Positions 1-52,941 of a stretch of 52,941 nt of DNA are shown here, piece after piece. Origin of the DNA: an uncultured Oscillibacter sp. (GTDB lineage: Bacteria; Bacillota; Clostridia; Oscillospirales; Oscillospiraceae). Numbering within the stretch: the first letter of the stretch is position 1; every line of letters starts with the position of its first letter. The stretch is from NCBI GenBank assembly GCA_945868085.1, contig CAMBKF010000013.1, positions 1-52,941 of the forward strand. The letters are read 5' to 3'. The notes under the pieces were generated by a model. The model was not told the DNA's origin, searched no databases, and saw only the letters and a program-made list of their open reading frames with translations. The position numbers were made by a program, and so were the translations under genes.

Positions 1-107
1 GGTACGACACCAAGGGCACCTGGGATGCCGTTCACGCCCAGGCCAAGGATCTGGACGAGCTCATCAACGAGTTCAACGAGGCCACCGGCCTGCTGAAGAA
101 CCTGTAA
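1..107 (+). CDS. 3' end of an unidentified gene (partial)
   Basis: The reading frame starts at base 3 and gives 34 codons before a TAA at 105-107; the residues end in EATGLLKNL. The codons are strongly G/C-ending, as in neighbouring real genes, and a perfect terminator follows 20 bases later, so this is a genuine C-terminus. The visible part looks like a charged amphipathic helix. I do not recognise the family from this fragment; the start lies outside the window. Confidence 0.75.
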   Translation, partial: YDTKGTWDAVHAQAKDLDELINEFNEATGLLKNL

Positions 108-127
108 GAAATACCCCCACATTCGCC

Positions 128-164
128 GCAGGGGCGGGACAGCCGTCCCGCCCCTGCGATTTTT
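128..164 (+). terminator. intrinsic terminator with REP-like stem
   Basis: Perfect 13-bp stem (128-140 with 145-157), loop AGCC, then a T-rich tail. The stem core GGGGCGGGAC/GTCCCGCCCC resembles the dispersed palindromic repeats elsewhere in the window, so this terminator may derive from such a repeat. Confidence 0.85.
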
Positions 165-175
165 ATTGCAAATAG

Positions 176-739
176 ATGCAGACGAGAAAATCGCTGAGAT
201 TAAAAAAATATGACTATGCCACACCCGGCGCATATTTTGTAACTATGTGTACCAGGGACAAGCGTTGGTTGTTTGGGGAAAACAATTTGTCCCCGTGGTG
301 TAGCCTTGTTTCTGTAGGGCGGGACCCATGTGTCCCGCCGCCTGCAACGACTCCGCCATGCGCTTTGCGGGTCAACATCGTTAGAAAAGTTATATCGGAA
401 TGGATAGGCAAAATACAAAGTAAGTTTCCCAATTGGACAGTAGATAAGTGGGTCGTAATGCCAAATCATATCCACCTTCTTTTACAGCTGCATGCCGGTA
501 ATGCGGCAGGGCACATGGGCCCTGCCCTACAGGATGTTATGCGTTGGTATAAAACCATGACAACAAATGCATGCATACAAGCGGTAAAGGCTGGGAAAAT
601 TAAGCCATTTGAAAAGGCAATTTGGCAAACCAGTTTTTATGACGAAGTTATTCGCGACCAAGCACACTATCTCCGCATCTGGCAATACATCGACACCAAT
701 CCCGCTCGATGGGCGGAGGACGAATATTATATTATTTGA
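176..739 (+). CDS. REP-associated tyrosine transposase (RAYT, Y1_Tnp/IS200-like)
   Basis: The 187-residue protein has the Y1 transposase layout: N-terminal YFVTMCT strand, the metal-binding HUH-type motif in VVMPNHIHLLL (His98, His100), a candidate catalytic tyrosine in RWYK (Tyr125), and the RAYT C-terminal signature SFYDEVIR...YIDTNPARW. RAYTs are known to be single-copy domesticated transposases that act on REP palindromes. Two palindromes of the window's own repeat family lie in frame inside the gene: bases 314-345 (about residues 47-57, VGRDPCVPPPA) and 503-531 (about residues 110-119, NAAGHMGPALQ). Neither segment matches the usual RAYT core, and both fall at loop positions. No clear ribosome site precedes the ATG. 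Codon use is more A/T-rich than the flanks, which fits a mobile origin. Function is likely, but the insertions could have weakened it. Confidence 0.82.
   Translation: MQTRKSLRLKKYDYATPGAYFVTMCTRDKRWLFGENNLSPWCSLVSVGRDPCVPPPATTPPCALRVNIVRKVISEWIGKIQSKFPNWTVDKWVVMPNHIHLLLQLHAGNAAGHMGPALQDVMRWYKTMTTNACIQAVKAGKIKPFEKAIWQTSFYDEVIRDQAHYLRIWQYIDTNPARWAEDEYYII
314..345 (+). repeat. REP-like palindrome inside the RAYT gene (copy 1)
   Basis: Stem GGCGGGAC (318-325) with GTCCCGCC (332-339), loop CCATGT, preceded by TGTAG. The inverted copy at 16224-16249 has the same core with loop ACATGG. Confidence 0.8.
503..531 (-). repeat. REP-like palindrome inside the RAYT gene (copy 2)
   Basis: Stem GGCAGGGC (505-512) with GCCCTGCC (519-526), loop ACATGG, followed by CTACA. 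It is nearly identical, in the opposite orientation, to the intergenic copy at 16265-16291, so this is not ordinary coding sequence of the family. Confidence 0.8.
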
Positions 740-751
740 GGAGAACACACT

Positions 752-1993
752 ATGAAAAACGTAAAATACGGCAAGTGCGTCCGCTGCGGCAAGACCTATG
801 AGGCCACTCCCGACCTGACCAACTGCGAGTGCGGCGGCATTCTGGACATCGTATACGATTACGATTACATCAAGTCCGTCCTCACTAAGGAGAAGCTGGC
901 CCAGCGGGAGAACCGCTCCATGTGGCGCTACCGGGAGCTGCTGCCCGTGGAGGAGACCACCCCCGACACCCCCCTGCGTGTGGGCTGGAGCCCCCTGTAC
1001 GAGGAGCCCAAGTTGGCCGAGATGCTGGGCATCAAGCGCCTGTGGGTGAAGGACGACGGCCAGAATCCCACCGCCTCTCTGAAGGACCGCGCCAGCGCCA
1101 TGGCCGTGGCCAAGGCCTATGAGGCCGGCGCCAAGACCATCGCCTGCTCCTCCACCGGCAACGCCGCCTCCTCTCTGGCCGGCAACGCCGCCGCCGCAGG
1201 CTTCAAGACCTATATTTTCGTACCTGAGCGCGCCCCCAAGGGCAAGGTGGCCCAGCTGATGATCTTCGGTGCCAACGTCATCTCCGTGAAGGGCAACTAT
1301 GAGGAGACCTTCAAGATGTCCGCCGAGGCCATTGAGAAGTACGGCTGGTATAACCGCAACGCCGCCATCAACCCCTACCTCTCCGAGGGCAAGAAGACCG
1401 TGGCCCTGGAGATCGCCGAACAGCTGAACTGGGAGATGCCCGACTATCTGGCCATCTCCGTGGGTGACGGCTGCACCATCGCCGGCGTGTGGAAGGGCTT
1501 CAAGGACCTGTACGCCATCGGCTTTATCGATAAGCTGCCCCGGCTGATCTCTGCCCAGTCCTACGGCTGCTATCCCATCAATCGGGCCATCCAGGAGAAT
1601 AAGCCCTGGGAGCCCATGGAGGAGAACACCATTGCCGACTCCATCTCCGTGGGCGTGCCCCGGAACGCCGATAAGGCCCTGGCCGCCATTCGTGAGTCCA
1701 ATGGTATCGCCGTCTGCGTCACCGATGAGGAGATCCTGGCCGCTCAGCGCCTGCTGGGCCGCACCTGCGGCGTGTTCGGTGAGCCTGCGGGCGTTACCGG
1801 CGCGGCGGCTCTGAAGAAGGCCTGTGAGGAGGGCCTCATTGAGAAGGATGCTACCGTGGTATCCGTCGTCACCGGCAACGGCCTGAAGGACGTGGCCAAC
1901 GCCATCAAGTCCGCCGGTGAGCCTCTGCATATCGAGCCGGACCTGGACCTCATGGTCAAGGGCTTCGCCGAGCGCGGCGTGACCGTGGAGTAA
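752..1993 (+). CDS. thrC: threonine synthase
   Basis: This PLP fold-type II enzyme of 413 residues converts O-phosphohomoserine to threonine. The N-terminus carries a small zinc-ribbon-like segment with Cys9, Cys12, Cys25 and Cys27. The PLP lysine is Lys111 in NPTASLKDRA, and the phosphate-binding loop is SSTGNAASSLAG near residues 133-144. A late GNGLKDV segment fits the family C-terminus. GAGGAG precedes the ATG at good spacing. The gene sits 12 bases after the transposase and ends in a 15-bp terminator, so it is probably expressed alone or with an upstream promoter. Threonine synthase is much the best call; a related pyridoxal lyase such as cysteate synthase is the main alternative. Confidence 0.9.
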   Translation: MKNVKYGKCVRCGKTYEATPDLTNCECGGILDIVYDYDYIKSVLTKEKLAQRENRSMWRYRELLPVEETTPDTPLRVGWSPLYEEPKLAEMLGIKRLWVKDDGQNPTASLKDRASAMAVAKAYEAGAKTIACSSTGNAASSLAGNAAAAGFKTYIFVPERAPKGKVAQLMIFGANVISVKGNYEETFKMSAEAIEKYGWYNRNAAINPYLSEGKKTVALEIAEQLNWEMPDYLAISVGDGCTIAGVWKGFKDLYAIGFIDKLPRLISAQSYGCYPINRAIQENKPWEPMEENTIADSISVGVPRNADKALAAIRESNGIAVCVTDEEILAAQRLLGRTCGVFGEPAGVTGAAALKKACEEGLIEKDATVVSVVTGNGLKDVANAIKSAGEPLHIEPDLDLMVKGFAERGVTVE

Positions 1994-2013
1994 GAATAGT
2001 AATTAGATATGTA

Positions 2014-2053
2014 GCAAACCGCTCCGGCATAGGCCGGAGCGGTTTGCTTTCTT
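2014..2053 (+). terminator. intrinsic terminator after thrC
   Basis: Perfect 15-bp stem (2014-2028 with 2033-2047), loop ATAG, then TTTCTT. Confidence 0.92.
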
Positions 2054-2061
2054 AAAATGTG

Positions 2062-2265
2062 TCAATAAAAATTTTTGCCTTCTTTGTAAGCCCTGCGGCA
2101 CTGATTTAAAGACATGAAATTACCGCAGCCGGCCCAATCTGGATAATCAGCCTGTACAATGTCATTTACCCATCCACAAACAGGACATTCTTCAAAGGGC
2201 TCCTTAAACATATATTTTCCGCAAACGGGACACATAAATTCATGCGGCTCCTTACCTTTATCCAT
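2062..2265 (-). CDS. CPCC-type cysteine-rich small protein
   Basis: A 67-residue protein with two CPVCG knuckles (CPVCGKYMF and CPVCGWVND) followed by DYPDWAGCGNFMSLNQCRRAY. This matches the Cys_rich_CPCC family, small zinc-binding proteins of unknown role often found near mobile or toxin-type genes. The ribosome site AGAGGTGA sits 8 bases before the ATG. It is transcribed towards thrC and has no operon partner. The A/T-rich codons differ from the neighbours, suggesting acquisition. No enzymatic function can be inferred. Confidence 0.8.
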   Translation of the reverse strand: MDKGKEPHEFMCPVCGKYMFKEPFEECPVCGWVNDIVQADYPDWAGCGNFMSLNQCRRAYKEGKNFY

Positions 2266-2304
2266 ACAGATTCACCTCTTGCTTCTCAAATGTACTGCAG
2301 GTAG

Positions 2305-2976
2305 TTAAAAAACTACATAAGTGTTTGCGTGCAGACTACCCGCTATGACTCGATTACCCTGGGCAATAAGGGGGGCAGAAAGCTGACACGCCAGGGAAAG
2401 ACGGACGGCATCATCCGCCTGGTTGAGAAAATAGGTGTCCGCCAGATGCTCCCGCACCAGCGCCCGGGCCACCCGCTCCGGCGTTGCCTCGTCCTCCGGG
2501 GCGCAGCCCGCCATAGGGCAGAACAGCTCCGGCCGGTGTACCGTTTCCGCCACCGGATGGTGCAGCCCCGACAGCCCCACTACACAGATGACCTGCCGGG
2601 CGCACGCCGGGATCACCGGCTCATGGCCCGCGTGGGCCTTCAGGGGTAACTGCCGGGAGCCGTCCGCCTCCACCAGTACATAGTCTGCCAGGGAAGCCAA
2701 AACTTCATAGTCGATCCCGCAGTCTACCAATTTCCCAATGGGAGAGCGTCCGGCGGCGCAGACGATGGGATGCTTTGCCAGTGCTTCCCGCAGCGCTTCC
2801 TCCGTGGGATCCAGCACCGTGGGCAGATCCGCGTAGCCCTGGAAGTGGGTGCTGGTACACAGCAGCACCCGCCTCGGCAGCTCATCCGCCAAGGTGCGCA
2901 GCAGGGTGGTTTTTCCGCCGCTGCCTATGATGGCCGTAACGCCTTTTTGAATGCCCAGCAGGGGAGCGAGCTCCAT
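2305..2976 (-). CDS. yqeC: YqeC, selenium-dependent hydroxylase accessory protein
   Basis: A 223-residue putative NTPase with a P-loop GSGGKTT near the N-terminus, then CTSTH, VLVEADGSRQLPLKAH and a late ADTYFLNQAD segment, all typical of the YqeC family. The family is linked by gene neighbourhood to selenium-dependent molybdenum hydroxylases (xanthine dehydrogenase and purine hydroxylase types) and is thought to help prepare the labile selenium-containing cofactor. I chose the ATG at 2976 because AGGAGG lies 8 bases ahead; the in-frame GTG at 2985 abuts that site. The gene is divergent from yqeB, about 115 bases away. No hydroxylase structural gene is visible in the window. Confidence 0.85.
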   Translation of the reverse strand: MELAPLLGIQKGVTAIIGSGGKTTLLRTLADELPRRVLLCTSTHFQGYADLPTVLDPTEEALREALAKHPIVCAAGRSPIGKLVDCGIDYEVLASLADYVLVEADGSRQLPLKAHAGHEPVIPACARQVICVVGLSGLHHPVAETVHRPELFCPMAGCAPEDEATPERVARALVREHLADTYFLNQADDAVRLSLACQLSAPLIAQGNRVIAGSLHANTYVVF

Positions 2977-3090
2977 CTCCGCCACCTCCTTTTTTTACAC
3001 TAGTATACCCCACCGGCGGCCCATTGTCCAGTTGACACGGCCCGCACAAGCGGGTAAAATAGCCATAAGAAAAAGAAAGTAGGGATTCTT

Positions 3091-3882
3091 ATGGCCATTT
3101 TGATCCGCGGCGCCGGGGATATTGCCACGGGCATCGCCCTGCGGCTCCACCGCTCGGGTTTTCAGATCGTTATGACAGACCTGCCCCAGCCCACCTCCAT
3201 CCGCCGCACCGTGTGTTTTTCCGAGGCCCTGCGCCTGGGCCAGGTGATGGTGGAGGATGTCCGGGCCCGGCGCGCAGCCACAGCCCGGGAGGCTCTGGAC
3301 ATCGCCGCCGCGGGGGATATTGCCGTGCTGGCGGACCCGGACTGCGCCCTGCTGCCCCAGCTGCACCCGGCGGCCCTGGTGGACGCCATCCTGGCCAAGC
3401 ATAACCTGGGCACCCGCCGGGACATGGCCCCGGTGGTCATCGCCGTGGGCCCCGGCTTCACCGCCGGAGAGGACTGTCACGCCGCCGTGGAGACCATGCG
3501 TGGCCACACCCTGGGCCGGGTCCTCTACCACGGCTCGCCCATCCCCAATACCGGCGTTCCCGGCATCATCGGCGGCTACGGCGCCGAGCGGGTGCTGCGG
3601 TCCCCGGCGGCAGGGGTGTTTGAACCGAAAATGGAGATCGGCCAGATGGTGAAAACCGGGGAAGTGGCGGCGATGGTGAATGGCCAGCCCATGCTCTGCA
3701 CCATCGATGGCTGCCTGCGCGGCCTGCTGCAGGGAGGGCTCACGGTGCCTGCCGGTATGAAGTGCGGGGACATCGATCCCCGGTGCAAGCAGTCCCACTG
3801 CTTCCAGGCGTCGGATAAGGCCCTGGCCGTAGGCGGCGGTGTGCTGGAGGCGCTGCTGCACTTCGGCTGCCGGCCGGATTGA
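3091..3882 (+). CDS. yqeB: YqeB, selenium-dependent molybdenum cofactor protein (EF2563 family)
   Basis: A 263-residue protein beginning ILIRGAGDIATGIALRL, a Rossmann-like nucleotide-binding start, with a C-terminal lipoyl/biotin-like stretch (SPAAGVFEPKMEIGQMVKTGEVAA) and the family feature GMKCGDIDPR. EF2563/YqeB proteins accompany selenium-dependent molybdenum hydroxylases and are assigned to selenation or maturation of the molybdenum cofactor. The divergent pairing with yqeC supports the assignment. A 15-bp terminator follows within 14 bases. Family call is firm; the biochemical step is inference. Confidence 0.87.
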   Translation: MAILIRGAGDIATGIALRLHRSGFQIVMTDLPQPTSIRRTVCFSEALRLGQVMVEDVRARRAATAREALDIAAAGDIAVLADPDCALLPQLHPAALVDAILAKHNLGTRRDMAPVVIAVGPGFTAGEDCHAAVETMRGHTLGRVLYHGSPIPNTGVPGIIGGYGAERVLRSPAAGVFEPKMEIGQMVKTGEVAAMVNGQPMLCTIDGCLRGLLQGGLTVPAGMKCGDIDPRCKQSHCFQASDKALAVGGGVLEALLHFGCRPD

Positions 3883-3895
3883 GTAAAAGTCAAGT

Positions 3896-3929
3896 AAAAA
3901 ATGTCTGCCGTTTCCGGCAGACATTTTTT
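3896..3929. terminator. bidirectional terminator between yqeB and the membrane gene
   Basis: Stem 3896-3910 with 3915-3929 (A-tract, TGTCTGCCG), loop TTTC; A-run and T-run on the two sides serve both convergent genes. Confidence 0.93.
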
Positions 3930-4572
3930 ATCGTATAAGCATCCCCGCTCCCACCAGAACGCAGCCCAGCAGGAAAAACAGGACCAGCAGCGCCGCCGCG
4001 TTGCGCAGGAATTTCTTCCAGCCCAGCCGCTTCAGATCCATGAACGCATAGGGATACAGCAGCCCTGTGTGGCCGATGGGCTTTCCGCCGGTGGCCCGCA
4101 GCAGGGCGTAGGCGGTGTAGGCCAGGGGCAGCGCCAGCCACCACACGGCGCACAGCAGGGAAAGCCCCGTTTTGTCCGCCAAAAACAGCCATTGGGCCAC
4201 CACCAGCAGCGGGGTCAGATAATGCACACAGATGTTGCCGAAGCTGCCGCCGAAGTCGGCAAATTTCTGCCCCTTGCGTTTTTGCTCGGGCACCAGCACA
4301 AATTGATAGATCAGGTGCGTTACCCAGATGTACAGAGCCATAGCGCAGGAGAGCCGCACGTCGGTCAGAACCGCCCACAGCCGCCCTCCGGGCCAGAAGC
4401 CTGCGCAAAACAGCAGCAGCTCATACACCGTCAGCAGGAGGTTGCTCTGATTGGTGTAAAAGCAGAACATCCCCGCCCGGATCCGCCCCCTGGGGATGAG
4501 CTGCGAGTGCAGCAAAAGCCCCACGGTATTCAGTAAAAAGAGAAACAGAGCCGAAAGCTGTAAGCCGGACAT
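3928..4572 (-). CDS. Pr6Pr family six-helix membrane protein
   Basis: A 214-residue integral membrane protein with about six hydrophobic segments. The signatures FYTNQSNLLL, HYLTPLLVVAQWL, LPLAYTAYAL and YPYAFMD match the Pr6Pr (FAR-17a/AIG1-like) membrane family. Family members have no established substrate in bacteria. It lies 13 bases downstream of the phosphoesterase gene on the same strand, so the two probably form an operon ending at the bidirectional terminator, whose stem touches the stop codon. No signal peptide beyond the first helix. Confidence 0.75.
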   Translation of the reverse strand: MSGLQLSALFLFLLNTVGLLLHSQLIPRGRIRAGMFCFYTNQSNLLLTVYELLLFCAGFWPGGRLWAVLTDVRLSCAMALYIWVTHLIYQFVLVPEQKRKGQKFADFGGSFGNICVHYLTPLLVVAQWLFLADKTGLSLLCAVWWLALPLAYTAYALLRATGGKPIGHTGLLYPYAFMDLKRLGWKKFLRNAAALLVLFFLLGCVLVGAGMLIR

Positions 4573-4585
4573 TTCGCACCCTCCC

Positions 4586-5050
4586 TTATATCCGATAGGT
4601 GGAGCAGTCCACCCGGCCGTCTGTGATGGTTATGATGCCGTAGGTGCGGGGATCGCCCCGACCGACGGATCCGGGGTTCATGACCCACAGCGTCCCGTCA
4701 TAGTCCACCAGCGGCCGGTGGGTGTGGCCGAACAGCAGGATCTGCGCGCCCATCTCCCGGGCGGCGTAAATGGCCGACAGGGTGCTGGCCTTTACATTCC
4801 TTGTGTGGCCGTGCATCATCAGGATGCGCACGCCGTCGTATTCCGTGAGCACCTCCGGGGCGTCCACCGCACCCCAGTCGCAGTTGCCGGGGACGCCTTG
4901 CATAGGGATAGCCGGGAACTGCCGGTGCAGCGCCTCCGTATCCCGCTGGCAGTCGCCCAGGTGCAGGATGATGTTTGGGTCCGTCAGCTCCACGCACCGG
5001 GCCATATTTTCCACATTTCCGTGGGAATCCGATAAGACTAAGATACGCAT
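4586..5050 (-). CDS. YfcE/MJ0936-type metallophosphoesterase
   Basis: A 154-residue calcineurin-like phosphoesterase with the complete set of metal ligands: SDSHGN (Asp8, His10), HLGDC, GNCD, MHGH and GHTH, ending with MNPGS. Such proteins hydrolyse phosphodiesters in vitro; physiological substrates are mostly unknown. The frame is open far upstream, but the ATG at 5050 begins exactly at the family start MRILVLSDSH and has AAGAGG ahead. It is divergent from the Smr gene and cotranscribed with the Pr6Pr gene. A second phosphoesterase of the same type lies at 7585-8130. Confidence 0.9.
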   Translation of the reverse strand: MRILVLSDSHGNVENMARCVELTDPNIILHLGDCQRDTEALHRQFPAIPMQGVPGNCDWGAVDAPEVLTEYDGVRILMMHGHTRNVKASTLSAIYAAREMGAQILLFGHTHRPLVDYDGTLWVMNPGSVGRGDPRTYGIITITDGRVDCSTYRI

Positions 5051-5148
5051 TTTTGACCTCTTAAAATAGTATACCCGGATTATACAAGGAAACAGTTGAA
5101 AAAGCAATGATTTCCGGCTACAATAGGGAAAGAAAGGGGGCGGCGCCC

Positions 5149-5394
5149 ATGTATGAGAGCATAGTGAGGCTGGACCTCCACGGCAAAAACGCCTATCAGG
5201 CCCGGGTGGCCCTGGACGTGGCCCTGCGCCGGGCCAGGAGCGGCACCTATCGCATCCGCTGCATCCACGGCTGCCACGGCGGCACGGTGCTGCGGGATAT
5301 GATCCGCGGGGAATACGCCCGGCACCCCCGGGTGATCCGTCTGGAAGTGAGCGCTGACGGCGGCACCACGGACCTGGTGCTGCGGGAGCTGTAA
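5149..5394 (+). CDS. stand-alone Smr domain protein
   Basis: An 81-residue protein consisting of one Smr (small MutS-related) domain: LDLHGKNAYQARVALD, IRCIHGCHGGTVLRDMI, ending in a hydrophobic strand. LDLHG and IHGxGxG are the family's nucleic-acid-binding and nuclease motifs. Single Smr domains act on RNA or branched DNA in other bacteria; the target here is unknown. An upstream in-frame ATG at 5107 exists, but AAAGGGGG precedes the ATG at 5149 and the domain begins there. It leads directly into the nitrilase gene (12-base gap). Confidence 0.82.
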   Translation: MYESIVRLDLHGKNAYQARVALDVALRRARSGTYRIRCIHGCHGGTVLRDMIRGEYARHPRVIRLEVSADGGTTDLVLREL

Positions 5395-5406
5395 GGAGAG
5401 ATAAAG

Positions 5407-6234
5407 ATGAAAAATACCTTGACCATCGCCCAGGTGCAGATGTCCGTGACCCGGGATAAGGGGGAGAATATCGCCGCGGCCTGCCGCCTGATCCGCTGGG
5501 CTGCACAGCAGGGGGCGGAGCTTGCCATGCTGCCGGAAATGTTCTGCTGCCCCTATGAAAACAGCGCCTTCCGGCCCTATGGAGAGCCCCTGGGCGGCCC
5601 GGCTCAGCAGGCCCTTTCTGACCTGGCCAGGGAGCTGGGGATCTGGATCGTCGGCGGTTCCGTACCGGAGCTGGAGGGGGAGCGGGTGTATAATACCTCC
5701 TTCGTCTATGACGATACCGGCCGCCAGGTGGCCCGGCACCGGAAGATGCACCTGTTCGACATCAGCGTAGAGGGAGGCCAGAGCTTCCGGGAGTCCGATA
5801 CCCTGTCCCCGGGGAATGACGTGACCGTGTTTGACTCTCCCTGGGGCAAGCTGGGCCTTTGCATCTGCTTTGACCTGCGGTTTGAGGAGCTGGCAAGGGT
5901 CATGACCCTGCAGGGCGCCCGGGCCATTTTCGTCCCGGCGGCCTTCAATATGACCACCGGCCCCGCCCATTGGGAGCTGCTGTTCCGCCAAAGGGCGGTG
6001 GATAACCAGCTGTTCACCGTCGGCACCTCTCCGGCCCGGAACGAACAGGAGACCTATGTGGCCTGGGGCCACTCCGTGGTCTGCGATCCCTGGGGCAGCG
6101 TTCTGCACCAGTGCGGGGCGGGGGAGGAGCTGGCTGTGACGACCCTGGACCTTAAACGGGTGGAGTCCGTGCGCCGGCAGCTGCCTATTCTCTCCGCCCG
6201 GCGGGAAGATGTATATTCCATCGGTCTGAAGTGA
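5407..6234 (+). CDS. carbon-nitrogen hydrolase, omega-amidase (Nit2) type
   Basis: A 275-residue nitrilase-superfamily enzyme with a complete catalytic triad: Glu44 (MLPEMF), Lys113 (RHRKMHLFD) and Cys154 (GLCICFDLRFEE). The KMHLFDI sequence and the R-F-E-E after the nucleophile match omega-amidases, which deaminate alpha-ketoglutaramate or alpha-ketosuccinamate. It sits just ahead of an aminotransferase, a sensible pairing because transamination of glutamine or asparagine produces such substrates. GGAGAG precedes the ATG. Specificity is inferred from motifs and context. Confidence 0.85.
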   Translation: MKNTLTIAQVQMSVTRDKGENIAAACRLIRWAAQQGAELAMLPEMFCCPYENSAFRPYGEPLGGPAQQALSDLARELGIWIVGGSVPELEGERVYNTSFVYDDTGRQVARHRKMHLFDISVEGGQSFRESDTLSPGNDVTVFDSPWGKLGLCICFDLRFEELARVMTLQGARAIFVPAAFNMTTGPAHWELLFRQRAVDNQLFTVGTSPARNEQETYVAWGHSVVCDPWGSVLHQCGAGEELAVTTLDLKRVESVRRQLPILSARREDVYSIGLK

Positions 6235-6258
6235 GGGAAAGTCTGTGCTATTTATCTC

Positions 6259-6287
6259 TTGCGGCACATTTGCACCCATGATATAAT
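6259..6287 (+). promoter_or_regulatory. sigma-A promoter of the aminotransferase gene
   Basis: TTGCGG at 6259-6264, 17-base spacer, perfect TATAAT at 6282-6287. AAGGAGG follows just before the ATG. Confidence 0.75.
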
Positions 6288-6316
6288 CAATAAAACTCTG
6301 TAAGGAGGAAGGAAAT

Positions 6317-7588
6317 ATGAAATACACCGAAATGACCGCCCAGCAGCGTCAGGCGGAGTACGCCGCCGTGCTGGCGGACTACGAAAAGCAGAAGGCTCTG
6401 GGGCTGAAGCTGAACATGGCCCGGGGCAAGCCCAGCAAGGCGCAGCTGGACATGGTCACGGAGATAAGCAATATTCTGGTAAAGCCCGAGGACTTTATCT
6501 CTGACGGTATCGACAGCCGCAACTATGGCAATGTGGACGGCCTGCCCGCCGCTAAGGCCCTGTTTGCGGAGATCCTGGGCTGCAAGCCGGAGCAGTGCTT
6601 CGTGGGCGGCAACGCCAGCCTGCAGCTGATGTATGACGCTATTTCCAAGGCCTATACCCATGGCCTGCTCCATTCCGAGAAGCCCTGGAGCAAGCTGGAA
6701 AAGGTGAAGTGGCTGTGTCCCGCCCCCGGCTATGACCGGCATTTCAAGGTGACCCAGTCCCTGGGCGCGGAGCTTATTACCGTGCCCATGACGGAAAACG
6801 GCCCGGATATGGACGTGGTGGAGGAGCTTATCAAGGATCCCGCCGTGAAGGGTATGTGGAACGTGCCCAAGTACTCCAACCCCGATGGTATTGTTTATTC
6901 CAATGAGACCATTCGCCGCATCGCCGCCATGAAGCCGGCGGCCCCGGACTTCATGCTCATGTGGGATAACGCCTACTGCATCCATGAGTTTGAGGGTGAA
7001 TTTGTCCCCTTTGCCGATATCCTCTCCCTCTGTGCCGAAAACGGCAACGCCGACATGGTGTATGAGTTTGCCTCCACCAGCAAGGTCACCTTCCCCGGCG
7101 CGGGCGTGGCCGTCATGGCCACCAGCGAGGCAAACCTGGCCTATCTCAATAAGATTATCAATGTCCAGACCATCGGCTACGATAAGGTCAACCAGCTGCG
7201 CCATGTGAAGTATCTGCAGAATAAGGCGCATACCCTGGCTCTGATGCAGCGCCACGCGGCCATTCTGCGGCCCAAGTTCCACGCTGTGCTGGACGCACTG
7301 GACAGCGAGATCGCGCCCCTGGGCATCGGCTCCTGGAAGCGGCCTGTAGGCGGCTATTTCATCTCCTATAACGCCATGCCCGGCACGGCCAAGCGTGCCC
7401 TGGCTCTGTGCAAGGAGGCAGGCGTCACCATGACCGGCGCCGGCGCCACGTTCCCCTATGGCGTGGATCCCCAGGACAGCAACATCCGCATTGCTCCCTC
7501 TCTGCCCCCGGTGGAGGAGCTGCAGCAGGCCATTGCCATCTTCTGCCTGTGCGTGAAGCTGGCCGCGCTGGAGAAGCTGGGCGTATGA
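6317..7588 (+). CDS. PLP-dependent aminotransferase, aspartate-aminotransferase type (PF12897-like)
   Basis: A 423-residue fold-type I enzyme. The PLP lysine is Lys256 (FASTSKVTFPGAG); the ring-binding aspartate and tyrosine lie in WDNAY (residues 216-220), and the NVPKYSNPDG motif carries the expected asparagine. The overall pattern (LNMARGKPS, RNYGNVDGL, PAPGYDRHF) matches the Asp_aminotransf/AspC4-like group, in which several members use aspartate or related amino acids. It has its own promoter and overlaps the phosphoesterase start by ATGA, so the two are translationally coupled. Substrate specificity cannot be read from sequence. Confidence 0.87.
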   Translation: MKYTEMTAQQRQAEYAAVLADYEKQKALGLKLNMARGKPSKAQLDMVTEISNILVKPEDFISDGIDSRNYGNVDGLPAAKALFAEILGCKPEQCFVGGNASLQLMYDAISKAYTHGLLHSEKPWSKLEKVKWLCPAPGYDRHFKVTQSLGAELITVPMTENGPDMDVVEELIKDPAVKGMWNVPKYSNPDGIVYSNETIRRIAAMKPAAPDFMLMWDNAYCIHEFEGEFVPFADILSLCAENGNADMVYEFASTSKVTFPGAGVAVMATSEANLAYLNKIINVQTIGYDKVNQLRHVKYLQNKAHTLALMQRHAAILRPKFHAVLDALDSEIAPLGIGSWKRPVGGYFISYNAMPGTAKRALALCKEAGVTMTGAGATFPYGVDPQDSNIRIAPSLPPVEELQQAIAIFCLCVKLAALEKLGV

Positions 7589-8130
7589 GATGGTTGGCTG
7601 CATCTGACATCCACGGCAGCGCCACCGCCTGCCGCCGTGTGCTGGAGGCTTTTGAGCGGGAAAAGGCGGATAAGCTCCTGCTGCTGGGCGACCTTTTGTA
7701 CCATGGACCCCGGAACCCTCTGCCCGAGGGGCACGACCCCAAGGAGTGCATCCGCCTGCTGAATGAGTACCGGGACCATATTGCCGCCGTGCGGGGCAAC
7801 TGCGAGGCGGCGGTGGATCAGATGGTGCTGCAGTTTCCGGTGCTGGCGGACTATATGCTGCTCCAGCTGGGGAAAAAGCTGGCCTTTGCCACCCACGGAG
7901 ATGTGTATAATCCGGACAACCTCCCACCCCTGGCCAAGGGGGGCATCCTGCTGACGGGCCACACCCATGTGCCCGCCTGCGACGTGTATCCGGACTTTGT
8001 GTATCTGAATCCCGGCTCCGTATCCCTGCCCAAGGACGAGCAGAAGCGCCGGGGCTACATCCTGCTGGATGATGAGGGCGCTGCATTTAAAGAGCTGGAC
8101 GGCACGGAATACCATCGGTATAAATTCTAA
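7585..8130 (+). CDS. yfcE: YfcE family phosphodiesterase
   Basis: A 181-residue metallophosphoesterase with ASDIHGS, LLLGDLLYHGPRN, VRGNCEAAVD, FATHGDVYN, GHTHVP and LNPGSVS, the full YfcE set including the lid segment with GHDP. YfcE hydrolyses artificial phosphodiesters; the cellular target is unknown. The ATG overlaps the aminotransferase stop (ATGA), which fixes the start although the frame is open upstream. A 14-bp terminator follows. Confidence 0.9.
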   Translation: MRWLAASDIHGSATACRRVLEAFEREKADKLLLLGDLLYHGPRNPLPEGHDPKECIRLLNEYRDHIAAVRGNCEAAVDQMVLQFPVLADYMLLQLGKKLAFATHGDVYNPDNLPPLAKGGILLTGHTHVPACDVYPDFVYLNPGSVSLPKDEQKRRGYILLDDEGAAFKELDGTEYHRYKF

Positions 8131-8132
8131 AT

Positions 8133-8166
8133 AAAAACAGCGGAGCGTGACGGCTCCGCTGTTTTT
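8133..8166. terminator. bidirectional terminator after yfcE
   Basis: 14-bp stem 8133-8146 with 8153-8166, loop GTGACG, A-tract and T-tract on either side; serves the convergent metallopeptidase gene too. Confidence 0.93.
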
Positions 8167-8172
8167 GCGTAT

Positions 8173-8685
8173 TTACTTGAGGAGTTTGATCCGGGCGTCA
8201 TAGTCCGGCAGGGTCCGGCGGACCAGGGCGTAAAAGTCCGGGCCGTGATTTTTGTGGCGGATGTGAGCCAACTCGTGGACCACCACCGCTTCTATGGCTT
8301 CCCGGGGATATTCCATGAGGTGCAGGGAAAAGCACAGGCTGTTTTTTCCACTGCAGCTGCCGAACCGAGTTTGGGCGGAAGTGATCTTCACCCCGGTGGG
8401 TGTAACGCCCATCCGCTGAGCCCATAGCTGCACCAGGGGCGGCAGTACCTCCCGGGCCTTTTGTCGCAAGGCTTCCTGCTCCTCCCGGGAGAGGGGCGGA
8501 TGCTCTGCCAGACGCTGACTCTGCCGGGCCAGCTGGGCCGTGATCCAGGCATCGTGCTCGGCCACAAAGCGCTGAATGTCATCCCGGGGAGCGTAGATGG
8601 GGGCCCGGACGACCACCTGGCCCTCCCTTGTCACCTGCAGGGCCAGGGTGCGCCGCCGGGAGCGGATGAGGGTGAACTCCCTCAT
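8173..8685 (-). CDS. YgjP/SprT-like zinc metallopeptidase (DUF45)
   Basis: A 170-residue protein with the YgjP-like metallopeptidase signature: zinc motif HELAHIRHKNHGPDFYALV, preceded by RFGSCSGKNSLCFSLHLMEYP. The N-terminal half (IRSRRRTLALQVTREGQVVVRAP) is the usual beta-rich domain of the family. Members are predicted cytoplasmic proteases of unknown target, sometimes near restriction systems; none is seen here. The ATG at 8685 overlaps the stop of the DUF1653 gene (ATGA), which decides the start over a longer open frame. Confidence 0.85.
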   Translation of the reverse strand: MREFTLIRSRRRTLALQVTREGQVVVRAPIYAPRDDIQRFVAEHDAWITAQLARQSQRLAEHPPLSREEQEALRQKAREVLPPLVQLWAQRMGVTPTGVKITSAQTRFGSCSGKNSLCFSLHLMEYPREAIEAVVVHELAHIRHKNHGPDFYALVRRTLPDYDARIKLLK

Positions 8686-8897
8686 GGCTCCACCCAGGTG
8701 AAGCGGGGGCCTGTGTAGCCATCCCGGCTCACAGTTTCCTGCCACATGGCGGCCGGGCGGACCCAATAGCCCCGTTCCTCGTAGAGGGCCTGATAGACCA
8801 CCATTTCCTCCCTGGTCTCGCTGTGCCGGGCGGTGAATAGCACGCGGTATAGATTCCCTTTGAAGTGGCGGTAAACGCCGGGGCGGATGGGCTCCAT
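8682..8897 (-). CDS. DUF1653 domain protein
   Basis: A 71-residue protein built of one DUF1653 domain: PGVYRHFKGNLYRVL, ARHSETREEMVVYQALY, WVRPAAMW, PRFTWVEP. The domain is a small beta-barrel of unknown function. AAAGGAG lies 9 bases before the ATG at 8897. It is the first gene of a two-gene operon with the metallopeptidase, driven by the promoter at 8941-8969. Confidence 0.88.
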   Translation of the reverse strand: MEPIRPGVYRHFKGNLYRVLFTARHSETREEMVVYQALYEERGYWVRPAAMWQETVSRDGYTGPRFTWVEP

Positions 8898-8940
8898 TGT
8901 GCATCGCTCCTTTGACAATATATAGTATTCGTTGGCAAAA

Positions 8941-8969
8941 AGTATAGCATACTTGCTGGAAAAAAGCAA
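8941..8969 (-). promoter_or_regulatory. promoter of the DUF1653 operon
   Basis: On the minus strand TTGCTT (8969-8964), 17-base spacer, TATACT (8946-8941). Confidence 0.65.
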
Positions 8970-8976
8970 AGCGCTG

Positions 8977-8985
8977 TGGTATACT
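8977..8985 (+). promoter_or_regulatory. extended -10 promoter of the Nudix gene
   Basis: TGG directly before TATACT (8980-8985) forms a TGn extended -10; no good -35 is present. It lies back to back with the minus-strand promoter. Confidence 0.5.
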
Positions 8986-9014
8986 GACACAAGTAAAATG
9001 AGGAGGAATGCTCC

Positions 9015-9485
9015 GTGAAGAATACGACCCTGTGTTACCTGCTCCGGGGAGACGATGTACTGCTGCTGCACCGGGTGAAGAAGGAAAACGATCTGAACCA
9101 CGACAAGTGGATCGGCATCGGCGGAAAATTTGAGGAGGGGGAGAGCCCCGAGGAGTGCCTGATCCGGGAAGCCTGGGAGGAGACGGGTCTCACCCTTACG
9201 GATTATCAGTACCGGGGGATCGTGACCTTTGTGTCCGACGAGTGGGAAGGGGAGTATATGCACCTCTACACCGCCACCGGCTGGACGGGGGAACTGAAGG
9301 AGTGTGACGAGGGCGTGCTGGAGTGGATCAGCCGGGAGAAAATGAAAACGCTGCCCCAGTGGGAGGGGGACAAGATCTTCCTGCGCCTGCTGGAGGAGGG
9401 AGCACCATTCTTCTCCCTGAAGCTGTGCTATGAGGGGGACCGGCTGGCCTATGCGGCCCTGAACGGGAAGGAGCTGGCGCGATGA
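9015..9485 (+). CDS. Nudix hydrolase, MutT/8-oxo-dGTPase-like
   Basis: A 156-residue protein with a canonical Nudix box from GGKFEEGES to REAWEETGL (about residues 36-58). The N-terminal CYLLRGDDVLLLHRVKKENDLNHDKWIGIGGK is typical of 8-oxo-dGTP diphosphatases of Firmicutes, which clean oxidised nucleotides; specificity is inferred. The start is GTG at 9015 because AGGAGG ends 8 bases before it; the ATG at 9008 is out of frame. It overlaps the DUF523 gene by ATGA. Confidence 0.9.
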   Translation: MKNTTLCYLLRGDDVLLLHRVKKENDLNHDKWIGIGGKFEEGESPEECLIREAWEETGLTLTDYQYRGIVTFVSDEWEGEYMHLYTATGWTGELKECDEGVLEWISREKMKTLPQWEGDKIFLRLLEEGAPFFSLKLCYEGDRLAYAALNGKELAR

Positions 9486-9922
9486 CGGTACTGGTGAGCG
9501 CGTGCCTGCTGGGGGTTTCCTGCCGGTATGACGGACGGAGCAAGGGCCATCCCCTGGCCGGGGAATTGCTGCAAAAGCACACGGTCATCCCCGTGTGCCC
9601 GGAGCAGTTGGGAGGACTCTCCACCCCGCGGCCGCCGGCGGAGCGCCGGGCGGGCGGAGTTTTCAGCCGCGAGGGAGCGGACGTCACCGCGGCCTATGAC
9701 CGGGGCGCCCGGGAAGTGCTGCGCCTGGCCAGGCTCTACGGCTGCACCGTGGCCATACTCAAGGAGCGCAGCCCCGCCTGCGGCTCCGGAAAAATCTACG
9801 ACGGCACATTCACCAAGACCCTGGTGGATGGCTATGGGGCGGCGGCAGAGCTGCTGGCAAAAAACGGCATCCGGGTGCTGGGGGAGAGCGGCCTGGAGGA
9901 CTTCCTGCGGGAGGAGCTATAA
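9482..9922 (+). CDS. DUF523 domain protein
   Basis: A 146-residue protein matching DUF523: VLVSACLLGVSCRYDG at the start, IPVCPEQLGGLSTPRPPAE, the conserved cysteine region ILKERSPACGSGKIYDG and a C-terminal helix. The conserved cysteines suggest a metal or Fe-S site, but the function is unknown. It is translationally coupled to the Nudix gene (ATGA overlap). A stretch of palindromic repeats follows instead of a clear terminator. Confidence 0.88.
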   Translation: MTVLVSACLLGVSCRYDGRSKGHPLAGELLQKHTVIPVCPEQLGGLSTPRPPAERRAGGVFSREGADVTAAYDRGAREVLRLARLYGCTVAILKERSPACGSGKIYDGTFTKTLVDGYGAAAELLAKNGIRVLGESGLEDFLREEL

Positions 9923-9949
9923 TTTTATGATGTAAATCTGCGCGGTTTC

Positions 9950-10040
9950 GGGCGGCGGGGTGTGGTCACCCCGCCCTACGACAGCATAATCGATCCCATG
10001 GGGGCGGGGCGATGTGGGCATCGCCCCCTACGGAATTTTA
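9950..10040 (+). repeat. pair of CCCTAC-ended palindromic repeats
   Basis: Two adjacent elements. The first has stem GGCGGGGTG (9954-9962) with CACCCCGCC (9967-9975), then CTACGA. The second has GGGGCGATG (10006-10014) with CATCGCCCC (10019-10027), then CTACGG. The loops are four bases and the stems compensate each other, so structure is conserved while sequence varies. After copy 2, AACGGTGCG-AGGGGGC recurs as after the copy at 16362-16390, hinting at a longer repeat unit. Confidence 0.8.
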
Positions 10041-10094
10041 TCGATGAACGGTGCGCAGGGGGCTTACATCGTCCTGATGCGATAAATATTCATA

Positions 10095-10136
10095 AAAAGT
10101 GCGAATCCCGGACAGGCCCTTGCCTGTCCGGGATTC
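10095..10136 (-). terminator. terminator of the ABC importer operon
   Basis: Perfect 15-bp stem 10103-10117 with 10122-10136, loop CCTT; on the minus strand it is followed by GCAC and a T-run. Confidence 0.9.
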
Positions 10137-10166
10137 TGTATGAGAAAGGTAAATCAAAAAAGCATG

Positions 10167-10961
10167 TTAAGAGAGGAGCAGCTTGTCATCGTTGGCCTCG
10201 GTGCCGCTGGCCTTGGAGAACAGGGTCAGCAGGTCGGGAACGGTGAGCTTCTTCTTCTCCTCGCCGGAGATGTCCAGCACCACATGGCCCGCATCCATCA
10301 TGATGAGCCGATTGCCGTGGGCAATGGCATCCTTCATGTTGTGGGTGATCATCATAGTGGTCAGGTGATTCTCCTCCACGATCTTGTCGCTGAGCTCCAG
10401 GACCTTGGCGGCGGTGCGGGGATCCAGGGCGGCGGTGTGCTCATCCAGCAGCAGCAGCTTGGGCTTTTGTAGCGCTGCCATCAGCAGCGTCAGCGCCTGG
10501 CGCTGGCCGCCGGAGAGCAGGCCTACCTTAGCCTTCATCCGGTCCTCCAGGCCCAGGTCCAGCTCCTTCAGCCGCTGGTAATAATCCTTTTCTTCCTGGG
10601 GAGTGATGCCCCACTTCAGACCCCGGTGCTTGCCGCGCCGGGCGGCCAGGGCCAGGTTTTCCTGGATCTGCATGGTGGGCGCGGTGCCCATCATGGGATC
10701 CTGGAACACGCGGCCCAGGAGGGTGGCCCGCTTGTATTCGGGCAGGCGGGTGACGTCCTTGCCGTCAATAATAATGGAACCGCTGTCCACGGCGAAGGTG
10801 CCTGCGATGGCGTTGAGCATGGTGGACTTTCCTGCGCCGTTTCCGCCGATGACGGTGACGAAATCGCCCTCGTTCAATGTAAGGCTCAGGTTATCCAGGG
10901 CGGTCTTTTCATGGACGGTGCCGGGGAAGAAGGTTTTGGAGATATTCTTCAGCTCAAGCAT
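10167..10961 (-). CDS. ABC transporter ATPase (TrpZ-like)
   Basis: A 264-residue ATPase with Walker A GGNGAGKST, Q-loop RVFQDP, signature LLSGGQRQA, Walker B LLLLDEHTAALD and H-loop ITHNM. It energises the adjacent permease and overlaps its 3' end by 8 bases. The three-gene order (binding protein, permease, ATPase) and the permease and binding-protein families match TrpXYZ-type importers, for which tryptophan is the best-known predicted substrate. Last gene of the operon. Confidence 0.92.
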   Translation of the reverse strand: MLELKNISKTFFPGTVHEKTALDNLSLTLNEGDFVTVIGGNGAGKSTMLNAIAGTFAVDSGSIIIDGKDVTRLPEYKRATLLGRVFQDPMMGTAPTMQIQENLALAARRGKHRGLKWGITPQEEKDYYQRLKELDLGLEDRMKAKVGLLSGGQRQALTLLMAALQKPKLLLLDEHTAALDPRTAAKVLELSDKIVEENHLTTMMITHNMKDAIAHGNRLIMMDAGHVVLDISGEEKKKLTVPDLLTLFSKASGTEANDDKLLLS

Positions 10962-11874
10962 GGCGAGGGCCTCCTTTCTTATGGGCCACTTTGCCCTTCC
11001 AGTAGGGCACGGACAGGAAGATCGCGACGATCAGGGCGGAAACCAGCTTCAGGTCGTTGGTGTTCAGGCCCAGCTGCAGGACCACCTGCAGCACGAAGTA
11101 ATAGATCACGGCACCCAGGGAAACGGCGAACATCTTCAGGCCAAAATTGCGGAAGATCTTGCCGAAGGTCACTTCACTGATGATAACGGCGGCCAGGCCG
11201 ATGACGATGGCGCCGCGGCCCATGCCCACATCGGCTGCGCCCTGGAACTGGGCCAGCAGGCCGCCGGACAGAGCCACCAGACCGTTGGAGAGCATGAGGC
11301 CCAGTACGATATTGGCGTTGGTATTGATGCCCTGGGCCCGGGCCATATTGGCGTTGGCACCGGTGGCGCGGACGGAGCAGCCCCGCTCCGTGCCGAAGAA
11401 CCAGTACAGAGCCACCACCACGATCACCGTGGCCACCAGCAGCAGCGGCAGGGGATTCTCCAGCGACAGGTCGCGGACATACCGCTGGGAAACGGCCAGG
11501 TGGTACTTATCCACGCCTACAGGCTGGTTGGCTTTGCCGCCCATGATCCGCAGGTTCACAGAGTACAGGGCCAGTTGGGTGAGAATACCGGCCAGGATGG
11601 CGGGAATGCCGCACTTGGTGTGGAACAGGCCGGTGACGAGGCCCGCCAGCAGGCCGGAGACAAAGGCGCACAGCAGGGCCAGCCAGCAGTTCATGCCGCC
11701 GCGGATCAGCATCACGGCCACGGCACCGCCGGTGGCGATGGAGCCGTCCACGGTCAGATCGGCTACATCCAGCACCCGGAAGGTGATGTATACGCCGATG
11801 GCCATGATGCCCCATACAAGTCCTTGTGCCGCCGCACCGGGCAGCGCGTTTAATAGTGAAGCCAGGAAAGCCAT
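10954..11874 (-). CDS. ABC transporter permease (TrpY-like, branched-chain type fold)
   Basis: A 306-residue inner-membrane permease with about eight to nine hydrophobic helices and motifs of the BPD_transp_2 family, such as FRVLDVADLTVDGS near residue 35, RATGANANMARAQGIN and LMLSNGLVALSGGLLAQ. It forms the channel with the ATPase encoded just downstream. The spacer to the binding-protein gene (about 90 bases) holds two hairpins, so expression relative to the binding protein may be lowered. Confidence 0.9.
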   Translation of the reverse strand: MAFLASLLNALPGAAAQGLVWGIMAIGVYITFRVLDVADLTVDGSIATGGAVAVMLIRGGMNCWLALLCAFVSGLLAGLVTGLFHTKCGIPAILAGILTQLALYSVNLRIMGGKANQPVGVDKYHLAVSQRYVRDLSLENPLPLLLVATVIVVVALYWFFGTERGCSVRATGANANMARAQGINTNANIVLGLMLSNGLVALSGGLLAQFQGAADVGMGRGAIVIGLAAVIISEVTFGKIFRNFGLKMFAVSLGAVIYYFVLQVVLQLGLNTNDLKLVSALIVAIFLSVPYWKGKVAHKKGGPRHA

Positions 11875-11893
11875 TTTCTATCCTCCTCAAACG

Positions 11894-11953
11894 GCTGCCC
11901 CAGGACGGGCAGCTCGGTGTATCGGGGGAGGGGACAGGTGTCCCCTCCCGATG
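11894..11953 (-). promoter_or_regulatory. intra-operon hairpins between binding-protein and permease genes
   Basis: GCTGCCC (11894-11900) pairs with GGGCAGC (11907-11913). A second, longer G-rich arm around 11922-11935 pairs with GTCCCCTCCCGA around 11940-11951, with a small bulge. Neither has a T-run. Hairpins here often stabilise the binding-protein message and reduce downstream expression; that role is inferred. Confidence 0.5.
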
Positions 11954-11962
11954 GTGGTTGGT

Positions 11963-12943
11963 TTACTCGGCGGACTGGGCGGTGTAATCAGCGGGAACGG
12001 TGATGCCCAGCTTCTCGCAGTTGGCCATGTTGGCCTGCTTGGTCACATTGGGAGCAAATTCCACAGGCATGGTGGAGATGTCAGCCTCGCCGGAGAGGAT
12101 CTTGGCAGCCATCTGGCCGGTGATCTTGCCCAGCTCGTAGTAGTCAATGGAGAGGGTGGCCACGCCGCAGCCTCTGCAGATGCCGGCCTCGCCCGCGATG
12201 ACGGGGGTGTTGGAGGCCAGGACCACGTTGGCAATGGCTTCGGTGTTGGAAGCGGCGGTGTTATCGGTGGGGATGAAGATCACATCGGACTCATCGCAGG
12301 CCTTCTGAGTGACGGAGGAAACGTCGTTGCTGTCGGTGAAGGCGAACTCGGTGCAGGTGATGCCGGCGTCGGTGAGGATCTTGGACACCTCATCTACCTG
12401 GTATTTGCTGTTGGCCTCGCTGGAGCAGAACAGCATGCCTACCTTCTTGGCATCGGGGAACAGCTCCTGGAGCATGGCGGCCTGCTTGTCCAGAGGAGCC
12501 AGGTCGGAGGTGCCGGAGATGTTGCCGCCCACGGTGCCGTTCCAGTCAGAGATCTCCAGAGCGGTGGCGTAATCAGTGACGGAGGTGCCCAGGATGGGAA
12601 TGGTGCTGGTGGCGGAGGCAGCGGCCTGCAGAGCGGGCGTTGCGTTGGCCATGATCAGATCCACATTCTCGGACACAAAGCCGTTTACGATGGTGCCGCA
12701 GGTGTTGGCGTCGCCGGAGGCGTTCTTCACTTCCACCTCTACCTTATCGCCCAGGGCATCCTTCAGCGCGTCGGTAAAGCCTTTGGTAGCGGCGTCCAGG
12801 GCCTCGTGCTGCACCAGCTGCACAACGCCCACCTTGAGGGTCTTGGTTTCGGAATCTTTGCCGGTGTTGGTATCCTTGCTGCCGCAGGCCACCATGGTCA
12901 GGGCCATGGCCAGGGCAAGGATCAGTGCCATCAACTTTTTCAT
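11963..12943 (-). CDS. ABC transporter substrate-binding lipoprotein (ABC_sub_bind, TrpX-like)
   Basis: A 326-residue lipoprotein with signal peptide MKKLMALILALAMALTMVAC; Cys20 is the lipidation site. The mature part begins KTLKVGVVQLVQHEALD and shows IMANATPALQAAASAT, ILGTSVTDY and VGMLFCSSEANS, the ABC_sub_bind (TrpX) pattern. Such proteins bind small molecules outside the cell, tryptophan being the best-supported example. The upstream leader peptide is rich in Phe and Tyr and has no Trp, so another aromatic ligand is possible here. It is the first structural gene, behind the terminator at 12989-13024. Confidence 0.9.
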   Translation of the reverse strand: MKKLMALILALAMALTMVACGSKDTNTGKDSETKTLKVGVVQLVQHEALDAATKGFTDALKDALGDKVEVEVKNASGDANTCGTIVNGFVSENVDLIMANATPALQAAASATSTIPILGTSVTDYATALEISDWNGTVGGNISGTSDLAPLDKQAAMLQELFPDAKKVGMLFCSSEANSKYQVDEVSKILTDAGITCTEFAFTDSNDVSSVTQKACDESDVIFIPTDNTAASNTEAIANVVLASNTPVIAGEAGICRGCGVATLSIDYYELGKITGQMAAKILSGEADISTMPVEFAPNVTKQANMANCEKLGITVPADYTAQSAE

Positions 12944-12988
12944 GATTTGTTCTCCTTTGCATTTTTTGATGTGTTGGTTGGATGTTAT

Positions 12989-13024
12989 AAAAAGAGGCCG
13001 CTCTGTCCGGGAACAGAGCGGCCT
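12989..13024 (-). terminator. leader terminator ahead of the importer genes
   Basis: 12-bp stem AGGCCGCTCTGT (12995-13006) with its complement (13013-13024), loop of six; on the minus strand a run of T follows. It lies between the leader peptide stop and the binding-protein gene, where an attenuator would be. It also reads as a terminator-like stem on the plus strand. Confidence 0.85.
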
Positions 13025-13055
13025 TTTCTTAACGAATTGAGAAAGGAACGAAACT

Positions 13056-13181
13056 CTATTGATAAACGGACGGCTTTATGCATTTGTCGCAGCAAAAATA
13101 ACCCGCATAAAAGCGAGCCATAAAGCCGTAATAGAAGCCCCGACGGGAGAGAATGGAATTGGAACGGATAGCGGTACGCAT
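13056..13181 (-). CDS. 41-residue aromatic-rich leader peptide (putative attenuator)
   Basis: A short ORF with a strong ribosome site (AAAGGAG, 8 bases before ATG) about 45 bases after a consensus promoter. Its middle contains GFYYGFMARFYAGYF: four Phe and four Tyr within 14 residues, then a CC-D-K-C end. An 11-bp perfect inverted repeat (13119-13129 with 13070-13080) folds the coding RNA so that the 5' arm covers the codons Y-G-F-M. A terminator follows 30 bases after the stop. The layout is that of a classical attenuation leader sensing charged tRNA-Phe or tRNA-Tyr. A second reading is a small cysteine-containing protein. I did not find a convincing antiterminator by hand. Confidence 0.7.
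   Translation of the reverse strand: MRTAIRSNSILSRRGFYYGFMARFYAGYFCCDKCIKPSVYQ
13070..13129 (-). promoter_or_regulatory. hairpin within the leader-peptide message
   Basis: ACGGCTTTATG (minus strand, 13129-13119) pairs perfectly with CATAAAGCCGT (13080-13070). A ribosome stalled on the Phe/Tyr codons would sit on the 5' arm and free the 3' arm, which ends about 11 bases before the leader stop codon. Confidence 0.6.
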
Positions 13182-13229
13182 TGTGGGGCTCCTTTCTGCC
13201 GTCGGGCGGCGATTTCTTTTGATGCACCT

Positions 13230-13258
13230 ACTATAGAACTTTAAACCTTTAAAGTCAA
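13230..13258 (-). promoter_or_regulatory. promoter of the leader-importer operon
   Basis: Minus strand TTGACT (13258-13253), exactly 17 bases, TATAGT (13235-13230). Confidence 0.8.
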
Positions 13259-13351
13259 CAGTGAAAATGCACAAAAACCAGGTCGATTTTTAGATATTTT
13301 TATACTCGCGAGGATTTTTTCTTAAAGCAAGGGGACAAAATGCGAAAATGA

Positions 13352-13380
13352 ATGGGCTTATTCCCAAAGGAAAAGCCCAT
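13352..13380 (-). terminator. probable terminator of the ModE-like gene
   Basis: ATGGGCTT (13352-13359) pairs with AAGCCCAT (13373-13380) around a 13-base loop; the T-tract after it on the minus strand is short (TCATTTTCG). Confidence 0.55.
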
Positions 13381-13385
13381 AATTT

Positions 13386-13748
13386 TTATTCTGCGGTATC
13401 GGACCCGCTGCCAAAGAGCTCCGCATACTGCTGCGCGCCGTAGGCCTGCATCCGGCGGCACAGCTCGTCATACCGCTCCAGCAGATCTTCGCCCTCCGGC
13501 GTGAGCACGGCCCCGCCGCCGCCCTTTCCCCCGGTGGAGGAGTGGAGAAGCTTGAAGCCCAGCTGCTCCTCGGCGGTGCGCAGCACCGTCCAGGCCTTGG
13601 AATAGGCCATGTTCATGGACTGGGCTGCCGCACGCAGGGAATGATACTCCCGGACCCGGTGCAGAAGCTGCGCGATCCCCGGCCCAAATACCTTGTTATC
13701 CGCCGCGTAAAAACGGACGGTCATTTTGAAAATCATGTTATCACTCAT
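13386..13748 (-). CDS. ModE-like winged-helix regulator (DNA-binding domain only)
   Basis: A 120-residue protein matching the N-terminal domain of ModE: GPGIAQLLHRVREYHSLRAAAQSMNMAYSKAWTVLRTAEEQLGFKLLHSSTGGKGGGGAVLTPEG. ModE controls molybdate genes, but this form lacks the C-terminal molybdate-binding (TOBE) domains; such short forms occur beside molybdenum-related genes in Clostridia. The yqeB/yqeC genes 10 kb away make a molybdenum link plausible but unproven. The start is ambiguous: AAAGGT sits too near the first ATG (13748) and far from the second (13736). Divergent from pckA. Confidence 0.8.
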   Translation of the reverse strand: MSDNMIFKMTVRFYAADNKVFGPGIAQLLHRVREYHSLRAAAQSMNMAYSKAWTVLRTAEEQLGFKLLHSSTGGKGGGGAVLTPEGEDLLERYDELCRRMQAYGAQQYAELFGSGSDTAE

Positions 13749-13868
13749 ACCTTTATTGTATCAGCATTCCCGGAAATGTCAATGGAGCAGGTTACCAAAT
13801 GTTATTCTTTAGACATACTTTTTGTTAGGATGGCTAAAAAACTTTGCCAAATTAGTGAAGAAATACAG

Positions 13869-13897
13869 TGGAAACTTGGCATTGACTGTGCTATAAT
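13869..13897 (+). promoter_or_regulatory. probable pckA promoter
   Basis: TGGAAA (13869-13874), 17 bases, perfect TATAAT (13892-13897); 5' untranslated region about 70 bases. Confidence 0.6.
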
Positions 13898-13973
13898 GCA
13901 GATACTAAAATAATGGGAGGATGTTTATCTTGAACGATTCCCGTATTAATTTATACGAAAAGGAGTAATCATT

Positions 13974-15575
13974 ATGGCCATTGATCTGAGTAAGTACGGT
14001 ATTACCGGCACCACCGAGATCGTCCACAACCCTTCCTATGAGACCTTGTTTGCAGAGGAGACCAAGGCGGAGCTGACAGGCTACGAGGTCGGCCAGGTCA
14101 CCGAGCTGGGTGCCGTGAACGTGATGACCGGCATCTACACCGGCCGCTCTCCCAAGGACAAGTACATTGTCATGGATCAAAACTCCAAGGACACCGTCTG
14201 GTGGACCAGCGAGGGATATAAAAACGACAACCATCCCATGAGTGAGGATGTGTGGGCCCAGGTGAAGAAGCTGGCCGTCAGCGAGCTGTGCGACAAGCGC
14301 CTGTTCGTGGTGGACGCCTTCTGCGGCGCCAACAAGGATACCCGCATGGCCGTGCGCTTCATCGTGGAGGTGGCCTGGCAGGCACACTTTATTAAGAATA
14401 TGTTCATCCAGCCCTCCGAGGAGGAGCTGAAGAACTTTGAGCCGGACTTTGTGGTGTACAACGCATCCAAGGCCAAGGTGGAAAATTACAAGGAGCTGGG
14501 CCTCAACTCCGAGACCTGCGTGGCCTTCAACATCACCTCCCGGGAGCAGGTCATCATCAACACCTGGTACGGCGGCGAGATGAAGAAGGGCATGTTCTCC
14601 ATGATGAACTACTACCTGCCCCTCAAGGGCATTGCCGCCATGCACTGCTCCGCCAACACCGATATGAACGGCGAGAACACCGCCATCTTCTTCGGTCTGT
14701 CCGGCACCGGCAAGACCACCCTGTCCACCGATCCCAAGCGCCTGCTCATCGGCGACGACGAGCACGGCTGGGACGATAACGGCGTGTTCAACTTCGAGGG
14801 CGGCTGCTATGCCAAGGTCATCAACCTGGACAAGGAATCCGAGCCCGACATCTATAACGCCATCCGCCGGGATGCTCTGCTGGAGAACGTCACTGTGGAT
14901 GAAAACGGCAAAATCGACTTCAACGACAAGTCCGTCACCGAGAACACCCGCGTCAGCTACCCCATCGACCACATTCAGAACATTGTGCGCCCCGTTTCCG
15001 CGGCTCCCGCTGCCAAGAACGTGATCTTCTTGTCCGCCGACGCTTTCGGCGTGCTGCCTCCCGTGTCCATCCTGACCCCGGAGCAGGCCCAGTACTACTT
15101 CCTCAGCGGCTTCACCGCGAAGCTGGCCGGTACCGAGCGTGGCATCACCGAGCCCACCCCCACCTTCTCCGCCTGCTTCGGCCAGGCCTTCCTGGAGCTG
15201 CATCCCACCAAGTACGCCGAGGAGCTGGTCAAGCGCATGCAGATGAGCGGCGCCAAGGCCTATCTGGTGAACACCGGCTGGAACGGCACCGGCAAGCGCA
15301 TTTCCATCAAGGATACCCGCGGCATCATTGACGCCATCCTCAGCGGCGCCATCAATGAGGCCCCCACCAAGACCATCCCCTACTTCAACTTCGAGGTGCC
15401 CACGGCGCTGCCCGGCGTGGATCCCGCTATTCTGGACCCCCGGGACACCTATGCCGATGCCTCCCAGTGGGAGGAGAAGGCCAAGGATCTGGCCAGCCGC
15501 TTCGTGAAGAACTTTGTCAAGTACGAGTCCAACGAGCACGGCAAGGCCCTGGTGGCCGCCGGCCCCAAGGCGTAA
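13974..15575 (+). CDS. pckA: phosphoenolpyruvate carboxykinase (ATP)
   Basis: A 533-residue ATP-dependent PEPCK that interconverts oxaloacetate and PEP with ATP/ADP. Visible are the substrate arginine motif GRSPKDK (residues 57-63), metal ligand region MHCSAN, the P-loop [10 protein letters not shown] (241-250), the downstream metal-binding GDDEHGWDD and the adenine-binding [11 protein letters not shown]. Length is typical. In fermenters it often runs in the PEP-carboxylating direction. GGAG precedes the ATG. Very strong G/C third-position bias suggests high expression. Confidence 0.97.
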
Positions 15576-15588
15576 ATCAACCGAACCG

Positions 15589-15622
15589 AAAAGCGCCGGA
15601 ATGTTACATTCCGGCGCTTTTT
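15589..15622 (+). terminator. terminator after pckA
   Basis: 15-bp stem 15589-15603 with 15607-15621, loop TTA, T-run. The next gene begins only 15 bases on, so it depends on read-through. Confidence 0.9.
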
Positions 15623-15636
15623 ATAAGGAGAAAGCA

Positions 15637-15951
15637 ATGATCGAACTGAAGATCCTGATTGATGATATAGACTACGACTCCATCGCGGAGTATCTGATCC
15701 CGGCCCTGGCCGAAAGCATGGCCAAGGAGCAGAAGGGCGGCGTGCTGGGCGGCGTCCTGGCCGGGAACCCGGAGGTGTTCACCTCCATGGCCCGCACGCT
15801 GCTGCACACCATGAGCCAGGAGAAGCGGGACGAGCTGCTGGTGCAGCAGCTGAACAAGAACCGGGACAAGCTGCTGCAGAAGGGGAGAAAGGCCGCTGCC
15901 GGCAAAGGCATCCGCGTGCAGCTGTGCGACCTGACTGCCAGAAAGTTCTGA
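15637..15951 (+). CDS. hypothetical 104-residue protein
   Basis: The frame begins at an ATG with ATAAGGAG at good spacing. The protein starts with a short beta-type segment (MIELKILIDDIDYDSIAEYLIPALAESMAK would be one strand plus helix), has a Gly-rich middle (GGVLGGVLAG) and a basic C-terminus (KNRDKLLQKGRKAAAGKG). I do not recognise the family. Codon use is native. It lies immediately behind the pckA terminator, so it is either weakly cotranscribed with pckA or uses an unseen promoter. Confidence 0.7.
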   Translation: MIELKILIDDIDYDSIAEYLIPALAESMAKEQKGGVLGGVLAGNPEVFTSMARTLLHTMSQEKRDELLVQQLNKNRDKLLQKGRKAAAGKGIRVQLCDLTARKF

Positions 15952-15976
15952 TGTAGGGGAAATTACAACTATATAT

Positions 15977-16000
15977 AAGGGCGGGGTTATCCCCGCCCTT
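15977..16000. repeat. perfect G/C palindrome, REP-like or weak terminator
   Basis: AAGGGCGGGG (15977-15986) with CCCCGCCCTT (15991-16000), loop TTAT; no T-run follows. It opens the repeat-rich spacer. Confidence 0.7.
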
Positions 16001-16030
16001 ATGTGTGGAACGCTGGTGCGGGGCAGGGGG

Positions 16031-16204
16031 GTACGGATTGCCACGCCAGTGACGTCGGTCACTGGTTCGCAATGACAGGGGCTGCAAGAGGTGCGGCGGT
16101 TGGCGGCGGGGTGAGGGCACCCCGCCCTACGGATGATATGAAAGCGGGTACAAGAAATTACGGATCGCCACAGCCAGTGTGCGCACTGGCTTCGTAATGA
16201 CAGG
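16031..16204 (+). repeat. two copies of the GGATTGCCAC...CGCAATGACAGG palindromic repeat
   Basis: Copy 1 (about 16034-16079) has arms CCAGTGAC/GTCACTGG around GTCG. Copy 2 (16161-16204) has AGCCAGTG (16172-16179) with CACTGGCT (16184-16191), loop TGCG. Both share flanks CGGAT(T/C)GCCAC and TTCG(C/T)AATGACAGG. This second repeat family is distinct from the CCCTAC-ended one and interleaves with it. Similar repeats are widespread in many bacteria. Confidence 0.75.
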
Positions 16205-16390
16205 ATTACCGAAGGTTTGACGAGCGGTGGGACACATGGGTCCCGCCGCACAGCAATTATTTTTGTAGGGCAGGGCCCGTGTGCCCTGCCGGGAGTGCGG
16301 TGCAAAATCGGCGGGCGGGGCAGAGCCCCGCCCCTACGAAAAACAAGAAACACCTATAGGCGGGCCGATGTAGGCATCGGCCCCTACGAA
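16102..16390. repeat. array of five CCCTAC/GTAGGG palindromic repeats
   Basis: Stems: 16105-16113/16118-16126 (loop AGGG, then CTACGG); 16224-16233/16240-16249 (loop ACATGG); 16269-16276/16283-16290 (loop CCGTGT, preceded by GTAG); 16313-16321/16325-16333 (loop AGA, then CTACGA); 16362-16370/16375-16383 (loop TAGG, then CTACGA). Orientation varies, as shown by which side carries GTAGGG or CCCTAC. Together with the other family they fill 15952-16440, where no gene is evident. Confidence 0.8.
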
Positions 16391-16470
16391 ATACTATGGG
16401 TAAACGGTGCGTAGGGGGCGGAGTCCTAAACGTCCCTTTTACCCCGCACCTCATGTCCACTCCAACTAAA

Positions 16471-16500
16471 AAGATCCGGCCCACATGGGCCGGATCTTTA
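16471..16500 (-). terminator. terminator of the threonine aldolase gene
   Basis: Perfect 12-bp stem 16471-16482 with 16487-16498, loop ACAT; T-run on the minus strand. Confidence 0.92.
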
Positions 16501-16514
16501 ATCAAACGAAAGTA

Positions 16515-17555
16515 TCACTTCTTCAGCGCTTCCACAGCCTGGCGCAGGGCGGCTACATTTTCTTCCGTGGTGGCCCAGCTGGAGGCGAAGCGGATGGCGG
16601 AATGGGTCTCGTCGATACGCTCCCAATACTCATAGCCGAAGTTCTGCCCCAGAATGGCCAGCTCCGCATCGCTCATAATGGGGTACTGCTGGTTGGTGGG
16701 GGAGTCAAAGAGGAACTGATAGCCGCAGTCTTCAAAAATGGCGTGGATCTTTTTAGCCATAACGTTGGCGTGGCGGGAAATTTTGAAATACAGGTCATCG
16801 GTAAACAGGGTGTCAAACTGCAGACCCAGGAGCCGGCCCTTGGCCAGCATGCCGCCCCGCTGCTTCATCATAAACCGGAAGTCCCGCTTCAGAGCCGGGT
16901 TCATGATCACTACCGCCTCGCCGAACAGGGCGCCCACCTTATTGCCGCCGATGTAGAAAACATCGCACAGCCGGGCCAGCTCCGGCAGGGTCAGGTCGCA
17001 GTCGTCACAGGTGAGGCCGTAGCCCATGCGGGCTCCATCGATAAACAGGGGCAGGCCGCACTTTTGGCACACCGCATACAGCGCCGTCAGCTCCGCCTTG
17101 GAGTACAGGGTGCCGCCCTCGGTGGGGAAGGAGATATACACCATGCCGGGCATGACCATATGCTCATAGTCGGGGTTGAAATGGTGCCAGTTGTAATAGT
17201 CCTCCACCTGCTGAGCGGTGATCTTGCCGTCGCTGGAGGGCAGGGCCAGCACCTTGTGGCCGGAGGACTCGATGGCGCCGGTCTCGTGGCAGTTGATATG
17301 GCCGCTGGCGGCGGTGAGAACGCCCTGGTAGGGCCGGAGAACGGAGGCGATCACCGTGGTGTTGGTCAGGGTGCCGCCTACCAGGAAATGCACATCGGCT
17401 TCCGGGGCCTGACAGGCCGCCTTGATCTTCTCCCGGGCGGCGGCGCAGTATTCATCCTCGCCATAGCCCACGGTTTGCTCCATATTGGTCTGCAGCAGGC
17501 GCTCCATAATGGCGGGATGCGCGCCCTCCAGATAGTCGCTGTTGAAATAGATCAT
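16515..17555 (-). CDS. threonine aldolase / beta-eliminating lyase family
   Basis: A 346-residue PLP enzyme of the aromatic amino acid beta-eliminating lyase/threonine aldolase family. Lys206 (YIGGNKVGALFGEA) is the Schiff-base lysine; Asp173 and Arg176 (FIDGARMGYG) bind the cofactor; GGTLTNTTVIA is the phosphate site. It would cleave threonine or allo-threonine to glycine and acetaldehyde. The frame is open for 950 bases upstream, but the ATG at 17555 follows AAAGGAGC and starts the family domain. Monocistronic, with its own promoter and terminator. Confidence 0.88.
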   Translation of the reverse strand: MIYFNSDYLEGAHPAIMERLLQTNMEQTVGYGEDEYCAAAREKIKAACQAPEADVHFLVGGTLTNTTVIASVLRPYQGVLTAASGHINCHETGAIESSGHKVLALPSSDGKITAQQVEDYYNWHHFNPDYEHMVMPGMVYISFPTEGGTLYSKAELTALYAVCQKCGLPLFIDGARMGYGLTCDDCDLTLPELARLCDVFYIGGNKVGALFGEAVVIMNPALKRDFRFMMKQRGGMLAKGRLLGLQFDTLFTDDLYFKISRHANVMAKKIHAIFEDCGYQFLFDSPTNQQYPIMSDAELAILGQNFGYEYWERIDETHSAIRFASSWATTEENVAALRQAVEALKK

Positions 17556-17586
17556 GCGAGATCGCTCCTTTCTATACCATATCTGT

Positions 17587-17615
17587 ATTCTATCGCAAAA
17601 GATTGGCCCTGTAAA
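17587..17615 (-). promoter_or_regulatory. promoter of the threonine aldolase gene
   Basis: Minus strand TTTACA (17615-17610), 17 bases, TAGAAT (17592-17587). Confidence 0.65.
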
Positions 17616-17640
17616 GCCTGTAGGGAAGAATTCTTTTACC

Positions 17641-17669
17641 TTGCCAAATGGTGTGAAATCCAGTATAAT
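17641..17669 (+). promoter_or_regulatory. promoter of the sortase gene
   Basis: TTGCCA (17641-17646), 17 bases, TATAAT (17664-17669). Confidence 0.8.
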
Positions 17670-17690
17670 GAGCCCAAAGGGGGAGGAAGC

Positions 17691-18437
17691 ATGAAGAATA
17701 AAACCGGAAAAAAGATCCTCTATTATGTCATCCTGGCTGTGCTGCTGGGTGTGTTTTGCTTCTCGGGCTACAAGATCTACAGCTATTACTCGGAGCAGAA
17801 TGCCAGCACCAGTCTCAACGAGGAGATCGTCCGGGAGTACACCATCCGCAAAACGGGCGAGGCCAAGGAGTACTTCGAGGTGGATTTTGACCAGCTCCGC
17901 CAGCAGAACGAGGATGTGACGGCGTGGCTCTATCTGCCGGACTCGGTGATCAACTACCCCGTGCTGCAGCATGGGGACAACGACTACTATCTCACCCGGC
18001 AGATCGACGGCTCTTACAATAAAAACGGCAGCATTTTCATGGATTACCGCAACGCGCCGGATTTTTCCGACCGCAACACCATCATCTACGGCCACCATAT
18101 GCGCACGGGGAATATGTTCGGCAAGCTGGTGAACTTCAAGAGCGACAGCTACTACCAGGAGCACGACCACATGTTTATTATGACGCCCCAGGTCACCTAC
18201 CGGCTGGATCTGCTGTGCGGCGCGGTGGTGGAGCCCGATGACCCCATCTACTCCATCGACCCCACGGAGGAGGCCCTGGCCGCCTGTATGCGGCGATCCA
18301 CCTTCCAGACCAAGTTGGAGATGCCCGGGGAGGAGGCAAGGCTTGTGACCCTGTCCACCTGCAGCTATGAGTTTGCGGACGCAAGATACATCGTCATCGG
18401 CGTGCTGACGCCGCTGGAAGAAACTGCAAAAAACTGA
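17691..18437 (+). CDS. srtB: class B sortase
   Basis: A 248-residue membrane-anchored transpeptidase. Lysine-rich N-terminus and one helix (about residues 9-27) form the anchor. The catalytic triad is visible: His in YGHHM (135/136), Cys224 in TLSTCSYEF and Arg232 in DARYIVIG. The NTIIYGHHM and DSVINYPVLQ segments are class B features. SrtB enzymes attach proteins to peptidoglycan or assemble surface structures. No NPQTN-type substrate gene is nearby, so the partner is elsewhere. GGGAGG precedes the ATG; a 14-bp terminator follows. Confidence 0.92.
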   Translation: MKNKTGKKILYYVILAVLLGVFCFSGYKIYSYYSEQNASTSLNEEIVREYTIRKTGEAKEYFEVDFDQLRQQNEDVTAWLYLPDSVINYPVLQHGDNDYYLTRQIDGSYNKNGSIFMDYRNAPDFSDRNTIIYGHHMRTGNMFGKLVNFKSDSYYQEHDHMFIMTPQVTYRLDLLCGAVVEPDDPIYSIDPTEEALAACMRRSTFQTKLEMPGEEARLVTLSTCSYEFADARYIVIGVLTPLEETAKN

Positions 18438-18450
18438 ATCATGTTTTTCT

Positions 18451-18487
18451 CCGGGAGCCGGCGCATAGCGCCGGCTCCCGGCTTTTT
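18451..18487 (+). terminator. terminator after srtB
   Basis: 14-bp stem 18451-18464 with 18468-18481, loop ATA, T-run. Confidence 0.93.
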
Positions 18488-18516
18488 TGTCGGGAATTGC
18501 CATATTTTACCTGGAC

Positions 18517-18546
18517 GAATAGCGCCGCGTCCGGCGGGCCATACTG
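18517..18546 (+). promoter_or_regulatory. forespore (SigF/SigG-type) promoter of sigG
   Basis: GAATA (18517-18521), 18-base spacer, CATACTG (18540-18546), with GG just before the -10 box. This matches the known SigG consensus (GMATA, 18 bases, CATAMTA) and the SigF version that starts with GG. No sigma-A boxes are seen. Confidence 0.7.
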
Positions 18547-18574
18547 TTTTCAACGACAGTTGGAGGCGGTTTGG

Positions 18575-19345
18575 ATGCGGGGAAGAGTCGAGATCTGCGG
18601 GATCAACACGGCAAAGCTGCCGGTCTTGAAGCACGAGGAAAACATGGCCCTGCTGCGCCGCGTGAAGCAGGGGGATGAGCAGGCCCGGCAGGAGCTGATC
18701 TGCGGCAACCTGCGCCTGGTGCTGGCGGCGGTAAAGCGCTTTGCGGGCCGCAGCGAGAACGTGGACGACCTGTTTCAGGTGGGCTGCATCGGCCTGATGA
18801 AGTCCATCGACGCCTTCGACCTGTCTTACGACGTGCGGCTGAGCAGCTATTCACTGCCCATGATCATCGGGGAGATCCGCCGCTACCTCCGGGACAACAG
18901 CCCTATCCGGGTGAGCCGCAGCGTCCGGGATACGGCCTATCGGGTGCTGCAGGCCCGGGAAAAGCTGCTGGCCCAGCAGCAGCGGGAGCCCACGGTGGAG
19001 CAGATCGCCCGGGAACTGGGCATCCGCCGGGAGGAAGTGGTCTTTGCCATGGACGCCATGGCCGACCCGGTCTCCCTGTATGAGCCGCTGTATGATTCCG
19101 GCGGCGATGCCCTGCGGGTCATGGATCAGATCGGGGATGAAAACAGCTCGGACAGCTGCTGGCTGCAGCAGCTTGCCCTGAAGGACGCCATCTCCCGGCT
19201 GACGCCCCGCCAGCGGGAAATACTGGCCCTGCGCTACAGCGAGGGCAAGACGCAGATGGAGGTGTCCCGGGAGATCGGCATCTCCCAGGCCCAGGTGAGC
19301 CGACTGGAAAAGGGCGCCATCGGGGAGATCAAAAAAAATATGTGA
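18575..19345 (+). CDS. sigG: RNA polymerase sporulation sigma factor SigG
   Basis: A 256-residue sigma-70 family factor. The start RVEICGINTAKLPVL is the SigG signature. Region 2 contains NLRLVLAAVKRF...VDDLFQVGCIGLMKSIDAFD; region 3 is NSPIRVSRSVRDTAY; region 4 has LTPRQREILALRYSEGKTQMEVSREIGISQAQVSRLEK as its HTH. SigG directs late forespore genes. The ATG at 18575 follows GGAGG at 8 bases; an open frame upstream from 18497 crosses the promoter and is rejected. In Bacillus sigG follows spoIIGA-sigE; here it stands alone behind a sortase gene. Confidence 0.95.
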   Translation: MRGRVEICGINTAKLPVLKHEENMALLRRVKQGDEQARQELICGNLRLVLAAVKRFAGRSENVDDLFQVGCIGLMKSIDAFDLSYDVRLSSYSLPMIIGEIRRYLRDNSPIRVSRSVRDTAYRVLQAREKLLAQQQREPTVEQIARELGIRREEVVFAMDAMADPVSLYEPLYDSGGDALRVMDQIGDENSSDSCWLQQLALKDAISRLTPRQREILALRYSEGKTQMEVSREIGISQAQVSRLEKGAIGEIKKNM

Positions 19346-19350
19346 GAGTT

Positions 19351-19378
19351 AAGGCGGGCGGCGATGCCCGCCTTTTTA
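19351..19378 (+). terminator. terminator after sigG
   Basis: 9-bp stem AAGGCGGGC (19351-19359) with GCCCGCCTT (19366-19374), loop GGCGAT, T-run. Confidence 0.88.
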
Positions 19379-19433
19379 GTTTATCAATCATGGATGAACG
19401 GAATAATTCTGACTGGTCAGCGAAAAAAGCGCC

Positions 19434-19462
19434 TTTACTTGCGGCGGCGGGTTTGCTATACT
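19434..19462 (+). promoter_or_regulatory. promoter of the cysteine desulfurase-like gene
   Basis: TTTACT (19434-19439), 17 bases, TATACT (19457-19462). Confidence 0.7.
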
Positions 19463-19494
19463 TTTGACAAAAGAAACCGGGGGGAATGGAAACC

Positions 19495-20631
19495 ATGATC
19501 TATCTGGATAACGCCGCCACAACGCTCCATAAGCCACCCCAGGTGCTGGAGGCGGTGCTGCATGCCATGACCACCATGGGCAACGCCGCCCGGGGGGCGC
19601 ACAGCGGCGCGCTGGAGGCATCCCGGACGGTGTTTGACGCCCGGGAGAAAGTGGCCAGACTTTTTGCGTGCCCGCGGGCGGATCATGTGGCCTTTGCGGC
19701 CAATTCCACCGAGGCGCTGAACATCGCTATCAATGGGATCCTTCATCAGGGTGACCACGCCATCTCCACGGACTGCGAGCACAACTCCGTCCTGCGGCCG
19801 CTGTACCGGCTGGAGGAGGAGCGGGGCGTGGCCCTGGATTTTGTGCCGGCAGACAGGCGCGGCCTGGTGGACTATGGGGATTTTGAGCGGCTCATGCGGC
19901 CTAATACCCGGGCGGTGGTCTGCACCCATGGCTCCAACCTTACGGGCAATCTTTTGGATATTGCCCGCATCGCAGGCATCGCCCACCGCCACGGGGCGCT
20001 GCTGATCGTGGACGCATCGCAGACGGCGGGCACTGTGCCCATCCATATGCAGGAGATGGGAGTGGATGTGCTGTGCTTTACCGGCCACAAGGGGCTTATG
20101 GGCCCCCAGGGGACCGGCGGACTGTGCGTCCGGCCCGGGGTGGAGATCGATCCGTGGAAGGTGGGCGGCTCCGGTGTGCACTCCTATGACCGCCGACAGC
20201 CCCGGGAATATCCCACCCGCCTGGAGGCCGGTACGCTGAACAGCCACGGCATTGCGGGTCTTTCCGCGGCGCTGGATGTGATCCTGGAGCGGGGTGTGGA
20301 GGACATTTACCGGGCGGAGCACGCCCTGATGCGGCGGTTTTACGAGGGCGTTTCTGCCATTCCCGGCGTCACGGTGTACGGCGATTTCTCCGCTGACCGG
20401 CGCTGCGCCATCGTGGCCCTGAACATCCGGGACTATGATTCCTCCGCCGTGTCCGACGAGCTGGCTGTGACCTACGGCATCGCCACCCGGCCCGGCGCCC
20501 ACTGCGCGCCCCGGATGCATCAGGCCCTGGGCACCACGGACCGGGGAGCTGTGCGCTTCAGCTTTTCCTGCTACAACACGGAGCAGGAGGTGGACGCCGC
20601 CATAGAGGCCGTCCGCGCCATTGCGGAGTAA
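19495..20631 (+). CDS. cysteine desulfurase family protein (EF2568-type, class V aminotransferase)
   Basis: A 378-residue PLP enzyme of the NifS/SufS class: YLDNAATTLHKP at the start, Lys199 in CFTGHKGLMGPQGTGGL as Schiff-base residue and Cys337 in TRPGAHCAPRMHQALGT as persulfide cysteine. The late RFSFSCYNTEQEVD is typical of the EF2568 branch. That branch is known to co-occur with selenium-dependent molybdenum hydroxylase genes, where it may mobilise sulfur or selenium; yqeB and yqeC are in this window. I prefer ATG 19495 to ATG 19486, because the G-rich ribosome site lies about 10 bases from the former and abuts the latter. Confidence 0.85.
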   Translation: MIYLDNAATTLHKPPQVLEAVLHAMTTMGNAARGAHSGALEASRTVFDAREKVARLFACPRADHVAFAANSTEALNIAINGILHQGDHAISTDCEHNSVLRPLYRLEEERGVALDFVPADRRGLVDYGDFERLMRPNTRAVVCTHGSNLTGNLLDIARIAGIAHRHGALLIVDASQTAGTVPIHMQEMGVDVLCFTGHKGLMGPQGTGGLCVRPGVEIDPWKVGGSGVHSYDRRQPREYPTRLEAGTLNSHGIAGLSAALDVILERGVEDIYRAEHALMRRFYEGVSAIPGVTVYGDFSADRRCAIVALNIRDYDSSAVSDELAVTYGIATRPGAHCAPRMHQALGTTDRGAVRFSFSCYNTEQEVDAAIEAVRAIAE

Positions 20632-20647
20632 CTTCATAGGGAAATAA

Positions 20648-20682
20648 AAAACGACAGGTTTCCACGGAAACCTGTCGCTTTT
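20648..20682. terminator. bidirectional terminator
   Basis: 11-bp stem CGACAGGTTTC (20652-20662) with GAAACCTGTCG (20667-20677), loop CACG; A-run before, T-run after. Serves the convergent MerR gene. Confidence 0.9.
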
Positions 20683-20705
20683 TGATGCAGGGCAATGGCA
20701 GGGTG

Positions 20706-21128
20706 TCAGTGCTGGGGGCGGTTTTCCGCGGTCCAATTCCTGGGGTTGGTGTCGTCCGGGGCCAGGCCTGCCAAAATCGCCTCATAATGCGCGGCCTTAT
20801 CATCCATATATCTGGCGGTGGCCTGGGCTTCCGCCAGCCGGTGATAGGCCGCCTCCCGCTGCTTCAAAATGATCGCATATCTGGTCCGGAGGTTCTCCTC
20901 CGACTCCTCCAGCAGGCAAAGACGGCAATACGCCTGAATGTCCTGGATGGAGGCCCCGCAGCCCTTCAGGCATTGGATGCCCTGCATCCAGTTGACGGAT
21001 TCCTCGTTGAACACCCGGCGGTTGCCGCCGTCCCGCGCGCAGGGCAGCAGGCCCTTATCCGTGTAGAACCGCAGAGTATGCTCCGTGACGCCGAACATCT
21101 CGGCCATCTGCTTGATGGTATAATACAT
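20706..21128 (-). CDS. MerR family transcriptional regulator
   Basis: A 140-residue regulator with the MerR winged-helix at the N-terminus (YTIKQMAEMFGVTEHTLRFYTDKGLLP, then NRRVFNEESVNWMQGIQCLKGCGASI) followed by a long dimerisation helix rich in Glu and Arg. No cysteine cluster for metal binding is visible, so it resembles the organic-compound or stress-responding members. GAGGTG lies just before the ATG. No target gene is obvious; the next gene upstream on the strand belongs to a conjugative-element remnant. Confidence 0.88.
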   Translation of the reverse strand: MYYTIKQMAEMFGVTEHTLRFYTDKGLLPCARDGGNRRVFNEESVNWMQGIQCLKGCGASIQDIQAYCRLCLLEESEENLRTRYAIILKQREAAYHRLAEAQATARYMDDKAAHYEAILAGLAPDDTNPRNWTAENRPQH

Positions 21129-21160
21129 GGCTGCACCTCAAATTTTCTCTTGACTTCGTG

Positions 21161-21793
21161 TTACTCGAACTTATTACAATGATTATATTCGGTTTTGCCG
21201 CCATACTCGGCCTTGGCAACGCAAAGCACCCCCGGATCATACAAATACGCTGGGAAGGTCTGTCCGTCATATGACCGTTGGAACGGCGTGTTTTCGTCCA
21301 CGAACAGCATTCCGTGTTCGGTAAATATGCCATTGCCGGACTGTATCAGCTCCCGTCCGAGCTGCGCATATTTCGGGTCATCCTCATCGTGTGCCGGTAT
21401 GCAGCCGTTGACCGTGAGCAGATACTCTCTGCCGATTTTGCCCATGTCACCGATATCCCGAATCAGCGGATAGCGATTGAGATTAAAACTCAAATTGATG
21501 AGGTCGGGCAAGGTATCGAAGCCCTCTAATTTCATCGCCTCGTAGAACTGATATTCCTCATCGCCGAAAAAGCTGTCCATCCGTTTTCCGAGGTAGTTGA
21601 CTTCATCGAGATTAACGAATCTGTCTTCCAGGAAGGCGAGTTCTTCGGGAAATACCACCTCGGTCACATACCATTCCAGCGGTCGTACCTGCTCTGCGTC
21701 GATCTCGGCAAGTGCCTCTTGCAATGCCTTTTCCGTGCAGGGAAAGCGGATGTCGGTCTGATCGTTGCCGTATTTGATTTCCAGTTTAATCAT
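21161..21793 (-). CDS. ArdA-like antirestriction protein (conjugative-element gene)
   Basis: A 210-residue acidic protein. The stretch LEDRFVNLDEVNYLGKRMDSF followed by LPDLINLSFNLNRYPLIRDI resembles the ArdA-like proteins of clostridial conjugative transposons, in which an N-terminal Y-x-N-L-D-E-x-N-x-L pattern precedes a DLINL helix. ArdA mimics B-form DNA to block type I restriction enzymes. Codon use is markedly more A/T-rich than the flanking chromosome. It overlaps the next gene upstream by 8 bases. The family match is by eye and moderate. Confidence 0.6.
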   Translation of the reverse strand: MIKLEIKYGNDQTDIRFPCTEKALQEALAEIDAEQVRPLEWYVTEVVFPEELAFLEDRFVNLDEVNYLGKRMDSFFGDEEYQFYEAMKLEGFDTLPDLINLSFNLNRYPLIRDIGDMGKIGREYLLTVNGCIPAHDEDDPKYAQLGRELIQSGNGIFTEHGMLFVDENTPFQRSYDGQTFPAYLYDPGVLCVAKAEYGGKTEYNHCNKFE

Positions 21794-22382
21794 GGCAGTT
21801 CTCCCTTATGGCGGCGAGTCCGAATCTACGGATTGCCATAGCATTGCAGATGGTGCGGAACAGCATAGGCGGAACAAGGTCGGCATCCGATAGATCCGAC
21901 ACGGTAATATGCTTTGTGCCGAGCGTCAAATCCTTTGCCGCACAGTAGAGGGTGTAGGCTCGTTCGGTGCAGTTATTGAGCTTGATGTTCTCAAAGAACA
22001 CACAGCCGTTATTTATATGGTGCTTGCAGCAGCTCCACAGCCTTTGATCGGCAGTGAGCAGATACAGCGCTGAAAGCAATGCGTAATTTGCTTTGGGGAT
22101 GTTCTTGGCGGCAAGTTCAAATCTTGCCCGATGCTTTTCATTTATATATGTCATTGGTTTTTCCTCGCTTTCTATATATTCGTTGAATCTCTTGCGGAAG
22201 GGCGGACAGCGTATCTGCCGCATGGTTTCCGCAAGTATTTCCGTGGGTGTTGCAGCGGTTATTGTGATGAGCACCTGTGATTCCGAAAAACGAACACCGA
22301 CACCTCTCGGCTTGAAGTTCGGGATTGCGGTCATAAACCGTTCGATTCGGCGGTCATGTGGATTATCTGAAAATATGGTCAT
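21786..22382 (-). CDS. conjugative-element hypothetical protein
   Basis: A 198-residue protein with no family I can name. AAGGAG precedes the ATG at 22382. A second possible start, ATG 22154 after GAGG, begins MTYINEKHRARFELA, which resembles the start of small proteins found in clostridial integrative elements (pattern ALLSALYLLTADQRLW...AYTLYCAAKDL...ITVSDLSD). The first 76 residues may therefore be an added domain or a separate gene fused in frame. It overlaps the ArdA-like gene. Confidence 0.6.
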   Translation of the reverse strand: MTIFSDNPHDRRIERFMTAIPNFKPRGVGVRFSESQVLITITAATPTEILAETMRQIRCPPFRKRFNEYIESEEKPMTYINEKHRARFELAAKNIPKANYALLSALYLLTADQRLWSCCKHHINNGCVFFENIKLNNCTERAYTLYCAAKDLTLGTKHITVSDLSDADLVPPMLFRTICNAMAIRRFGLAAIRENCHD

Positions 22383-22453
22383 TGTTTTTTCTCCTTGCTG
22401 TGAAATAAAAAAAGCCCTCCGGTTTTTGTGTAACCGAAGGGCGATTGATAGTA

Positions 22454-22990
22454 TTACATATTCTGTTGTGGGGGTGACACCTGTTCAAAGGTCGGCGGCT
22501 CGGCTTCGAGGGAGGGATATCCGTCCGTGAGCTTTTCTTGGAGCTTATCCAACTGCCGTTCCTGCTCATAGGTCAGCGTTTCGCAGTTGGCCTTGGCAAA
22601 GTCCACACAGCGACAAAGGTATGCCGATTCATTCTCACTGAAAAGTCGGTCTTTGCTGACGAGACCGGAGCGCACGGCAAAGGCTTCCTTGACATATTCA
22701 TAGTTCGGCGAGTAATCTCCCCAGAACACCGAGTCGCCGTCGGCTTTCATCTGCGGTGCGTGTTCGTAGAGTCCGACATATTCCCGCACCGTAGAGATCT
22801 CATCCTGAATATCTGCAATTTTACTGCGGTATTCATCCGAGAGGTTTTGGTCGGCGTTGCTTAGAAATTGACCGTTGTATTTTATCCGGCAGAGGGGGAT
22901 GCCGTCCGAGGACACTTCCATCCATTCGTTGCCGTCCATCTTGGTGTCATACCGAGCTTTGAGGCGTTTGGCTAATTCTTTCTGTAGCAT
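22454..22990 (-). CDS. conjugative-element hypothetical protein
   Basis: A 178-residue acidic protein with LCRIKYNGQFLS near residue 35, a coiled-coil-like helix (about residues 52-70) and a C-terminal helical stretch LTYEQERQLDKLQEKL before a Pro/Gln-rich end. I do not recognise the family; its style and base composition match accessory genes of Tn1549-type elements. AAAGGAG lies before the ATG. With the two genes downstream it forms a minus-strand set lacking integrase, relaxase or type IV secretion genes. Confidence 0.55.
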   Translation of the reverse strand: MLQKELAKRLKARYDTKMDGNEWMEVSSDGIPLCRIKYNGQFLSNADQNLSDEYRSKIADIQDEISTVREYVGLYEHAPQMKADGDSVFWGDYSPNYEYVKEAFAVRSGLVSKDRLFSENESAYLCRCVDFAKANCETLTYEQERQLDKLQEKLTDGYPSLEAEPPTFEQVSPPQQNM

Positions 22991-23021
22991 ATTTGATTTC
23001 TCCTTTTTAGGGTAATAAAAA

Positions 23022-23052
23022 AGGCAGATAGATTTTTGCTTTCTATCTGCCT
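23022..23052 (-). terminator. terminator-like hairpin upstream of the element genes
   Basis: AGGCAGATAG (23022-23031) with CTATCTGCCT (23043-23052); T-run on the minus strand. A further long stem (23102-23114 with 23138-23150) lies beside it. Confidence 0.7.
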
Positions 23053-23158
23053 GAGTATCTGATATTTACTTTTCGGGAGTTCAAGTCTATCCACAAAGGG
23101 AAAACGGCGATTTTACATCTGTGTTTTGGTACAGAGAAAAATCGCCGTTTGGGTAGCA

Positions 23159-23184
23159 AAAAAGCCCGATATAATCGGGCTTTT
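23159..23184 (-). terminator. terminator of tRNA-Pro
   Basis: 11-bp stem 23160-23170 with 23174-23184, loop ATA; T-run on the minus strand. A second small stem GGAGACA/TGTCTCC is at 23189-23209. Confidence 0.85.
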
Positions 23185-23215
23185 CGCGGGAGACATCTTT
23201 TTTGTCTCCACATTA

Positions 23216-23291
23216 TGGTCGGAGTGGGGGGACTTGAACCCCCGGCCTCTTGGTCCCGAACCAAGCGCGCTACCAGCTGCGCTACACCCCG
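23216..23291 (-). tRNA. tRNA-Pro(CGG)
   Basis: 76 bases with encoded CCA. Acceptor CGGGGTG pairs with CACTCCG (one G-T), anticodon stem CTTGG/CCAAG with loop TTCGGGA, T-arm GGGGGTTCAAGTCCCCC. Anticodon CGG reads CCG. Confidence 0.96.
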
Positions 23292-23383
23292 TTTTTCTGC
23301 AGCTTACTTATTATATGGATTTTTCTGCCGGATGTCAAGTGTTTTGCCGGATCTCGGGGGATAAAAATTGCGGTGGGCGCTAT

Positions 23384-23412
23384 TTGCACCACGGGAAGTC
23401 CTATGATATAAT
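23384..23412 (+). promoter_or_regulatory. promoter of addBA
   Basis: TTGCAC (23384-23389), 17 bases, TATAAT (23407-23412). Confidence 0.8.
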
Positions 23413-23449
23413 CAATATAACGCGAACAGACAGGGGGAGGAGTCAGTCC

Positions 23450-26400
23450 ATGCTGCATCTGTGGATCGGCCGGGCCGGCGCCGGAAAGACGGCCCGGATC
23501 CTGGAGACTATGAAGAAAAACCGCACCCGGCGGGGCCAGATCCTGATCGTGCCGGAGCATGTGTCCCACGAGGCGGAGGTGGCGCTGTGCCATGCCCTGG
23601 GGGACACGGCCAGCCGCAACGCGGAGGTGCTGAGCCTGCGCAACCTGTCCGGCCGGGTGCTGGGAGAGGTGGGCGGCCTGTCGGACTTTACTCTGGACGG
23701 CGGCGGCAAGCTTCTCACCATGCGCATGGCGCTGCAGGAGGTGGGCAGCAGTTTGCGGGTGTTCGATAATCCCTCCCGCCGGGCGGCGTTTTTGGAGCAG
23801 CTGGTGGCCCTGATGGACGAGCTGTACGCCTACGAGATCCCGCCCCAGGAGCTCTATGCCCGGGTGCAGGAGGTCCCGGGGCAGGAGGGGGACAAGCTGC
23901 GGGACGTGGCGCTGCTGTACGCCGCCTATGACGCCCGCCTTCGGTCCGGCGGGCGGGATGCCCGCTCCCGGGTGCAGAAGCTCCGGGATGCACTGCCCCA
24001 GGCGTCCTATCTGCGGGGCAAGGATGTATATTTTGACGGGTTCTCCTATTTTAATAAAACGGAGGAGGGGATCCTCCTCACGGCGCTCACCCAGGCGGAG
24101 AGCGTTACCGTCACCTTGCTGGGAGACCGGTCTGCCGCCGAGATCTTTCAAAACGCGCTGCGGCAGCGGCAGCGCCTGGTGCGTATGGCGCAGCAGGCAG
24201 GGTGCCGCTGTACTATGGAGTTTATGGAGCCCACGGGCGACACGGCCCTGGCCCATTTGGAGAAATACTTTTTCGGCGCCGCGGCGCCCACCCGGGAGGG
24301 CGGCGGCGACCAGGTGCGGCTGTATGAGGCCACCACGGCCTATGCCGAGGTGGAATATGTATCCGCCCGGATCCGGCAGATGCTCCGCAGCGGGTACCGC
24401 TGCCGGGATATTGCCGTAACGGCCCGGGATTTAACAGAGTACGCCCCGGTGCTGGAGCATATTTTCGCACGGGACGGCATCCCGGTGTATATCAGCCGGC
24501 GCAGCGATATCCTGCAGAAGCCGCCACTGCTTTTGGCACTGGGGGCCCTGGACGCCGTTACCGGCGGCTTTGAGTATGAGGACATGTTCCGCTATCTGAA
24601 AACCGGCCTGGCCGGCATCGACCGGGCGGAGTGCGATCAGCTGGAAAACTATGTGGTGCTTTGGGAGATCCGGGGCAAAATGTGGCTGCGGGATGTCCCA
24701 TGGACGGCCAATCCCGACGGCTACGGCGCAGAGATGACTCCGGAGCGCCGCGAGCGGTTGGAGGAGATCAACGCCATCCGGGAGAAGGTGCGCCTGCCGC
24801 TGCTGCCCCTGTACGAGAACATGAAGGCCCCCTCTGCCGCCGCAGACAAGGCCGCGGCTCTCTACCGATTTGCCCGGCAGGCAGGCGTGCCGCAGCTGCT
24901 GGGACAGCAGGCACAGGCGCTGATGCAGTCCGGCCGGGTGCAGACGGCGGAGGAATACCGCCAGCTTTGGGAGATCTTCTGCGGTGTGCTGGATCAGTTC
25001 GCCGAGATCCTGGGAGACACCGCCCTCACCGGGGAGGAGTTCTGCCGGATGCTGCGCCTGGTGCTCACCCAGTACAGCGTGGGCACCATCCCGGCCACCC
25101 TGGACCAGGTGAAGGTCAGCGAGATGACCCGGGCTGACCGGCGCACCGTCCGGGCGCTGTTCCTGTTGGGATGCAACGACCATCTGCTGCCCCGGGTGGA
25201 CCAGGCGGGGGGCATTCTGGACCGCCGGGACAGGGCCTTTCTCCAGGAGCATGACCTGCCCCTGGCGGACGCCACCTTTGACGAGCTGGACCAGGAGCTG
25301 CAGAATATCTATTCTACCCTCACCCGGCCCACAGAGCTGCTGCATGTGAGCTATCCCACCGTATCCCTGGACGGCTCGGCCCTGCGCCCGGCCTTTGTGG
25401 TGGAGCGCATCCGCCGCCTGCTGCCGGACGTGGCCCTGGAGCGCGAGGACGGGGAATACCGGCTCACCGTGCCCGCCACGGCTCTGGAGGCCGCAGGGCG
25501 CTGCCCGGACAGCGCCCTGGCCGCTTATTTCCGGGCGGATCCCCGGACGGGGCCTGTGCTGGAGGCCATAGGCCGGGCCAAGCTGCTGGACCGGGGACGC
25601 CTTTCCCCGGCGGCTGTCCGCACCCTGTACGGCACCCAGGTGCAGATGTCCGCCTCCCGCATGGACCGCATGAAAAGCTGCCATTTCGGCTACTTCATGG
25701 AGTACGGCCTGCGGGCCAAGGAGCGCAAGGCCGCCGGGTTCCAGGCTCCGGAGATCGGCACATTCATCCACTATTTGCTGGAGAATGTCCTCCGGGCGGT
25801 GCGGGACCGGGGCGGGTTCGACAGCGTCACCCAGCCGGAGCTGGACGCGCTGGTGCAGCGGTACATCCGGGAATATGCCGACATGAAGATCGACCGCTAC
25901 AGCGAAAAAAGCGCGCGATTCCGCTATCTGTTTGAGCGACTGCAGAAGACGGCCTGCGCCATTGTGAACAACGTGGCCGACGAGATGCGCCGCTCGGATT
26001 TCAAGCTCATGGAGTTTGAGCTGAGCTTCGGCGGCCGGGAGGCGGATCTGCCCGCCGTGTCCGTGGAGCGGGAGGACATCTCCCTGCGCCTGGTGGGCAA
26101 GGTGGACCGGGTGGACGGCTGGGTCAAGGACGGTAAGCTCTATTTGCGGGTGGTGGACTATAAGACCGGGCGGAAGTCCTTCAGCCTGTCCGATGTGCAG
26201 TACGGCCTGGGCATCCAGATGCTGCTGTATCTGTTTGCGCTGGAGCGGGAGGGGGAGAAGCACTTCGGCATGCCGGTGGTGCCGGCGGGAGTGCTGTATC
26301 TGCCCGCCCGGGACGTGATCGTCTCGGAAAAGCGGGATGCGTCAGCGGCTAAGATCGAATCCGACATTCAGAAGGAGCTGCGCCGCAGCGGCCTGGTGCT

Positions 26401-26791
26401 GGAGGATGCCCAGGTGCTCCGGGCTATGGAGCACGACGCCCTGGAAAAGCCGGTGTATCTGCCCATTACCCTGAAGAAGGACGGCACCATCACCGACGGC
26501 GTGGCCACGGCCCACGAGCTGGGCCGCCTGGGCCGGTATACGGAGCATCTGCTGGAGCAGATCGCCGGGGAGCTGGCCCGGGGCAACGTGGACGCCGATC
26601 CGGCCTACCGCACGCCCCAGGACGGCGCGTGCCGGTGGTGCGCCTATGCGTCCGCCTGCTATTTCCGACCCGGCAGCGGCATGGACCGCCGCCGCATCCT
26701 GAAAAAAGCCTCCCCGGCGGAGGTATGGCAGAATATAGATGAACAACTGGGAAAGGAGGCGCGCCATGATCGATCCGAATCTGACAGATGA
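23450..26791 (+). CDS. addB: ATP-dependent nuclease subunit B (AddB/RexB)
   Basis: A 1113-residue subunit of the AddAB helicase-nuclease that processes double-strand breaks for RecA. N-terminal P-loop WIGRAGAGKT (Lys13), inactive-helicase middle, then a C-terminal RecB-type nuclease (GTFIHYLLENVLRAV, LVGKVDRVDGW, LRVVDYKTGRKSF). The Fe-S cysteines are visible: one in KSCHFGYFMEYGLRAKER and three in CRWCAYASAC near the end. The ATG at 23450 follows GGGGGAGG; the frame's upstream extension crosses tRNA-Pro and the promoter. It overlaps addA by 26 bases. Confidence 0.95.
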   Translation: MLHLWIGRAGAGKTARILETMKKNRTRRGQILIVPEHVSHEAEVALCHALGDTASRNAEVLSLRNLSGRVLGEVGGLSDFTLDGGGKLLTMRMALQEVGSSLRVFDNPSRRAAFLEQLVALMDELYAYEIPPQELYARVQEVPGQEGDKLRDVALLYAAYDARLRSGGRDARSRVQKLRDALPQASYLRGKDVYFDGFSYFNKTEEGILLTALTQAESVTVTLLGDRSAAEIFQNALRQRQRLVRMAQQAGCRCTMEFMEPTGDTALAHLEKYFFGAAAPTREGGGDQVRLYEATTAYAEVEYVSARIRQMLRSGYRCRDIAVTARDLTEYAPVLEHIFARDGIPVYISRRSDILQKPPLLLALGALDAVTGGFEYEDMFRYLKTGLAGIDRAECDQLENYVVLWEIRGKMWLRDVPWTANPDGYGAEMTPERRERLEEINAIREKVRLPLLPLYENMKAPSAAADKAAALYRFARQAGVPQLLGQQAQALMQSGRVQTAEEYRQLWEIFCGVLDQFAEILGDTALTGEEFCRMLRLVLTQYSVGTIPATLDQVKVSEMTRADRRTVRALFLLGCNDHLLPRVDQAGGILDRRDRAFLQEHDLPLADATFDELDQELQNIYSTLTRPTELLHVSYPTVSLDGSALRPAFVVERIRRLLPDVALEREDGEYRLTVPATALEAAGRCPDSALAAYFRADPRTGPVLEAIGRAKLLDRGRLSPAAVRTLYGTQVQMSASRMDRMKSCHFGYFMEYGLRAKERKAAGFQAPEIGTFIHYLLENVLRAVRDRGGFDSVTQPELDALVQRYIREYADMKIDRYSEKSARFRYLFERLQKTACAIVNNVADEMRRSDFKLMEFELSFGGREADLPAVSVEREDISLRLVGKVDRVDGWVKDGKLYLRVVDYKTGRKSFSLSDVQYGLGIQMLLYLFALEREGEKHFGMPVVPAGVLYLPARDVIVSEKRDASAAKIESDIQKELRRSGLVLEDAQVLRAMEHDALEKPVYLPITLKKDGTITDGVATAHELGRLGRYTEHLLEQIAGELARGNVDADPAYRTPQDGACRWCAYASACYFRPGSGMDRRRILKKASPAEVWQNIDEQLGKEARHDRSESDR

Positions 26792-29700
26792 GCAGCGCCG
26801 AGCCGTTACGGATGACGGCGGCAGTCTGCTGGTGTCCGCGGCGGCCGGTTCCGGCAAGACCAAGGTGCTGGTGGAGCGCCTGTTCCGCCGGGTGGAGGAG
26901 GAGCACTGCAGCGTAGACGACTTCCTCATCATCACCTATACCCGCGCCGCCGCCGCGGAGCTGCGGGGAAAGATCGCAAGGGAGCTTTCACAGCGTGTGG
27001 CCCAGCAGCCGGAAAACGACCATCTGCGCCGACAGCTGTTCCGGGTCTATCAGGCGGACATCAAGACCGTGGACGCCTTCTGCGGCAGCCTGCTGCGGGA
27101 GCACATCCATCTGCTGCCGCCGGTGAACGGGCGCAGCCTCACCCCGGATTACCGCCTGCTGGATGAGCAGGAGGGCGCCGCGCTGCGCAGCCGCGTGCTG
27201 GACCGGGTCATGGACCGGTTTTATGAGGCGCTGGAGCAGGGAAACGAAAACGCCGCCCTCCTGGCCCAGACTCTGGGCGCGGGCCGGGATGACAGCCGCC
27301 TTACAGAGCTGGTCCTGGAGCTGTATGAAAAGCTCCAGAGCCAGGCACATCCCCTGCAATGGCTGCAGGAGACCCGAAAATTCTGGCAGGCTGTGCCCGA
27401 TACGCTGACGGACACCCCCTTTGGCGAGCTGCTCCTGGCGGATCTCGGCCAGTGGGCGGAGTTCTGGAGCCGCCGTCTGCGCCGGGCCCAGGGGGAGATG
27501 GCCGAGTGTCCCAAGGTGGAGGCGGCCTACGGCCCCGCCTTTGCCGCCATGGCCGATGCGGCGGAGCGCCTGCAGCAGGCTGCGGCCACGGGCTGGGACG
27601 CCGCCGGGAAAACGGACCTTTCCTTCCCCAGTCTCAAGGCGGTCCGCGGGGCAGAGAACGAGGAGCTGAAAAACCGCATGAAGGCCCTGAAGGAGCGCTT
27701 CGGCAAGGAGCTGAAGGAGGTCATGGAGCCGTTTTCCACCTCCCAGGCGGAGCATTTGCTGGATCTGCACGTCATGGCCCCGGCCATGCTGGCGCTGCTG
27801 GATCTGACGGCAGAGTTTATCCGCGCCCTGCAGCAGGAGAAGGTGCGCCGCAACGCGGCGGATTTCTCCGACCAGGAGCACTACGCCGTGGAGCTGCTTC
27901 TGGCCGCCGACGGCGGCCCCACGGAGCTGGCCCGGCAGATCGCCGAGAACTATGTGGAGATCATGGTGGACGAATACCAGGACACCAACGAGGTGCAGAA
28001 CTGCATTTTTTCCGCCATTTCCCGCAAAGGAGAGAACCTTTTTACCGTGGGCGACGTCAAGCAGAGCATTTATCGCTTCCGCTTGGCGCAGCCGGAGATA
28101 TTCCTGGAGAAATACCAGAGCTATCGCCATGCGGACGCCGCTGCGCCCGGCCAGGCCCGCAAGATACTGCTTACCCGCAATTTCCGGTCCCGGCCGGAGG
28201 TGCTGGAGGCCACGAACTTCATTTTCCGGCATATTCTCTCCCGGCAGATGGGGGAGATGGACTACGGCCCGGAGGAGCAGCTTTATCCCGGCGCCCGATT
28301 TACCCCCGCGCCGGATCGGGAGACGGAGCTGCATCTTGTCAGCGTGGAGAATACCGAGGATGAGGACTTTGACCGCACCCGGGTGGAGGCGGACTTTGTG
28401 GCGGGACTGGTGCGCAGAATGCTGGACGAGGGCTATCCCGTGCAGGGGGAGGGAGGCGCCCTGCGGCCCGTGGAGCCAGAGGACATCGTGTTCCTCATGC
28501 GCTCACCCAGGAGCCGCATGGCGGACTTCGGGGCGGCTATGAGCCGCTGCGGCATTCCGTATTCCGGCGGCGAAAGGGAAAGCTTTTTTGAGACTTTGGA
28601 GATCTCCACGGTCTATTCGCTTTTGCAGATCATCGACAATCCCCGGCAGGACGTGCCCCTCATTGCTGTGCTGCGCTCACCGCTGTTCGGCTTTACGCCG
28701 GATCTGCTAGCTGCCATCCGCGGCTGCGGCAAGGGAGATTTCTATGACGCCTGCTGCGCTTGCCCGGAGGAGCCGGTGCAGGATTTCCTGGCGCAGCTGC
28801 AGCAGCTGCGGGACCTGGCGGCAGAGCTGCCCGCCGACCAGCTGCTCTGGCAGATCTACGACAGGCTGCATCTGTTGGGCGTTTTCGGCGCTATGGAGGA
28901 CGGAGAGCTGCGCCGCAGCCGCCTGCTGAACCTGTGCCGCTACGCTTCGGACCTGGCCGGACAGGGGAAAATCACGGTTTTCGAGCTGACGGACTATCTC
29001 CGCAGCCTTATGGCCCGAGGGAAGGAGCCGCAGATCGCCTCGGAGCAGAGCGGCGGTGGCGTGCAGATCATGAGCATCCACCGGTCCAAGGGGTTGGAGT
29101 TCCCGGTGGTGATCCTCTGTGACCTGAACCACAAGTTCAACGGCGCGGACCAGACCAGCCCGGTGCTGGTACATCCCCGCTTGGGACTGGGCACAGAACG
29201 GGTGGACACAGCCCGGCGGGTGCGCTATTCCACCATCTCCAAGATCGCCCTGGCCCAGGAGATGGAAAAGGAGATGCTCTCCGAGGAGATGCGCCTGCTG
29301 TATGTGGCCATGACCCGGGCCAAGGAAAAGCTGATTTTGGTGGACTGTCTGAAAAACGCCCGCAGCCATGTGCAGAAGCTCTCGGCCCTGACGGAGCTGC
29401 CCGTGCCGCCCCAGGTGGTGCGCAGCGCCAGGACCATGGGCGACTGGGTGCTGCAGGCGCTTCTGTGCAGCACCGAAGCCGGGGCGATCCACGCCTGGGC
29501 CGGCACCGCGCCCGCCGCGCGGGAGAGCGCTCCGGGCTGGCGGGTGTATCTCCACGAAAATCCTGCCGCGCCTGCCGCCGCCCGTGCCCAGGAAGGGGAG
29601 AGCGCCGGGGAGCCGGCCTTCTACCCCCAGCTGCTGCAGGGGGAATATGCCCACCTGGCGGCCGCCCGCATCCCCACCAAGATCACCGCTACCCAGCTCA

Positions 29701-30311
29701 AGGGCCGGGAGCTGGATCAGCAGATCGCCGAGGGGGCTGCGCAGCGTCCGCCGGCGCAGATGGAGTTTGCCGTGCCGAAATTCATGCAGGAGCAGCAGGG
29801 CCTCACCCCGGCGGAGCGGGGCACCGCCATGCACCTGGTGATGCAGTATCTGCCTCTGGACACCCCGGCCCGGCCCGATGCGGTGCGGAAATTTGTGCAG
29901 TCGCTGGTGCAGCGGCGGCTGCTGACCCCGGAGCAGGGAGAAAGCATCCATGCGTTACAGATCGCGAAATTCCTGGCATCCGACCTCTGCCGGCAGATGC
30001 GCGGGGCTGTACAGGTCTGGCGAGAGTTCCGCTTTGCGCTGCTGGTGCCGGCATCTATATATGATCCTCGGGTCCAGGGGGAGGAGATGATGCTGCAGGG
30101 TGTGGCGGATGCATGCTTCCGCACGGCAGAGGGCCTTGTGGTGGCAGACTTCAAGACGGACCGTTTGCAGCCCGGTGAGGAAATAGAACGAGCGGAGCGA
30201 TATCGGCCGCAATTGGAGGCTTACAGCCTGGCACTGAGCCGGGTGCTGGAGGAGCCGGTGTGCCGCCGGGTGCTGTATTTCTTCTCCACTGGAGTTCAGG
30301 TGGATCTGTGA
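26766..30311 (+). CDS. addA: ATP-dependent helicase/nuclease subunit A (AddA/RexA)
   Basis: An 1181-residue UvrD-type helicase with a C-terminal nuclease. Walker A is SAAAGSGKTKVL (Lys31), motif Ia IITYTRAAAAEL, motif II MVDEYQDTNEVQ, motif III VGDVKQSIYRFR, motif V MSIHRSKGLEFPVVIL and motif VI LLYVAMTRAKEKL. The nuclease domain ends with GVADACF...VVADFKTDRL. AddA provides the translocating motor and cuts one strand. AAAGGAGG ends 6 bases before ATG 26766, inside the addB coding end, so translation is coupled. Confidence 0.96.
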   Translation: MIDPNLTDEQRRAVTDDGGSLLVSAAAGSGKTKVLVERLFRRVEEEHCSVDDFLIITYTRAAAAELRGKIARELSQRVAQQPENDHLRRQLFRVYQADIKTVDAFCGSLLREHIHLLPPVNGRSLTPDYRLLDEQEGAALRSRVLDRVMDRFYEALEQGNENAALLAQTLGAGRDDSRLTELVLELYEKLQSQAHPLQWLQETRKFWQAVPDTLTDTPFGELLLADLGQWAEFWSRRLRRAQGEMAECPKVEAAYGPAFAAMADAAERLQQAAATGWDAAGKTDLSFPSLKAVRGAENEELKNRMKALKERFGKELKEVMEPFSTSQAEHLLDLHVMAPAMLALLDLTAEFIRALQQEKVRRNAADFSDQEHYAVELLLAADGGPTELARQIAENYVEIMVDEYQDTNEVQNCIFSAISRKGENLFTVGDVKQSIYRFRLAQPEIFLEKYQSYRHADAAAPGQARKILLTRNFRSRPEVLEATNFIFRHILSRQMGEMDYGPEEQLYPGARFTPAPDRETELHLVSVENTEDEDFDRTRVEADFVAGLVRRMLDEGYPVQGEGGALRPVEPEDIVFLMRSPRSRMADFGAAMSRCGIPYSGGERESFFETLEISTVYSLLQIIDNPRQDVPLIAVLRSPLFGFTPDLLAAIRGCGKGDFYDACCACPEEPVQDFLAQLQQLRDLAAELPADQLLWQIYDRLHLLGVFGAMEDGELRRSRLLNLCRYASDLAGQGKITVFELTDYLRSLMARGKEPQIASEQSGGGVQIMSIHRSKGLEFPVVILCDLNHKFNGADQTSPVLVHPRLGLGTERVDTARRVRYSTISKIALAQEMEKEMLSEEMRLLYVAMTRAKEKLILVDCLKNARSHVQKLSALTELPVPPQVVRSARTMGDWVLQALLCSTEAGAIHAWAGTAPAARESAPGWRVYLHENPAAPAAARAQEGESAGEPAFYPQLLQGEYAHLAAARIPTKITATQLKGRELDQQIAEGAAQRPPAQMEFAVPKFMQEQQGLTPAERGTAMHLVMQYLPLDTPARPDAVRKFVQSLVQRRLLTPEQGESIHALQIAKFLASDLCRQMRGAVQVWREFRFALLVPASIYDPRVQGEEMMLQGVADACFRTAEGLVVADFKTDRLQPGEEIERAERYRPQLEAYSLALSRVLEEPVCRRVLYFFSTGVQVDL

Positions 30312-30343
30312 GTGAAAACAGAGAAACTTCCGCAAAAAAATGC

Positions 30344-30372
30344 TTGCATTATGCGGCTATATGTGTTATCAT
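30344..30372 (+). promoter_or_regulatory. promoter of rpmE
   Basis: TTGCAT (30344-30349), 17 bases, TATCAT (30367-30372). Confidence 0.7.
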
Positions 30373-30430
30373 GTAATCTGCCTTTGGGATTTCAGGGGAC
30401 TTGTGTACCGGAAAGGGGTGAACCAGAGCA

Positions 30431-30634
30431 ATGAAGGAAGGAATCCATCCCAATTATCAGCAGACTACTATTAAATGCGCCTGCGGTAATGTAATTGAGA
30501 CAGGTTCTACGAAGAAGGATATTCGCGTAGAAGTCTGCTCTAAGTGTCACCCGTTCTTTACGGGCAGACAGAAGCTGGTGGACACCGGTGGCCGCGTGGC
30601 CAAGTTCAACAAGCGCTTCGGCCTGGACAAGTAA
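30431..30634 (+). CDS. rpmE: 50S ribosomal protein L31, zinc-binding form
   Basis: A 67-residue L31 with zinc ligands Cys16, Cys18, Cys36 and Cys39 (KCACGN and [11 protein letters not shown]), the C+ type. [10 protein letters not shown] and FNKRFGL are the conserved ends. It sits in the large subunit and acts as a zinc store in other Firmicutes. GGGGTG is near the ATG. Own promoter and terminator. Confidence 0.97.
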
Positions 30635-30648
30635 TTTGTCAGAACACC

Positions 30649-30682
30649 AAGCCCTGCACCGATTCGGTGCGGGGCTTTTTTG
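30649..30682 (+). terminator. terminator after rpmE
   Basis: 13-bp stem with one G-T pair (30649-30661 with 30665-30677), loop ATT, T-run. Confidence 0.9.
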
Positions 30683-30875
30683 TTGTCGAAAAATCCCTTG
30701 GATTTTTCCGACAAGAGATTTGCAGTCTGCTGCGCGTATAATTTGTGCGCCGGTGGCGCACAAATTCCACTACTTCTCGCCTGAGAGGTATTTTCCCCAC
30801 GCACATGTCGCGGTGAAAAATGATCTGACTGTTTTACCGCCTGCGGGCGGTAAACTCTGCGAGGCTTTTTTATCG
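30682..30875. other. structured intergenic region of unknown role
   Basis: Between the rpmE terminator and the hflX promoter no real gene is seen, but hairpins follow in series: an imperfect A/T-type stem at 30682-30715; a perfect 11-bp stem ATTTGTGCGCC (30741-30751) with GGCGCACAAAT (30755-30765); an imperfect stem from about 30791 to 30821; and TTTACCGCC (30833-30841) with GGCGGTAAA (30846-30854), followed at 30866-30871 by a T-run. The series could be a small RNA ending in its own terminator, or a dispersed repeat. No riboswitch class is recognised. Confidence 0.45.
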
Positions 30876-30879
30876 GCTG

Positions 30880-30908
30880 TTGTACATTTTTACCGCTTAT
30901 GGTATACT
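30880..30908 (+). promoter_or_regulatory. promoter of hflX-yigZ
   Basis: TTGTAC (30880-30885), 17 bases, TATACT (30903-30908). Confidence 0.75.
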
Positions 30909-30940
30909 ATATAAGATATTTCTTCAAATGAGGTTACGCT

Positions 30941-32242
30941 ATGGAACGCACACAACTGCAAGAGAATAAACGGGACCTGGCGGTGCTGGTGGGCCTGCGC
31001 TCACCGGTACTCCGGGAGGACAGCACCGACGAGGAGAGCCTGCAGGAGCTGGCTGCTCTGGTGGAGACCGCCGGGGGCCAGGCGGTGGGCAGCATCCTCC
31101 AGAGCCGGGAAAAACCCGACCCGCACAGCTTCATCGGCGAGGGCAAGGTGGAGGAGGTCAAGACCATGGTGACCCTGGAGAGCGCTACCCTGGTCATCTT
31201 TGACAACGACCTGTCGCCGTCCCAGATCCGCGTGCTCACGGAGCTTTTGGGCGTGCAGGTCATCGACCGCAGCGGCCTGATCCTGGATATTTTCGCCCAG
31301 CGGGCCAAGACCAAGGAGGGCTGCCTGCAGGTGGAGCTGGCCCAGTACCAGTATCTGCTGCCCAGGCTTATCGGCATGTGGACGCATCTGGAGCGCCAGG
31401 CGGGCACCAGCGGCAAGGGGCCTATCGGCTCCAAGGGCCCGGGCGAGACTCAGCTGGAGACGGACCGCCGCCACATCCACCGGAAGATCGACAAGCTCAA
31501 GGAGGAGCTGGAGGAGGTGCGCCGGGTCCGCAATACCCAGCGCCAGCGCCGGATGAAAAACGAGATCCCGGTGGTGGCCATTGTGGGCTACACCAACGCC
31601 GGGAAATCCACCCTCCTAAACGCCATCACCGGCGCGGGCATCCCCGCCAACAACCGCCTTTTCGACACCCTGGACACGACTACACGCCTGCTCACCGTCA
31701 GCGACACATTGGATGTGGTCATTTCCGACACCGTGGGCTTTATCCGCAAGCTCCCCCACCAGCTGGTGGAGGCGTTCAAGGCCACGCTGGAGGAGCTGGA
31801 ATATGCGGACCTGCTGCTCCATGTCATCGACCTGTCCAACCCCCAGTGGGCCCAGCAGGCTCAGGTGGTGGATGATCTGATCCGGGAGCTGAAGGCGGAC
31901 CACATTCCCTGCCTGCGGGTGTATAACAAGTGCGACTTGACCTTTTCCGGCGCCCTGCCCCGGGAGGAGGACAGCGTGTATATCTCCGCCAGGACCGGCG
32001 AGGGCATCGACCGGCTTTTGCAGGCGGTGGATGAAAAGCTGGACAAGGGCACCCGCCGGGTGACCATCCACCTGCCCTATGACAAGGCGGGGCTTTTGGA
32101 CGGCCTGTACCGGGAGGCCAAGGTGGAAAATGTGGAATACGGCGAGACCGTGGACGTTACGGCGGTGTGTACGCCCCGCATTATGGGCCAGCTGAAGGAC
32201 TACATCGAGGGCTGGCAGGAGAAAAAGGAGGACTGGGAGTAA
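30941..32242 (+). CDS. hflX: GTPase HflX
   Basis: A 433-residue ribosome-associated GTPase that splits stalled ribosomes. The HflX N-domain spans residues 1-180 (GEGKVEEVK, DNDLSPSQIRVL, VIDRSGLILDIFAQRA, GPGETQLETDRR), followed by a coiled linker and the G domain with G1 GYTNAGKST (216-224), G3 DTVGFIRKLP and G4 NKCD. GAGGT precedes the ATG. The stop overlaps the yigZ start (TAATG), so the two are coupled. Confidence 0.95.
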   Translation: MERTQLQENKRDLAVLVGLRSPVLREDSTDEESLQELAALVETAGGQAVGSILQSREKPDPHSFIGEGKVEEVKTMVTLESATLVIFDNDLSPSQIRVLTELLGVQVIDRSGLILDIFAQRAKTKEGCLQVELAQYQYLLPRLIGMWTHLERQAGTSGKGPIGSKGPGETQLETDRRHIHRKIDKLKEELEEVRRVRNTQRQRRMKNEIPVVAIVGYTNAGKSTLLNAITGAGIPANNRLFDTLDTTTRLLTVSDTLDVVISDTVGFIRKLPHQLVEAFKATLEELEYADLLLHVIDLSNPQWAQQAQVVDDLIRELKADHIPCLRVYNKCDLTFSGALPREEDSVYISARTGEGIDRLLQAVDEKLDKGTRRVTIHLPYDKAGLLDGLYREAKVENVEYGETVDVTAVCTPRIMGQLKDYIEGWQEKKEDWE

Positions 32243-32874
32243 TGGCCGTGCAGAAGATCCCCTTTTCCGCCGCGGTCAGCGAGTTTACGGAAAAGCGCTC
32301 CCGGTTCATCGGCCAGGTCTGGCCCGTTTCCTCCGAGGAGGAGGCCCAGGAGTGCATCCGCGCCGCCAAAAAGAAATACCACGACGCACGGCACAACTGC
32401 TGGTGCTACATCATCGGCGACAACATTCTGCGCTACAGCGACGACGGCGAGCCCCAGGGTACGGCGGGCCAGCCTATGCTCAATGTGTTCCAGCGGGAGG
32501 GCGTGGGCAATGTGTGCTGCGTGGTCACCCGGTATTTCGGCGGCATCCTGCTGGGGGCCGGAGGGCTGACCCGGGCCTACGGCAAGGCTGCCCGGGACGC
32601 CATCGCCGCCGCCGGCGTCTCCGCCATGGGGCTGTGGGAGCAGGTGCAGCTGGAGTGCGACTATAGCATGCTGGAGCGGGTGAAGCTGGAGATCGCCGCC
32701 GTGGACGGCATTCTGGACGATATAGCCTATGCCGCCCAGGTCATGGTTACGGCTTCTCTGCCCGGGGATGGGGCTCAGCGGCTGCAGCAGCGGCTTACGG
32801 AGCTTTCCGCCGGCAGGATCCGGCTGGAATCTATGGGGCAGGGACTTCGTCCCGGCCCCCGGGAAGAGTTATAA
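32242..32874 (+). CDS. yigZ: YigZ/IMPACT family protein
   Basis: A 210-residue protein of the IMPACT (UPF0029) family: KRSRFIGQVWPV, HNCWCYIIGD, YSDDGEPQGTAGQPML and VTRYFGGILLGAGGLTRAYG are signature segments, with a C-terminal ferredoxin-like domain. The eukaryotic homologue regulates translation through GCN1; the bacterial role is unclear, but pairing with HflX suggests a ribosome link. The start ATG overlaps the hflX stop, which decides it. Confidence 0.92.
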   Translation: MAVQKIPFSAAVSEFTEKRSRFIGQVWPVSSEEEAQECIRAAKKKYHDARHNCWCYIIGDNILRYSDDGEPQGTAGQPMLNVFQREGVGNVCCVVTRYFGGILLGAGGLTRAYGKAARDAIAAAGVSAMGLWEQVQLECDYSMLERVKLEIAAVDGILDDIAYAAQVMVTASLPGDGAQRLQQRLTELSAGRIRLESMGQGLRPGPREEL

Positions 32875-32879
32875 TGCGG

Positions 32880-32905
32880 AACAGGGGCATCGGCCCCTGT
32901 TTTTC
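32880..32905 (+). terminator. terminator after yigZ
   Basis: ACAGGGGC (32881-32888) with GCCCCTGT (32893-32900), loop ATCG, T-run. The next promoter starts four bases later. Confidence 0.85.
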
Positions 32906-32908
32906 CCC

Positions 32909-32936
32909 TTGACAGCTGAAAAATATTTGTTATAAT
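32909..32936 (+). promoter_or_regulatory. promoter of the flavoprotein-pepD operon
   Basis: Consensus TTGACA (32909-32914), 16 bases, TATAAT (32931-32936); 5' leader about 80 bases. Confidence 0.8.
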
Positions 32937-33024
32937 AATTCGGGCTTATTGATAAATAAAAGCCATAAGTGAAAGTTATAGCAGATATTGTGCGGTGTAA
33001 TACCGCTCACAAGGAGGAACGGAT

Positions 33025-34398
33025 ATGAATTACGATGTCATCATCATCGGCGCGGGCCCCGGCGGGATTTTTGCCGCCTACGAGCTGACGGAGCAGGATC
33101 CGGCGCTGTGCATCGCCGTTATCGAGGCGGGCCACAGCCTGGAAAAACGCCACTGCCCCATCGACGGCGACAAGGTCAAGACCTGCATCAAGTGCAAGAG
33201 CTGCTCCATCATGAGCGGTTTCGGCGGCGCAGGGGCCTTTTCCGACGGCAAGTACAACATCACCAACGACTTCGGCGGTACCCTCCACGAGCACATCGGC
33301 AAGGACAAGGCCCTGGAGCTGATGCACTATGTGGACGACATCAACATGCGCTATGGCGGCCAGGGCACCAAGCTCTATTCCACCGCCGGGACCCAGTTCA
33401 AGAAGCTGTGCATTCAGCACAAGCTGAAGCTGCTGGACGCCTCCGTCCGGCACCTGGGCACCGACATCAATTTCGTGGTCCTGCAGAATCTCTATGACCA
33501 CCTGAAGGATAAGGTGACCTTCTACTTCGACACCCCTGTGGAGCATCTGGAGGCGCTGAAGGAGGGCGGCTACCGGGTGACCTCCGCCGCCGGGGAGATG
33601 GACTGCGACAAGTGCATCGTCTCCGTGGGCCGCAGCGGCAGCAAGTGGATGCAGACCGTGTGCAAGGAAATGCACATTCCCACCAAGAGCAACCGCGTGG
33701 ACATCGGCGTGCGGGTGGAGCTGCCGGCGGTGGTATTCTCCGACCTAACCGATGAGCTCTACGAGAGCAAGATCGTCTACCGCACGGAGAAGTTCGAGGA
33801 CAATGTCCGCACCTTCTGCATGAACCCCAACGGCATCGTGGTGAACGAAAACACCAACGGCATCGTCACCGTAAACGGCCACAGCTATGAAGACAGCGCC
33901 ATGAAGACCGAGAACACCAACTTCGCTCTCCTGGTGGCCAAGCACTTCTCCGAGCCCTTTGAGGACAGCAACGGCTACGGCGAGAGCATCGCCCGCCTGT
34001 CCAACATGCTGGGCGGCGGCGTCATCGTGCAGCGCTTCGGCGACTTGGTCCGGGGCCGGCGCAGCAACCAGAAGCGCATCGAGGAGGGGCTGGTGACCCC
34101 CACCCTCAAGGCGACCCCCGGCGACCTGAGTCTGGTGCTGCCCAAGCGCCTGCTGGACGGCATCATTGAGATGATCTACGCCCTGGACAAGATCGCCCCC
34201 GGCACCGCCAACGACGACACCCTGCTCTACGGCGTGGAGGTGAAGTTCTACAACATGGAAGTGGCGGTGGACGAGAACCTGGAGAGCTGCTGCAAGGGCC
34301 TGTACGTCATCGGCGACGGCAGCGGCATCACCCACTCCCTGTCCCACGCCTCCGCCAGCGGCGTGTATGTGGCCCGGCATTTGACGGGAAAACAATAA
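33025..34398 (+). CDS. FAD-dependent oxidoreductase (COG2509-type)
   Basis: A 457-residue flavoprotein beginning with the dinucleotide fold YDVIIIGAGPGGIFAAYEL and Glu38 (IEAG) at the end of strand 2. It has a cysteine-rich insert CPIDGDKVKTCIKCKSCSIMSGFGGAGAFSDGK, typical of the COG2509 dehydrogenases, and a C-terminal FAD segment LYVIGDGSGITHSLSHASASG. The substrate is unknown for the family. AAGGAGG precedes the ATG. It is 16 bases ahead of pepD with no terminator, so they share the promoter. Confidence 0.87.
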   Translation: MNYDVIIIGAGPGGIFAAYELTEQDPALCIAVIEAGHSLEKRHCPIDGDKVKTCIKCKSCSIMSGFGGAGAFSDGKYNITNDFGGTLHEHIGKDKALELMHYVDDINMRYGGQGTKLYSTAGTQFKKLCIQHKLKLLDASVRHLGTDINFVVLQNLYDHLKDKVTFYFDTPVEHLEALKEGGYRVTSAAGEMDCDKCIVSVGRSGSKWMQTVCKEMHIPTKSNRVDIGVRVELPAVVFSDLTDELYESKIVYRTEKFEDNVRTFCMNPNGIVVNENTNGIVTVNGHSYEDSAMKTENTNFALLVAKHFSEPFEDSNGYGESIARLSNMLGGGVIVQRFGDLVRGRRSNQKRIEEGLVTPTLKATPGDLSLVLPKRLLDGIIEMIYALDKIAPGTANDDTLLYGVEVKFYNMEVAVDENLESCCKGLYVIGDGSGITHSLSHASASGVYVARHLTGKQ

Positions 34399-34414
34399 GA
34401 AAAGAGGAAAGCCC

Positions 34415-35854
34415 ATGGCAGTTTTGGAAGGATTGGAGCCCCGCAGCGTATTTCACTGGTTTGAAGAGCTGTGCCGCATCCCTCACGGCAGCGGCAACAC
34501 CCGGGCTATCAGCGACTATCTGGCGGCCTTTGGCCGCCGGCGGGGCCTTGCGGTGCGGCAGGACGCCCTGGGCAATGTGATCCTCACAAAACCCGGCACG
34601 CCGGGGTACGAAAACGCCCCGGCGGTGATGCTCCAGGGGCACATGGACATGGTCTGCGTGAAGGAACCGGACTGCCCCAAGGACATGGCCCGGGAGGGCC
34701 TGGACCTGGCGGCGGAGGGGGACACGGTCTACGCCAGGGGGACGACCCTGGGCGCGGACGACGGCATTGCCGTGGCCATGGCACTGGCTCTGCTGGATAG
34801 CCGGGATATTCCCCACCCGCCCCTGGAAGTGGTGCTGACAGTGGACGAGGAGATCGGCATGTTGGGCGCGTCCGGCATCGATCTGACGGGGCTTGAAAGC
34901 CGCCTGCTCATCAACCTGGACTCCGAGGTGGAGGGCGTGTTCACCGCCGGATGCGCCGGCGGCGCGCGGGCTGAAATTTCTGTCCCGGTAAAGCGGGAGG
35001 ATTTCTTGGGGGAGACCATCAAAATTTCCGTCTCCGGCCTGGTGGGCGGCCACTCGGGCATCGAGATCGACCGGGGACGGGCCAACGCCGTGGTGCTCCT
35101 GGGCCGGGTCCTGTACGCGGCTTTGCAGGAGGGCGGCGGACGCATTGTGGCCGTCAGCGGCGGCGGTATGGACAACGCCATTCCCGCTTCCGCCGAGGCC
35201 GCTGTGGCTGTGACGGACGCAGAAAAGGCCCTGGCCGTCTGCCGGGAGATGGAGAGGATCTTCCGCCGGGAATACGCTGTGGGCGACGGGAACGTGACCG
35301 TTGCCGCCGGGCCGTGCCAGGCGGACGCGCTGCCCCTGGACGCGGATTCTTCCCGCCGGGTCCTGGCCCTGCTGCAGTGCGCCCCTAATGGCGTACAGGA
35401 GATGAGTCGGGAGGTGGAGGGCCTGGTGCAGACCTCCCTGAACCTGGGCATTCTTACCACGGACAGCGATTCCGTCCGGGCGTGCTTCTGCGTGCGCAGC
35501 AATGTGAACAGCCAAAAGGACATGCTGCTGCAGCGACTGGAGCTGCTGAGCGGGTTGCTGGGCGGCGAGCTTTCCATCAGCGGCAGCTATCCTGCCTGGG
35601 AGTATCGGGCGGACTCGCCCCTGCGCGCACTGATGACGGAGGTGTTTACGGAGCAGTACGGCCATGCCCCCACGGTGGAGGTGATCCACGCCGGGGTGGA
35701 GTGCGGCTTGCTGGCCGATAAGCTGCCGGGGCTGGATGGGGTTTCCATCGGCCCGGAGTTGACCCAGATCCACACCCCCCGGGAGCGGATGCACATCGCC
35801 TCTGTCCGGCGCACCTGGCGCCTGGTCACGGAGACCCTGCGCCGGCTGCGGTGA
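34415..35854 (+). CDS. pepD: aminoacyl-histidine dipeptidase PepD
   Basis: A 479-residue M20 family metallopeptidase. Metal-binding motifs: LQGHMDMV, TTLGADDGIAVAMAL, TVDEEIGMLGA, INLDSEVEG and the C-terminal HTPRERM. FEELCRIPHGSGNTRAISDYL at the start and VIHAGVECGLL near the end are PepD features. It cleaves Xaa-His dipeptides (carnosine-type) and others in the cytoplasm. AAAGAGGAAAG precedes the ATG. A terminator follows after 20 bases. Confidence 0.94.
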   Translation: MAVLEGLEPRSVFHWFEELCRIPHGSGNTRAISDYLAAFGRRRGLAVRQDALGNVILTKPGTPGYENAPAVMLQGHMDMVCVKEPDCPKDMAREGLDLAAEGDTVYARGTTLGADDGIAVAMALALLDSRDIPHPPLEVVLTVDEEIGMLGASGIDLTGLESRLLINLDSEVEGVFTAGCAGGARAEISVPVKREDFLGETIKISVSGLVGGHSGIEIDRGRANAVVLLGRVLYAALQEGGGRIVAVSGGGMDNAIPASAEAAVAVTDAEKALAVCREMERIFRREYAVGDGNVTVAAGPCQADALPLDADSSRRVLALLQCAPNGVQEMSREVEGLVQTSLNLGILTTDSDSVRACFCVRSNVNSQKDMLLQRLELLSGLLGGELSISGSYPAWEYRADSPLRALMTEVFTEQYGHAPTVEVIHAGVECGLLADKLPGLDGVSIGPELTQIHTPRERMHIASVRRTWRLVTETLRRLR

Positions 35855-35873
35855 GGAATACCGAAACATATGG

Positions 35874-35908
35874 GAAGTCGGGGACGCAAAGCCCCCGGCT
35901 TCTTTTTT
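35874..35908 (+). terminator. terminator after pepD
   Basis: 10-bp stem with one wobble (35874-35883 with 35893-35902), T-run of six. Confidence 0.88.
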
Positions 35909-36116
35909 GCACTCTGCGGGTCGGTGTGTACACCGGTCCGGAATGTTCCGTGCCCGCGAAACCCGTACAATCTGCGACAAAAAATATTGATAAAAATTAG
36001 GCAATTCTCCAATAATGATATTATTTTCACAAAGGCACTGTTTTTTGTTTTTTCGCGGTGCTATAATGTAAAAAAGGTGCCAAGGGCACACGAAGATTTG
36101 GAGGAGGAGTTAAGGT

Positions 36117-37457
36117 ATGGATTACATGGAAATGTACCGGCAAAAGCTGACCACAGCGGATGAAGCAGTGAAGGTCATCAAGTCCGGCGATTGGGTGGAC
36201 TACGGTTTCTGCGCCATTCATCCCCGGGTGCTGGACGAGGCCCTGGCCCGGCGCGCCCCGGAGCTGGAGGACGTGAAGGTCCGCGGCGGCATCAGCCTAT
36301 GGAAGCCGGCTATTTTTGATATTGAAGATCCCGTTCACCACATCATTTTCAATTCCCACCACATGAGCGCTGTGGAGCGGCACCATATTGCCAGCGGCGC
36401 CGGGTTCCATGAGCCCATGCGGTATTCCGAGCTGCCCCGGTATTATACCGATCATATTACGCCCCCGGATGTGGCCATGTTCCAGGTGACGCCTATGGAC
36501 AAGCACGGCTACTTTAACTTTGGCCTGTCCGCGTCTCATCTGCGGGCCGTTATCGAGAAGTCCAAGGTGGTCATCGTAGAGGTCAACCAGAACATGCCCC
36601 GGTGTCTGGGCGGATTTGACAACTGCATCCACATCTCCGAGGTGGACATGATCGTGGAGGGGCGCAACGATCCCATGGGCATCCAGCCCTCTAACCCCGC
36701 CACCGATGTGGATAAGGCCGTAGCCAAGCTCATTGTGGAGCAGATCCCCAACGGCGCCTGCCTGCAGCTGGGCATCGGCGGCATGCCTAACACCGTGGGC
36801 GCCATGCTGTGTGAGTCCGACCTGAAGGATCTGGGCGTACATACGGAGATGTATGTGGACGCCTATGTGGACCTGGCCATGGCGGGCAAGGTCACCTGCA
36901 TGAAAAAGAATCTGGACCGGGGCCGCCAGGTGTACGCCTTTGCCGCCGGCACCCAAAAGCTCTACGATTATCTGGATGACAACCCCGCCTGCATGGCGGC
37001 GCCCATCAGCTACACCAACGATGTGCGCACCGTGGCGCAGCTGGATAATTTCATCTCCATCAACAACGCCGTGGATGTGGACCTGTACGGCCAGGTGAAC
37101 GGCGAGACCGCGGGCATCAAGCAGATCTCCGGCGCCGGCGGCCAGCAGGATTTCGTCCTGGGTGCGTATCTGTCCAAGGGCGGCAAGAGCTTCATCTGCC
37201 TGTCCTCTACCCACGAGAATAAGGACGGCACCCGTTCCTCCCGCATTCGGCCCACCCTCCAGACCGGGTCCGTGGTCACGGATACGCGGGTGAACACCAT
37301 GTATGTGGTCACGGAATACGGCTGCGTGTGCCTCAAGGGTCTCAGCGTCTGGGAACGGGCGGAAAAGCTCATCTCCATTGCTCACCCCGACTTCCGGGAG
37401 GAGCTGATCCGGGAGGCGGAGAAGCAGAAGATCTGGTATCCCCACAACAGAAGATAA
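36117..37457 (+). CDS. but: butyryl-CoA:acetate CoA-transferase-like enzyme
   Basis: A 446-residue acetyl-CoA hydrolase/transferase family protein. The N-terminus ([21 protein letters not shown]), [44 protein letters not shown] (Glu244, predicted catalytic) and [17 protein letters not shown] closely follow the gut butyrate-producer enzyme, which makes butyrate from butyryl-CoA and acetate. A 4-hydroxybutyrate CoA-transferase is the main alternative. It is monocistronic: TATAAT at 36062-36067 lacks a clear -35, and GGAGGAG precedes the ATG. The remaining butyrate genes are outside the window. Confidence 0.85.
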
Positions 37458-37472
37458 ACCGGCTTTTTGCAG

Positions 37473-37502
37473 GGGGCGGACGGCACTGTCCGCCCCTTTT
37501 TT
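37473..37502 (+). terminator. terminator after the CoA-transferase
   Basis: 9-bp stem GGGGCGGAC (37473-37481) with GTCCGCCCC (37488-37496), loop GGCACT, T-run. Confidence 0.92.
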
Positions 37503-37522
37503 CACACTCTACCGCCGGTCGG

Positions 37523-37551
37523 TTGCCAAATAATAACTCTACCGCTATGAT
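37523..37551 (+). promoter_or_regulatory. promoter of the HTH membrane-sensor gene
   Basis: TTGCCA (37523-37528), 17 bases, TATGAT (37546-37551). Confidence 0.7.
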
Positions 37552-37569
37552 GAAGGCGAGGTGACACCT

Positions 37570-38616
37570 ATGGACAAACAGACCTTCGGCGCATACATTG
37601 CCGGAAAAAGAAAAGAGCTGGGCATGACCCAGGTGCAGCTTGCCGACAAGCTCCATGTGACGGACAAGGCCGTCAGCAAATGGGAACGCGGGCTTAGCTA
37701 CCCCGATGTGACCCTGCTGGAGCCGCTGGCGGAGGCGCTGTCCGTCAGCATTGGAGAGCTGCTGCGCTGCCGGGTGCCCACGGCGGAAGAAAGGGAGCAG
37801 CCTATGACAGAAGAAAAGAAGAACGAGACCGTGCAGACCGATGAGACCGTGCAGACCGATGAGAGCGTGCAGGCGGTGGTGGAAATTTCCAAGGACACGG
37901 TGCAGCAGAAGCGGCGGGACATCCGGCGGCTCATCACCGCCCTGGTGGTGGTCGTGGCGGCGGCGCTTATCGTCCTGGGTGTGGAGCTCAGCCGCAAGTG
38001 GCAGGAAAACAAACATTTTATTACCGTAAAGGACGCGGAAATTGAGGTACTGCGTACATATCGCGGATATATGAATGACTATGACTGGGCGCTGGTATCC
38101 TGGGAAGGCCAGTTTCTGCGGCTGCAGTTTTACGAGGAGACATGGAGCCAAGATGTAGATGCCGCTAATCTGATCGATGGCAACAGGATTGTTTGGCGGA
38201 CTATGCAGGCGGATTTTACCTATGACGACCGTACCAATAAGGGAAAATTTACAGAGCTGAAATCGGAGATCTACCACCAAGAATATGTGTACGCTGGGGA
38301 AGGAAAGCCCACAGAGCTGCCGCTATTCGGGTTTGAGGAGACCTTTGTGAAAAAAGGGGAAAACGGCGACCTGTTCTTCTACCGAGAGGTGGAGGATGAG
38401 TGGCTGGGACAACCTGTTGCCGAAGCTCTTTTGCGTATGCCATCCTATTATTTGACGAATGGATATGGATTCTTTGATTTGAATAGGGACGGCGTATATG
38501 GTTTGCTGGCGGATGACGACAGCCAAGAAAACACGCAGGTTTTCTATGATTATTTTGACGGAAAGGTAGGTATCGGCTGGAAAAGCCCACGGACTCTCTA
38601 TGAGCGATACGACTGA
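37570..38616 (+). CDS. membrane-anchored HTH-Xre protein with extracytoplasmic domain
   Basis: A 348-residue one-component regulator. Residues about 4-58 are an Xre/cro HTH (FGAYIAGKRKELGMTQVQLADKLHVTDKAVSKWERG). A linker with a repeated six-residue unit ETVQTD follows. A single helix (RRLITALVVVVAAALIVLGVEL, about residues 118-139) crosses the membrane, leaving a C-terminal domain of about 200 residues outside, rich in Tyr, Trp and acidic residues, of no family I recognise. Start chosen at ATG 37570 with GAGGTG 6 bases ahead; the in-frame GTG at 37561 is part of that site. Signal and targets unknown. Confidence 0.82.
   Translation: MDKQTFGAYIAGKRKELGMTQVQLADKLHVTDKAVSKWERGLSYPDVTLLEPLAEALSVSIGELLRCRVPTAEEREQPMTEEKKNETVQTDETVQTDESVQAVVEISKDTVQQKRRDIRRLITALVVVVAAALIVLGVELSRKWQENKHFITVKDAEIEVLRTYRGYMNDYDWALVSWEGQFLRLQFYEETWSQDVDAANLIDGNRIVWRTMQADFTYDDRTNKGKFTELKSEIYHQEYVYAGEGKPTELPLFGFEETFVKKGENGDLFFYREVEDEWLGQPVAEALLRMPSYYLTNGYGFFDLNRDGVYGLLADDDSQENTQVFYDYFDGKVGIGWKSPRTLYERYD
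37825..37872 (+). repeat. 18-base tandem repeat in the HTH protein linker
   Basis: GAGACCGTGCAGACCGAT occurs twice exactly (37825-37842, 37843-37860), followed by a partial third copy with one change. It encodes ETVQTD-ETVQTD-ESVQ. Confidence 0.9.
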
Positions 38617-38623
38617 TGAAAAG

Positions 38624-38663
38624 ACAAAAGGCTCCCGATTTCGGTCGGGAGCCTTTTGTTGCA
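38624..38663 (+). terminator. terminator after the HTH gene
   Basis: 15-bp stem 38624-38638 with 38645-38659, loop TTTCGG. Confidence 0.9.
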
Positions 38664-38687
38664 AATGGACTGCTGTTGTGGTACACT
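38659..38687 (+). promoter_or_regulatory. promoter of ispDF
   Basis: TTGCAA (38659-38664), 17 bases, TACACT (38682-38687); the -35 overlaps the end of the preceding terminator. Confidence 0.6.
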
Positions 38688-38757
38688 GGCGATGAGACTT
38701 GATGAAGTTATGGCGCCGCCCGGCGCCTGAGGATTCCTAAAAATAGGAGGCTGCTGC

Positions 38758-39495
38758 ATGGGAAAGCTTTTGGATAAAATTCGGGGTCTGCGCAAGCCCG
38801 GCCGGGCATTCTGCACGGCTGTGGTGGTGGCCGCGGGCCGCTCGGAGCGCATGGGACAGGACAAACTTCTTCTGCCCCTGGGAGAGGGAACGGTGCTGGA
38901 GCACACCCTCCGGGCGGTGGACGCGGCGGAGCGGGTGGACGAGATCATCCTGGTGACCCGGGAGGACCTGATGATGCCCCTGGCGGACCTGTGCAAAAAG
39001 TGCGGGCTTCACAAGCCGGTGAAGGTGGTGCGGGGCGGCGAGACCCGGCCGGAATCCGTGCTGGCGGGCGCCCTGGCGGCGGACAGCCGGGCGGAGCTCA
39101 TCGCCGTACACGACGGGGCCCGGCCGCTGATCACCCCGGCGCTGTTTGACGCGGTGGCGGAGAGCGCCCAGACCACCAATGCCTCGGCCCCGGCGGTGCC
39201 GGTGACGGACACCATCAAGGCGGCGGACGAAAACGGCGTGGTGCGCTCCACTCCGGATCGGGCGACCCTGTTTGCCGTGCAGACGCCCCAGGTGTTCCAG
39301 GCGGAGCTTTTAAAGGCCGCCCTGCAGTCGGCCATTACCTGCGGGGTGAATATCACCGACGACTGCGCCGCCGTGGAGCGGCTGGGCAAGCAGGTGCAGC
39401 TGGTGCCCGGAGACGGGGAGAACATCAAGATCACCCGGCCTCTGGACCTCGTTGTGGCGGAGGCGATTTTAAAGGACCGGGAGGGGAGAGCATGA
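38758..39495 (+). CDS. ispD: 2-C-methyl-D-erythritol 4-phosphate cytidylyltransferase
   Basis: A 245-residue nucleotidyltransferase of the MEP isoprenoid pathway; it joins MEP and CTP. Motifs: VVVAAGRSERMGQDKLLLPLG, VRGGETRPESV, IAVHDGARPLI, VPVTDTIK, TLFAVQTPQVF and GDGENIKITRPLD. It has an N-terminal extension of about 17 basic residues compared with E. coli. AGGAGG lies 8 bases before the ATG, so the extension is real by position. It overlaps ispF by ATGA, forming the usual consecutive-step pair. Confidence 0.95.
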   Translation: MGKLLDKIRGLRKPGRAFCTAVVVAAGRSERMGQDKLLLPLGEGTVLEHTLRAVDAAERVDEIILVTREDLMMPLADLCKKCGLHKPVKVVRGGETRPESVLAGALAADSRAELIAVHDGARPLITPALFDAVAESAQTTNASAPAVPVTDTIKAADENGVVRSTPDRATLFAVQTPQVFQAELLKAALQSAITCGVNITDDCAAVERLGKQVQLVPGDGENIKITRPLDLVVAEAILKDREGRA

Positions 39496-39974
39496 CAAAT
39501 CTGCGGATCGGCCACGGCTATGACGTACACCGGCTGGCCGCCGGGCGGAAGCTGATTCTGGGCGGGGTGGATATCCCCTATGAAAAAGGACTGGACGGAC
39601 ATTCCGACGCGGACGTGCTGGTCCACGCCGTTATGGACGCCCTGCTGGGCGCGGCGGGGCTGGAGGACATTGGCTGCCTGTTTCCGGACAGCAGCGAGGA
39701 GTTTCGCGGCATTTCCAGCCTGGTGCTGCTGCAGAGAGTGGCCGGAGAGCTTAAAAAGCGGAGCGTCACCGTGGTGAATATCGATGCCACCATCCTGGCC
39801 CAGGCGCCGAAGCTTGCGCCCTATCGGGCGCAGATGCGACGGAATATCGCCGCTGCGCTGGGCATTGACGCCGAACAGGTGGGAGTGAAGGCCACCACCG
39901 AGGAGGGGCTGGGCTTCACCGGCGATGGCAGCGGCATGGCCGCCCACGCTGTGGCCCTGGTGGAGCGGCGGTAA
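39492..39974 (+). CDS. ispF: 2-C-methyl-D-erythritol 2,4-cyclodiphosphate synthase
   Basis: A 160-residue IspF that cyclises CDP-ME 2-phosphate. Zinc ligands Asp11 and His13 (GHGYDVHRL) and His45 (SDADVLVHAVMDAL), GCLFPDSSEEFRGISS, and the signature VGVKATTEEGLGFTGDGSGMAAHAVAL. Translationally coupled to ispD. Confidence 0.97.
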   Translation: MTNLRIGHGYDVHRLAAGRKLILGGVDIPYEKGLDGHSDADVLVHAVMDALLGAAGLEDIGCLFPDSSEEFRGISSLVLLQRVAGELKKRSVTVVNIDATILAQAPKLAPYRAQMRRNIAAALGIDAEQVGVKATTEEGLGFTGDGSGMAAHAVALVERR

Positions 39975-39993
39975 AATATTTCTGAATAACATA

Positions 39994-40023
39994 TTGACAA
40001 GAGAACTGTACTATGCGTATAAT
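39994..40023 (+). promoter_or_regulatory. promoter of the GntR-ABC operon
   Basis: TTGACA (39994-39999), 18 bases, TATAAT (40018-40023). The -10 lies inside the operator palindrome. Confidence 0.82.
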
Positions 40024-40055
40024 ACAGATAGAAACTGTATTATACGCGTAGTACA
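40007..40055. promoter_or_regulatory. inverted-repeat operator for the GntR regulator
   Basis: Left arm 40007-40027 and right arm 40035-40055 are inverted copies matching at 20 of 21 positions (core TGTACTA-GCGTATAATACAG), with a 7-base spacer ATAGAAA. It covers the -10 box and start region and sits 33 bases before the regulator's own ATG, so autorepression is expected. Confidence 0.8.
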
Positions 40056-40087
40056 ATTTTATTTTAGACGGGAGGTGCCAGGATGCC

Positions 40088-40474
40088 ATGATCTCATTTG
40101 AGAATTTCCACAGCGTAGAGGGGGTGCCCATCTACCTGCAGATGATCCGCCATGTGAAGCAGGGGCTTGCGGCGGGCACTGTGCAGAATGGGGACGAGCT
40201 GCCGTCCCGGCGGATCCTCTCCGCCACGCTGGCGGTGAATCCCAACACGGTGCAGAAGGCGTACCGGCAGTTGGAGGAGGAGGGGCTGATCCAGTCCCGG
40301 CCCGGGGCGGGCAGCCACATTACGGCGTCGTCCGAGCAGGTGGAGCACATCCGACAGGAGCTGTTTCACACGGAGGTGCAGGAGACGGTGGCGGCCATGA
40401 AGCGCATGGGCCTTAAAAAAGAGGAGGCCGTGGAGCTGCTGCGGCGGCTGTATGACGAGGAGGAAGAAGGATGA
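40088..40474 (+). CDS. GntR family regulator, YtrA subfamily
   Basis: A 128-residue regulator: a winged HTH (PIYLQMIRHVKQGLAAGTVQNGDELPSRRILSATLAVNPNTVQKAYRQLEEEGLIQSRPGAGSHI) plus a short helical tail, the YtrA form without an effector domain. YtrA-type proteins repress ABC exporter operons and are often released by cell-wall or membrane stress. GGGAGGTG lies about 10 bases before the ATG. First gene of a five-gene operon; overlaps the next gene (ATGA). Confidence 0.92.
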   Translation: MISFENFHSVEGVPIYLQMIRHVKQGLAAGTVQNGDELPSRRILSATLAVNPNTVQKAYRQLEEEGLIQSRPGAGSHITASSEQVEHIRQELFHTEVQETVAAMKRMGLKKEEAVELLRRLYDEEEEG

Positions 40475-41259
40475 AGCGATATTTGTCTGTATTCGGCCTG
40501 GCGGCCCGGAGCAGCTTTTGGAAGGGGCTGGCGGTGATCGTAGTTTCCGTGGCCCTGGCGGGTGTGCTGCTGTATCTGACGACGGGCAGCGTGACTGAAT
40601 ACTGTGTGGATGAATACGGAGAGAGGCAGACCTTTGAGGACGACCTCGCACCGTCGGAGCTGCCCAAGGCTAGTAAGATGGCCGTGCCGCTGGCCCTGGG
40701 TCTGGGCGGATTGTGCTTCCTCCTGGCCAGGAGCGGCGGCGGAAAGGGCGCAAAGACCGGGTACACCATGCGCCGGTTGCAGGTGCGGGAAGGCACCGCC
40801 TGCCTGCTGTGGGTGGTGTATGACTTCATGATGCTGCTGCTCTTTTGGGCCTTTGCGGCGCTGGTGGTCTTTGGGGTGATGAACCTGCGGGCGAAAGGCA
40901 TGTCGGAGACCCATGTCATCGGTCCACAGAGCCTGATTTTGGCCTATTACGGGAGTGCTCTGCTGCACAACCTCCTGCCGGCGGGAGATGCCCTGGCCTG
41001 GGTCAGCCACGCCGTGGCGCTGGCAGCCTGCGCCGTGGGCTGCGTAGACGTGGCGGTGAAGGGCTGGCGGGAGAAGCTCGGCGGCATCGCACTGGCCATC
41101 GCCGTGATACTGACTGCGGCGGGCTGGTGCGTGAATGTGCAGAATTCGGGGTACCATATTATGCTCACAGTGGCTCAGGCCGTTGTCATTGGGCTTACCA
41201 TCTACAGCTGGAAGGGAGGCGACGAGGATGAAGAATTCCTGGATGCGGGGCAGAATTGA
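40471..41259 (+). CDS. ABC transporter membrane protein (YtrC/D-like)
   Basis: A 262-residue integral membrane protein with about six hydrophobic helices (first at residues 18-36; others near 70-86, 112-134, 153-190, 203-219, 230-245) and an acidic C-terminal tail. It matches no named permease closely by eye, but its place between a YtrA-type regulator and an ABC ATPase indicates the permease part. It overlaps the next gene by 32 bases. Confidence 0.75.
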   Translation: MKRYLSVFGLAARSSFWKGLAVIVVSVALAGVLLYLTTGSVTEYCVDEYGERQTFEDDLAPSELPKASKMAVPLALGLGGLCFLLARSGGGKGAKTGYTMRRLQVREGTACLLWVVYDFMMLLLFWAFAALVVFGVMNLRAKGMSETHVIGPQSLILAYYGSALLHNLLPAGDALAWVSHAVALAACAVGCVDVAVKGWREKLGGIALAIAVILTAAGWCVNVQNSGYHIMLTVAQAVVIGLTIYSWKGGDEDEEFLDAGQN

Positions 41260-41725
41260 GAGCCTGCTGCCGCCTAATGTGGACCCGGGCAGCACTTTAT
41301 CCAGCCTCAACGGCGCGTTCATCGGCGGCCTGACGGGCTCTATGCTCTGGTTTGCCACCAAGTATTCCCGGGATTATCAAGCGCTGTTCACCTATGACAG
41401 CGTGACGAGGAAGAAAGTCATTGATCCCTGGGCGAGGATCGCGCCCTTTACGGACTATGAGGGCTGCGCCCTGTGGCTGCTGGTATACTTCGCGTTCATT
41501 GCCGCCGTGTGGGCGGTGCTGCTGTACGGCAGCTTCAGCCGGGGGAGCCGGAGCCTGTATCTCATGCGCCGGCTGCCGGAGGGAAGGAAACCGCTTCTGA
41601 ACTACGTGCTGCGGGCGCCGGCGAGATATTTTGTGTATGGCGCTATGCTGTGCGCGGCGCTGCTGGGCGTGTATTACATCATTTGGCGGTTCATAACGCC
41701 GGAGAGCTGCCTGCGGTTTAGTTGA
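41228..41725 (+). CDS. small membrane protein of the ABC operon
   Basis: A 165-residue protein with three probable helices (near residues 28-42, 77-97 and 132-152) and a soluble N-terminus. GGGAGG lies 8 bases before ATG 41228, within the end of the previous gene; this decides the start over an earlier in-frame one. Probably a second permease-type subunit or accessory. No family recognised. Confidence 0.7.
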   Translation: MKNSWMRGRIESLLPPNVDPGSTLSSLNGAFIGGLTGSMLWFATKYSRDYQALFTYDSVTRKKVIDPWARIAPFTDYEGCALWLLVYFAFIAAVWAVLLYGSFSRGSRSLYLMRRLPEGRKPLLNYVLRAPARYFVYGAMLCAALLGVYYIIWRFITPESCLRFS

Positions 41726-41738
41726 GGAGGGACAGACC

Positions 41739-42476
41739 ATGCTGGAACTGAAAAACATCACAAAAGTATATGGAAAGAAAACCGCCCTGCAGGATGTATC
41801 CGTGGCCTTTGCGCCGGGGCAGATCGTGGGCCTGTTCGGCGAAAACGGCGCGGGCAAGACCACGCTGATGAAGTGCATCCTGGGCCTCATAAGCCACAAG
41901 GGGGAGGTGACCCTGGACGGGGAGGCCATCGGCTGCGGCAACATCGCCCGGCTCAGCTTTGCCACCTGCGAGCACAGCTTCTTCCCCCGGCTCTCGCCCA
42001 AGGCGCACCGGGAGTTCTACGGGGAGCATTTTCCCCGGTTCAACGACAAGCGCTTTGCGGCGCTGATGGACTTTTTCAGCCTGCCCATGGACAAGGCGCT
42101 GCGGAGCTATTCCGTGGGCATGCAGAACCAGTTTGAGGTGGTGCTGGCCCTGTCCCAGGGGGCGGACTACATCCTCATGGATGAGCCCTTCGCCGGCAAC
42201 GACATCTTCAACCGGGAGGACTTTTACAAGGTGCTGCTGGGCATCCTCACGGAGCAGGAGACGGTGATCCTGTCCACCCATCTGCTGGAGGAGGTGAAGG
42301 ATTTCATCTCCCGGGCGGTGCTGCTGCGGGAGGGACGGATCGTGGGCGACCACACCGTCGACGAGCTGGAGTACGCCGGGGAGGATCTGATGAGCTGCAT
42401 CAAACGGACCTATGACTACCGGGGCGACCGGATCCAAAAGACCATCCGGGATCTGACGGAGGAGGGAGAGACATGA
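41739..42476 (+). CDS. ABC transporter ATP-binding protein
   Basis: A 245-residue ATPase: Walker A LFGENGAGKTTLMK, Walker B YILMDEPFAGND and H-loop ILSTHLLEEV. The signature motif is degenerate (YSVGMQNQFE in place of LSGGQ), as in several YtrB/BcrA-type exporters. GGAGGG precedes the ATG. It powers export with the two membrane proteins; the substrate is unknown. Overlaps the next gene by ATGA. Confidence 0.9.
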   Translation: MLELKNITKVYGKKTALQDVSVAFAPGQIVGLFGENGAGKTTLMKCILGLISHKGEVTLDGEAIGCGNIARLSFATCEHSFFPRLSPKAHREFYGEHFPRFNDKRFAALMDFFSLPMDKALRSYSVGMQNQFEVVLALSQGADYILMDEPFAGNDIFNREDFYKVLLGILTEQETVILSTHLLEEVKDFISRAVLLREGRIVGDHTVDELEYAGEDLMSCIKRTYDYRGDRIQKTIRDLTEEGET

Positions 42477-43906
42477 AGCGAGCCATTGCCATGACGCTGG
42501 TGCTGTTTCTGCTGTCGTTGGGCGGCTTTACCGTGGTGACAGTCTGGATGTGCCGGGTGCAGGTGCAGGTGGAGTTTACCAACATCGTGGCCCGGGGGGA
42601 TGAATCCGTGGCCCAGGGGCTGCACATGACGGAGTACGACCTGCTCCATAACCGGGTGCTGTGGACCACGGAGCATGACCTGGGCACGGAGAGCCGGGTG
42701 ACAAAGACCACTTACGGGCAGAAGATCGACTATCAGTGGGACCCTATCGGTGCGTCTGCCCCCTACACCATCTGCCGCCTGCTCCCGGAAACGCCGGAGC
42801 TGCTGGCATATCTGCGCCAGCATATACAGAGCGCGGGGGATGAGGTGACGGTCAATTTGGCGGATTTTGCCCAGAGCTACGAAATGTGCCTGAGCTATGG
42901 GGGCTCAAACGGCATGCTTACATCCCAGGATGTGAAGGAAAACGGCGAGTACAGGGAGTTCCCGGTGCTGCAGATCCCGGTGGACCCGGGTGACAGCGTT
43001 ACGATCTCTGCCTGCAGCACGGACGAGGGGCTGCGGTACTATGTGAACGGGGAATACCAGACCGAACGAGGATTTTCCTCCATGGCTGTGGCGGTGACCG
43101 GCGGGACGGTGGTGACGGCCGGATTTGAAGCCGATGCGCATCCCCAGGCCGATTGGGCGCCGGAGGGCTACGGCCTGTGGCTGGTCAGAGACGAGAAATC
43201 CCAAAGGCGGCTGGACCTGGTGTATCCGCTGGACATCGAAAAGCAGCATGTGACGAAGCTGTCCGCCAGTCCCGACGGGGATAAGCTGCTGCTGTTTTTT
43301 GAGGAGGACGGGCAGATGACACTGCAGGTGCTCCGGGGCGATGATTTTACCCTGCTGCAGACCCTCCCCATAGAGGGAGAGCTGAGCGAACACCAGTGGG
43401 AGGAGCGCTACTACTACTACCCGAGCGGCGAAGAGGTCGTGAATCAGTGGACCTATAAAGACATCATGCAGGTGAACAGGGAAATAGGGTTCTATGCCGT
43501 GGCCGTTGGCAAGCAGCTGACGGTGCTGCAGGATGGCGAGAGCGGCCTGGAGAAGGTATTTACCTGCTATATGCCGGACCTGTATTCCATGGCTGCCCTG
43601 GACGGCATACGCTATGGCTGGGAGGACGAGGAGGTAGACAGGGACGCGCTCATGGACCGGTACAATCCTGTCGACTGGGACTCGAGGTATGATTTTGAGT
43701 CCATGTCCATGGCGCTGCAGGACGGCAAGCTGGCCATTGCCTGGAAAGACCCGGGGCTGTCCGATGGGGTGACCCTGGTGGAGATCTACTCCGAGAAGGG
43801 CCTGGAGTATGCCCGGGGCATATTCTGCGGACTGTACGGCCAGGATGGGGACGCGCAGAGGTATCTCTACAGCATGCATAATCCGGCACTTACCTGGGCG
43901 GAATAA
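42473..43906 (+). CDS. extracytoplasmic protein of the ABC operon, unknown family
   Basis: A 477-residue protein with an N-terminal signal anchor (residues 4-26, VLFLLSLGGFTVVTVWM) and a large outside domain. Repeated strand-turn patterns such as TKLSASPDGDKLLLFFEEDGQMTLQVLRGDDFTLLQTL resemble blades of a beta-propeller; no enzyme motif is seen. Last gene of the GntR-controlled operon and coupled to the ATPase by ATGA, so it probably works with the exporter at the cell surface. Confidence 0.75.
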   Translation: MKRAIAMTLVLFLLSLGGFTVVTVWMCRVQVQVEFTNIVARGDESVAQGLHMTEYDLLHNRVLWTTEHDLGTESRVTKTTYGQKIDYQWDPIGASAPYTICRLLPETPELLAYLRQHIQSAGDEVTVNLADFAQSYEMCLSYGGSNGMLTSQDVKENGEYREFPVLQIPVDPGDSVTISACSTDEGLRYYVNGEYQTERGFSSMAVAVTGGTVVTAGFEADAHPQADWAPEGYGLWLVRDEKSQRRLDLVYPLDIEKQHVTKLSASPDGDKLLLFFEEDGQMTLQVLRGDDFTLLQTLPIEGELSEHQWEERYYYYPSGEEVVNQWTYKDIMQVNREIGFYAVAVGKQLTVLQDGESGLEKVFTCYMPDLYSMAALDGIRYGWEDEEVDRDALMDRYNPVDWDSRYDFESMSMALQDGKLAIAWKDPGLSDGVTLVEIYSEKGLEYARGIFCGLYGQDGDAQRYLYSMHNPALTWAE

Positions 43907-43951
43907 AAAGAACAGGAGCCCTGACCGCATGGCGCGGTCAGGGCTCCTGTT
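43905..43951. terminator. terminator between the ABC operon and the EamA gene
   Basis: Perfect 18-bp stem 43911-43928 with 43934-43951, loop ATGGC; A-run on the left gives a T-run for the minus-strand gene. Confidence 0.92.
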
Positions 43952-43958
43952 TGTGCGT

Positions 43959-44855
43959 TTAGCGGATGCTTGCCGCCCGGCGGCGCTTTCCGAGCCACGC
44001 GGCGCCGTAGTTGAACAGCAGTACGCCTGCCAGGGTGATGCCGCCGCCCACCAGTGTGGCGGCATTGGGCGTTTCGCCCAGGATCAGGATGCCCAGCAGG
44101 CTGGTGAAAAACAGGGTCAGCACGGTGAAATTGCTGACCTGGGAGGTGCGCTCTGCCTTGGAGAACGCCACAGACCAGGAAACATAGGCGATGGCGCTGG
44201 GGAACACGCCCAGCAGGGCCACATAGATATACTGCGCCGCGGGAGCGGCGGCCAATTCCCGGAATGCCGTGGGGGAGAAGAACGCCAGCATAAGGGTCCC
44301 GGCGAAAATACTGTAGGTGGAAGCCTGCATGGCGGTATATTTCTTTGTCAGCTTTCGCTGCAGGATATTATAGGTGCTCAGGGACAGCGCCGCCAGGAAC
44401 AGCCAGACCAGGCCGCCGCTTTGGGTCAGACCGCCGCTCATTACCGTGAGCACTGCCACGCCGATGAGCTCAATGACAACGGCGACCCACTGGAAGCCCC
44501 GGACCTTTTCCCGATACACCACGCCGGCGATGAGAGCTGTGACCACCGGGACGGTGGCGTTGACCACGCTGGCTGTGGACGCCGGAACGGAGGACAGACC
44601 CTTATTGAACACGATCATATACAGGAAAAATCCGAAAAATCCGCTGATAAAAAACAGCGGCCAGTCCGCCGGCTTCGGCGGCTTTATCTTTTTGACGATG
44701 GCAATGACGATCAGCGCCGCCGATGCGACCAGGTATCGCAGAAAACCCAGGGATGCGGCGGAAAAGTATGACAGAGTCATGCGGGTGAACACGAACGCCA
44801 GGGACCAGCAGAAGATCGTGGCCAGTGCATAGGGCTGATAAAGCGGCTTTTTCAT
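43959..44855 (-). CDS. EamA/DMT family transporter
   Basis: A 298-residue drug/metabolite transporter with ten predicted helices in two EamA repeats (first half FVFTRMTLSYFSAASLGFLRY; second half with ALLGVFPSAIAYVSW). DMT proteins export or exchange amino acids, vitamins or other metabolites. AAAGGAG lies 8 bases before ATG 44855, so I set the start there rather than at 44888. It is divergent from a MocR regulator, a common pairing in which the regulator controls the transporter. Confidence 0.9.
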   Translation of the reverse strand: MKKPLYQPYALATIFCWSLAFVFTRMTLSYFSAASLGFLRYLVASAALIVIAIVKKIKPPKPADWPLFFISGFFGFFLYMIVFNKGLSSVPASTASVVNATVPVVTALIAGVVYREKVRGFQWVAVVIELIGVAVLTVMSGGLTQSGGLVWLFLAALSLSTYNILQRKLTKKYTAMQASTYSIFAGTLMLAFFSPTAFRELAAAPAAQYIYVALLGVFPSAIAYVSWSVAFSKAERTSQVSNFTVLTLFFTSLLGILILGETPNAATLVGGGITLAGVLLFNYGAAWLGKRRRAASIR

Positions 44856-44976
44856 GGGTGCATCTCCTTTGCTCTTGTGCGGAGCCAATTTTTATGGTAC
44901 TATTACACCACATTATTGAACAAATAAAAGATGCAATTTTGATATAAATTTACTGGGTCAATTGGGAGGCGCCAAC

Positions 44977-46383
44977 ATGCTTTACATTTCACTGGACCGA
45001 TCGGCCAAACGAACCTATACCAAGCAGATCTACTATGCCGTCCGGCAGAAGATCCTGCGGGGAGAGCTGGCCGCCGGGGAAGCGCTGCCGCCTTACCGGG
45101 AGCTGAGCCGCGAACTGGGGGTCTCCAAGAACACGGTGCTGGCCGCTTACGACCTCCTTGTGGCAGACGGTGTGCTGCGCAGCGCAATGGGATCGGGGTT
45201 CTATGTGGAGGAGGGAATGAAACGGCGTACCGCCCGCCCACCGGTGGGGCAGAGGCAGGCCTCGGCGCTGTTTGACCTGGTGATCCCGGAGGGAGTGATC
45301 AACTTCGATAACGGGCAGCCGGCGCTGGAGCTGTTCCCCCGGGCGAAATGGAACAAGGCGGTTTCCGCCGCCATGCTGGATATTCCCGTTGCCGCCCTGG
45401 GGTATGACACGCCCCAGGGCCGCCCGGAGCTGCGGCAGGCCCTGTGCGGCTATCTGCAGAAAAACCGGGGGATCTGCTGTGTACCCGAGCAGATGCTCAT
45501 TACCAGCGGCGCAAAACAGGCCATTTCCCTGGCAGCGGAATGCCTGCTGGGGCAGGGAGGGGAGGCGTGGATGGAGGATCCTGCGCCCGCTCTGCTGCGG
45601 CAGCTGCTGGCATACCATACGGAGCGTATCCGGGCCTTTCCGGTGGATGAGCTGGGTATGGATGCGGCGAATTTTCCGGCGGATGGGAAACCGGCGCTCA
45701 TGGTGGTTTCGCCGGCCCGGCAGTTTCCCGCCGGGGCTGTCATGCCCATGAAGCGCCGCCTGGCGCTGATAGAGTTTGCCGAGCAGGCCGATGCATACGT
45801 TTTAGAGGACAATTTTGAGTGCGAGTTCAATTATGATGTTCCGCCGGCTGCCTCGCTGCTTGAGCTGGCACCGGAGCGGGTCATTTCTGTGGGTACATTC
45901 AGTAAGGTGCTGTATCCGTCTGTGCGGCTGGGGTACATGATTGCGCCGCCGGAGCTGCTGCCGAGCCTGTGCGAGCACAAACGACTGTCCGACCACCATA
46001 CGAACCCGGTTTACCAGCTGGCGCTGGCGAGCTTCTTATCCGACGGCACACTGGAGAAGCATGTCCGCCGGATGAAAAGGGAGTATCAAGCCCGGCGGGA
46101 TCATCTGATAGCCTGCCTGCGGGAGCAATTTGGCAGCGGTGTTTCCATCAGCGGCGGCGCGTCGGGCATGAACCTGATCGCTGCCTTTGACGGCGTGCAA
46201 TTTACGGATGAAAAAATTCGGGAGCTGCTTCGCTGCGGTGTGTATGCGGCCCCGGTAGAGCGGCAGGGGGGACGGACCAACGAGCTGATCTTGCGCTATG
46301 CCGGGCTGACAAAAGGGGAATTGACCCTGGGCGTGGAAAGGCTGCGGGCTGGGATCCGGCCGCAGGGGAACCTGAGGCGATAG
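44977..46383 (+). CDS. MocR family regulator (GntR HTH fused to aminotransferase)
   Basis: A 468-residue regulator: N-terminal GntR winged HTH (about residues 12-75, RQKILRGELAAGEALPPYRELSRELGVSKNTVLAAY) joined to a fold-type I aminotransferase domain with PLP lysine in GTFSKVLYPSVRLGYM. Family members such as PdxR and GabR use PLP to sense metabolites and control a divergent gene, here the EamA transporter. GGGAGG lies 8 bases before ATG 44977; an in-frame TTG at 44962 overlaps that site. The 120-base spacer is A/T-rich; I could not fix its promoters. Confidence 0.92.
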   Translation: MLYISLDRSAKRTYTKQIYYAVRQKILRGELAAGEALPPYRELSRELGVSKNTVLAAYDLLVADGVLRSAMGSGFYVEEGMKRRTARPPVGQRQASALFDLVIPEGVINFDNGQPALELFPRAKWNKAVSAAMLDIPVAALGYDTPQGRPELRQALCGYLQKNRGICCVPEQMLITSGAKQAISLAAECLLGQGGEAWMEDPAPALLRQLLAYHTERIRAFPVDELGMDAANFPADGKPALMVVSPARQFPAGAVMPMKRRLALIEFAEQADAYVLEDNFECEFNYDVPPAASLLELAPERVISVGTFSKVLYPSVRLGYMIAPPELLPSLCEHKRLSDHHTNPVYQLALASFLSDGTLEKHVRRMKREYQARRDHLIACLREQFGSGVSISGGASGMNLIAAFDGVQFTDEKIRELLRCGVYAAPVERQGGRTNELILRYAGLTKGELTLGVERLRAGIRPQGNLRR

Positions 46384-46424
46384 GGGGCCTGAACTACGCG
46401 GCAGCGGATCATGATTAAATATAT

Positions 46425-46472
46425 AGGAAAAAGCCTTGAAACTGCTTTTCGGCAATTTCAAGGCTTTCCTAT
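46425..46472. terminator. shared terminator of mocR and the tRNA-Ser pair
   Basis: 11-bp stem AAGCCTTGAAA (46431-46441) with TTTCAAGGCTT (46456-46466); T-run on the minus strand after the tRNAs. Confidence 0.85.
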
Positions 46473-46473
46473 T

Positions 46474-46567
46474 TGGCGCAGAAGGAGGGAGTCGAACCCT
46501 CGCGCGGGTTTTTAAGCCGCCTACTCCCTTAGCAGGGGAGCCCCTTCGGCCACTTGGGTACTTCTGC
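46474..46567 (-). tRNA. tRNA-Ser(GCT)
   Basis: 94 bases with encoded CCA; acceptor GCAGAAG/CTTCTGC, anticodon stem CTCCC/GGGAG with loop CTGCTAA, and a long variable arm typical of serine tRNAs. Reads AGC/AGT. Confidence 0.95.
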
Positions 46568-46586
46568 AGGACCATATGATGCGGTT

Positions 46587-46674
46587 TGGCGGAGAGAGTG
46601 GGATTCGAACCCACGGATGCTTTCACATCGCCGGTTTTCAAGACCGGTGCTTTCGACCACTCAGCCATCTCTCC
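46587..46674 (-). tRNA. tRNA-Ser(TGA)
   Basis: 88 bases with CCA; acceptor GGAGAGA/TCTCTCC, anticodon stem CCGGT/ACCGG with loop CTTGAAA, long variable arm. Cotranscribed with tRNA-Ser(GCT) 19 bases downstream. Confidence 0.95.
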
Positions 46675-46710
46675 GTGTGTGAAAGTACGCTCAACCCAAA
46701 CGCAAGAATT

Positions 46711-46739
46711 ATTTTACCATAGGGGGATAGTTTTGTCAA
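46711..46739 (-). promoter_or_regulatory. promoter of the tRNA-Ser pair
   Basis: Minus strand TTGACA (46739-46734), 17 bases, TAAAAT (46716-46711). Confidence 0.82.
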
Positions 46740-46783
46740 TAAAAAACAAAAGAAGAAAAGATGGTTTTTTCTGAAAAAATATG

Positions 46784-46812
46784 TTGACATTTGCCGCGCC
46801 CGGTGGTATTAT
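46784..46812 (+). promoter_or_regulatory. promoter of tRNA-Pro(GGG)
   Basis: TTGACA (46784-46789), 17 bases, TATTAT (46807-46812). Confidence 0.82.
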
Positions 46813-46852
46813 AAACAAGCTGATTCGATTCCGAAGACGCAAAAACAGAATA

Positions 46853-46930
46853 TCCGGGTGTGGCGAAGTTTGGTATCGCGCTTGAATGGGGTTCAAGAGG
46901 CCTCGAGTTCGAATCTCGACACTCGGACCA
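46853..46930 (+). tRNA. tRNA-Pro(GGG)
   Basis: 78 bases with CCA; acceptor TCCGGGT/ACTCGGA (one G-T), anticodon stem CTTGA/TCAAG with loop ATGGGGT, T-arm with GAGTTCGAATCTC. Reads CCC/CCT. Confidence 0.94.
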
Positions 46931-46937
46931 TATGAAT

Positions 46938-47017
46938 GAGACCCGCTTTTCGAACATTTTTATCGAAAAGCGGGTCTCTTCATATCTTGAAAGCCTTGAA
47001 AGATCAAGGCTTTTTCT
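46938..47017 (+). terminator. two hairpins after tRNA-Pro(GGG)
   Basis: A 16-bp stem (46938-46953 with 46963-46978) is followed by a 10-bp stem AAAGCCTTGA/TCAAGGCTTT (46990-46999 with 47004-47013) and a T-run. The second stem shares AAGCCTTGA with the terminator at 46431. Confidence 0.85.
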
Positions 47018-47104
47018 TTTTGCCGCGTTCCTTTATTTGCTCCAAAACTCTCAAAATGCGAAACTAATATTTTTATGTAAGGTCGTTATTTGAACACAGC
47101 TTTT

Positions 47105-47940
47105 TCATAAACCGGCCCAATAAGCTTCCTCAAATGCCGTTGGTGTCTTGTATTTCAGGGTCCGATGAGGACGAAGCTCATTGTAAAATTGGATATACCG
47201 CTCCACACTTTTGCGGTAGCTTTGCTCTGAGGTGTACTCTCTGCGGTACGCCTCCTCTTTTTTGAAGGAAGCAAAGAATGATTCGGCAACCGCATTGTCG
47301 TGCGGCCGTGCCGTAGCGGAAAAGGATTGCTTCACGCCGCATTTTTGCAGAAGCGCTGTAAATGCAGCCGAGGTGTACTGTTTTCCGCGGTCGCTGTGAA
47401 AAGTGAGGCCGCTGGGATCGCCGCGTTGCCGAAAAGCGGTTCGGAAAGTGCTGGTGACCAGGTTCGTGCTTGCGTTGTGGGATACCCGATAGCCGACGAC
47501 CTTGCGGGAGAACAGATCCAGGATGACGCAAAAGTAGACCCAGTAGTCGTTGACCTTGAAATACGTAATGTCACTGACCCAGATTTGATCGGGGCGGTCT
47601 GCGGTGAACTGTTGATTCAACAAGTTTTGCTTTCTATACTGCTGACGTTTTTTGTATTGCTTCTTGGCGTCGGGGCGGATGCTGTGCAGATCCAGCTCCT
47701 GCATGATCGCCGCGATGCGTTTGGCGCTGACCCGGACACCGCTCTCGGCCAGCGTGATGCGAATCTTTTCAGCGCCGAAGCGCTGAGCGCTGTCATCGAA
47801 TACATGCTGCACGAGCCGCATGAGCTGCACCTGTTCCTGATCACGCTTGCTATGGTCAGCCCGGCGAAAGATATAGTTGTAGAAAGTGCCTCGGGCAACC
47901 TCCAGTGCTTCGCAGAGTTCATAGACGCTGTATGTTTTGC
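47105..47940 (-). pseudogene. IS3-family transposase OrfB, 5'-truncated
   Basis: The frame encodes an IS3/IS150-type DDE integrase: AEKIRITLAESGVRVSAKRI, WVSDITYF (first Asp), FHSDRGKQYTSAAF (second Asp) and NAVAESFFASFKKEEAYRR (Glu), ending with FYNELRPHRTLKYKTPTAFEE. In-frame homology continues upstream of the first start-like codon (47830) to about 47940 (YSVYELCEALEVARGTFYNYIF), but no OrfA and no proper OrfB start are present, so the 5' part of the element is missing. On the far side a TGTAAGG near 47076 may be the element end. Active without the missing part is unlikely. Confidence 0.8.
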
Positions 47941-47974
47941 CATGCCGACATTTGCTATCCGGGCGATGTTGGCA

Positions 47975-48606
47975 ATCAGCTCTGCTCCACGTCCCGCGAT
48001 TCGCTTGGCAAGCATACCGCCGTTGAATTGAGAAATATGGCGGCGGATAGCGTTGATCTCAAAGATGCTGGCACCGGATTTCAGCATTATGTCCGTAGTA
48101 TCGATCTCATCCTGCAATGAGATGCCCTCTACCGGGCAGCTCATCAGCGCGGAACTGCCGCCGCTGACAACGCCGATAAACAGGTCATCTTCCGTGGCGT
48201 TGTCTACCAGCTTGAGAATTTCTTTACAGGCCAGCAGTCCCGTCTCGTTAGGAAGGGGATGGCCTCCCACATAGATCTCCGTGTGCAGGAAGACATCGAT
48301 GGGTTCTTTGATTTTTACAATGGCGATCCCCTTTGTCAGGTGATCTCCCAGGATCTCGTCCACAGCTCTGGCCATGTGATTACACGCCTTTCCGGCTCCC
48401 AGCAAGTAGACATGGCGTTTTTGGCTGAGATCCCAGCGTTTGCTGCCGATGCAAAGCACATCCCCTTCCATATGGGTAATACTCTTGATCCTCTCATAGG
48501 CATCCAGATGGCGTAGAGTCTGTTCCGTAATATCCAAAACGATCCGGCGGCTCTCCACATCGCCATGCCGCAGCAGCTCATCTGCATTTTTGATTTTCTG
48601 ATACAT
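47975..48606 (-). pseudogene. glycerate 2-kinase (DUF4147/MOFRL type), truncated by IS remnant
   Basis: About 210 residues of the N-terminal DUF4147 domain remain: GAGKACNHMARAVDEIL, GGHPLPNETGLLACKEIL, GVVSGGSSALMSCPVEGISL, SGASIFEINAIRRHISQFNGGMLAKRI. Normal proteins have more than 400 residues and a C-terminal MOFRL domain. Homology stops near residue 210 (about 47975), where the IS3-type sequence begins; the frame then runs on to 47617 in an antisense-like reading of the transposase. The ATG 48606 has AAGGGAGAG ahead. It was probably cotranscribed with the cyclodeaminase-like gene 17 bases upstream. Confidence 0.8.
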
Positions 48607-48622
48607 GATACTCTCCCTTCTA

Positions 48623-49753
48623 CTACTCATCTTCGCACTGGGCAGGACTCTCCCAGAGCAGCAACTTTTGACCGATGCCCTTTTCCAGAGCCGTGTGGTA
48701 TAAGTCATATCCAAGTCCCAGATCAAAAACCGCCATACCGCAGGCGATAAAACAAAGAATCTGATTTTCGGAGGTGCGCGCTGGCTGCTGCCCCAGGATC
48801 ATCTTCCCGATCGACAGGGAATCGTCCAGCGGAGGCTTCTTTCCGGCGTCGATCAGATGATAGATCGGCCCGCCGATAACGCCGGCATACCCTTTGTCCT
48901 TGTCGCCGGAATCAATGGCTTCCTGCACATACGCATGGTGCAGACCAATATGGTCATAGACGATGTCCATATCCATCCAGAGGGATTCGTCGCACTGGAG
49001 CGGACCGGAGGCCAGAATGGTGCATCCGGGACGTACCCATTCCCGTTTCAGATGTAATGGAGCCGTCCGCGACACTGCCACGGAGATCACATCCGCCGCC
49101 CGTACAGCAGTCTCCAGATCCGGCTCTGCCACGGCATGAATACCCAGCTTATCCCGGATATACGCCGCCATACTCTCCGCCCGCTGCGGGGAGTGGTTGT
49201 GGCAGATCACGGTTTTGAGGTTCGGCATCTCCCCGACAATGGCCTCCATGCAGGCTTTTCCAATGGCGCCGCAGCCGATACACGACAGTGTTTCCGCCCC
49301 CTTGCGGGCCAGATACCGGGCGCCGACGGCAGGCACAGCGCCGGTGCGGGCCGCAGAGATCAGGTTGGCACTCATATAGCACAGCGGCTCGCCGGTCTCC
49401 TTGTTGTTCAGCGTCAGCATCAGGACCGAGCGGGGCAAACCGTGCTTTTTGTTGGCGGCGTTGGATCCATACCACTTCTGCCCGCAAATATCAAACCTGC
49501 CGCCCAAATATGCCGGCATAGCAACAAAGCGCCGGTCAGGGCCGGCTACCGGCATGTTGGGGAAGGGGGATGTTTCCGGAAATACAATATACATCCCGTG
49601 GCTGTTATGGCTGCTGCCCCCCATCAGATAGTCACCCTGTGCCAGAAGTTTAAAGACCTCCTCTGCATTGTTCACGCAGTGCGCGGTATCCAGCACACCC
49701 GCCGCGATGCAGTCCGGCTCGGACATGTACAAAAATTCTGTTTTTTTGCCCAT
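48623..49753 (-). CDS. ornithine cyclodeaminase/mu-crystallin family protein (tyramine oxidase subunit B-like)
   Basis: A 376-residue NAD(P)-binding protein of the OCD/mu-crystallin family: FLYMSEPDCIAAGVLD, GGRFDICGQKWYGSN, SANLISAARTGAVPAVGARYLARKGAETLSCIGCGAIGKACMEAI (Rossmann motif GCGAIG). The pattern matches proteins that databases label tyramine oxidase subunit B, a label with little experimental basis. It could be an imine or opine-type reductase or cyclodeaminase. GGAGGAG lies before ATG 49753; the TTG 15 bases earlier overlaps it. Its downstream partner, glycerate kinase, is broken. Confidence 0.82.
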   Translation of the reverse strand: MGKKTEFLYMSEPDCIAAGVLDTAHCVNNAEEVFKLLAQGDYLMGGSSHNSHGMYIVFPETSPFPNMPVAGPDRRFVAMPAYLGGRFDICGQKWYGSNAANKKHGLPRSVLMLTLNNKETGEPLCYMSANLISAARTGAVPAVGARYLARKGAETLSCIGCGAIGKACMEAIVGEMPNLKTVICHNHSPQRAESMAAYIRDKLGIHAVAEPDLETAVRAADVISVAVSRTAPLHLKREWVRPGCTILASGPLQCDESLWMDMDIVYDHIGLHHAYVQEAIDSGDKDKGYAGVIGGPIYHLIDAGKKPPLDDSLSIGKMILGQQPARTSENQILCFIACGMAVFDLGLGYDLYHTALEKGIGQKLLLWESPAQCEDE

Positions 49754-49874
49754 TGCTTGCTCCTCCAATTCATCAGTGATTTCCGGCGTCCGGCACCTGA
49801 ATTCATATAAATTACGGCCGATATTTTCGGAAAAAATCGCTGCAATATACGGCGGTTTTTCCTATCTGAATTTC

Positions 49875-49902
49875 AGTATAAGAATTGAAAAATCAAAGTC
49901 AA
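49875..49902 (-). promoter_or_regulatory. promoter of the cyclodeaminase-like gene
   Basis: Minus strand TTGACT (49902-49897), 16 bases, TATACT (49880-49875). A perfect CTGAA-T-TTCAG palindrome at 49866-49876 abuts the -10 and could be an operator. Confidence 0.65.
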
Positions 49903-50211
49903 TGCTGCGGCGCATTCCTGAAAATTCTGTGAAAACAGCCGCTAATATATTGATAATTTCAGAGATAAAAAATGAATATTGGTATTTGAAGGAGTGCTTA
50001 TATTAACCTGTCGGGCAACAATAGCGAGAGGATATCCCCTTATGCAGAAAGCCGATTTCCTACATAGAGGGGATCAAAATATTGCCTGTTTTGGGCCGGC
50101 AGCTCGTATGTGCCTTAGCTATGTTTCTGGCTGTGCCGTAGCGATTTCGGCTTGACGGTCTTATATTGTTGACTCCAAAGTCCGCTGGTTCGGACCCGGT
50201 CGGGCATACAA
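49903..50211. other. A/T-rich intergenic region with a tRNA-like 3' fragment
   Basis: No gene is seen. An imperfect stem ATCCCCT/AGGGGAT flanks 50034-50080. From about 50165 to 50209, GTTGACTCCAAA is followed by GTCCGCTGGTTCGGACCCGG and a TCGGGCAT end. This looks like an anticodon loop (CTCCAAA, Trp-type) fused to a T-arm and 3' acceptor strand, with the 3' anticodon arm missing and no convincing D-arm. It is probably a decayed tRNA or an integration remnant; a strong terminator follows directly. Confidence 0.35.
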
Positions 50212-50246
50212 AAAAGAAGAGACACAAAAATTGTGTCTCTTCTTTT
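50212..50246. terminator. bidirectional terminator
   Basis: Perfect 15-bp stem 50212-50226 with 50232-50246, loop AAAAT, A-rich and T-rich arms. Confidence 0.9.
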
Positions 50247-50270
50247 AGCCGAATAAGATTCCTTCCCGCC

Positions 50271-50299
50271 TTGCCACACGCAATCGCCTGTGGTACAAT
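50271..50299 (+). promoter_or_regulatory. promoter of ogt
   Basis: TTGCCA (50271-50276), 17 bases, TACAAT (50294-50299). Confidence 0.75.
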
Positions 50300-50343
50300 A
50301 TAGCAAAGCTTGAGAAGCTTGCGGACGCGGAAAAGGAGAGTGT

Positions 50344-50880
50344 ATGATGACTTATACCACCGAATATCCGTCCCCCTTGGGCACGATCACCCTGGCCTGC
50401 GATGAGGACGCGGTCATCGGTCTGTGGTTCAATGGGCAAAGGCACTACGGCAATGTCCTGCCTCCGGAGACCCGGCGGGGGGAACACCCGCTGCTCCGGG
50501 AGGCAAAGCGCTGGCTGGACATTTACTTCTCCGGGCGGGAGCCGGACTTCCTGCCGCCTATGCGCTATGACTCCACGCCCTTTCGCAAGCGCATCTGCGA
50601 CATTATGCTGACCATCCCCTATGGGCAGACCATGACCTACGGCGAGATCGCCGCGGAAGCGGCCCGGCAGCAGGGGGTGGAGCGGATGTCCGCCCAGGCG
50701 GTGGGCGGCGCCGTGGGACACAATCCCATTTCCCTGATGATCCCGTGCCACCGGGTGGTGGGTACCGGCGGCAGCCTTACCGGATACGGCGGCGGCATTG
50801 ACCGAAAGGTGAAGCTGCTGACGCTGGAAGGCGTGGACATGAGCCGCTTTTTCGTTCCCAAGAAGGGAACGGCCCTGTAA
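50344..50880 (+). CDS. ogt: methylated-DNA--[protein]-cysteine S-methyltransferase
   Basis: A 178-residue DNA repair protein that takes the methyl group from O6-methylguanine onto Cys135 in IPCHRVVG. The DNA-binding helix (MTYGEIAAEAARQQG) and GGAVGHNPIS are typical. The N-terminal domain is the short Ogt form without the Ada regulator part. Two ATGs are adjacent (50344, 50347); GGAG sits 5 and 8 bases ahead, so either may be used. Monocistronic. Confidence 0.95.
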   Translation: MMTYTTEYPSPLGTITLACDEDAVIGLWFNGQRHYGNVLPPETRRGEHPLLREAKRWLDIYFSGREPDFLPPMRYDSTPFRKRICDIMLTIPYGQTMTYGEIAAEAARQQGVERMSAQAVGGAVGHNPISLMIPCHRVVGTGGSLTGYGGGIDRKVKLLTLEGVDMSRFFVPKKGTAL

Positions 50881-50919
50881 CAGGAACACGGAGCGCCGTC
50901 TCCGCAATAGAATAAGCCA

Positions 50920-50966
50920 AAAAACAGGCACACCCTGCGTTTATACCGCAGAGTGTGCCTGTTTTT
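50920..50966. terminator. bidirectional terminator between ogt and the ROK kinase
   Basis: 14-bp outer stem 50920-50933 with 50953-50966 plus inner CTGCG/CGCAG; A-run and T-run. Confidence 0.92.
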
Positions 50967-50975
50967 AATTTTCGA

Positions 50976-51914
50976 TCAGTCCTTTGCGAACAGGGCTGCG
51001 CCGATGACGCCGGCGTCATTGCCCAGGGTGCAGCAGAGGAGGCGGGGGTGTTTTTTGGAGTACGCCGCGCCGTACTCCCTCTGCGCGACCTCCTCCCGCA
51101 GAGGGGCGAGCAGGTTCTCGCCCTGGTTGGCTATGCCGCCGGACAGCGCTATTACCTCCGGAAAGAAGATATTGACGATGTTGCCGACGCCAATGGCAAG
51201 ATAGTGGATATACTGCCGGATCACTTCGCTGCCTGCCGCGTCGCCCAGCTGCTTGGCCAAGAATGCCGTGCGTCCGTCTACACCGCCGTTTTCGGCGGCG
51301 ATCCGGTGCAGGGCACTCTCCGGATGCTGCGCCATGGCCTCCTTTGTCATGCGGATAAGCGCCGTGGCCGAGGCGTAGGTTTCAAAGCAGCCCCTTTGCC
51401 CGCAGGCGCAGGGTTCTCCGCCCGACACAATGGTCATGTGTCCCAGCTCGCTGGCGGCGCCGGTGTACCCGGTGAGCAGCCTACCATCCAGCACCACACC
51501 GCCGCCCACGCCGGTGCCCAGGGTGACCACCACAGCGCTTTGGGCGCCCTTGGCGGCCCCTGCCGCAGCCTCCGCCAATGCGGCGGCGTTGGCGTCGTTC
51601 ACAAGCCTTACGCTGTAGCCTGTCAGCTCCCGCAGGGCGGTGCGCACATCGTAGTGTATCCATCCGAGATTGCAGGCGTAGACCACCGTGCCCTCCCGGT
51701 CATCCACCGTGCCGGGACAGCCCATGCCCACGCCGCTGACGGATTCTCCCTCCGCCAGCTGGCAGATCATGGCGGCAATGGCCTTTGTCACCGCTTCGGC
51801 TCCCGCTTCGGCGTGGGTAGGGACGGAGCGCTGCTTCAGGATTTCACCTGTTTCGCTGACCAGGGCGCCCTTTATGTTGGTGCCGCCCAGGTCAATGCCG
51901 ATATACTGCCGCAT
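50976..51914 (-). CDS. ROK family glucokinase-like sugar kinase
   Basis: A 312-residue ROK kinase: phosphate-binding IGIDLGGTNIKGALV, NDANAAALAE with the catalytic aspartate, TLGTGVGGGVVLDGRLLTG, ELGHMTIVSGGEPCACGQRGCFETYAS with the zinc cluster (His and three Cys), and a C-terminal ALSGGIANQG. No DNA-binding domain, so an enzyme rather than a repressor; glucose or a related hexose is likely. ATG 51914 has GGAG 8 bases ahead, inside the end of the ABC gene. It is cotranscribed with the sugar-type ABC ATPase, consistent with uptake followed by phosphorylation. Confidence 0.9.
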   Translation of the reverse strand: MRQYIGIDLGGTNIKGALVSETGEILKQRSVPTHAEAGAEAVTKAIAAMICQLAEGESVSGVGMGCPGTVDDREGTVVYACNLGWIHYDVRTALRELTGYSVRLVNDANAAALAEAAAGAAKGAQSAVVVTLGTGVGGGVVLDGRLLTGYTGAASELGHMTIVSGGEPCACGQRGCFETYASATALIRMTKEAMAQHPESALHRIAAENGGVDGRTAFLAKQLGDAAGSEVIRQYIHYLAIGVGNIVNIFFPEVIALSGGIANQGENLLAPLREEVAQREYGAAYSKKHPRLLCCTLGNDAGVIGAALFAKD

Positions 51915-51916
51915 GC

Positions 51917-52941
51917 TTACCACTCCAGGTTCTTACCGGTTTCCTTGCTGAATACATGGGCCACGTTGCCGCCGAAGATGAGGTTCACCTCGCTGCCCAT
52001 GGGGAAGTGCGTCGCCGCGCCGTTGGTGGGCACGATGACAATGACGTCCTTGCCCCCGGCGGTGACATGGAGATGCACGCTGGAGCCCATGAGCTCGCTG
52101 ACATCCACCTGACCCTTGATGCCGTCGGCGCAGAGCATCAGATGGTCGGGCCGGACGCCCAGGGTGATATCCTGGGGCTGCACGTCGTGGGCGCGCAGAC
52201 GCTCCTGCTTCTCATCGCTGAGCTCCACGGTAACGCCGTCCATGACCACGGCGTACTTCTCGCCGTTTTTCACCAGCTGCGCGTCAAACAGGTTCATCTG
52301 CGGCGTGCCGATGAAGCCGGCCACAAAGAGGTTGGCGGGGTGGTCAAACACCTCCTGGGGGGTGCCGATCTGCTGGATGAAGCCGTCCTTCATGATAACG
52401 ATGCGGTCGCCCAGGGTCATGGCCTCGGTCTGGTCGTGGGTGACATAGATAAAGGTAGTGTTGATGCGCTGGCGCAGCTTGATGATCTCCGCGCGCATCT
52501 CATTGCGCAGCTTGGCGTCCAGGTTGGATAGCGGCTCGTCCATCAGCATGACCTGGGGGTTGCGGACGATGGCCCGGCCGATGGCCACACGCTGCCGCTG
52601 GCCGCCGGAGAGGGCCTTGGGCTTGCGGTCGAGATACTGGGTGATGTCCAGGATCTCGGCGGCCTCCCGGACCTTCCGGTCGATCTCGTCCTTGGGGGTC
52701 TTCTTCAGCTTCAAGGAGAAGGCCATATTTTCATATACCGTCATGTGGGGATACAGGGCGTAGTTCTGAAAGACCATGGCAATATCCCGGTCCTTGGGCT
52801 CCACATCGTTCATGAGCTTGTCGCCGATGTACAGCTCACCGTCGCTGATCTCCTCCAGACCGGCGATCATGCGCAGGGTGGTGGATTTGCCGCAGCCGGA
52901 GGGGCCGACCAGGACGATGAACTCCTTGTCGGCGATCTCCA
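51917..52941 (-). CDS. sugar-type ABC transporter ATPase, UgpC/MsmK-like (5' end off window)
   Basis: At least 340 residues, with the frame open to the window edge. Walker [10 protein letters not shown] lies in the last bases (around 52890), followed by [18 protein letters not shown] (Q-loop), signature [15 protein letters not shown], Walker [17 protein letters not shown] and H-loop [14 protein letters not shown]. The C-terminal half is the MalK-type TOBE/OB regulatory domain ([23 protein letters not shown]). UgpC/MsmK ATPases serve several carbohydrate importers. The next gene is the ROK kinase, two bases on. Confidence 0.94.

Follow-up and report, generated by a model that had tools for sequence, protein, structure and literature searches.

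A probable ribosome-mediated attenuator with a Phe/Tyr leader peptide ahead of a putative tyrosine importer operon in an uncultured Oscillibacter sp.

Organization of the leader and the importer operon

The window analysed here is the whole 52,941-nucleotide stretch of DNA from an uncultured Oscillibacter sp. (contig CAMBKF010000013.1 of assembly GCA_945868085.1). On its minus strand a promoter, a Shine-Dalgarno (SD) sequence, a short leader ORF, an intrinsic terminator and an ABC importer operon follow one another in that order. The features of the locus are as follows.

13258-13230, minus: sigma-70-type promoter TTGACT-17-TATAGT, 10/12 consensus matches
13253-13240, minus: operator-like palindrome TTTA-N6-TAAA, overlapping the -35 element and spacer
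13194-13189, minus: SD sequence AAGGAG of the leader ORF, also seen in relatives
13181-13056, minus: leader peptide ORF, 41 codons plus stop, MRTAIRSNSILSRRGFYYGFMARFYAGYFCCDKCIKPSVYQ
13136-13095, minus: control codons F16-F29, 8 Phe/Tyr codons in 14
13129-13070, minus: predicted 11-bp hairpin with arms ACGGCUUUAUG (13129-13119) and CAUAAAGCCGU (13080-13070)
13118-13101, minus: coding hairpin GCUCGC-UUUUAU-GCGGGU (A22-R23 / F24-Y25 loop / A26-G27), at the tip of a long stem
13060-13040, minus: predicted antiterminator 5' strand AAUAGAGUUUCGUUCCUUUCU, running across the stop codon
13029-13012, minus: predicted antiterminator 3' strand AGAAAAGGCCGCUCUGUU, its last 13 nt being the terminator 5' arm (13024-13012)
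13024-12987, minus: intrinsic terminator with arms 13024-13012 and 13007-12995 and tail CUUUUUAU (12994-12987), 13 pairs, -24.2 kcal/mol
12943-11963, minus: substrate-binding lipoprotein, PF04392, CD0873-like
11874-10954, minus: ABC importer permease, PF02653
10961-10167, minus: ABC importer ATPase, PF00005

These include all of the elements that a preliminary description of the region had claimed, namely a consensus promoter, a strong ribosome site, a 41-codon ORF with eight Phe/Tyr codons in 14, an 11-bp hairpin ahead of the terminator, an intrinsic terminator between ORF and importer, and importer genes 3' of it. As in known attenuators, an ORF with its own start codon and SD sequence lies 5' of the operon, and it is predicted to be translated. 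Just 5' of the SD sequence, CCCGACGG (13206-13199, minus) can pair with CCGUCGGG (13146-13139, minus) early in the ORF, which would enclose the SD sequence in a hairpin and offers a possible control of leader translation.

The promoter match on its own proves little because the shuffled region yields 0.9 sites of equal quality on average. It is the sole promoter-like site that a sigma-70-type scan detected in 12700-13500; a scan with the sigma-70 pattern over the upstream regions of relatives gave no consistent alignment. The intrinsic terminator thus lies between the ORF and the first gene with no sigma-70-type site between them, as in an attenuator, and 43 nt separate its tail from the importer start codon.

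The leader RNA (13225-12980) is predicted to fold at -78.9 kcal/mol, compared to -59.5 ± 4.5 kcal/mol for shuffled sequences (z = -4.35). Its 11-bp hairpin, possibly extended by pairing of 13137-13130 with 13060-13053, is a probable pause hairpin. We rejected it as an antiterminator because the terminator arm takes no part in it; in nascent folds it does not exclude the antiterminator described below. A T-box at the leader was likewise rejected, as the window contains no RF00230 match at gathering score. The Rfam scan of the window returned four tRNAs only, with no family at gathering score over the leader, and the same scan at the leader of 13 other leader-bearing loci gave no gathering-score match.

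The importer resembles a tyrosine transporter

The operon had been described as TrpXYZ-type. Against the model of the tryptophan importer TrpX (NF041285), the binding protein scores 250.4 bits, below the curated cut-off of 390, and its closest solved relative is CD0873 (6hni). As reported in PMC6816091, CD0873 of C. difficile binds tyrosine; Glu263 holds the hydroxyl, and Tyr279 keeps Trp out. Glu252 and Tyr268 of the window protein align with these two residues, so that the tyrosine-specific pair is kept and binding of tyrosine is predicted. Among 93 scored proteins of the clade, the position that contacts the tyrosine hydroxyl is Glu in 92 and Asp in one and the ring position is Tyr in all, while the hydroxyl position is Ala in 5/5 scored Trp-type paralogues (fragment L119 and paralogue L122 were left out of the scoring). 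By alignment, then, the protein appears to have a CD0873-type pocket, with Glu at the hydroxyl and Tyr at the ring.

A separate line of evidence came from the T-boxes of related genes, whose specifier position was read by eye in the Rfam alignment. Four Erysipelotrichaceae orthologues (62-64% identity) have T-boxes with a UAC (Tyr) specifier. The specifier is UGG (Trp) in a paralogue from the same genome as the window (L002, T-box at L002:1130-1383, G000:C22) and in three of its kin. Because the pocket residues match CD0873 and the orthologues' T-boxes read Tyr, the substrate of the importer is best taken to be tyrosine (or Tyr/Phe). The TrpXYZ label therefore gives way to a CD0873-like tyrosine type; the earlier suggestion that phenylalanine or tyrosine is carried finds support for tyrosine in these predictions.

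Aromatic leaders recur upstream of related importers

We searched 90 related loci, those with at least 250 nt upstream (shorter ones were left out), for an ORF at the same position with an ATG start, an SD sequence matching at least 5/6 of AGGAGG, and at least 5 Phe/Tyr codons in 14. Such leaders were present at 41 of the 90 loci. By the same criteria none was obtained in 2,700 dinucleotide shuffles (30 per locus), on the reverse strand, or in the six Trp-type paralogues (Rfam detects a T-box at four of these). Conservation of the ORF had been named beforehand as a check on the leader; the aromatic codons persist at these 41 loci and the rest of the peptide changes.

Among the 49 loci below threshold, L038 and L040 have weaker leaders, L029, L049, L051 and L080 have aromatic ORFs that fail the start, SD or density criteria, and four Erysipelotrichaceae loci have a T-box immediately before the gene. 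The gene start could not be located at L063, L088, L103 and L119, so these four allow no judgement about a leader. Neither an aromatic leader nor a T-box was found at the Spirochaetales and Lachnospiraceae loci of this group, the Rfam scan having covered 42 of the 47 loci without an ORF of at least 4 Phe/Tyr codons (left out were L049, L051, L057, L100 and L119).

A second sample was taken at the level of the family, in which 186 of 400 genomes had the binding protein (E up to 1e-90). After removal of 8 regions without an assigned start and 4 with an implausible one from a total of 84, leaders were found in 26 of the 72 upstream regions that remained usable; two of the 26, L197 and L201, are doubtful in that they resemble chance ORFs. 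A hairpin and T-tract below -9 kcal/mol accompanied 25 of the 26. In all, we recovered 57 distinct leader peptides with an SD limit of 4/6 and with L174, L197 and L201 removed by hand; one of the 57, L082, is doubtful and also resembles a chance ORF. The locus samples partly repeat genomes (e.g. L027 and L107).

The leaders diverge widely: MNFFFAPEYRYYYYYCSEK, ...SHRYYYYYYAFLRPKDV and ...QLFFGIFGFWFTPFPI have little in common except their aromatic codons. Peptide identity among close relatives is 83 and 65%, and among three leaders of the window type Phe and Tyr exchange at aligned aromatic positions. As in an attenuator, the cluster of aromatic codons is retained while the peptide changes, the substrate being assigned by homology, and judged by these alignments the conservation of the leader ORF lies in its control codons more than in its protein product. 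Some leaders (e.g. L043 and L085) have only Phe and no Tyr in the dense window, and their binding proteins still have the tyrosine Glu; codon type and substrate are therefore not strictly matched. The Phe-only leaders suggest that phenylalanine is sensed and perhaps carried as well.

Within the genus, a profile search located the leader in 7 of 32 genomes at E < 1e-10, in every case directly 5' of the binding-protein gene (weaker matches had E values of 0.2-0.7, and our statements cover E < 1e-10). G001 and G010 have different aromatic leaders at the same place, MKFAASANLYFGYSYFYFYFAKVKAICDAQQRKSA and MSAAIRSTCHTAPGVSYFSFSRACNYFAGLFVLN, respectively. The importer occurs without a recognised leader in four genus genomes, G018, G017, G004 and G030; in G003 it is a fragment.

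A predicted antiterminator that would depend on the position of the ribosome

The preliminary description had reported no clear antiterminator. One is found where 13060-13040 pairs with 13029-13012, that is, AAUAGAGU-UUC-GUU-CC-UUUCU with AGAAA-A-GGC-C-GCUCUGUU. Folding with and without a ribosome footprint had been proposed as a check, and we folded the RNA from a ribosome stalled in the Phe/Tyr codons up to the terminator loop. For a ribosome at the stop codon the footprint was set at 12 nt past the first base of the A-site codon. In the window, the predicted occupancy of upstream pairing by the terminator arm was 0.83 in the stalled state as compared to 0.06 with the ribosome at the stop codon. 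Only 2/100 shuffles reached this stalled occupancy and 0/100 reached the difference between the two states.

Similar results were obtained with 39 distinct leaders. The terminator 5' arm was paired upstream at 0.72 in the stalled state and 0.25 at stop, compared to 0.53 and 0.31 in their shuffles (Wilcoxon about 1e-11, the lineages not being independent). The contrast between states partly favours the stalled one, more RNA being free, and shuffles were used for this reason. Stalled occupancy exceeded that at stop in 38 of the 39 leaders, the exception being L116 (0.51 each), and was individually unusual in 9/39.

By energy the window antiterminator is weak, at -8.8 kcal/mol versus -24.2 for the terminator, and it is ordinary when set against shuffles (z = -0.61, 22% as low); antiterminator energy was individually unusual at 14/39 loci. 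We dropped energy alone as proof in the window, where it is not significant and where occupancy against shuffles is more informative.

Comparison of 20 rumen relatives gave 94.2% of antiterminator cells paired versus 28-44% when the structure was slid along the alignment, the structure having been derived from one of the counted sequences, which biases the comparison toward it over the slid versions. Four antiterminator pairs had both sides changed versus 1.1 in shuffles. For the terminator, 97.4% of cells were paired in the same relatives, and both-side changes showed no excess (1 versus 1.0 shuffled). The predicted folds and this covariation together argue for an antiterminator that excludes the terminator and depends on ribosome position, one that in the window is weak by energy.

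In naked nascent RNA of the window the antiterminator forms equally, at 0.83. From these folds, what the switch turns on therefore seems to be a ribosome halted at the stop codon more than a trp-type 1:2 stem. In the full-length minimum free energy structure of the window, AAUAGAG pairs with the control codons instead.

A covarying hairpin within the coding sequence

In the window, the coding hairpin at 13118-13101 caps the 11-bp stem. A stem of this kind recurs in relatives, where Ala-Arg and Ala-Gly codons (or variants) surround 1-3 loop codons. We selected 28 distinct hairpins by amino-acid motif (A-G after a loop containing Phe or Tyr), and six standard pairs were present in 23 of them and five in the other 5. 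MAFFT alignment misplaced the loops of these short hairpins, and base pairs were instead tallied hairpin by hairpin; for each we took the loop length (1-3 codons) that maximized pairing, a mild bias toward pairing that leaves the link between Arg/Cys and Ala codons unaffected. This link was complete: the Ala codon was GCG with Arg CGC/CGT in 24/24 hairpins and GCA with Cys TGC in 4/4, the latter from four genera. The synonymous Ala change in the Cys-type hairpins restores the base pair, which suggests that the RNA, and not the peptide, is what is conserved. Covariation of the stem had been suggested as a further check, and in relatives both the antiterminator and the coding hairpin covary. Genome-wide, the hairpin pattern was counted six times, against four in a reverse-read control, the window copy being the sole one known as a leader. 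The coding hairpin may serve in pausing.

These observations bear on the possibility that the leader acts through its peptide. TnaC is a nascent-chain arrest peptide, and a peptide of that kind would use its own sequence to sense tyrosine or phenylalanine in free form, instead of reading tRNA charging through its codons. The recurrence of a core A-R-x-A-G-Y/F and the high identity among close relatives are in keeping with such a peptide; however, across lineages the leaders have little in common but Phe/Tyr, and the hairpin formed by their RNA accounts for the A-R..A-G core, since where Cys replaces Arg a synonymous Ala codon restores the pairing. We consider arrest highly improbable and favour control codons that the ribosome reads by tRNA charging.

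A putative operator overlaps the promoter

The palindrome TTTA-N6-TAAA within the promoter resembles the HisR/YerC (TrpR family) consensus given in the accessible portion of PMC9413887. A perfect 8/8 palindrome was present in 35 of 172 importer upstream regions, compared to 2.7 expected from single-base shuffles, and some of these regions have no leader. We detected a TrpR-family gene in 30 of the 32 genomes of the genus; G012, G016 and G023 have it about 4 kb past the binding-protein gene on one contig. Palindrome and TrpR-family gene together suggest a repressor in addition to the attenuator. Adjoining the importer promoter is a gene with a ModE-like DNA-binding domain (13748-13386, minus; under the NCBIfam cut-off), and the same arrangement occurs in G002 and G021.

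An operator at this place could also mean that ORF and terminator together make up a small gene in its own right, for a small protein or an sRNA, with the importer controlled separately and chiefly by the TrpR-family operator. The overlap of palindrome and promoter and the near ubiquity of the TrpR-family gene in the genus would fit this reading. Against it, the terminator tail lies so close to the importer start (43 nt), with no other sigma-70-type site in 12700-13500, that importer transcription must cross the terminator unless it uses another type of promoter. A conserved peptide away from importers, which the preliminary description had named as pointing to a small protein, was not seen in the genus at E < 1e-10. 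Operator and attenuator can moreover act jointly, as they do in E. coli trp. An independent gene is thus highly improbable, and the attenuator, perhaps combined with a repressor, remains our preferred reading.

Rumen loci between L034 and L089 (e.g. L045 and L072) have a GC hairpin, GCGCAG...CUGCGC, with U-rich Phe codons immediately after it; it scores as a terminator and is perhaps a pause site. That aromatic richness is simply a by-product of such U-rich pause or terminator tails being read as Phe codons, as the scoring of this hairpin might imply, is scarcely credible, since the UAU/UAC Tyr runs (RYYYYYC, HRYYYYYYAF) are no U-tracts and dinucleotide shuffles never produced such ORFs.

A model for control by phenylalanine and tyrosine

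The elements of the leader, their recurrence in relatives, the alternative pairings and the covariation in relatives are all evident in the sequence, and they support the ribosome-mediated attenuation proposed in the preliminary description. The locus is very probably a transcription attenuator of the ribosome-mediated type, in which the charging state of tRNA-Phe and tRNA-Tyr governs expression of an aromatic ABC importer (most probably for tyrosine and perhaps for phenylalanine). From these data we infer the ribosome stalling, footprint, hairpin pausing, read-through and substrate that the model involves.

Transcripts would begin from the 13258-13230 promoter, with ribosomes translating the leader ORF in the wake of the polymerase. 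If Phe and Tyr are plentiful, the ribosome would reach the stop codon, and its footprint would cover the antiterminator 5' strand, which spans the UAG. The terminator would then form and the importer genes would not be transcribed. When either Phe or Tyr is short, the ribosome would stall in codons 16-29 and leave this strand free; the strand would pair with the emerging terminator 5' arm, and the polymerase would read through into the importer.

The gene content of the hosts is consistent with a dual input. Neither PheA (dehydratase, PF00800) nor TyrA (prephenate dehydrogenase, PF02153) was found in the genome of the window, which is 84.5% complete, or in five leader-bearing relatives that are at least 95% complete (G002, G012, G016, G023 and G028). 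Across the nine leader-bearing genomes of the genus, PheA was present in 0/9 and TyrA was above cut-off in 1/9 (G010), with a sub-cut-off match in G001. Among genomes that have the importer without a leader, G018 and G004 have both enzymes and G030 and G017 have neither above cut-off; genomes without the importer can also be without PheA and TyrA (e.g. G022 and G006). From this gene content, the host seems to need both Phe and Tyr from outside, and a cell obliged to import both would have a reason to sense both.

Relation to known systems

RNA-level sensing of amino acids in Firmicutes is usually attributed to T-boxes, and the amino-acid leader attenuators pheL, trpL and hisL are proteobacterial. 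The window shares with these attenuators a short SD-led ORF rich in codons for the regulated amino acid, an antiterminator opposed to a terminator, and an intrinsic terminator ahead of the first gene. It differs from them in its mixture of Phe and Tyr codons, its ABC importer target and its Clostridia hosts; in addition, its antiterminator strand crosses the stop codon and some of its control codons lie in the loop of a covarying coding hairpin.

Leader attenuators with His codons have been proposed by comparison in Firmicutes, in the B. cereus group, Peptostreptococcaceae and Erysipelotrichales (PMC9413887). They resemble the present case as comparison-based examples of leader-peptide attenuation in Firmicutes; in contrast, they have His codons and his genes, and the consulted portion of that paper does not mention this importer. 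The uORFC-13-1 motif, from Acholeplasma and environmental sequences only, lies upstream of aroF and has at least one Phe codon (PMC8632094). Like the window, it combines Phe codon(s) in an upstream ORF with a following intrinsic terminator and an aromatic theme, but it precedes a biosynthetic gene and the excerpt of PMC8632094 describes no Tyr run. In S. suis, as the available text of PMC9382623 reports, TrpXYZ is controlled by a Trp-specific (UGG) T-box. The protein family of the importer and attenuation that reads tRNA charging are the same in both cases; however, a T-box reads tRNA directly without translation, and the window is without one.

Among the matches listed in a search of the open-licence PMC literature (subscription journals being outside its scope), no attenuator with Tyr codons and no leader-peptide case for this importer was found. 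The principle of attenuation is classical, and the version with Tyr codons and an importer is apparently unreported. The nearest cases in the open literature searched are the His leaders and the aroF uORF; what is apparently new here is the mixed Phe/Tyr specificity and the covarying coding hairpin within ribosome-mediated attenuation.

A broader proposal, which we regard as evenly balanced, is that these leaders form a widespread and previously undescribed class of dual-input attenuators in Oscillospiraceae and their neighbours. A shortage of either tRNA-Phe or tRNA-Tyr would open the importer, as suits cells that make neither amino acid; the control codons would lie partly in the loop of the covarying coding hairpin, and the device would stand in for the Tyr T-box of Erysipelotrichaceae. 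Orthologous importers are preceded by a Tyr T-box in one lineage and by a Phe/Tyr leader peptide in others; a single gene can therefore serve for studying how one device for sensing tRNA replaces another. The 'Trp' importer of gut and rumen bacteria is re-annotated as a probable tyrosine or Tyr/Phe importer. The Spirochaetales orthologues at L039, L050, L053, L057 and L067 had no aromatic leader, and Rfam gave no match in the four that were scanned (L039, L050, L053 and L067; L057 was outside the scan); a short hairpin with a U-rich tail, lying no more than about 90 nt 5' of the binding-protein gene, is common to these loci.
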